Virus record (IMG/VR): IMGVR_UViG_3300005534_000048
Span: 1-23,944 of that record
DNA from: a virus
Direction: 5' to 3' (one strand)
DNA: 23,944 nucleotides
The translations under genes and the position numbers were made by a program. Of the stretch, positions 1 to 23,944 are shown in pieces (the stretch's first letter is position 1; each line of letters starts with the position of its first letter). Under the pieces are notes generated by a model. It saw only the letters and a program-made list of their open reading frames with translations, was not told the DNA's origin and did not search any database.

Positions 1-1
1 T

Positions 2-568
2 AATATCTCCTAATCGTTTGCTGGCCTTCTGCCGTTTAATCTTCTCTGTAATCGTCTTAAACTTATCAAGACGTACCCTAATCCCCGCGCGGCGATAGCC
101 TTTGCGTTTGAAACTCTTGTCCAGTTCTAGCTGTTTCAAAGATTTGCGCTCCATATCTGGCAGGCCCAAATCTTCCATCATAATATCAATTAGTTCATCA
201 ATAGTAACACTAGTTTCATAAACGTCTTCACCACTGTCATCACCACCTTGTCTACCCACACCTTTACCTTGGCCACGTTTATTGCGTTTACCAATAACGT
301 CGCCTTCTTTGCTGTCTTCATCTCCCTCTGCAACATCAGAGTGATTATCCCCGTAAACAAAATGATACTCTTTGATACCTTTGATGGGAATTTTAACTAT
401 CTCGTCTCCATCGCGGCCAATGATTGATTCTTCGGAAATAACTTTTCCGATATTCTTCTTAATTGCCTCTCTGACCTTTTCATTGTGCCGCGCACGGTCG
501 CCAGCAGACCTGTCACTACGTTCGCTATCATGCTGGTTGTATTCTCTAAAAATCGTATCAGTCGGCAT
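2..568 (-). CDS. yhbH: YhbH/YeaH-family (DUF444) protein, N-terminal half, cut by window edge
   Basis: The gene reads from ATG at 568 on the minus strand and stays open to the left edge (189 codons seen). The translation has DUF444 family hallmarks: an N-terminal His/Arg-rich stretch, then 'KVREAIKKNIGKVISEESII', 'IPIKGIKEYHFVYGDN', a glycine-rich 'GQGKGVGRQGGD' segment, and 'ELIDIMMEDLGLPDMERK'. Bacterial members are about 390-430 residues, so roughly half is visible and the C-terminal VWA-like part would lie outside. In Bacillus and Escherichia the gene is linked to prkA/yeaG and often to spoVR; here prkA lies three genes upstream on the same strand. The start overlaps the preceding stop as TAATG, implying translational coupling. 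Its molecular function is not established; by family it is a partner of the PrkA kinase. I am sure of the family, and the phage role is inference. Confidence 0.88.
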   Translation of the reverse strand, partial: MPTDTIFREYNQHDSERSDRSAGDRARHNEKVREAIKKNIGKVISEESIIGRDGDEIVKIPIKGIKEYHFVYGDNHSDVAEGDEDSKEGDVIGKRNKRGQGKGVGRQGGDDSGEDVYETSVTIDELIDIMMEDLGLPDMERKSLKQLELDKSFKRKGYRRAGIRVRLDKFKTITEKIKRQKASKRLGDI

Positions 569-756
569 TAGTATTTCATCCTTCTGCAATAACAAATCAC
601 TACTTCAGTACCACAAAAAAAACGAACTGCGCCGGATTCACGATCTCTAAAAGTGCCTAGCACATTCTCAGTTGCTTCCACTCCTACTGTACAAATTGAA
701 CCGGCAATATGTTCGTAATCAAAGTGGCCGCATTTACATTTTCTAGGTTTATGCAT
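568..756 (-). CDS. Small Cys/His protein, possible zinc binder (62 aa)
   Basis: The 62-residue protein starts MHKPRKCKCGHFDYEH. The CxCGHxxxxH pattern near the N-terminus, with later cysteines (C22 and a 'CYC' pair near the end), suggests a small metal-binding fold. I do not recognise a named family. I chose ATG 756 because it overlaps the upstream stop as TAATG, the junction style of this operon; a TTG at 768 would add four residues but is less likely. The stop likewise overlaps the yhbH start. It lies between a small membrane gene and yhbH, so it is probably co-transcribed with the PrkA module. Function unknown. Confidence 0.62.
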   Translation of the reverse strand: MHKPRKCKCGHFDYEHIAGSICTVGVEATENVLGTFRDRESGAVRFFCGTEVVICYCRRMKY

Positions 757-872
757 TAATTTGGCCAAAAAATTGCGATTGTCAAAGCGCCAGCAATTGG
801 TATTCCTATACAGCCTAGAGCATAACCAAGACAGAAACTATAAGTAATAACGGCTAAATATTTAATTACCAT
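756..872 (-). CDS. Small hydrophobic membrane protein (38 aa), start uncertain
   Basis: From ATG 872 the frame encodes a 38-residue protein that is almost entirely hydrophobic (MVIKYLAVITYSFCLGYALG, then a second apolar stretch ending IAIFWPN). This fits one or two membrane segments. The frame is also open back to an ATG at 1001, giving 81 residues, but that extension is polar and Arg/Gly-rich, unlike the rest, and runs through a perfect hairpin in a GC-rich patch. I therefore favour the short form. Neither start has a convincing Shine-Dalgarno site. The stop overlaps the next ATG as TAATG. Function unknown; the family was not recognised. Confidence 0.45.
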   Translation of the reverse strand: MVIKYLAVITYSFCLGYALGCIGIPIAGALTIAIFWPN

Positions 873-887
873 AATAAACACAACTTT

Positions 888-921
888 GGGAGTAGGAGCC
901 AGATTAACGGCTCCTACTCCC
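888..921. repeat. Perfect 13-bp inverted repeat with 8-nt loop
   Basis: GGGAGTAGGAGCC at 888-900 is exactly mirrored by GGCTCCTACTCCC at 909-921, with an 8-base loop. It lies in a local GC-rich patch (901-960 is about 58% G+C by hand count) just upstream of the ATG at 872 on the minus strand. No T-run follows on either strand, so it is not a standard intrinsic terminator. It could be an RNA-processing or translation-control hairpin in the prkA-yhbH transcript, or a protein-binding palindrome. Confidence 0.7.
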
Positions 922-1068
922 TGTCTCGTTGAAGCGCGCCCTGATTCGCGCCCGTTAGGAAATCTATTGACTTCTGGGGTTCCGAGAAAAGTATGCGCCA
1001 TTTCAAGATAAAATTAGCAAACACTTAATCTCGGAATCGTAAATTCCCCAATAAAATCAAGGCTTTTT

Positions 1069-2991
1069 TCAATCCTTCCAGATATTGTTCGCCGCGTATT
1101 TTAGCACGATATCAACACAAGACTTACAATAGCCATTCTCCATCATATTCTTGACCATTGCATCGTACTTCTCTTGTTGCTCATTGTCACGGCTTCGTGC
1201 CTTAGTAACAATTCGGCTAATCTCGCGAACTGAACTCATTAGCTTCTTCTCGATTGCTTCCTTCAATGGCTCATAACTAACATAAGTCAGTTTATGGCCA
1301 CGGCGCATAGCAGTTGCAAGATAACTCAATACTTCTTGCCGGAATGTGTCTGCTTGTGAACCAATGATAGCAATCTGTTCTTCAATCGATTTCATAAATC
1401 CAATATCAGGATTAAGGTCTTCCTTGGTATTGTGGTCTTTAACCTTGGTCTTATTCACGTATGCTTCGGCATGATCCAAATAATTTTGGAACAATGACTC
1501 AGCCTGTTCACGATATGCGAAGATAAACGCCTTGGTAATCTCCTTCTCTAGAATCTCTAGGTACTCTTTGTGCAAGGTATCCTGTAGAATCTCAAGTAGA
1601 GCCTTCTTGTTATCATCCGACATATCAGAGCCTTTAACCATTTTAATCATGGCTTCACGCACGTTAATCGGATTGATACAATTACCTTCGATATTATCAG
1701 ACAGCGCATTATCTAGCGCCTTCATAATGAACCGAGTTGAGATTCCAAACAAACCTTCGCGCTTGGTATCTTCCTTCAATTCACTTACATCAATCTTCTT
1801 AGTGCGCCCCTTTTCTACTACTTCCTCGCCATTGTATAGGCGTAGTTTGGTCAGTGGGTCACACTTTGCAGTTGGCTCTAGCCGCGATAGAATCGCGAAT
1901 GTAGAAGCAACTTCCAATGTATGTGGCGCAATATGTGCATCGAAATCCGAGTTGCGAATAATCTTCTGATAAATCTTCACTTCCTCAGACAACCGCAGAT
2001 TATACGGCACCTTAACCACAACCATACGATCCAGAATCGCTTCGTTGGTATGGTCTGAACGAAACTTGGTCCATTCCGCCTCATTGGAATGCGCCATGAT
2101 AACGGAATCGACATATAGCATACCATGTCGGCCCGGCGCAGGAATTGACTTCTCCTGTGTTGCAGTGATCATCGCGTGCAAGTATTCGGTTTCGTTCTTG
2201 AACACTTCGATGAATTCAACTGTGCCACGATTACCAACATTAAACGCGCCATTCAGTTCTAGTACACGTGGATCGCCTTCAGAATACATATCCAGCTTAG
2301 AAATATCTTCTGAACCAATCAATACAGACGTATCCTGATTGTTTGGGTCAACTGGTGGAACTACACCAATGCCAATGCGATTACGCTTTGAAAAGCGATT
2401 CAGAGTTACTGGAAAGTCTTCATACTTCCCGTTAAATTCTTTTTTCAGTCTATACTGGCACACAGGGCAAAGATCACCTTCAATGGTGGTGCCAAGAAAC
2501 TTATCAAACTCCTTGCGCAACTGTTGTGGCACTAGATGCAAGGGTTCCTCATGCATTGGGCAGTCTTTTAATTCATAGAAGGTAATGCCTTCTAGCCCAC
2601 GTTTGATCTTTTCAACTAGCGAACTCTTACCAGAGCCAACAGGCCCAAGGAAATATAGTACTTGCCGACTCTCTTCGCCCTTCAGCGCGGCAGAATGAAA
2701 GTACTTTGCAATCTGATTGGTGGTTTCTTCCACACCAAAAAATTCATCTTTAAAAAACTCAATTTGCTTGAGTCCACTGTCCTTATATAAACGCTTGGTA
2801 CGCGGGTCATCTGTGTCAAGAATGTCTTTAACACCTTGGCTCATAATCATGTCATAAACAGTACGATGTGCCAATTTTACAATCCCCGGATTTTCCTTAA
2901 CTTTATCAAGGTATTGTAGAAAAGTGCCATTCCACTCTTCTTTCTCGAACTGTTCGCGATCCCTTACGATTAGTTCCTTAAGTTCTTGCAT
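1069..2991 (-). CDS. prkA: PrkA-type serine protein kinase / AAA+ ATPase
   Basis: The 640-residue protein matches the usual length of PrkA (about 630-645). The N-terminal PrkA AAA region carries the P-loop GPVGSGKS (residues 116-123), followed by 'CPMHEEPLHLVPQQLRKEF' (from 144) and 'EGDLCPVC' (CPVC 175-178). The CPMH and CPVC pairs are typical of Bacillus PrkA and are absent from E. coli YeaG. Further family signatures are NQDTSVLIGSEDISKLD, 'IMAHSNEAEW', 'VKVPYNLRLSEEVKIYQKII' and a C-terminal PrkA domain with 'DLNPDIGFMKSIEEQIAI'. In bacteria PrkA is a cytosolic Ser kinase/AAA protein active in stress, starvation and sporulation. The start is supported by AAGGAG about 7 bases upstream, and a consensus promoter lies at 3032-3060. 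The gene appears intact. Its presence in a phage beside yhbH suggests reprogramming of host stress signalling, which is inference. Confidence 0.93.
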   Translation of the reverse strand: MQELKELIVRDREQFEKEEWNGTFLQYLDKVKENPGIVKLAHRTVYDMIMSQGVKDILDTDDPRTKRLYKDSGLKQIEFFKDEFFGVEETTNQIAKYFHSAALKGEESRQVLYFLGPVGSGKSSLVEKIKRGLEGITFYELKDCPMHEEPLHLVPQQLRKEFDKFLGTTIEGDLCPVCQYRLKKEFNGKYEDFPVTLNRFSKRNRIGIGVVPPVDPNNQDTSVLIGSEDISKLDMYSEGDPRVLELNGAFNVGNRGTVEFIEVFKNETEYLHAMITATQEKSIPAPGRHGMLYVDSVIMAHSNEAEWTKFRSDHTNEAILDRMVVVKVPYNLRLSEEVKIYQKIIRNSDFDAHIAPHTLEVASTFAILSRLEPTAKCDPLTKLRLYNGEEVVEKGRTKKIDVSELKEDTKREGLFGISTRFIMKALDNALSDNIEGNCINPINVREAMIKMVKGSDMSDDNKKALLEILQDTLHKEYLEILEKEITKAFIFAYREQAESLFQNYLDHAEAYVNKTKVKDHNTKEDLNPDIGFMKSIEEQIAIIGSQADTFRQEVLSYLATAMRRGHKLTYVSYEPLKEAIEKKLMSSVREISRIVTKARSRDNEQQEKYDAMVKNMMENGYCKSCVDIVLKYAANNIWKD

Positions 2992-3031
2992 CCAACCTTC
3001 TCCTTAAACGGGCATTTTTTCAACAAAAACA

Positions 3032-3060
3032 ATTCTAGCAAACCTTGACCGGCTTGTCAA
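3032..3060 (-). promoter_or_regulatory. Sigma70-type promoter for prkA
   Basis: On the minus strand there is a perfect -35 TTGACA (3055-3060), a 17-base spacer and -10 TAGAAT (3032-3037) preceded by TGC, an extended -10. Transcription would start near 3025, about 33 bases upstream of the prkA ATG. The promoter lies within the last codons of the upstream 70-residue gene, so prkA can be expressed apart from the methyltransferase operon. Confidence 0.75.
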
Positions 3061-3247
3061 GAAGTTTTTCCACACATTCCAAGGCGTTCCTTCCTACGAT
3101 GACTGGCACTTCACAGCCTTCCCCATTATGCACTAAGATTGTAAAAGGTGTTTCTAACGGAGCTAGTGTTGACCAATAAATTGGTTGAACGGTGACGATT
3201 AATAAATCGTGCTCTTTGCAATAATTGATTGCGTCTATTGGTTCCAT
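3035..3247 (-). CDS. Hypothetical protein (70 aa)
   Basis: The 70-residue protein (MEPIDAINYCKEHDLLIVTV...) has a mixed alpha/beta look: an N-terminal helix, a hydrophobic strand 'LLIVTVQPIYW', a further strand 'FTILVHNG' and a C-terminal helix 'ALECVEKLLDKP'. I recognise no family. The ATG overlaps the stop of the upstream 29-codon membrane gene (TAATG), implying coupled translation within the dam operon. The 3' end contains the prkA promoter. A small regulator or anti-host factor is possible but has no direct support. Confidence 0.6.
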   Translation of the reverse strand: MEPIDAINYCKEHDLLIVTVQPIYWSTLAPLETPFTILVHNGEGCEVPVIVGRNALECVEKLLDKPVKVC

Positions 3248-3336
3248 TAAATTAACCCAAAATGTGATGCTAACAATACTACGATAGTAATAGTGAGCAA
3301 TCCGGCTACTAACTTAGGCATTGTAATTTCAAACAT
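3247..3336 (-). CDS. Single-span membrane microprotein (29 aa)
   Basis: The 29-codon frame reads MFEITMPKLVAGLLTITIVV followed by LLASHFGLI. After a short polar start it is one continuous hydrophobic segment, as in a single transmembrane helix. A strong site (AAGGAG) ends 2-3 bases before the ATG, with a further GGAG upstream. The start lies inside the end of the 28-codon gene and the stop overlaps the next ATG as TAATG. This tight packing supports real translation. Function unknown; small phage membrane peptides may act on the host envelope or on membrane enzymes. Confidence 0.55.
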   Translation of the reverse strand: MFEITMPKLVAGLLTITIVVLLASHFGLI

Positions 3337-3415
3337 ACTCCTTAATCTCCTTTTCAGCTTCTTCGTCTTCCTTTTTACGAATTTTAGATAGAATCGCTTT
3401 TCCCGGTTTAGCCAT
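3329..3415 (-). CDS. Charged microprotein (28 aa)
   Basis: The 28-codon frame encodes MAKPGKAILSKIRKKEDEEA and then EKEIKEYV, a highly charged, probably helical peptide. Its ATG lies within the last codons of the methyltransferase gene (8-base overlap) and its 3' end overlaps the next gene by 8 bases. The overlaps and the absence of stops make it plausible as part of a coupled chain, but the only ribosome-binding signal is a weak GGAAG. Part of the sequence also serves as the ribosome-binding region (AAGGAGATTAAGGAG) of the next gene, so it may be mainly leader sequence. Function unknown. Confidence 0.42.
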   Translation of the reverse strand: MAKPGKAILSKIRKKEDEEAEKEIKEYV

Positions 3416-3971
3416 TGGCTTCCGTACTTGATCCATTATCCGCTTGTTTTTCTTCTGCTTGAACATTGTTGTAATCCTTATCAATCACCCAGATTTCACC
3501 ATTTAGTTTACCTTTAAGCGCCCTAATATCTGCGTAGTTAATACCAAAAAACGCTAACAGAGACGGAAACGGCGCATTTGTAGTTTTAGCACCCTCACCA
3601 TCAAAAGTCAAGCGGCCATGAAACAAAAAGATCGCATTTGTAAGCTGGCCTAAAACATTAAACCATTTGGTATCTGTTCTGGCAGGAAGCAACATAACTG
3701 TACTTCTTCCTTCTGTAGCCTCAAAAGCTGCTTTAAGGAGCCATTTCACCAAGCCGACTCCATACGGTGGATTGCACCAGTTCATACTACCCCAAGTAGA
3801 TTTCAATGCGTCATCCTTCTTAGTAAGATACATGGCGCATTTTGCGTTGGCTTTTGTAGCAGCCACGTCCATTTTAAAATGAAAGTGTTTGTCTAACGCT
3901 GTAAATAGCTCTTTAGGTGTTTCCCATTCGCCAGTTTTACTGGAATATAGCGACTTATTAATTTTTCCCAT
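3408..3971 (-). CDS. dam: Phage N6-adenine DNA methyltransferase (Dam family)
   Basis: The 187-residue protein belongs to the phage N-6-adenine-methyltransferase family (DNA_N_6_Adenine_MTase type). The sequence shows 'TGEWETPKELFTALDKHF', 'MDVAATKANAKCAMYLTKKD', catalytic motif IV NPPYG (67-71) and 'VMLLPARTDTKWF'. It transfers methyl from S-adenosylmethionine to adenine in DNA, probably to mask phage DNA from host restriction or to mark it. The start is ATG 3971 because AGGGAG lies about 8 bases upstream; the frame extends to 4106, but that extension would cross the divergent promoter region and lacks a binding site. It heads the minus-strand operon and is coupled to the microprotein genes behind it. 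Confidence 0.88.
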   Translation of the reverse strand: MGKINKSLYSSKTGEWETPKELFTALDKHFHFKMDVAATKANAKCAMYLTKKDDALKSTWGSMNWCNPPYGVGLVKWLLKAAFEATEGRSTVMLLPARTDTKWFNVLGQLTNAIFLFHGRLTFDGEGAKTTNAPFPSLLAFFGINYADIRALKGKLNGEIWVIDKDYNNVQAEEKQADNGSSTEANG

Positions 3972-3981
3972 TAGTACTCCC

Positions 3982-4009
3982 TTGAAACTGTAATATTCTA
4001 TGCTATAAT
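3982..4009 (+). promoter_or_regulatory. Promoter for terminase/structural operon
   Basis: TTGAAA (3982-3987), a 16-base spacer and TATAAT (4004-4009) preceded by TGC (extended -10). Transcription would begin near 4016, about 55 bases before the terminase start. The last 12 bases, CTATGCTATAAT, recur exactly in the promoter at 22505-22531. Confidence 0.72.
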
Positions 4010-4039
4010 ATATTGGTAAAGATATGCCGTCCAACATCA

Positions 4040-4068
4040 ATTCTAGCACATTTTTACGCAGGAAGCAA
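4040..4068 (-). promoter_or_regulatory. Probable promoter for the dam operon
   Basis: On the minus strand TTGCTT (4063-4068), a 17-base spacer and TAGAAT (4040-4045) preceded by TGC. The -10 and spacing match the prkA promoter; the -35 is weaker. The predicted start near 4033 gives a 62-base leader to dam, which runs through the opposing terminase promoter. Confidence 0.5.
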
Positions 4069-4070
4069 GG

Positions 4071-5441
4071 ATGATAGAGATACCAGCGAAAGTTGTTGGC
4101 GTACAACTATATAGCCCGCACGCAGCGCAAATGGAATTGCATAACAGCAAAGCCCGTTTTCGTGTGGTCGCAGCCGGTCGCCGTTTTGGTAAAAGCTTGG
4201 CTTGCGCAAATGAGTGTGTAAAAGTTGCACTTGAACAGCCTAAATCACATTCTGCATGGATAGCCCCCGTATGGCGGCAAACCACGTATGGTTCAGACCC
4301 GATTTTTTCTGCGCTTAAAAACGCGGGGTTGGTTTCGCAAGTACGCCGCGCTAATGGACAGATTGCTAGGATTACACTTAAAAATGAATCAATGATTTCA
4401 TTCTTTTCCGCGACTAACCCAGAAGCGATTCGAGGAAACCATTTTGACTTTGCTGTATTAGACGAAGCTGCGTATATTCCACGTGCTGTTTGGGAAGCAG
4501 CTATTAGACCATGCCTAGCAGATACAATGGGGCGTGGTATTCTTATATCTACGCCTTTTGGCCGTGGTTATTTTTGGGAAATGTTTGAAGATGGCCGTAA
4601 AATAGAGAATCGGGCCGAAATTGAATCTTTCCATTTTCCAACTAGTTCTAATCCATATATCAATCCAAAAGAAATTGAGCAATACAAACGAACAGTACCA
4701 GAAGACTTTTTCAGACAAGAATATCTAGCTACATTTTTAACATCCGGCGCGGGTGTATTTCGCAATATTGATGAATGCGTTAGGGGCCAACTACTTCTAC
4801 ACGGTATAGAAGGCCGGAATTATGTGGTTGGCGTAGATTTCGCTAAACAACGAGATTACACAGTAATTATTGTATTGGATCGTGAGGAACGGCAGGTGGT
4901 GTTTTTTGACCGCTTCTCAAAGATTGATTGGACGATTCAACTTACACGTATACAAAGCATATGTAAACGTTTCAATAATCCCAAAGTTTGGGTTGATGCT
5001 ACATCCCAAGGTGATCCTTTATGTGAACAACTACAGGGAATGGGTTTGCGCGTAACAGGCTACAATATGAATAGTAGTTTAGCCAAGAACGCGCTTGTAG
5101 AAAATTTATCGGCAGAAATGGAACAAGGCCGGGTATTCTTCCCAGAGATTTCAGACCTTATAGCAGAACTACGTATGTTTCAATATACCATGTCTGAAAA
5201 GTCTGGTAAGGTTTCATATTCTGCGCCAGAGACAAAACATGATGACACAGTTATCGCGTTAGCCCTGTCTATATGGGGATGTAAAAGTAAGCGAGCGTTT
5301 GAACAATTTAGGCCATTAGTAAAAAATCAGATAGAAATAGATACCACATATAAACCACTTACAGAAGATGACTACAGAAAAGCACAGCTAAACTGGCAGT
5401 GGGATGCTCAAGCGAGGCAACCAGTATATAGGAATTTGTAA
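4071..5441 (+). CDS. terL: Terminase large subunit (ATPase/nuclease)
   Basis: The 456-residue protein is the DNA-packaging motor. The ATPase domain shows Walker A AGRRFGKS (35-42), Walker B FAVLDEAA (127-134) and coupling motif 'ILISTPFGRG' (from 157). The RNase H-like nuclease domain shows VGVDFAKQRDYT (acidic D256), VWVDATSQG (D309) and KHDDTVIALAL (D391/D392). It cuts concatemeric DNA and drives it through the portal into the prohead. ATG 4071 is preceded by AGGAAG at a suitable distance and follows the promoter at 3982-4009. The stop overlaps the next ATG (TAATG). No small terminase subunit was recognised nearby. Length and motifs are complete. Confidence 0.97.
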   Translation: MIEIPAKVVGVQLYSPHAAQMELHNSKARFRVVAAGRRFGKSLACANECVKVALEQPKSHSAWIAPVWRQTTYGSDPIFSALKNAGLVSQVRRANGQIARITLKNESMISFFSATNPEAIRGNHFDFAVLDEAAYIPRAVWEAAIRPCLADTMGRGILISTPFGRGYFWEMFEDGRKIENRAEIESFHFPTSSNPYINPKEIEQYKRTVPEDFFRQEYLATFLTSGAGVFRNIDECVRGQLLLHGIEGRNYVVGVDFAKQRDYTVIIVLDREERQVVFFDRFSKIDWTIQLTRIQSICKRFNNPKVWVDATSQGDPLCEQLQGMGLRVTGYNMNSSLAKNALVENLSAEMEQGRVFFPEISDLIAELRMFQYTMSEKSGKVSYSAPETKHDDTVIALALSIWGCKSKRAFEQFRPLVKNQIEIDTTYKPLTEDDYRKAQLNWQWDAQARQPVYRNL

Positions 5442-5605
5442 TGTTTACTTCATTAATAATGTTAATGGGATACTTTACTTTATTAGGAATATGTGCTATA
5501 ATATGTGTTATAGTATTTAGTATAATTATATTTAAAGGAATAACGCCAGATTTAGTGGCTGACGTTAGAAGGGAGATGTTAGAACGTGATTCATACAAAT
5601 TGTAA
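5441..5605 (+). CDS. Small membrane protein (54 aa)
   Basis: The 54-residue protein starts at an ATG overlapping the terL stop (TAATG). Residues 3-32 form a long hydrophobic segment (LIMLMGYFTLLGICAIICVI and beyond) followed by a charged tail DVRREMLERDSYKL. It is therefore predicted to be N-out or N-in single-pass with a cytoplasmic/charged C-terminus. I do not recognise the family. A small holin-like or accessory membrane protein is possible, but there is no lysis gene nearby to support that. A promoter-like element lies inside the gene. Confidence 0.6.
   Translation: MFTSLIMLMGYFTLLGICAIICVIVFSIIIFKGITPDLVADVRREMLERDSYKL
5474..5502 (+). promoter_or_regulatory. Possible internal promoter
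   Basis: TTTACT (5474-5479), a 17-base spacer and a perfect TATAAT (5497-5502) with TGC in front, the same extended -10 as the other promoters here. It lies in the coding region of the 54-residue membrane protein and would drive the zinc-finger, GIY-YIG 1 and portal genes. The -35 is imperfect. Confidence 0.42.
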
Positions 5606-5726
5606 CGGCTGCGATGGAAAGGGGTGGGTTACTGTTTTTAACGAACCAAAACTTTGTCCTGTATGCAAAGGAAGTGGGAAAATTAATACGCAAAAAAGTA
5701 ATACGCAAGAAGAATTCCATAAATGA
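5586..5726 (+). CDS. Mini zinc-finger protein with two CxxCxGxG motifs (46 aa)
   Basis: From GTG 5586 the frame encodes 46 residues with CNGCDGKG (residues 6-13) and CPVCKGSG (24-31), two copies of the CxxCxGxG motif of the DnaJ central domain. Four cysteines could bind one zinc ion. No J-domain or substrate-binding domain is present, so this is a free-standing zinc knuckle and not DnaJ. It overlaps the upstream gene by 20 bases and the downstream GIY-YIG start by 4 bases (ATGA). AGGGAG lies about 11 bases upstream of GTG. Such small phage proteins often lie among packaging genes; a chaperone-adaptor or nucleic-acid role is possible, unproven. Confidence 0.6.
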   Translation: MIHTNCNGCDGKGWVTVFNEPKLCPVCKGSGKINTQKSNTQEEFHK

Positions 5727-6307
5727 CAAGCATCTATACGTTGTCTGACCCACGTGATCCTGAGAATGTTAGATATGTTGGGAAGACGGTTAATTCACTC
5801 AAAAAACGATTAAAGACACATTGTGCAGATTTTAGAAATTCTGATCACAAAACTAATTGGGTAAAAAAATTGAAAAGGCTAAATTTGAAGCCAGTGATTA
5901 TTCCCATTGCGATGTGTAAATCTGAAGAAGATGCTAAAATTTGTGAAATCCAGTGTATTAAACAGTTTATAGATTGGGGTTACAACCTGACTAATAGCAC
6001 CGATGGTGGAGAGGGGCCGCAAGGTTATAAACATACGCTAGAAACTAAATCTAAACTATCAATGATTAAAACAGGAAATAAAAATTGGTTGGGTAAAAAA
6101 CATTCGGAAGAAACAATACAAAAATTGTCTACGCGTAAACTAGGCAAAAATAATCCATTTTTTGGTAAGAAACACACTTTAACAGCGTTAAATAAAATGT
6201 CACTTGCACGGCGTGGGGAAAATAATCCTAATTTTGGCAAACAGCATTCATTAGAAACTCGCGCAAAAATTTCTGAAGCAGCTAAACAACGTTGGGCGAA
6301 AAAATAA
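5723..6307 (+). CDS. GIY-YIG homing endonuclease 1 with NUMOD3 repeats
   Basis: The 194-residue protein has an N-terminal GIY-YIG nuclease domain: IYTL (Y5), RYVGKT (Y18-V19-G20), R29, and the metal-binding/catalytic E75 in 'CEIQCIKQF', followed by N91 in 'NLTNSTDGG'. All key residues are present. The C-terminal half (about 100-190) holds several NUMOD3-type DNA-binding repeats such as GKKHSEETIQKLS and NPFFGKKHT. It is a free-standing endonuclease, not part of a visible intron: it fits between the mini zinc-finger gene (ATGA overlap) and the next gene (3-base gap). Its ribosome-binding site is weak. Bases 5746-5787 differ at one position from GIY-YIG 4. Confidence 0.92.
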   Translation: MTSIYTLSDPRDPENVRYVGKTVNSLKKRLKTHCADFRNSDHKTNWVKKLKRLNLKPVIIPIAMCKSEEDAKICEIQCIKQFIDWGYNLTNSTDGGEGPQGYKHTLETKSKLSMIKTGNKNWLGKKHSEETIQKLSTRKLGKNNPFFGKKHTLTALNKMSLARRGENNPNFGKQHSLETRAKISEAAKQRWAKK

Positions 6308-6310
6308 AAT

Positions 6311-6976
6311 ATGGATACTGGAACACTAGAAAACAAACACACATCCGGGGGAACTATTACTTGGGCATCGTTAACACCTTATATTATTAGCGCGTTACTA
6401 ATGCTAGTCGCCTTTGTCGGTAATGGTATACACAGCGATTTAAGCGCAATTGGTACACGTGTTGGAAATTTAGAAACACAGGTAGGTATTGCCAATACTT
6501 CCGGGCTTAATAGAGACGCGGAAATGCTAGAACTGCGAAAAGACACAAATGAATTGCTTCGTTGGCGTGCTACTATTGAAGGCGAAGAGTTACAAAAAGA
6601 ACGTTTTATGAATCGCAACCAACGGCAAAGAATTAGCCAGCAAGAAACACAAATTAAACAAGGGCGTTTCGCATTGCGGCATGAAGAAGAACATGAACGG
6701 CATGTAGCTAATGTGTTAACTGAAACCATAAAGAATACGCCTAAAGTGGTTACAGTGGCGGGGCCGCCTACTCACCCAATGACTGTAGAAGAAGTAGAAG
6801 CACAAAATAAATATGGTAAGCCGTTAAATCCTACCTTACCCGCTTGGGAACCTGATACTGGTGCGAACAACCCTAATGCGAACAACCCTAATGTTAATCC
6901 TGCTGGCGCAAGTGTGACAGGAATAGGTAGTGTTGGCGCAACCGCTCCAAGTGCAGGCAGTGTAGGTATACACTAA
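6311..6976 (+). CDS. Membrane-anchored coiled-coil protein, unknown function
   Basis: The 221-residue protein has a polar N-terminus, one hydrophobic segment (about 20-40, 'LTPYIISALLMLVAFVGNGI'), then a long charged region (about 45-145) with heptad-like pattern and many E, R and Q, consistent with a coiled coil. The C-terminal tail is Pro/Asn/Gly-rich with a tandem NNPNA motif. It lies between terminase and portal, separated from terminase by the inserted GIY-YIG gene. No ribosome-binding site is visible before ATG 6311. It could be a structural or membrane-tethering protein; a spanin or holin role is possible but unsupported by other signs. Confidence 0.7.
   Translation: MDTGTLENKHTSGGTITWASLTPYIISALLMLVAFVGNGIHSDLSAIGTRVGNLETQVGIANTSGLNRDAEMLELRKDTNELLRWRATIEGEELQKERFMNRNQRQRISQQETQIKQGRFALRHEEEHERHVANVLTETIKNTPKVVTVAGPPTHPMTVEEVEAQNKYGKPLNPTLPAWEPDTGANNPNANNPNVNPAGASVTGIGSVGATAPSAGSVGIH
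6863..6892 (+). repeat. Tandem 15-bp coding repeat
   Basis: GCGAACAACCCTAAT occurs twice head to tail (6863-6877, 6878-6892), encoding two NNPNA-like units in the Pro/Asn-rich tail of the coiled-coil protein. It probably arose by replication slippage. Confidence 0.8.
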
Positions 6977-6989
6977 AAGGAAATAACCT

Positions 6990-8735
6990 GTGGCAGAAAC
7001 TAAACGTAAAATGTTTGACCAATTCGGAGTAAATCCAAGCTTGTTAGAGGGTTTTACACAAACCGAAGCAGGTCTACTTTTACCTAAAGATATAAATCCA
7101 AAAGATATAAAGCAAGTAATCAAAGAAATCTCTAGTGGTTCCCCCGCTGAACAAGCGGCTTACGAAAAGCGGTTAGATCGTAAACTCGGCACATTGATGT
7201 CGGCATACTACAGTTTATTTGCTACACAACTCTCTACAATGAGTGGTGCAGTATCTAAACCTAGACATACGCCACCAATGACTTTGTTACGACAAAGTTT
7301 TCGGCAATCACTCGTAGACCAATTAATCATACTGGCCAGAATAGAACAAGTTAAATTTGTTGCGCAACGTACATTTGCGCCAAAGAAAAAGAAAGGCTGG
7401 TTAATTCGCCATAAACGATACGCCGATCCTTATTTCAAGCTAAGCAAAGAAGACGAAAAACGCATAGAAGAAGTTTCAGAAGTTGTAGCGCATCCTTGGG
7501 AAGAAGTACATCCTTCTTTTAAGGATTTTTTAGTGAAATTTACAGAAGATCAACTTATTATTGACCGTGTATGCGCTCCTATAACCAGATCATACACAGG
7601 TAAACCATTAAAGTGGTATCTTATCCCCGGCGATGATGTTAAACCCAGATATGATGTTCTACTTCGCTACATGCAAGAACACAACATATATGATGAGAAG
7701 AAAGTATTAGGCATATTCTTTGCGCAACAAGGTATCGACCTTACTGATATGGCTTATGTGCAAGAGATAGACGATTTCCGTATTGCAGGCGCGTGGAAGA
7801 AAGGCGAACTGGCATTACATATTTCTAACCCAACTAATGAGATGAATAATTATGGTTGGGGCCGTTCATGTTTTGAACGTAGCTTGGCAGCAACAACAAT
7901 GCTGTTGCTATCAATGCAGTATAACACTAAAATTTTCCAAAAGAATTACCCAGATCAAATGATCGTGCTCCGTGGTGAAATGGACCCTATTGGGCTTGAA
8001 TACTTCAAGCAACAAATCTACGGCACAAATGGGCCACAAAGTAACGAACGCCTGCCAATCCTACCTACCAATGACCCGCAATTTCAAATGGACCTTTTAA
8101 AACTGCGTGATTCCATGAGTGACATGCAGTTTATACAGATGATGCGGTTAGCCGTATCATGGAAGTGCAGCGCATTTCGTATGCACCCTTCAACATTGAA
8201 CATGTCACCAGATCAAGGTGAACGAGGAACTGTTATCGCGGGCGTCAACGATCAAGCTGATGTTATAGCTTCAATGCAAGAGGAAGGATACAAAGGGTTA
8301 CTTAATTCGATAGCAGACTTTATTAATACCAATCTAATTGAACCTTGGTACGATGATTTGTTCTTTGATTTTAGTATTGAAGATATACCACCAGAGGCAG
8401 ACCGCGTTGCATTATGGACACAGAAACTTAGCAATGGTTTAACCTTTGATGAATACCGCGCGGACGAAGGATTAGCACCATTAGAAGAAATTACCGAAGG
8501 TAAATACGATGGTAAGGTTCCCGGTTCTCCATTTATTCTACAAGCCAAAGAATTAGACATGCAACAAGAGATGGCGGAAGAACAAGCTGCAATGGAAGAA
8601 GAACGCGCAGATATGGAAGGATTCACTGGTGGTGGCGCGGCTAAGAAACCAGCCAAGAAGCCCGCTAAGAAACCAGAAACCAAAAAGAAACCAACAAAGA
8701 AAAGTTGGTGGCTAGTTGATCGATTCTATAAGTAG
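6990..8735 (+). CDS. Portal protein
   Basis: The 581-residue protein has the length, position (just after terminase) and composition of a tailed-phage portal, the dodecameric ring through which DNA enters the prohead. Portal-like stretches include 'LLRQSFRQSLVDQLIILARIEQVKFVA', 'KWYLIPGDDVKPRYDVLLRY', 'WGRSCFERSLAATTMLLLSMQYN', and a helical wing region with 'FIQMMRLAVSWKCSAFRMHPSTLNMSPDQ' before the C-terminal 'FDFSIEDIPPEADR', 'GLTFDEYRADEGLAPLEE'. The end is an Ala/Glu helix followed by a Lys/Pro tail (AKKPAKKPAKKP). The start is GTG 6990, with AAAGGA about 10 bases upstream. Family assignment rests on pattern and context, since no catalytic motif exists. Confidence 0.85.
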   Translation: MAETKRKMFDQFGVNPSLLEGFTQTEAGLLLPKDINPKDIKQVIKEISSGSPAEQAAYEKRLDRKLGTLMSAYYSLFATQLSTMSGAVSKPRHTPPMTLLRQSFRQSLVDQLIILARIEQVKFVAQRTFAPKKKKGWLIRHKRYADPYFKLSKEDEKRIEEVSEVVAHPWEEVHPSFKDFLVKFTEDQLIIDRVCAPITRSYTGKPLKWYLIPGDDVKPRYDVLLRYMQEHNIYDEKKVLGIFFAQQGIDLTDMAYVQEIDDFRIAGAWKKGELALHISNPTNEMNNYGWGRSCFERSLAATTMLLLSMQYNTKIFQKNYPDQMIVLRGEMDPIGLEYFKQQIYGTNGPQSNERLPILPTNDPQFQMDLLKLRDSMSDMQFIQMMRLAVSWKCSAFRMHPSTLNMSPDQGERGTVIAGVNDQADVIASMQEEGYKGLLNSIADFINTNLIEPWYDDLFFDFSIEDIPPEADRVALWTQKLSNGLTFDEYRADEGLAPLEEITEGKYDGKVPGSPFILQAKELDMQQEMAEEQAAMEEERADMEGFTGGGAAKKPAKKPAKKPETKKKPTKKSWWLVDRFYK

Positions 8736-8747
8736 GAGAAAACCCAC

Positions 8748-8978
8748 ATGGAATATCCGTTTAAACATTTTGAGTGTGAAACATGCGGCGGCATATTTAT
8801 GATGGTAGGTAATGACTTACCCCATGAACATGTTTGGCCGCGACGAGAAGAATTTGATTACATTGATAGTTGGGGGCAAGAACACTTTAAACCTGCGTAT
8901 TGTCATGGCCCGTATAAACCTATGCCGCAGCTAGACGAGAATTTGGCGAATGGCACGTATTCACCGAGTGTTAGATAA
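8748..8978 (+). CDS. Small Cys/His protein (76 aa)
   Basis: The 76-residue protein begins MEYPFKHFECETCGGIFMMV: a CxxC pair at 10-13, and His residues at 26 and 28 plus a later C/H pair ('AYCHGPY') that could complete a zinc site. I recognise no named family. TAGGAG lies about 9 bases before ATG. The stop overlaps the next ATG (TAATG), so it is coupled to the 93-residue gene, itself cysteine-rich. Lying between portal and the fibre-like gene, it may be a virion accessory or a small nucleic-acid-binding protein; function unknown. Confidence 0.65.
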   Translation: MEYPFKHFECETCGGIFMMVGNDLPHEHVWPRREEFDYIDSWGQEHFKPAYCHGPYKPMPQLDENLANGTYSPSVR

Positions 8979-9259
8979 TGGCTGAAGTTATAATCCAAGA
9001 AGATAATAGTTGGCAGCTTAAGGGAGAAGATTCTCGCCTTAAACATTCACGTGATGACCACGAAGTAGCCGGTAAGCACGGCATGTTTATGGACCCTGTG
9101 TTTTGTTTCTCTTGTGGCAAATCTGGTGGTTTAGCTTTTAGAAGTACTGTTTTCGTTTTATACCAGTGTCAAGATTGCGCCGATAAGTACGGAGCACCAC
9201 CATTACCTAAGATGCCGGTAGAAGACGAAATTAAATGGCGAAATGGTAGAAAGGATTAA
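8978..9259 (+). CDS. Zinc-ribbon-like protein (93 aa)
   Basis: The 93-residue protein contains CFSCGK (43-47 region) and a second pair CQDC about 22 residues on, a CxxC-x(n)-CxxC arrangement typical of a zinc ribbon. The N-terminus is acidic/polar and the C-terminus is charged (EDEIKWRNGRKD). It is coupled to the preceding gene through TAATG. No enzymatic domain is visible. A DNA- or RNA-binding adaptor is the simplest guess, at low certainty; the zinc-ribbon pattern itself is clear. Confidence 0.65.
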   Translation: MAEVIIQEDNSWQLKGEDSRLKHSRDDHEVAGKHGMFMDPVFCFSCGKSGGLAFRSTVFVLYQCQDCADKYGAPPLPKMPVEDEIKWRNGRKD

Positions 9260-9266
9260 CTAGAAA

Positions 9267-12197
9267 ATGGCGATCTGGTTCTTTTCCGGCTTCGAGACGG
9301 GAGACACGAGCGAGTGGCCTACTCTTAGTGGCTCACCCGTCATTGACACCGCGCACGTCACGAGGGGTGGGTATTCGCTCAAGGCTACGGGCGGGACTAC
9401 CACTTACGTCGAGAGCATCACGGGCCTCAATCTCAGCACTTGCTACGTTAGATTTTGGGCTTATTCCACGATGACGGGTGCGGCCACCAAGTTGATGCAC
9501 TTGGTGGATATTAGAAATTCATCAGACGTGACAATCCTCGCAATCATCGGTCAGATAGACGGCGCAGGAAATCCTATTCAATTCGGCACTTCTAATTTTG
9601 CCAGCGGCGGGTTTCAGTCTATAAACACCAGCACTATCAGTAACAACGTCCTTCATTTAATCGAAGTCAAGCTCGTTATCAGTGCGACTGTAGGAGTTGT
9701 CGAACTAAAAGTCGATGGCACCATCGTCGGAACACAGACAGGTCAAAATACAGGCTCGGCAAATGTCGATCGAATATCTGTGGGCAACTCCAGTGATAAT
9801 GGTATCACGGGCAGCGTATGGATAGATGACGTGATGGTCCGAGATGACCAATATCCCGGCCCCGGCTATTGCATCGCCCGTCAAGGCGTAGCAGGGACTC
9901 CGACTTACGATGCGTGGACAAAAAACGGTGCGGCGACTTCGGCGCTGTGCTGGTCCAACACGCCATTCACCACCGGAACTAACTGTACCAATATTGGTCT
10001 CAACAACGCACAAACCATGTTTGTAGGCTCGTTCACAAAAACGGGTTCCGCCGCAGAAGGCGTGGGTATCATTAACAGTATTGATACAATCAACGCCGCA
10101 AAAACCGCATTCATCGCCAAAGCTACAGTCGCGGGGAATATAAGTATCCGACGAAGAGTTGGCGGCGCGAATACTGATACCGTAAAAGCTGTCACTACAT
10201 CCGATGCTTACTATGATGATGGTATTTGGACACCGGCATTTGCAAATCTCACAGATGGCACCACCGAAATCGGCGCGGTTGATGATGTAGCAGGCGTCAC
10301 CGACACGGTAGAAGATATGTGGCTGATTGTAGATTTCACGCCACATGATAACTCCTATCATTTTGATATTTGGAACAGGATAAGTATTGCAACAAATCAA
10401 GTTGCTTATGCAAACAATAATTTTGTTCCGGCCATATTTCAATACTTAATGTATAAACAGTTTCCATCTGGCATAGAAATTGTAAAAGAGAACAATACTT
10501 ATATACCACAGGTACAGCGTGATACTCTAACAATCATGGCATACAAAGATGCAGAGTTAAAGACTAAAACTATACCATCAGCATTGTATCAAAAGTATGC
10601 GACAGGGACAGAAATTGTAAAAGAGAACAATACGTACATCGGGCAACTTCAAAATGACACCAATATCGTACAAGCTTATAAGTTGGGCGATCCCAAAACT
10701 AACTTGATACAAGTTTTCTTGTATCAAAAAGTGCCTACCGGGACCGAGATAGTGACCGAGAATAATACGTATATGCCACAAGTACAAAGAAATGTGCTTA
10801 CGTCGGCAGCTTTCAACACAACGAGTTTACTTGGTTCTATTTACGAAACATTGTGGTCTGAAATTCCTACAGGACTAGAAATAGTTAAGGAAAATAACAC
10901 CTATAATCCACAAAGATTTGAGATACCAGTATATGGATTTGTTAGAAGTGGTTTATTAACCAATGTTATTCAAAATGTTTTATACCAGAAGGTTCCAACT
11001 GGCTCAGAGATAGTTAAGGAAGATAACACGTATTTACCACTGGTACAACGTAGTATCTTGGCCAGCAAAACATTTAATGCCACAAGTTTGATATCTGCTA
11101 TCTATGAAACATTGTGGTCTGAGATACCTAATGGTTTAGAGATAGTACGAGAAAACAATACCTATATTCGGCAGCTAACAGACGAAGCTGCGCAAACATA
11201 CAAACAAGCAGACCTTAAGACAAATATATTGCAATTCTTGTTGTACCAGAAAGTTCCTACTGGTACAGAAATTGTACAAGAGAACACACCTTATATAGCG
11301 CAGCATTTTGAGATTCCGGTGCAAGCCAACAAAGAAGCTTACCCGCAATCAAGATTTCAAACACTGCTTTATAACTCAGTTCCATTTATAATTCCGCCAC
11401 CAACTGGCACACCCGGAAATGTCGATTTCTGGAACAAGATTGCAACGCTTGCTGGTTTTTCTACTAAGCCAGTAATTCTGTCCACGTTGTTATATCAACC
11501 AACTGGCACAGAGATAGTACGAGAAGACAATACTTACAGTCCGCAGAAATTTGAAACAGCAATTCAAGCGTTCAAACAAAGTGACTTAAAGACTATACAA
11601 CTTCAAAACTTGTTATTCAAAACATTTCCGGCTGGCAACGAAATTATTATCGTTGTACCTACATTCATGCCACAGAACTTTGAGATTCCGGTGCAAGCTT
11701 TCAAACAAGGTGATCCTAAGACTAATGTTATCCAAAGCTTACTATATCAAAAGATACCTACCGGATTAGAGATTGTCAAAGAAGATAACACATATACTCC
11801 GCAGAGATTCGAGCAAGTTGTACATGCTTTCAAACAAAACGAAGCACAAGTTAAAGCTGTTCTAGAATCTTTCGTACTTAGAAACTATCCTTTTATCGGT
11901 TTACCTGTTGTACCTGTTTTTACTTCTTCTAGTTTCTTATTCAATGCCGCATCAACAGCATTCAATAAAGATATGGCACAACGAATTGCAGCAGAGATTT
12001 TTAACTATCTAATTGGCAATGGTTTTTCAGGAACCTTCATCGTTCCGCCAGCCGTTGTTTATAACATCTTATTATCTCTTGCTTTGCCAGCATTGGGAAT
12101 AAACATCACTTCTACACAAGAGCCATTGGATGTAGAATTGGGCTTGGTATCAGAGCCATTAAGCATTAACTTACAAAGTGTGGTCAGCGCGAACTAA
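9267..12197 (+). CDS. Large modular fibre/appendage-like protein with jelly-roll N-terminus and about ten repeats
   Basis: The 976-residue protein has three parts. Residues 1-195 are beta-rich with the pattern of a LamG/concanavalin-like jelly roll ('FFSGFETGDTSEW', 'YSLKATGG', 'YVRFWAYS', 'VELKVDGTIVGTQ', 'GSVWIDDVMVRDD'), a fold often used for carbohydrate binding. Residues 200-360 are a further beta-rich part. Residues 399-870 hold about ten copies of a 44-residue unit marked by PTGxEIVKENNTY. A C-terminal 100 residues follow. The 5' third is much richer in G+C (about 60% over 9301-9360) than the repeats (about 38% over 10501-10560, hand counts), suggesting acquisition of a foreign module. 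The protein is likely on the virion surface and may bind host glycans; a decoration or fibre role is inference. Confidence 0.72.
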   Translation: MAIWFFSGFETGDTSEWPTLSGSPVIDTAHVTRGGYSLKATGGTTTYVESITGLNLSTCYVRFWAYSTMTGAATKLMHLVDIRNSSDVTILAIIGQIDGAGNPIQFGTSNFASGGFQSINTSTISNNVLHLIEVKLVISATVGVVELKVDGTIVGTQTGQNTGSANVDRISVGNSSDNGITGSVWIDDVMVRDDQYPGPGYCIARQGVAGTPTYDAWTKNGAATSALCWSNTPFTTGTNCTNIGLNNAQTMFVGSFTKTGSAAEGVGIINSIDTINAAKTAFIAKATVAGNISIRRRVGGANTDTVKAVTTSDAYYDDGIWTPAFANLTDGTTEIGAVDDVAGVTDTVEDMWLIVDFTPHDNSYHFDIWNRISIATNQVAYANNNFVPAIFQYLMYKQFPSGIEIVKENNTYIPQVQRDTLTIMAYKDAELKTKTIPSALYQKYATGTEIVKENNTYIGQLQNDTNIVQAYKLGDPKTNLIQVFLYQKVPTGTEIVTENNTYMPQVQRNVLTSAAFNTTSLLGSIYETLWSEIPTGLEIVKENNTYNPQRFEIPVYGFVRSGLLTNVIQNVLYQKVPTGSEIVKEDNTYLPLVQRSILASKTFNATSLISAIYETLWSEIPNGLEIVRENNTYIRQLTDEAAQTYKQADLKTNILQFLLYQKVPTGTEIVQENTPYIAQHFEIPVQANKEAYPQSRFQTLLYNSVPFIIPPPTGTPGNVDFWNKIATLAGFSTKPVILSTLLYQPTGTEIVREDNTYSPQKFETAIQAFKQSDLKTIQLQNLLFKTFPAGNEIIIVVPTFMPQNFEIPVQAFKQGDPKTNVIQSLLYQKIPTGLEIVKEDNTYTPQRFEQVVHAFKQNEAQVKAVLESFVLRNYPFIGLPVVPVFTSSSFLFNAASTAFNKDMAQRIAAEIFNYLIGNGFSGTFIVPPAVVYNILLSLALPALGINITSTQEPLDVELGLVSEPLSINLQSVVSAN
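10461..11880 (+). repeat. Degenerate tandem coding repeats, ~10 units of ~130-135 bp
   Basis: Each unit begins near a P-(T/S/N)-G-x-E-I-V-x-E-(N/D)-N-T-Y motif, followed by a PQ-rich stretch and a hydrophobic end such as LYQKVP. Motif starts lie near 10461, 10594, 10729, 10864, 10996, 11125, 11252, 11500, 11627 and 11752. Copy 7 carries ENTPY and copy 9 has lost the motif core (EIIIVVPTF). The longer gap between copies 7 and 8 holds a diverged unit with a Pro-rich insert. Diverged codons show that the units are old. Confidence 0.85.
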
Positions 12198-12502
12198 TGT
12201 CATCAATTATACAAATCAGAGCGGGAAAAACCGTCAAACTAACTTTTGCTATAACTCTTGGGCTTCCGCCAGTTCTAACAGACCCACCAATATTACCTAC
12301 TGTGTCTATACAAGACCCCGGTGGCACAATAGTGAGTTCTGGCACAGCCACTAAAGTTAGTGTAGGTATATACACTTATACTTATGTTACATCTTCTGGT
12401 GGTTTGTTAGGAAGTTATGTTGCATGGTTAGATGCAATAGATTCTAATGGAAATCCATCGGGCAGTTTGAAAGTTACAGCATATCAATTAGTGGCGGCAT
12501 AA
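12197..12502 (+). CDS. Small beta-rich (Ig-like) structural protein (101 aa)
   Basis: The 101-residue protein overlaps the end of the fibre-like gene as TAATG. It alternates hydrophobic and Thr/Ser/Gly residues (IIQIRAGKTVKLTF, 'TVSIQDPGGTIVSSGTATKV', 'GIYTYTYVTSSGG', 'GSYVAWLDAIDSNGN', 'GSLKVTAYQLVAA'), the pattern of an Ig/fibronectin-like beta sandwich common in phage tail and capsid accessory proteins. There are no cysteines, membrane segment or catalytic motif. Coupling to the 976-residue gene suggests it assembles with that protein, perhaps as a cap, chaperone or surface partner. I do not recognise a specific family. Confidence 0.65.
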   Translation: MSSIIQIRAGKTVKLTFAITLGLPPVLTDPPILPTVSIQDPGGTIVSSGTATKVSVGIYTYTYVTSSGGLLGSYVAWLDAIDSNGNPSGSLKVTAYQLVAA

Positions 12503-12503
12503 A

Positions 12504-13091
12504 ATGACAAGTATATATACACTAACAGACCCGCGCAAACCAGAGGATATCAGATATATTGGTAAAACATCTCAAGCATTAAAAAGGAGATTGTCTGTGC
12601 ATTGCGCCGATTTAAAAGGCACAGATCACCGAACTAATTGGATAAAATCGTTACTTAATGCTGGTGTGAAACCTACCATCAATCAAATTGCAACGGTTTT
12701 AAATGAGCAAGATACTGCGCACGTAGAAATAATCTGTATTCAGCAGTTTAAATCTTTTGGGTACAATTTAGTAAATAGCACAAATGGTGGTGATGGGGTA
12801 TCAAAGCATTCTGCTGAAACCCGTGCTAAAATATCCGCCAGTAAAATGGGTACAAAACATCCGTATTTTGGAAAACACCTTTCTCTTGAGCATCGTACAA
12901 AAATAGGCGCAGCAAGCAAAGGAAGAAAACATACGGAAAAAACAAAACACTTTATTTCAGAAACCTATAAAGGTAAAAATAATCCTTTCTTTGGACGAAA
13001 GCATACGCCCGAAACACGTGCAAAAATGTCTGAAGCACAAAAAGGCAATACACATAAAAAAGATTATTTAAAAGCCAAGGGGCTTGTATAA
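12504..13091 (+). CDS. GIY-YIG homing endonuclease 2 with NUMOD3 repeats
   Basis: The 195-residue protein repeats the architecture of copy 1. GIY-YIG residues Y5, Y18-I19-G20, R29, E75 ('VEIICIQQF') and N91 ('NLVNSTNGG') are all present, so it should be active. NUMOD3-like repeats fill residues 98-180 (KHSAETRAKISASKMG, NPFFGRKHTPETRAKMS). It begins one base after the stop of the beta-rich gene and ends two bases before the next ATG, so it is inserted exactly at a gene boundary. The upstream site is weak (GGCGG only). Bases 12993-13032 match GIY-YIG 4 at 37 of 40 positions, indicating shared ancestry or gene conversion of the binding-repeat part. Confidence 0.92.
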   Translation: MTSIYTLTDPRKPEDIRYIGKTSQALKRRLSVHCADLKGTDHRTNWIKSLLNAGVKPTINQIATVLNEQDTAHVEIICIQQFKSFGYNLVNSTNGGDGVSKHSAETRAKISASKMGTKHPYFGKHLSLEHRTKIGAASKGRKHTEKTKHFISETYKGKNNPFFGRKHTPETRAKMSEAQKGNTHKKDYLKAKGLV

Positions 13092-13093
13092 TA

Positions 13094-13570
13094 ATGTTGT
13101 GGTTACTGGCTAAATCAAGACAACCCGGAGTACCTACCGGCAAGTTAGAAGGCCGCGTCAAAAATGTTGTATTGCACAAGAAAGCAGCGGGCGCTAAAGC
13201 TAGACCGGGAACTAAAGGCAGCGCAGTAGGACAAGCACCAAAATTAGGCAAGATATCTAGTGGTGGTTCTAAATTAGGCTCAGTAATGGGTGCGAAAAAG
13301 AAAAATCCATTTACCCCTAAATCGCGGCCTAGTGAGCATGGTTGGCAAAGTAAGCTTGCGCACAATGACTTTGCGCCCGGATTCTTTAAGAAGAATCTTT
13401 ATGTAGAATTTGAAATGCACGATGGCACCAAAGGGCAAGGACGAGTTAGAGACTTTGGGCCTAAAGGATGCCAATTGCATTGTGATGACGGTAAGATACG
13501 CCATACCTTTTACCACGAAATTAAGGGCAAAGTAAAAGAGGAAGCTAAAAATGGAAAAACCAAAAAGTAA
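13094..13570 (+). CDS. Basic protein with C-terminal beta-barrel-like segment, unknown
   Basis: The 158-residue protein has a Lys/Gly/Ala-rich, probably disordered N-terminal half (KNVVLHKKAAGAKARPGTKG and following). A compact C-terminal segment (about 100-148) with 'LYVEFEMHDGTKGQGRVRDF' and 'GCQLHCDDGKIRHTFYHEI' looks like a small SH3-type beta barrel. I do not recognise a named family. AAGGGG lies about 9 bases before the ATG. The 3' end overlaps the HNH gene by 20 bases. Its charge suggests contact with DNA or RNA, perhaps as an internal virion or head protein; this is inference. Confidence 0.6.
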   Translation: MLWLLAKSRQPGVPTGKLEGRVKNVVLHKKAAGAKARPGTKGSAVGQAPKLGKISSGGSKLGSVMGAKKKNPFTPKSRPSEHGWQSKLAHNDFAPGFFKKNLYVEFEMHDGTKGQGRVRDFGPKGCQLHCDDGKIRHTFYHEIKGKVKEEAKNGKTKK

Positions 13571-14174
13571 GCTTTGTAAAAATGGATTACATGAAATTAC
13601 TGGTGAAATATTTGACGGCGGTTACAAGTGCCTAGAATGTAAACGTGCTTCTGCCAGTAAGGGCCAATCAAAATACAGGCAAGACCCAATAATTAAAGAG
13701 CAACTATTACAAGCAACCAGAGAGTGGCGCACGCTTAACCCAGAACACTTAAGAGAATACAACAAACAAAGATACATTAAAAACTATCAAAATCCTGAAT
13801 TTGTAGCGCATAAGAGCGAATATGATAAAGAACGTTGGAGAAGCCTAGAGATGCAAACACACTACGCGGAAAACAGAGAAAAAATAAGCTTAACGCAAAC
13901 ACTGCGCAATATCGGCATGACGGAAGATTTATATTATCAATTATTAGAAAAACAAAAAGGCTTATGCGCTATTTGTGGTATGCCGGAAACTAGACGAAGC
14001 CGTAGTGGAGTATTATGCCGCCTTTCAGTAGATCATGATCATACTACTGATAAAGTAAGAGCACTTTTATGCCACCAATGCAATGTTGGTATAGGTAACT
14101 TTGATGACAACGAAGAATTATTAATTAAGGCGGCTAATTACGTTAAACAGCATAACGGAGTTAATAATGCCTAG
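13551..14174 (+). CDS. Endonuclease VII-like HNH nuclease
   Basis: The 207-residue protein has a C-terminal treble-clef nuclease fold of the recombination endonuclease VII family: 'LCAICGMPE', catalytic 'LSVDHDHTTDKVRALLC' and 'HQCNVGIGNFDDN'. The paired CxxC motifs bind structural zinc and DHDH carries the catalytic His. The N-terminus has another Cys/His group ('LCKNGLHEITGE', 'YKCLECKRA') and the middle is a charged helix. Free-standing members in phages usually act as homing endonucleases; true T4 gp49 resolves recombination junctions, so either is possible. GAGGAAG precedes the ATG. It overlaps the genes on both sides by 20 and 8 bases. Confidence 0.88.
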   Translation: MEKPKSKLCKNGLHEITGEIFDGGYKCLECKRASASKGQSKYRQDPIIKEQLLQATREWRTLNPEHLREYNKQRYIKNYQNPEFVAHKSEYDKERWRSLEMQTHYAENREKISLTQTLRNIGMTEDLYYQLLEKQKGLCAICGMPETRRSRSGVLCRLSVDHDHTTDKVRALLCHQCNVGIGNFDDNEELLIKAANYVKQHNGVNNA

Positions 14175-14901
14175 TAATTTGGTGATGCCGAAATGGAAGC
14201 ATAATAAGCTTCACAGCGGAAGTAAAAAAGGCCCTGTTGTTAAGAAACAAAAACAAGCAGTCGCAATCATGTTGTCAGAAAAGCGTAAGGAGAAAGTCAA
14301 CGGCGGTAAGTATCCAGAAAAAAAGAAAACTAAGAAGTCAGTGATTCTTGTTTTCGATTTGAATAAAGGGCGCGGTGGATTTCGCCAAATGGCTGGATTC
14401 ACACCCGAACAAGAACACGCCGCGCGAGAATCGAAGGTGGCGCTAGGCCAAGAATACAAAAAAGTTTTAGAATCACATGGCTATGGTGTAGACCGAAAGA
14501 AACAACATCAAGATCAAAGTTCGGCTGGTATTGAATACAATCCTAAGAAGTATAACTACACTTCTAGGCATGTTTACACCCACCCAGAAAAAGAAGGCGA
14601 GATACACGTAGAGTTTCCGCATAAGCCAACAGGCCAAGTGCGATGGCGCGCGCCGGGGCATTCTGGTGTAAGTTCTACTCCCGCTGGTTTAGACGCGCAT
14701 CTTAGAGGTGTAAAAGGCCAAACTGTTGGCGCTAAGGCTGGCGCAGATTTAACACGCAAATCAAAACGTACTTGTAGCATTTGCAAAGGTAAGCACTGTG
14801 TACGTGTAATATATAAGAGTAACGGGCAAGAAGAAATCGGAATTCGCGCTTGCCCTGTTTGTAACCCATTAGGAAGCGTTCCGATAGAAAAAGGAGAATA
14901 A
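14167..14901 (+). CDS. Basic protein, DUF6496-like N-terminus and C-terminal zinc motif
   Basis: The 244-residue protein opens with 'MPKWKHNKLHSGSKKGPVV' and 'KQAVAIMLSEKRKE', closely resembling the short DUF6496 motif (K-H-x-L-x-S-G-S ... KQA-A-I-LSE-R) seen in many phage proteins. The middle is basic and Gly-rich (about 50-190). The C-terminal part has CSICKGKHC (about 207-215) and CPVC, fitting a zinc ribbon. CGGAG lies 8 bases before ATG. It overlaps the HNH gene's stop by 8 bases. The function of the family is unknown. Its neighbours on both sides are also very basic proteins, suggesting a group that binds nucleic acid or lies inside the head. Confidence 0.6.
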   Translation: MPSNLVMPKWKHNKLHSGSKKGPVVKKQKQAVAIMLSEKRKEKVNGGKYPEKKKTKKSVILVFDLNKGRGGFRQMAGFTPEQEHAARESKVALGQEYKKVLESHGYGVDRKKQHQDQSSAGIEYNPKKYNYTSRHVYTHPEKEGEIHVEFPHKPTGQVRWRAPGHSGVSSTPAGLDAHLRGVKGQTVGAKAGADLTRKSKRTCSICKGKHCVRVIYKSNGQEEIGIRACPVCNPLGSVPIEKGE

Positions 14902-14906
14902 GACAT

Positions 14907-16100
14907 ATGCCCACAAATTCAGCGGCAAGAGGAATGGTTAGTAGATTCGTAGGAATGGGCCTTGGACTTGCTAAGCAAGGAATCAATCGTGCATTAGGCG
15001 CTAAGAAGCACGGTACGTCAAAGTATGGATGGAGCGATAAAGGCTCTACCAACAGTGCCGGTAAGAAGGTATCTACCGCAGATATCCCAAGTCCTAAGAC
15101 ACGAGGTGTTAAGAATATACCTGAGCCAGAATCTAAGCCTAAAGGTATGTCACCACGCGGTACTACAGAATATTCTAATATATCGCGTGCTTCACATGTG
15201 GTAGGAATTAAAAAAGAATTAGAAGAACCAGAAGTTAGTGCTATATCTAGTAGATCGCGGCCAAAGCGCGGAGCGAAATCACTTAGTGATGCCAAAGCAG
15301 GGGTGCAAATGGCGGTACAACGGCCCAAAGATAACCCATTCAAAATTAGCAAGGATTCAATGCTGCGCTCACAAGGCGGCATTGTAGAGTTTATGAAGGG
15401 CCAACGAAGTAAAACAATTGGTACTATTCGTAACGCTTATGGTTACACACGAAAAGAGGCTAAAGGATTTTATCGCAAAGAAAAAGGTGCAATTAAGGAT
15501 TTAAAAGAAGCAACTATGCCAAAAGTAAAAAAATCCGGCATCATGGGTTATCTAAACACCTTCACCACAGGTATTGGCTCTTTTATGAAATCACACAAAG
15601 TCAACGAACCACTTTGCAAAGATTGTGGTAAATGTGATTGCGAATGTGAAAAAAGCTTTGGTGGTATTATGGACTTTCTAGCAAAGGCATGGCCTAGCAA
15701 GAAAGCCAAGGCGCTTAAGGGTGCCAAGCGCATCAAAGGCGCGCGATTAAGTTCAAAGACTTACAAACAGACTGCACCCGCAGTAAAGCGTTCAGCAAGA
15801 GCTAAACTACGTGCCAAGGCTCCAAAGACAGCAACTAAACCACGTGGTTCGGGTGTTAAGAAAGGTTTTGAAGATACTTCGCAGCATCATCCTACTCACA
15901 CGCGATTTGACCGTAATCTACAAGATCGTGGGCATCTAAATGATGACAAATATGATTGGGCAGACGATAATTCAGAAATGGAAGAGGCACCTTTTGTCCC
16001 AGAACGTGCTAGGGGCTACTACAAGCGCGGTAAAAAATTACGCCGGACTCCGGGAGCACAGAATACGGTCAAGAACGACACGACTCAACTTTCTAGCTAA
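14907..16100 (+). CDS. Long basic Lys/Arg-rich protein (397 aa), unknown
   Basis: The 397-residue protein is dominated by Lys, Arg, Gly, Ser and Ala, with low-complexity basic blocks (for example SRSRPKRGAKSL and KKAKALKGAKRIKGARLSSK). One Cys-rich knot, CKDCGKCDCEC (about 237-247), could bind zinc. The C-terminus becomes acidic ('DDNSEMEEAPFVPERARGYY') before a final basic stretch. AAGGAG lies 10 bases before ATG 14907. No enzyme motif is seen. Position and composition suggest an internal head, DNA-condensing or scaffold-like protein, but none is shown. It ends two bases before the GIY-YIG 3 gene. Confidence 0.6.
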   Translation: MPTNSAARGMVSRFVGMGLGLAKQGINRALGAKKHGTSKYGWSDKGSTNSAGKKVSTADIPSPKTRGVKNIPEPESKPKGMSPRGTTEYSNISRASHVVGIKKELEEPEVSAISSRSRPKRGAKSLSDAKAGVQMAVQRPKDNPFKISKDSMLRSQGGIVEFMKGQRSKTIGTIRNAYGYTRKEAKGFYRKEKGAIKDLKEATMPKVKKSGIMGYLNTFTTGIGSFMKSHKVNEPLCKDCGKCDCECEKSFGGIMDFLAKAWPSKKAKALKGAKRIKGARLSSKTYKQTAPAVKRSARAKLRAKAPKTATKPRGSGVKKGFEDTSQHHPTHTRFDRNLQDRGHLNDDKYDWADDNSEMEEAPFVPERARGYYKRGKKLRRTPGAQNTVKNDTTQLSS

Positions 16101-16102
16101 TT

Positions 16103-16765
16103 ATGTTTTTTGTATACACACTAGCAGACCCACGCAAGCCAGAAGATATAAGGTATATTGGTAAAACTGGCCGTACACTAGATTATCGACTAAGTTGCCA
16201 TTGTAGTGATCTTAAAGCACGCAATTACCGCACTAACTGGATCAAACATCTTAAAAATCAAGGCTTGCGCCCACTTATCTATCCTATAGCTATGTGTAAA
16301 TCAGAATTAGATACTAACGCCTGTGAAATATTCTGTATTAAGCAATTTCGTGATTGGGGTTACAAATTAACTAATGGTACTGAAGGTGGAGATGGTGTTT
16401 CTGGAAGAATAGTATCAGAAGAAACCAAAGCTAAAATCGCTGCCAAACTAAAAGGAAACAAAAACGGAGCTAATCCAACAATGGAAACACGCGCCAAATT
16501 TTCAATGGCACGTAAAGGTAATAAACATGCGCTAGGTTACAAACATACGCCAGAAGAATTAGCCAAAATTGCTGCTACAAGCCAACAATATTGGGCCAGC
16601 AGAAAACTTCCAGAAAAAATAGAAAAACAAATTGTGGAAGAGTATACAAAAGGAAAAAAGACAGTGGAAATTGAACAAAAACAAGGACTTTCCAAATATC
16701 ATGTACTAACTACGTTAAGAAAATATGGTGTCACCATTCGTGGGGCATTCAAGAAGACTAAGTAA
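16103..16765 (+). CDS. GIY-YIG homing endonuclease 3 with C-terminal helix-turn-helix
   Basis: The 220-residue protein starts with a complete GIY-YIG domain: VYTL (Y5), RYIGKT (18-20), R29, E75 ('CEIFCIKQF') and N91. The middle has two or three NUMOD3-like repeats (SEETKAKIAAKLKGNK, YKHTPEELAKIAA). Unlike the other copies, residues 170-215 form a helix-turn-helix-like end ('KQIVEEYTKGKKTVEIEQKQ', 'GLSKYHVLTTLRKYGV'), comparable to the intron-encoded nuclease repeat/HTH modules that give target specificity. It fits exactly between two genes (2 bases after the stop, next ATG directly after its own stop). No ribosome-binding site is visible. Confidence 0.92.
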   Translation: MFFVYTLADPRKPEDIRYIGKTGRTLDYRLSCHCSDLKARNYRTNWIKHLKNQGLRPLIYPIAMCKSELDTNACEIFCIKQFRDWGYKLTNGTEGGDGVSGRIVSEETKAKIAAKLKGNKNGANPTMETRAKFSMARKGNKHALGYKHTPEELAKIAATSQQYWASRKLPEKIEKQIVEEYTKGKKTVEIEQKQGLSKYHVLTTLRKYGVTIRGAFKKTK

Positions 16766-17122
16766 ATGAAAAAGACACAGCAACTAACCTTTGAAGAAGT
16801 AACAAAATTGTACCACGCAGTGTTAGAAGATGCACTAAATGTAATTGAACAAGGTGCTAGGACAAATATGGATGCTTCCTTTTGGGAAGCAACTGAATGG
16901 TTGTTTGACGATGACGACAAAAATCCGTTCAGTTTTGTAATAATTTGTCGTGTATTGGAAATGAATTCTACACAAATACGAGACAGAGTTGTTAGAGCCT
17001 TACGAAAATGTCATATCGTTCGCGTAAACGACGCGACAATTGACTTGAACAAAGTGGACGAAAACTACGATACACTAGGATTTGAATTCCGTGCTCCGAC
17101 CCGCGATAAAATTAGGGCTTAG
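16766..17122 (+). CDS. Small helical protein, unknown (118 aa)
   Basis: The 118-residue protein starts MKKTQQLTFEEVTKLYHAVL and continues with 'FWEATEWLFDDDDKNPFSFV' and 'IICRVLEMNSTQIRDRVVRAL'. The 'W(L/F)-D-D-xx-PFSF-xx-(I/V)C-x-xLxM/L' motif with a following R-rich helix recalls a widespread small bacterial/phage family in which a helix-turn-helix follows PFSFENVCxALGLD. It therefore may bind DNA. The start directly follows the GIY-YIG 3 stop; AAGAAG is the only binding-site-like sequence. The end overlaps the next gene. A regulatory role is inference. Confidence 0.6.
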   Translation: MKKTQQLTFEEVTKLYHAVLEDALNVIEQGARTNMDASFWEATEWLFDDDDKNPFSFVIICRVLEMNSTQIRDRVVRALRKCHIVRVNDATIDLNKVDENYDTLGFEFRAPTRDKIRA

Positions 17123-18302
17123 AATCCTAATAGGCAAAGAAGAACTAGGCTATGGGCCAATAGTCCAGATGCTTGATCCAGAATGCTATACAGATATGGT
17201 ATTTGGGTTAGTAGATGATCAAGGTACATTTCACACTAATACTCATGTGTGGGCTGTACCGGGGCCAGCAATTGATCCTGATACCTTCTCGGACGATGGA
17301 AACACCGGCTCAATTGTTACTGGTAAGCCTCGCGAGTTTTATCTAACTGCGAAGTCACACAAGCTACACTATCAAACTGAATTTGCAGGTATGCCTATCT
17401 CCATTGAAAATCGTGCTGGTAGCTATCGCTATTGGTATGACCACGATGCTAAGAAAGAAGGTAAGACCTTGATGCGCTATCCTTATGGTTACATAAGGCT
17501 AACTGAAGGGAAGGATGGTGATCATGTAGATTGCTATATCGGCCCCAACCCCTTAGCGCATGACGTTTATATAGTTAGACAGAACAAGGCACCAGACTTC
17601 AAGACTTACGATGAAGACAAAGTGATGCTTGGTTTTGATTCGGCGGCAGAAGCAAAGGCAGCTTATATTAAACAGTATGATGACCCACGATTTTTTGGCC
17701 GAATGGATACTTACCCACTAGGTGTATTTAGAGCTAAGGTAGCTAAGACGAAAGATAAACCGGGGATGGTTAAGTCTCAGAAAACTAGAGTACGTAACTT
17801 ACAAAATGCTGGTTTGATGTTACATGCTACACATGAACATAAACTAGAAGGCATTAAAAAAGAAGGCATGCACAGTGGTTGGTTTTCTACAGAGCCTGAA
17901 CACAACATGGCCCCAGAAGGTGGCAAGAACGCGCGAAAGCGAGTTTATTTAATGGTCCCTAAAAAAGACCTTAAAAGCAGACATGCTCGACAAACAAAAG
18001 TTGGCGGCACTAAAGATGTAACATGGGCTGCACCAAATAATCACGAACAAAAATGGCACAATCCAATTAAGCCTAAATATTCAGCCGATGCCAATCTTAA
18101 GAATATGCAACGGTTAGGTAAGTCTGAAATACAAAAATCCAACCATACACTAAACCTAGTCTGTTCCGATTGTGCTGGTAGCAAAGAAATAGCTACCCGC
18201 GAGATGTACAAAAAATACAAACTATCCGATGGCGAATATGTATGTCGGCCATGTTGGGATAAGCGACGGAGCAAACACCCTGTGTTTCTTAAGAAGGATT
18301 AA
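17091..18302 (+). CDS. Phage multidomain (polyvalent-type) protein with InPase domain
   Basis: The protein (about 403 residues) contains the phage 'InPase' (inorganic pyrophosphatase-like) domain of polyvalent proteins: 'PISIENRAGSYRYW' then 'YGYIRLTEGKDGDHVDCYIG' (around 132-151), 'DVYIVRQ', and 'DEDKVMLGFDSAAEAKAAYI' (around 174-193). A second segment (about 235-325) with 'MLHATHEHKLEGIKKEGM', 'SGWFSTEPEHNM' and a later NHEQKW resembles an ADP-ribosyltransferase-type H-[Y/F]-E layout. The end has a zinc ribbon (CSDC ... CRPC, about 358-388). In polyvalent proteins such domains enter the cell with phage DNA and counter host defences. I set the start at GTG 17091, as AGGA lies 10 bases upstream; TTG 17082 or ATG 17169 are alternatives. 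Confidence 0.7.
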   Translation: MLRPAIKLGLRILIGKEELGYGPIVQMLDPECYTDMVFGLVDDQGTFHTNTHVWAVPGPAIDPDTFSDDGNTGSIVTGKPREFYLTAKSHKLHYQTEFAGMPISIENRAGSYRYWYDHDAKKEGKTLMRYPYGYIRLTEGKDGDHVDCYIGPNPLAHDVYIVRQNKAPDFKTYDEDKVMLGFDSAAEAKAAYIKQYDDPRFFGRMDTYPLGVFRAKVAKTKDKPGMVKSQKTRVRNLQNAGLMLHATHEHKLEGIKKEGMHSGWFSTEPEHNMAPEGGKNARKRVYLMVPKKDLKSRHARQTKVGGTKDVTWAAPNNHEQKWHNPIKPKYSADANLKNMQRLGKSEIQKSNHTLNLVCSDCAGSKEIATREMYKKYKLSDGEYVCRPCWDKRRSKHPVFLKKD

Positions 18303-18305
18303 TCT

Positions 18306-18446
18306 ATGTTACTAATTATCATTTTACTATTACTACTTTTACCGGGTGCAGGTTGGGGCACAGGCTATTGTGGCCCGCAAGTTCCGGGGATCATTTGGAC
18401 AATACTCATCATCTTCTTAATTTGCAGGTTACTTGGAGTAGCGTAA
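18306..18446 (+). CDS. DUF3309-like small membrane protein (46 aa)
   Basis: A 46-codon frame starts at ATG 18306, 3 bases after the InPase stop, with AAGGA about 10 bases upstream. It encodes two hydrophobic segments (MLLIIILLLLLL and 'IIWTILIIFLICRLLGVA') joined by a Pro/Gly/Trp loop 'PGAGWGTGYCGPQVPG'. This is the layout of the DUF3309 family of bacterial small membrane proteins. It should lie in the inner membrane as a hairpin. Function unknown; the cysteine in the loop is unusual. The short reading frame with intact coding between two genes supports it being real. Confidence 0.6.
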   Translation: MLLIIILLLLLLPGAGWGTGYCGPQVPGIIWTILIIFLICRLLGVA

Positions 18447-18453
18447 AACTTAA

Positions 18454-18906
18454 ATGCGGTGTTCTAAATGTAAAAAATCAAAAGATAAGCGGCAATTTTA
18501 CAAAAATCCTCGCAGTAAACGTGGTTTGGATTATCGTTGTAAAGCTTGTCATCTAGCAATAGCTAGACAATGCCCAAGCCGAACACCGGAAGTACGAAAG
18601 CAGCGTTATCAAAAAGACAAAGAAAAAATACGTAATATAAACTTGAAGTACTGTTTTGGTATCGATCTAAACGAATACAACAGAATGCTTGAAGCACAAA
18701 ATTTTAAATGTGCTATTTGTGAAAAAACTAAGAATGAAAATGTAGGCCAATATGGTAAACAACTTAACTTCAGTGTAGACCATGACCATGTTACTTTAAG
18801 AGTGCGCGGATTATTATGCACCAAGTGTAATAGTGTTCTTGGCTTGGCAAATGATTCAATTAAAATTTTGGAGCGGAGCATTACATACCTTAAAAATGCG
18901 TTGTAA
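18454..18906 (+). CDS. Endonuclease VII-like HNH nuclease (second copy)
   Basis: The 150-residue protein opens with a zinc ribbon (MRCSKCKKSKDKRQFYKN ... YRCKACH, residues 1-32). The C-terminal half is a treble-clef nuclease with 'CAICEKTKNE', 'FSVDHDHVTLRVRGLLC' and 'TKCNSVLGLANDS', the same DHDH and C-x2-C layout as the gene at 13551, but the middle differs and is shorter. It is probably a free-standing homing endonuclease inserted between the DUF3309-like gene and the small zinc protein. The upstream site is poor (GGAG about 15 bases away). The 3' end overlaps the following gene by about 11 bases. Confidence 0.87.
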   Translation: MRCSKCKKSKDKRQFYKNPRSKRGLDYRCKACHLAIARQCPSRTPEVRKQRYQKDKEKIRNINLKYCFGIDLNEYNRMLEAQNFKCAICEKTKNENVGQYGKQLNFSVDHDHVTLRVRGLLCTKCNSVLGLANDSIKILERSITYLKNAL

Positions 18907-19099
18907 TTATTGTCACGCGCGGATATTAAAATCTTCGCTTACCCAGAGTGAGTTTTTTTTGCGGCGGCTTATCATTAATAAATCAAACGGTGAATTATTT
19001 ATTCGTTGCCACGAATGTAATAAACCAGCTAAAGCCAATGCTGAATTAGTGAAGTCACTAAAATCGGCAGTGTTGCTAATCGCAGATTTGGAGAAGTAA
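18896..19099 (+). CDS. Com-like zinc-finger protein (67 aa)
   Basis: The 67-residue protein from ATG 18896 has CNYC near the N-terminus and CHEC at about 41-44, a two-knuckle CxxC ... CxxC arrangement. The order (RCNYCHARILK ... FIRCHECNKPAK) resembles Mu Com-like translational regulators and other short zinc ribbons. An open frame extends further upstream to an ATG at 18833, but that part lies within the HNH gene and lacks a binding site, so I use the internal start, which overlaps the HNH stop. It ends immediately before the next structural gene. Its function is not established; an RNA/DNA-binding role is the best guess. Confidence 0.6.
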   Translation: MRCNYCHARILKSSLTQSEFFLRRLIINKSNGELFIRCHECNKPAKANAELVKSLKSAVLLIADLEK

Positions 19100-20617
19100 A
19101 TGGCTACAATTACTAATATCTCAGTCGTAACTGACCAGCAGTTTTATTCTAGATACGATTCCAGTTACAACATTGTTACAGCTACGATTACGTTTTCACC
19201 TTCGCCTACTACAGACGTTCTTACTATTCAGTGGCAACGTAATTCACTAGCCGCTGGTGGGCAGACGCAGCCACAATCACAACCATCTCCCGGTCCTACA
19301 ATATCTGCGCCTATCCCACTTGGCCCGGCACAAACTATTACATTAACTGGTGGTACATCTCCGGTAACTACTAGTTTAAATCTTACCACAGTAGCTGATT
19401 CTGATGGTTACATGCTTGCTAAATGCAGCAACGTACTGAATGATTACTCAATTGTTGTAACAACTTCCACAAGTATCAAAGCAACAGCTACATTCACCGT
19501 GTTACCAGTTGTGCCAGCAGAAATGCATTCTCGTTGGTTCTATGGCTTGCCACTTATCGCATTTGAAAGCTTAACAGCTACCGTGCAACCAACCAATACC
19601 ACAGGTATTTCAATCACAGGTGTTGGCTTTAATTCTGGCCGGGGCGCGTATGCGTTGACTTACAACAACAGCACACATCAAATAACCTTCGGTAATGGTT
19701 CACCCATAACCATCTCACCAAGCACAACTAGCATGGTAATATATGATCTAAGTAATAACAATGTTACCATTAGTGTAAACTATAGTGCCTTGCCAAGTAG
19801 CTCTACCACTGATACCGTCTTTATCGACTACAAGACGTTGCAGGATATAGATATTGCGCGCTCGCTGATTCAATCTTACAAAGAAACCGAGCGTGGTATG
19901 ATGACGCGGGTAGAACCAACGCACATAGTGTCAAGAGGAATCTTGAACTATGATTTTGGTATCCCTAACTTGCCTGACCCTAATGTTTCAGCTACATCTC
20001 TTGGCGCTAGCGGTGGTACATGGGCACCCACCTACTATGATGAAATTGCAGATGGTGTTTCATTCTTTAAACAAAGTTCGAGCAATCAATGGATTAACAT
20101 TGAAGCGCCTTTTACCAACATACTTGAAGTTTATCAGTTAGCTGGATTTTTCAACAAACAACAGACCGTTAACATACCACAATCATGGATTAGCTTTACA
20201 AGTAGACCCGGTATCATACAACTTGTACCAACAAACTATGCAATCCTAAACTGGATTCTAGCTCAAGCAAGTTTTTATTTCTTTTTTCTGGCTTCAGATT
20301 ATATTCCACAATTCTGGCATTTTGATATTTTGGTTGGCTTACGTGAAGGCATTCCGCAAGAAATGCGCGACTACATTGCAGCCCGAAGCGCAATTGAATT
20401 GCTTGGGCAGATAATTTTGGCGCGATTTCCTCTTGGCGCTACTAGTTATACAATCTCGCGTGATGGTGTAGCCGAAAGTCGAAGCATTACTCCACTGTTC
20501 TATATGCAAGCTATCCAAGGATTAGAGCGCCAAATTGGCAGAATTCCGGGCACCACAGATAAAGCGTTAATAACATTACGACAAACATACAATGGTATGT
20601 GGGTTCGTAGCCTTTAG
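19100..20617 (+). CDS. Virion structural protein with Ig-like N-terminus (505 aa)
   Basis: The 505-residue protein begins directly after the preceding stop, with GGAG 6 bases upstream. Residues 1-260 are Thr/Ser/Pro-rich beta strands (for example 'YNIVTATITFSPSPTTDVLT', 'DGYMLAKCSNVLNDYSIVV', 'HQITFGNGSPITISPSTTSM'), like tandem Ig-like domains. Residues 260-505 change to mixed alpha/beta with aromatic-rich 'FYFFFLASDYIPQFWHFDIL' and 'IPQEMRDYIAARSAIELLGQ', then a conserved-looking 'RFPLGATSYTISRDGVAESR'. No enzyme motif is present. It lies in the structural region ahead of neck-like genes, so it is probably a neck, tail or baseplate component; exact identity not recognised. Confidence 0.65.
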   Translation: MATITNISVVTDQQFYSRYDSSYNIVTATITFSPSPTTDVLTIQWQRNSLAAGGQTQPQSQPSPGPTISAPIPLGPAQTITLTGGTSPVTTSLNLTTVADSDGYMLAKCSNVLNDYSIVVTTSTSIKATATFTVLPVVPAEMHSRWFYGLPLIAFESLTATVQPTNTTGISITGVGFNSGRGAYALTYNNSTHQITFGNGSPITISPSTTSMVIYDLSNNNVTISVNYSALPSSSTTDTVFIDYKTLQDIDIARSLIQSYKETERGMMTRVEPTHIVSRGILNYDFGIPNLPDPNVSATSLGASGGTWAPTYYDEIADGVSFFKQSSSNQWINIEAPFTNILEVYQLAGFFNKQQTVNIPQSWISFTSRPGIIQLVPTNYAILNWILAQASFYFFFLASDYIPQFWHFDILVGLREGIPQEMRDYIAARSAIELLGQIILARFPLGATSYTISRDGVAESRSITPLFYMQAIQGLERQIGRIPGTTDKALITLRQTYNGMWVRSL

Positions 20618-20621
20618 TTAT

Positions 20622-21254
20622 ATGGAATTATTTAACATATACACCCTAGTTGACCCGCGTGATCCTGAGAATGTTAGATATGTTGGGAAGACAAAAGCGG
20701 AACGAATTAAGAAACGATTAATTGAACATTGTTACGCAAAAAATTTAAAAACTAACACGCATCACAACTATTGGATAAAAACTTTACTTAAAAGTGGATT
20801 TAAACCAACCATGAACATAATCGCTTCTTGTAAGTCTGAAGACGCAATTAATATAACGGAAACCCAAGCAATCAAACAATATCGTTCTTGGGGATACAAC
20901 CTAGTCAATGCTACAGATGGCGGAGAAGGTAGTGTAGGGTACAGGCCAAACAAAAAAACAAGGGTAAAAATATCTGCCAGCTTAATAGGCAACACACGTA
21001 CTTTAGGTCACAAATTAAGTGAGGAACACAAAGCTAAAATATCTGCTGGAAATAAAGGTAAATACGTAAAAAGTCCTTCGATTGAAACACGGCATAAAAT
21101 TGCTGCTGCGTTGTGTGGACGAAAGCATACACCCGAAACACGCGCCAAAATGTCTGCTACGCACAAGAAGATAATATTTACACCGGAGCATAGAGCTAAT
21201 TTATCTGTAGCAATAACAAAATATTATGCAAATAAAAAATTGGGACTAGAATAA
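20622..21254 (+). CDS. GIY-YIG homing endonuclease 4 with NUMOD3 repeats
   Basis: The 210-residue protein has IYTL (Y7), RYVGKT (20-22), R32, E80 ('ETQAIKQY') and N96 ('NLVNATDGG'), all the GIY-YIG catalytic residues. Residues 105-205 hold NUMOD3-like repeats (KLSEEHKAKISAGNKG, GRKHTPETRAKMSATH). I take the start at ATG 20622, aligned with the other copies; the frame is open to 20592 but that would overlap the upstream gene. No binding site is visible. It ends overlapping the next gene (TAATG). Bases 20651-20692 differ from GIY-YIG 1 at one of 42 positions, and 21117-21156 differ from GIY-YIG 2 at three of 40, so it looks like a mosaic of the two. Confidence 0.92.
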   Translation: MELFNIYTLVDPRDPENVRYVGKTKAERIKKRLIEHCYAKNLKTNTHHNYWIKTLLKSGFKPTMNIIASCKSEDAINITETQAIKQYRSWGYNLVNATDGGEGSVGYRPNKKTRVKISASLIGNTRTLGHKLSEEHKAKISAGNKGKYVKSPSIETRHKIAAALCGRKHTPETRAKMSATHKKIIFTPEHRANLSVAITKYYANKKLGLE

Positions 21255-21940
21255 TGTCATTTGAACAAGGTGTCCCTTTTTCTATACCAGACCACAATGC
21301 TTTTGTGGCATTTCACGGCCAAACGTTAAACTATTACAGTGAAGCGGTTTGTCCATGCCAATTTAGCCCATATTCTACAGACCCAAATCGACCGCTGTTA
21401 AATTGCCAAGTATGCCAAGGGGGCGGGCATGTATACACAGGGCCAACAACTATCATTGGTTTGGTAACAAGTATTCGCAATCAACAAGAACTAATTGATA
21501 TCGGTGTAGCTGCGCCGGGTGATTTCATTCTAGGTATGCCACCTACATCTTCTGTGTATCTTAAGGATTTCGATATTGTACAAATACCAGAAATGCCGCT
21601 TGGTTTTTATGGCCAAGTAATAGTTCGTGGCGCGGGCGCGACTGACACCTTAGCTTACACTCCAAGTGTTATATCTCGCGTGTTTTCTGGCAACCCCGCT
21701 ACAGGAGCAACTACCAATTATACACAAGGAACTGATTTTACTGTTAGCGGAAAGATCATAACTTGGGTAAGCGGCCACGGCCCAAATCCAACGAGCACGT
21801 ATTCTATAAGTTATAATTGCGTATATGATTGGGTGTTATTTGTAAGCGCAATGGAACGATTTGATGGTTCTAGTACCAATCTAGGACAACGAGCAATCTT
21901 ACGTAAACGAGACGTTGTGTTCCCGCCAACGGTAGCTTAA
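21254..21940 (+). CDS. Neck/head-tail-type structural protein with zinc motif (228 aa)
   Basis: The 228-residue protein has an N-terminal Cys cluster: VCPCQFSPYSTDPNRP and LNCQVCQGGGHVY, a CxC ... CxxCxGxG arrangement that can bind zinc. The rest is beta-rich ('FILGMPPTSSVYLKDFDIVQ', 'SYNCVYDWVLFVSAMERFDG'). Cys-containing proteins of this size occur among neck and head-tail joining proteins, and the flanking genes are structural, but I cannot name the family with confidence. ATG overlaps the GIY-YIG 4 stop (TAATG), indicating that the endonuclease gene entered the junction cleanly. GGGA lies about 9 bases upstream. Confidence 0.6.
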   Translation: MSFEQGVPFSIPDHNAFVAFHGQTLNYYSEAVCPCQFSPYSTDPNRPLLNCQVCQGGGHVYTGPTTIIGLVTSIRNQQELIDIGVAAPGDFILGMPPTSSVYLKDFDIVQIPEMPLGFYGQVIVRGAGATDTLAYTPSVISRVFSGNPATGATTNYTQGTDFTVSGKIITWVSGHGPNPTSTYSISYNCVYDWVLFVSAMERFDGSSTNLGQRAILRKRDVVFPPTVA

Positions 21941-21942
21941 AA

Positions 21943-22500
21943 ATGGACGAAATCACTCTTGAAATAAGTCTTGAAGATATCGAAGATATTGATGAAGCCG
22001 AGCTATACAAAATCCTATCTGAAGCTGTAGAAGAATCATTGGAAGTAGCACGCGATGCTTTAGCCGCATCTGTACGCGACGCTAACTTGGCAGATTATAT
22101 ACAAAGTAGACCTGTAATTCTCACAGACCCATTTCACGGTATGATCATAATAGATGATGCACGTGCAGAAACAATGCTTGCTGCGCAAGAATACGGAAGC
22201 CCCGCATGGGATATGAAGCCATACCTATTAAATTCGCCAAAAGCCAAATTAAGTAAAACAGGTACACCTTATATTATCGTGCCATTTCATAGCCGATATG
22301 GATACAATCCTTTAAATCCTTCTGCTTCTAAATTCAATTATGCTTATAACCAAGCCGGGGTTAACAAGTCTTTTAAGACCGTTACGCCTAATAGCTCTGG
22401 GTGGATATATCCGGCTAGACCAGCCGATCCTGTCTTCGAGAATGCCAAACAAGAAGGGCATGACCACCTATTGGATAGTATTGAAAATATATTAGAATAG
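21943..22500 (+). CDS. Tail-completion/neck-like structural protein (185 aa)
   Basis: The 185-residue protein starts with an acidic helical region (EITLEISLEDIEDIDEAELY) followed by 'KILSEAVEESLEVARDALAASV', then a beta part with 'SPAWDMKPYLLNSPKAKLSK', 'YIIVPFHSRYGYNPLNPSAS' and 'VTPNSSGWIYPARPADPVFE', ending with a short helix. The helix-then-beta layout and position resemble HK97 gp10-like tail-completion proteins, which set up the head-tail joint, but the resemblance is by pattern only. It starts two bases after the preceding stop and ends just before a promoter at 22505, so it is the last gene of this transcription unit. Confidence 0.55.
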   Translation: MDEITLEISLEDIEDIDEAELYKILSEAVEESLEVARDALAASVRDANLADYIQSRPVILTDPFHGMIIIDDARAETMLAAQEYGSPAWDMKPYLLNSPKAKLSKTGTPYIIVPFHSRYGYNPLNPSASKFNYAYNQAGVNKSFKTVTPNSSGWIYPARPADPVFENAKQEGHDHLLDSIENILE

Positions 22501-22504
22501 GTAC

Positions 22505-22531
22505 TTGACTTTCTAAAATCTATGCTATAAT
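22505..22531 (+). promoter_or_regulatory. Promoter of the small RNA unit
   Basis: TTGACT (22505-22510), a 15-base spacer and TATAAT (22526-22531) with TGC in front. The 12 bases ending the -10 (CTATGCTATAAT) are identical to those of the terminase promoter. The spacer is short, but the extended -10 can compensate. The start would be near 22538. Confidence 0.68.
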
Positions 22532-22537
22532 AGATAA

Positions 22538-22646
22538 TAGAACTATATCTATTAACAGTGTGGCTAATTTCGGACGAGAGCCGTTCTCTCACAGTGTGGC
22601 CAGAAAGTTAAGCGCGTTTAGCGCAAATTTACTTTCTGGCCTTTTT
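22538..22646 (+). ncRNA. Candidate phage small RNA (~110 nt)
   Basis: A promoter and a strong intrinsic terminator enclose about 110 bases with no coding frame of note, in a 153-base gap between two genes. The transcript would contain ACAGTGTGGC twice (22555-22564, 22591-22600), a 5-bp hairpin GAGAG-CCGTT-CTCTC (22576-22590) between them, and the terminator hairpin. This is the usual form of a small regulatory RNA. Alternatively it is a leader ending in an attenuator before GIY-YIG 5 and the following structural genes. I know no named family with this layout. Confidence 0.55.
22598..22646 (+). terminator. Strong rho-independent terminator
   Basis: GGCCAGAAAGT (22598-22608) pairs perfectly with ACTTTCTGGCC (22631-22641). 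Inside, GCGC and GCGC around GTTTA can form an upper stem. A TTTTT tract (22642-22646) follows at once, which is the classical intrinsic terminator form. Confidence 0.9.
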
Positions 22647-22653
22647 ATTGCCA

Positions 22654-23154
22654 ATGACAAAAATCTATACTCTCACAGACCCGCGTACCCCAGAAGATAT
22701 AAGGTATGTGGGTAAGACAGTTCAACCATTGTCTAAAAGACTGGCTAAACATTTAACGGATTTCAAATTCAAAAGTCATCGGGCTAATTGGATTAAGAGT
22801 TTATTGATTGCGGGGATTAAACCAGAGATTAAAGAATTTGCTGTTGTAGTTGATGACTCTAAAGCAGCCAAAATTGAAATTCAATGGATAAAATTCTTTC
22901 GTGAAAACGGCCACAATCTTGTAAATAGCACAGATGGTGGAGAAGGATGTTTAGGGCGTAAATTTTCTCAAACAGCAATAACAAAAATGTCCTTGGCAGC
23001 CAAAGGCAATAAACGAAGATTAGGAATGAAAAATTCTGTTTGGCATAATGAACAAATATCTCTAGCCAATAAAGGTAGAAAATTTTCAGCCGAACACATA
23101 ACAAATTTATCTAAAGCACAGCAAGCTAGATATTTAAAAGAGAGGACCATTTAA
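22654..23154 (+). CDS. GIY-YIG homing endonuclease 5 (short form)
   Basis: The 166-residue protein, from ATG 22654, has IYTL (Y5), RYVGKT (18-20), R29, E75 ('IEIQWIKFF') and N91 ('NLVNSTDGG'). It has only about two NUMOD3-like repeats (residues 100-155), the fewest of the five copies, so its target is probably shorter or different. A TTG at 22648 would add two residues, but the other copies begin MTxIYTL, so I keep ATG. The start is only 7 bases after the terminator T-run and no binding site is seen; expression needs read-through, and the hairpin would mask the ribosome-binding region. The gene may be expressed late or very weakly. Confidence 0.9.
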   Translation: MTKIYTLTDPRTPEDIRYVGKTVQPLSKRLAKHLTDFKFKSHRANWIKSLLIAGIKPEIKEFAVVVDDSKAAKIEIQWIKFFRENGHNLVNSTDGGEGCLGRKFSQTAITKMSLAAKGNKRRLGMKNSVWHNEQISLANKGRKFSAEHITNLSKAQQARYLKERTI

Positions 23155-23158
23155 AAGT

Positions 23159-23752
23159 ATGGCTTATAAGGCACAAGTAGAACGCTTGAACGAATGGGGC
23201 GCAAATTCTAATACTACTAAACAGTTAGGCAAACTTGGCCCAACTAACAACACCGGGAATTTCGGGACAATTTTGGACATGATTATAACCGCATTGAATG
23301 GTGGTTTTAGTTATGTCACATCCGCTTCCGCCACTAATGGTGTACTTCCGAGTGCTACTGCTTCTACATATGGCGCGCCGTTTGTAGTGTCACCAACTGC
23401 GGCAAATTCAACCGCAGTAAATGCTTCCACATTTCAAACTGCAAGCGTGTCCGCGCTAAAACTATCAGAAATTACTTTTGCAATCACTTGCGCCACAGAA
23501 ACAATTACTGCGCAAGTAACTGTAACTTATAACGATGGTACTACTGCGGCAATCGCAACAAAAACTACTACATCAAGCACTACACTTACGTATGCAACAG
23601 CAGATTTAGTCGCGCTCTATGCAAATGGCAAGTATATTTCCAGCGTAGCGTGCGCAATTAAATCATCTATTAGTTCGTCAACTGCAACAGCAACCGTTAC
23701 GGTATATGGTGATTCTACAATTGCCTCTGTGCAAATTCCAGCATTGGTCTAA
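23159..23752 (+). CDS. Beta-rich structural protein (197 aa)
   Basis: The 197-residue protein starts with an amphipathic helix (YKAQVERLNEWGANSNTTKQ), then an Ala/Thr/Ser-rich beta region ('ATSTYGAPFVVSP'-like stretch, 'FAITCATETITAQVTVTYND', 'ATATVTVYGDSTIASVQIPA'). It resembles Ig-like or lamella-type phage surface proteins, such as tail-tube or decoration proteins, but no specific family is recognised. GAGAGGA lies about 12 bases before the ATG. It follows GIY-YIG 5 and precedes another structural gene, in the same orientation. Confidence 0.6.
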   Translation: MAYKAQVERLNEWGANSNTTKQLGKLGPTNNTGNFGTILDMIITALNGGFSYVTSASATNGVLPSATASTYGAPFVVSPTAANSTAVNASTFQTASVSALKLSEITFAITCATETITAQVTVTYNDGTTAAIATKTTTSSTTLTYATADLVALYANGKYISSVACAIKSSISSSTATATVTVYGDSTIASVQIPALV

Positions 23753-23776
23753 TAACTCCTAGGAGAAAAATATAAA

Positions 23777-23944
23777 ATGTCAACTATCGCAGTAAATGAT
23801 AATCCTTATGGAATGAAATCTGGTGGGTCCGTCTTTATTTACGGGCAAGCCGCAATTTCAGAAGGTATGGGTCCGGTCCAAACTGCCGGAACTGGCGGAA
23901 CTATCGCTATTGATTGGTCTACCGGAAATCTACAAGAAATTCTT
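23777..23944 (+). CDS. Structural protein start, cut by window edge (56 codons seen)
   Basis: ATG 23777 follows TAGGAG about 10 bases upstream and opens a frame that stays open to the end. The 56 visible residues (MSTIAVNDNPYGMKSGGSVF and on) are Gly/Thr/Ser-rich with alternating hydrophobic residues, like the previous gene. This is too little to assign a family. It is probably another virion protein of the same operon. Confidence 0.55.
   Translation, partial: MSTIAVNDNPYGMKSGGSVFIYGQAAISEGMGPVQTAGTGGTIAIDWSTGNLQEIL

Follow-up and report, generated by a model that had tools for sequence, protein, structure and literature searches.

The window analysed here, which is the whole 23,944-bp IMG/VR record IMGVR_UViG_3300005534_000048, is one further case of a phage module built around PrkA, independently captured and truncated. 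Sequence comparison showed its PrkA to be intact, diverged and phage-like in composition, and the triad of PrkA, YhbH (DUF444) and SpoVR to be retained together in related phages. Our preferred reading, quite plausible although still tentative, is that the window holds part of the bacterial PrkA-YhbH(-SpoVR) module, captured by a phage ancestor and kept functional, in which PrkA would drive AAA+/vWA remodelling leading to a stress-tolerant, slowed cell.

The contig carries TerL and portal genes together with prkA, which identifies it as a tailed phage genome. The complete prkA gene (1069..2991, minus strand) encodes 640 aa, with a predicted AAA+ ATPase and a helical C-terminal part. To its right come a small ORF and a Dam methyltransferase gene, after which the plus strand carries the TerL, portal and head/tail genes. 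prkA and terL are oriented away from each other, and Dam and small phage ORFs separate them. No close relatives of the window TerL and portal were found in IMG/VR, and an Rfam search of the window returned zero matches. The left end of the window is the end of the record, which stops inside yhbH. The first 189 aa of this gene were present (2..568, minus strand) and matched DUF444/YhbH (PF04285; E=3e-42, 145.7 bits) over profile positions 5-178 of 418, corresponding to the N-terminal part only; the contig ends before the vWA MIDAS, and no spoVR is visible in the record. The full-length PrkA and the partial YhbH of the original prediction were thus borne out, but its "intact module" was not established, as yhbH is cut by the contig end and spoVR is absent from the window.

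The window protein belongs to the PrkA family, since both domains scored over the curated cut-offs (AAA_PrkA, PF08298, E=9e-145, 482.6 bits; PrkA C-terminal domain, PF06798, E=2e-81, 273.7 bits; cut-off 25 for each). It keeps the P-loop GPVGSGKSS and, as had been claimed, CPMH/CPVC motifs of the Bacillus type; these pairs were present in a Bacillus PrkA and absent from E. coli YeaG. All residues invariant in 35 relatives were retained (42/42). The Walker A residues K122 and S123, the sensor-1 N303 and the Arg-finger R322, whose roles are assigned by analogy, were invariant across the 36 aligned proteins.

In the structure predicted by AlphaFold2 for the window PrkA (pLDDT 88), an AAA+ module was followed by helices, residues 380-640 being nearly all helical. 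The 50 best PDB matches in a Foldseek search were all AAA+ proteins, the best being BchI, Lon, NtrX and ClpC; among smaller targets, the MoxR proteins CbbQ and NorQ were best covered (TM 0.64-0.70, by target length), and a viral structure, ORF618 of Acidianus two-tailed virus (ATV), was also matched. No MoxR Pfam match was obtained for the window PrkA, its likeness to CbbQ and NorQ being at fold level only. PrkA would thus work like MoxR systems but is not a member of the MoxR sequence family. With MoxR-vWA AAA+ systems (NorQ/NorD, CbbQ/CbbO, BchI/BchD; ATV ORF618), it shares a predicted AAA+ core and an adjoining partner gene predicted to encode a MIDAS-type vWA protein; it differs in its own sequence family, its long helical C-terminal part and its Cys/His pairs, and SpoVR has no counterpart there.

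A bilobal kinase fold or kinase lobe was sought in the PrkA model and was not present. By sequence, the sole close solved relative was that of entries 9xip, 9xiq and 9xir, titled "serine protein kinase"; next came Lon proteins, which matched weakly in the region of the P-loop. The 30 chains over these three entries are compatible with a ring. B. anthracis PrkA was reported to have negligible kinase and protease activity, yet to be required for sporulation and osmotic stress (PMC13001217). In E. coli, on the other hand, YeaG/YeaH were reported to act as a brake on metabolism when nitrogen is lacking, with YeaG termed a kinase (PMC10954441), so that the literature on PrkA phosphotransfer conflicts. 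Given a modelled fold of the MoxR/Lon type with a helical C-terminal part, and the inactive B. anthracis protein, the earlier designation of the window PrkA as a kinase was unsupported, and "kinase" is probably a misnomer for PrkA.

Prediction supports YhbH as a MIDAS-type vWA partner of the PrkA AAA+ ATPase, with SpoVR as a third component in the relatives. The vWA MIDAS (DxSxS) was retained in 82 of the 83 viral DUF444 relatives, and the SpoVR HxxGH motif in 80 of the 86 loci. The predicted SpoVR model was confident (pLDDT 86.5) and had no PDB match at E<=0.001; its HxxGH and NEGxA motifs suggest a metal site but do not prove one.

A sigma70-type promoter was located 5' of prkA (3060..3032, minus strand; TTGACA-17-TAGAAT, extended -10, 11/12 consensus). 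Such 11/12 sites with TG occurred twice in the whole window, versus 0.05 expected, one 5' of prkA and the other 5' of terL. The consensus promoter originally proposed for the module is therefore a genuine sequence pattern, and transcription from it is predicted. A 70-aa ORF (3035..3247, minus strand) upstream of prkA is a neighbour of the module. Downstream of prkA, a perfect 13-bp inverted repeat with an 8-nt loop (888..921, minus strand; folding z=-5.8) sits between prkA and yhbH. This hairpin runs within an 81-aa ORF (756..1001, minus strand), which makes the latter a doubtful gene. The terminator scan did not list the hairpin, whose T tract is broken; it may nonetheless more readily represent a terminator or a processing element after prkA than part of a gene. 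The other ORF between prkA and yhbH (66 aa, Cys-rich, 568..768, minus strand) is a plausible gene. No family match or relatives were found for the 66-aa ORF, and no family match for the 70-aa ORF. Of the two small genes first described between prkA and yhbH, one therefore stands as plausible while the other is probably the hairpin, and their proposed role as regulators of the module was unsupported.

To place the window among viruses, a profile scan was performed on IMG/VR virus contigs, which contained at least 438 PrkA relatives; 80 of these were kept for analysis. Phage fragments with PrkA number in the hundreds, are mostly marine and nearly always carry both partner genes. The triad was found in 82 of the 88 viral loci (DUF444-SpoVR-PrkA in 76, PrkA-DUF444-SpoVR in 6), most of the others being cut by contig ends. 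A search starting from SpoVR gave 494 viral relatives, and all 80 loci examined had the DUF444-SpoVR-PrkA triad (80/80), a proportion valid for these closest matches and not for all phages. Values of dN/dS were ~0.02-0.1 for each triad gene (close pairs, synonymous sites unsaturated), and these comparisons showed purifying selection on all three genes, which related phages keep side by side in the triad. Many triad contigs, which reach 289 kb, carry T4-like Gp23 capsids. A fixed linkage of the triad to capsid genes was rejected, as whole-contig positions placed Gp23 ~6 kb off in one subclade and 75-112 kb off in others. The T4 late-promoter motif was found 5' of none of the marine operons (0/74); this result is uninformative on timing because upstream of Gp23, too, the motif showed no enrichment.

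PrkA was also present in 16 INPHARED phage records (~30-34% identical), from Thermus phages, huge uncultured phages and LAU1. The YeaG/YeaH genes of Enterobacter phage LAU1 were set aside as a probable host flank at a prophage border, the record starting at yeaG. In the Thermus phages TMA, Lalka27b and MN1, SpoVR adjoins PrkA, and vWA/DUF444 belongs to the same cluster in TMA and Lalka27b. In the huge phage LR756502, SpoVR lies ~245 kb from prkA, indicating that the triad proteins can be retained although their genes separate.

The window therefore has several phage counterparts. The marine T4-like triads in IMG/VR (L002-L006, L082, L086) likewise encode DUF444, SpoVR and PrkA, with a PrkA ~53-60% identical to that of the window, but differ in their order (DUF444-SpoVR-PrkA) and form a separate clade for which a common viral origin with the window was rejected. 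The vWA-SpoVR-PrkA genes of Thermus phages phiYS40, TMA, Lalka and MN1 are also a phage triad, near TerL/portal in Lalka27b, but their PrkA is just ~32% identical and both gene order and lineage differ. The cultured Ralstonia jumbo phage RsoM2USA has SpoVR (ORF28) and PrkA (ORF30) genes close together (PMC8504454); this is a 343-kb phage of a plant pathogen, its PrkA best matched Alcanivorax, and its genes were only listed, without functional study (PMC8504454). In a marine oxygen minimum zone, spoVR was the most abundant viral sporulation-type gene and was interpreted as sporulation (PMC8940887). The original prediction knew of no well-described phage system of this kind. The triad proved widespread, with scattered mentions (PMC8504454, PMC8940887), but its description as a phage module was not found in the literature searched, mostly outside subscription papers.

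In the PrkA tree, the window was placed among Myxococcota/Deltaproteobacteria-type cellular proteins, apart from the marine phages, which formed a separate clade; the viral locus L017 fell among Clostridia, and the Thermus phages, the huge phages and locus L007 elsewhere. Forcing the window and the marine phages together was rejected (AU p=0.0003), and the well-supported branches require at least five virus/cell changes. Together these two results show repeated capture by phages; according to the tree, the window PrkA was captured independently of the marine-phage copy. Among the cellular loci sampled, the PrkA-DUF444-SpoVR order was found in 63 of 80, and the window retains the bacterial order prkA..yhbH. 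Besides phages, a single "cellular" locus, L111, had the DUF444-SpoVR-PrkA order. This locus was nested in the phage clade, and its assembly also contains Gp23 and TerL. Compared with the bacterial PrkA/YeaG-YhbH/YeaH-SpoVR module, the window has the same Pfam families, the prkA-yhbH order and all invariant PrkA residues, but is phage-borne, with a strong sigma70-type promoter, a hairpin after prkA, a cut yhbH and no spoVR in view.

A piece of host chromosome, transduced or misassembled and useless to the phage, could account for a PrkA 74-75% identical to cellular proteins, for the bacterial prkA..yhbH order and for a region at the end of a metagenomic contig, but is very improbable. The codon-usage distance of the window prkA to the phage structural genes (0.144) slightly exceeds the distances among individual structural genes (0.08-0.13), whereas the nearest cellular prkA genes are at 0.21-0.39. 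GC content is like that of the phage (0.425 for the window prkA, 0.41 for the phage), versus 0.51-0.62 in the nearest cellular prkA genes. The nearest kin of the window PrkA were Myxococcota/Deltaproteobacteria proteins (74-75% identity; other phages, 60%), and synonymous sites were saturated against two of its nearest relatives, with 73-75% protein identity. Every invariant residue is kept, Dam and small phage ORFs stand between prkA and TerL, and selection maintains the same triad in other phage contigs, which number in the hundreds. The phage-like GC, the 42 of 42 residues and the saturated synonymous sites fit an old capture under selection rather than recent or decaying host DNA. A recent transduced segment in decay, named at the outset as what would overturn the prediction, was checked on PrkA alone and was not found: the gene is ~25% diverged from its closest relatives, with phage GC and its invariant residues kept. 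The phylogeny suggested for both proteins was obtained for PrkA, and the tree speaks against host DNA that was misassembled or is in decay.

The main rival to a host-control function is that the AAA+/vWA pair with SpoVR acts as a virion-assembly chaperone, folding or assembling head/tail proteins, an activity that Iyer et al. proposed for MoxR-vWA pairs encoded by other jumbo phages (PMC7824862) and that has been reported in Acidianus two-tailed virus, whose ORF618 the PrkA model resembles. The prkA operon of the window adjoins TerL, locus L007 has the order PrkA-DUF444-SpoVR-TerL, and the Lalka27b row reads portal, minor head, vWA, SpoVR, PrkA, TerL; this adjacency counts against a host-state reading and could mean a morphogenesis role. 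So does the subclade with the module near Gp23, and Gp23 was present in 18 viral loci of the cluster analysis. However, Gp23 is 75-112 kb distant in other marine phages bearing the same triad, in the window prkA and terL diverge and prkA has a promoter to itself, and bacteria, which have no virion, also group the three genes. We consider this explanation serious but unlikely. Still more doubtful is a role in anti-defence or superinfection exclusion, with the complex targeting proteins of the host or of competitor phages instead of host metabolism. AAA+ and vWA proteins are recurrent in jumbo-phage biological-conflict systems (PMC7824862), and the module is widely common to unrelated phages; yet no defence-like gene was recognised adjoining it in the window except the Dam methyltransferase, and the bacterial homologues serve starvation, sporulation and osmotic stress (PMC10954441, PMC13001217).

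The preferred reading, in which the captured module acts on the state of the host, is drawn from those same homologues, that is, from the nitrogen-starvation metabolic brake (PMC10954441) and from the need for PrkA in sporulation and osmotic stress (PMC13001217). The module would have reached a phage ancestor by capture from a bacterial donor, probably one of the Myxococcota/Deltaproteobacteria type. Its PrkA, a predicted MoxR/Lon-like AAA+ ATPase with YhbH as vWA partner and SpoVR as third part, would be transcribed by a host-type RNA polymerase from its own sigma70-type promoter. PrkA and its vWA partner may use ATP to remodel host protein targets, like NorQ/NorD and CbbQ/CbbO, and the outcome would be the stress-tolerant, metabolically slowed state of the bacterial module. 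By turning on this state, the phage might keep a starved or stressed cell productive during infection. By analogy with the bacterial systems, a takeover of host stress signalling by the phage is a reasonable inference. More speculatively, the whole machine may have been captured repeatedly, with the marine T4-like phages and the Thermus phages, two lineages far removed from each other, both using the DUF444-SpoVR-PrkA order unseen in the sampled cellular loci; a phage-driven AAA+/vWA complex would then produce a controlled quiescent, stress-tolerant cell, and would rank among the more common host-control modules that ocean phages carry and that have yet to be described.

Phages have thus acquired the PrkA machine from bacteria on several occasions, probably as a means of controlling the condition of the cell they infect. 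PrkA, YhbH and SpoVR are conserved across bacteria, and their biochemical job is disputed. That phages captured these proteins repeatedly and retain them jointly, with purifying selection acting on them, indicates that they act as one unit, useful in the infected cell, and the disputed function becomes testable through phage proteins and mutants. The spoVR genes of the marine low-oxygen zone (PMC8940887) can likewise be re-read as part of a three-gene machine and not as a sign of sporulation.

Among the triads formed by the genes for PrkA, DUF444 (YhbH) and SpoVR, the order DUF444-SpoVR-PrkA was common to marine phages and Thermus phages (loci L002-L006, L012, L013, and L252), whereas the compared cellular loci (L090-L110) exhibited the order PrkA-DUF444-SpoVR. 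Despite this shared arrangement, the PrkAs of the marine and Thermus phages were widely separated in the tree. The phage order may reflect either convergent reordering or a hidden common origin. A doubled PrkA was also observed on a contig filed under Parcubacteria (L092:6276-13442), with PrkA-DUF444-SpoVR followed by a second PrkA.

The PrkA of locus L111 (NHDW01000006.1), which is filed as Methylococcaceae bacterium TMED69, was nested inside the marine phage clade, and both the T4-like capsid protein Gp23 and TerL were also present in its assembly; L111 is probably a contig of phage origin that binning assigned to a bacterium. In marine phages, a recurrent 436-aa protein, weakly similar to phage GroEL-type chaperonins, was encoded near prkA (L053:12271-13581 and 37 other viral loci).

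Residue K426 of YeaG, the E. coli PrkA, has been mutated as kinase-dead (PMC10954441). In our alignment, it corresponded to K424 in the window PrkA, whereas a Bacillus PrkA had N and the phage TMA protein had D at this position; the lysine is therefore not universal as a catalytic residue.

Interspersed with the structural genes of the window were five GIY-YIG genes (5723-6307, 12504-13091, 16103-16765, 20592-21254, and 22648-23154), four of which contained NUMOD3 motifs. The structural region additionally carried two endonuclease VII (HNH-type) genes (13551-14174 and 18454-18906), sharing 34% identity across 96 residues. With pairwise identities of 40-49%, the GIY-YIG genes constitute one family of free-standing homing-type endonucleases within 24 kb.
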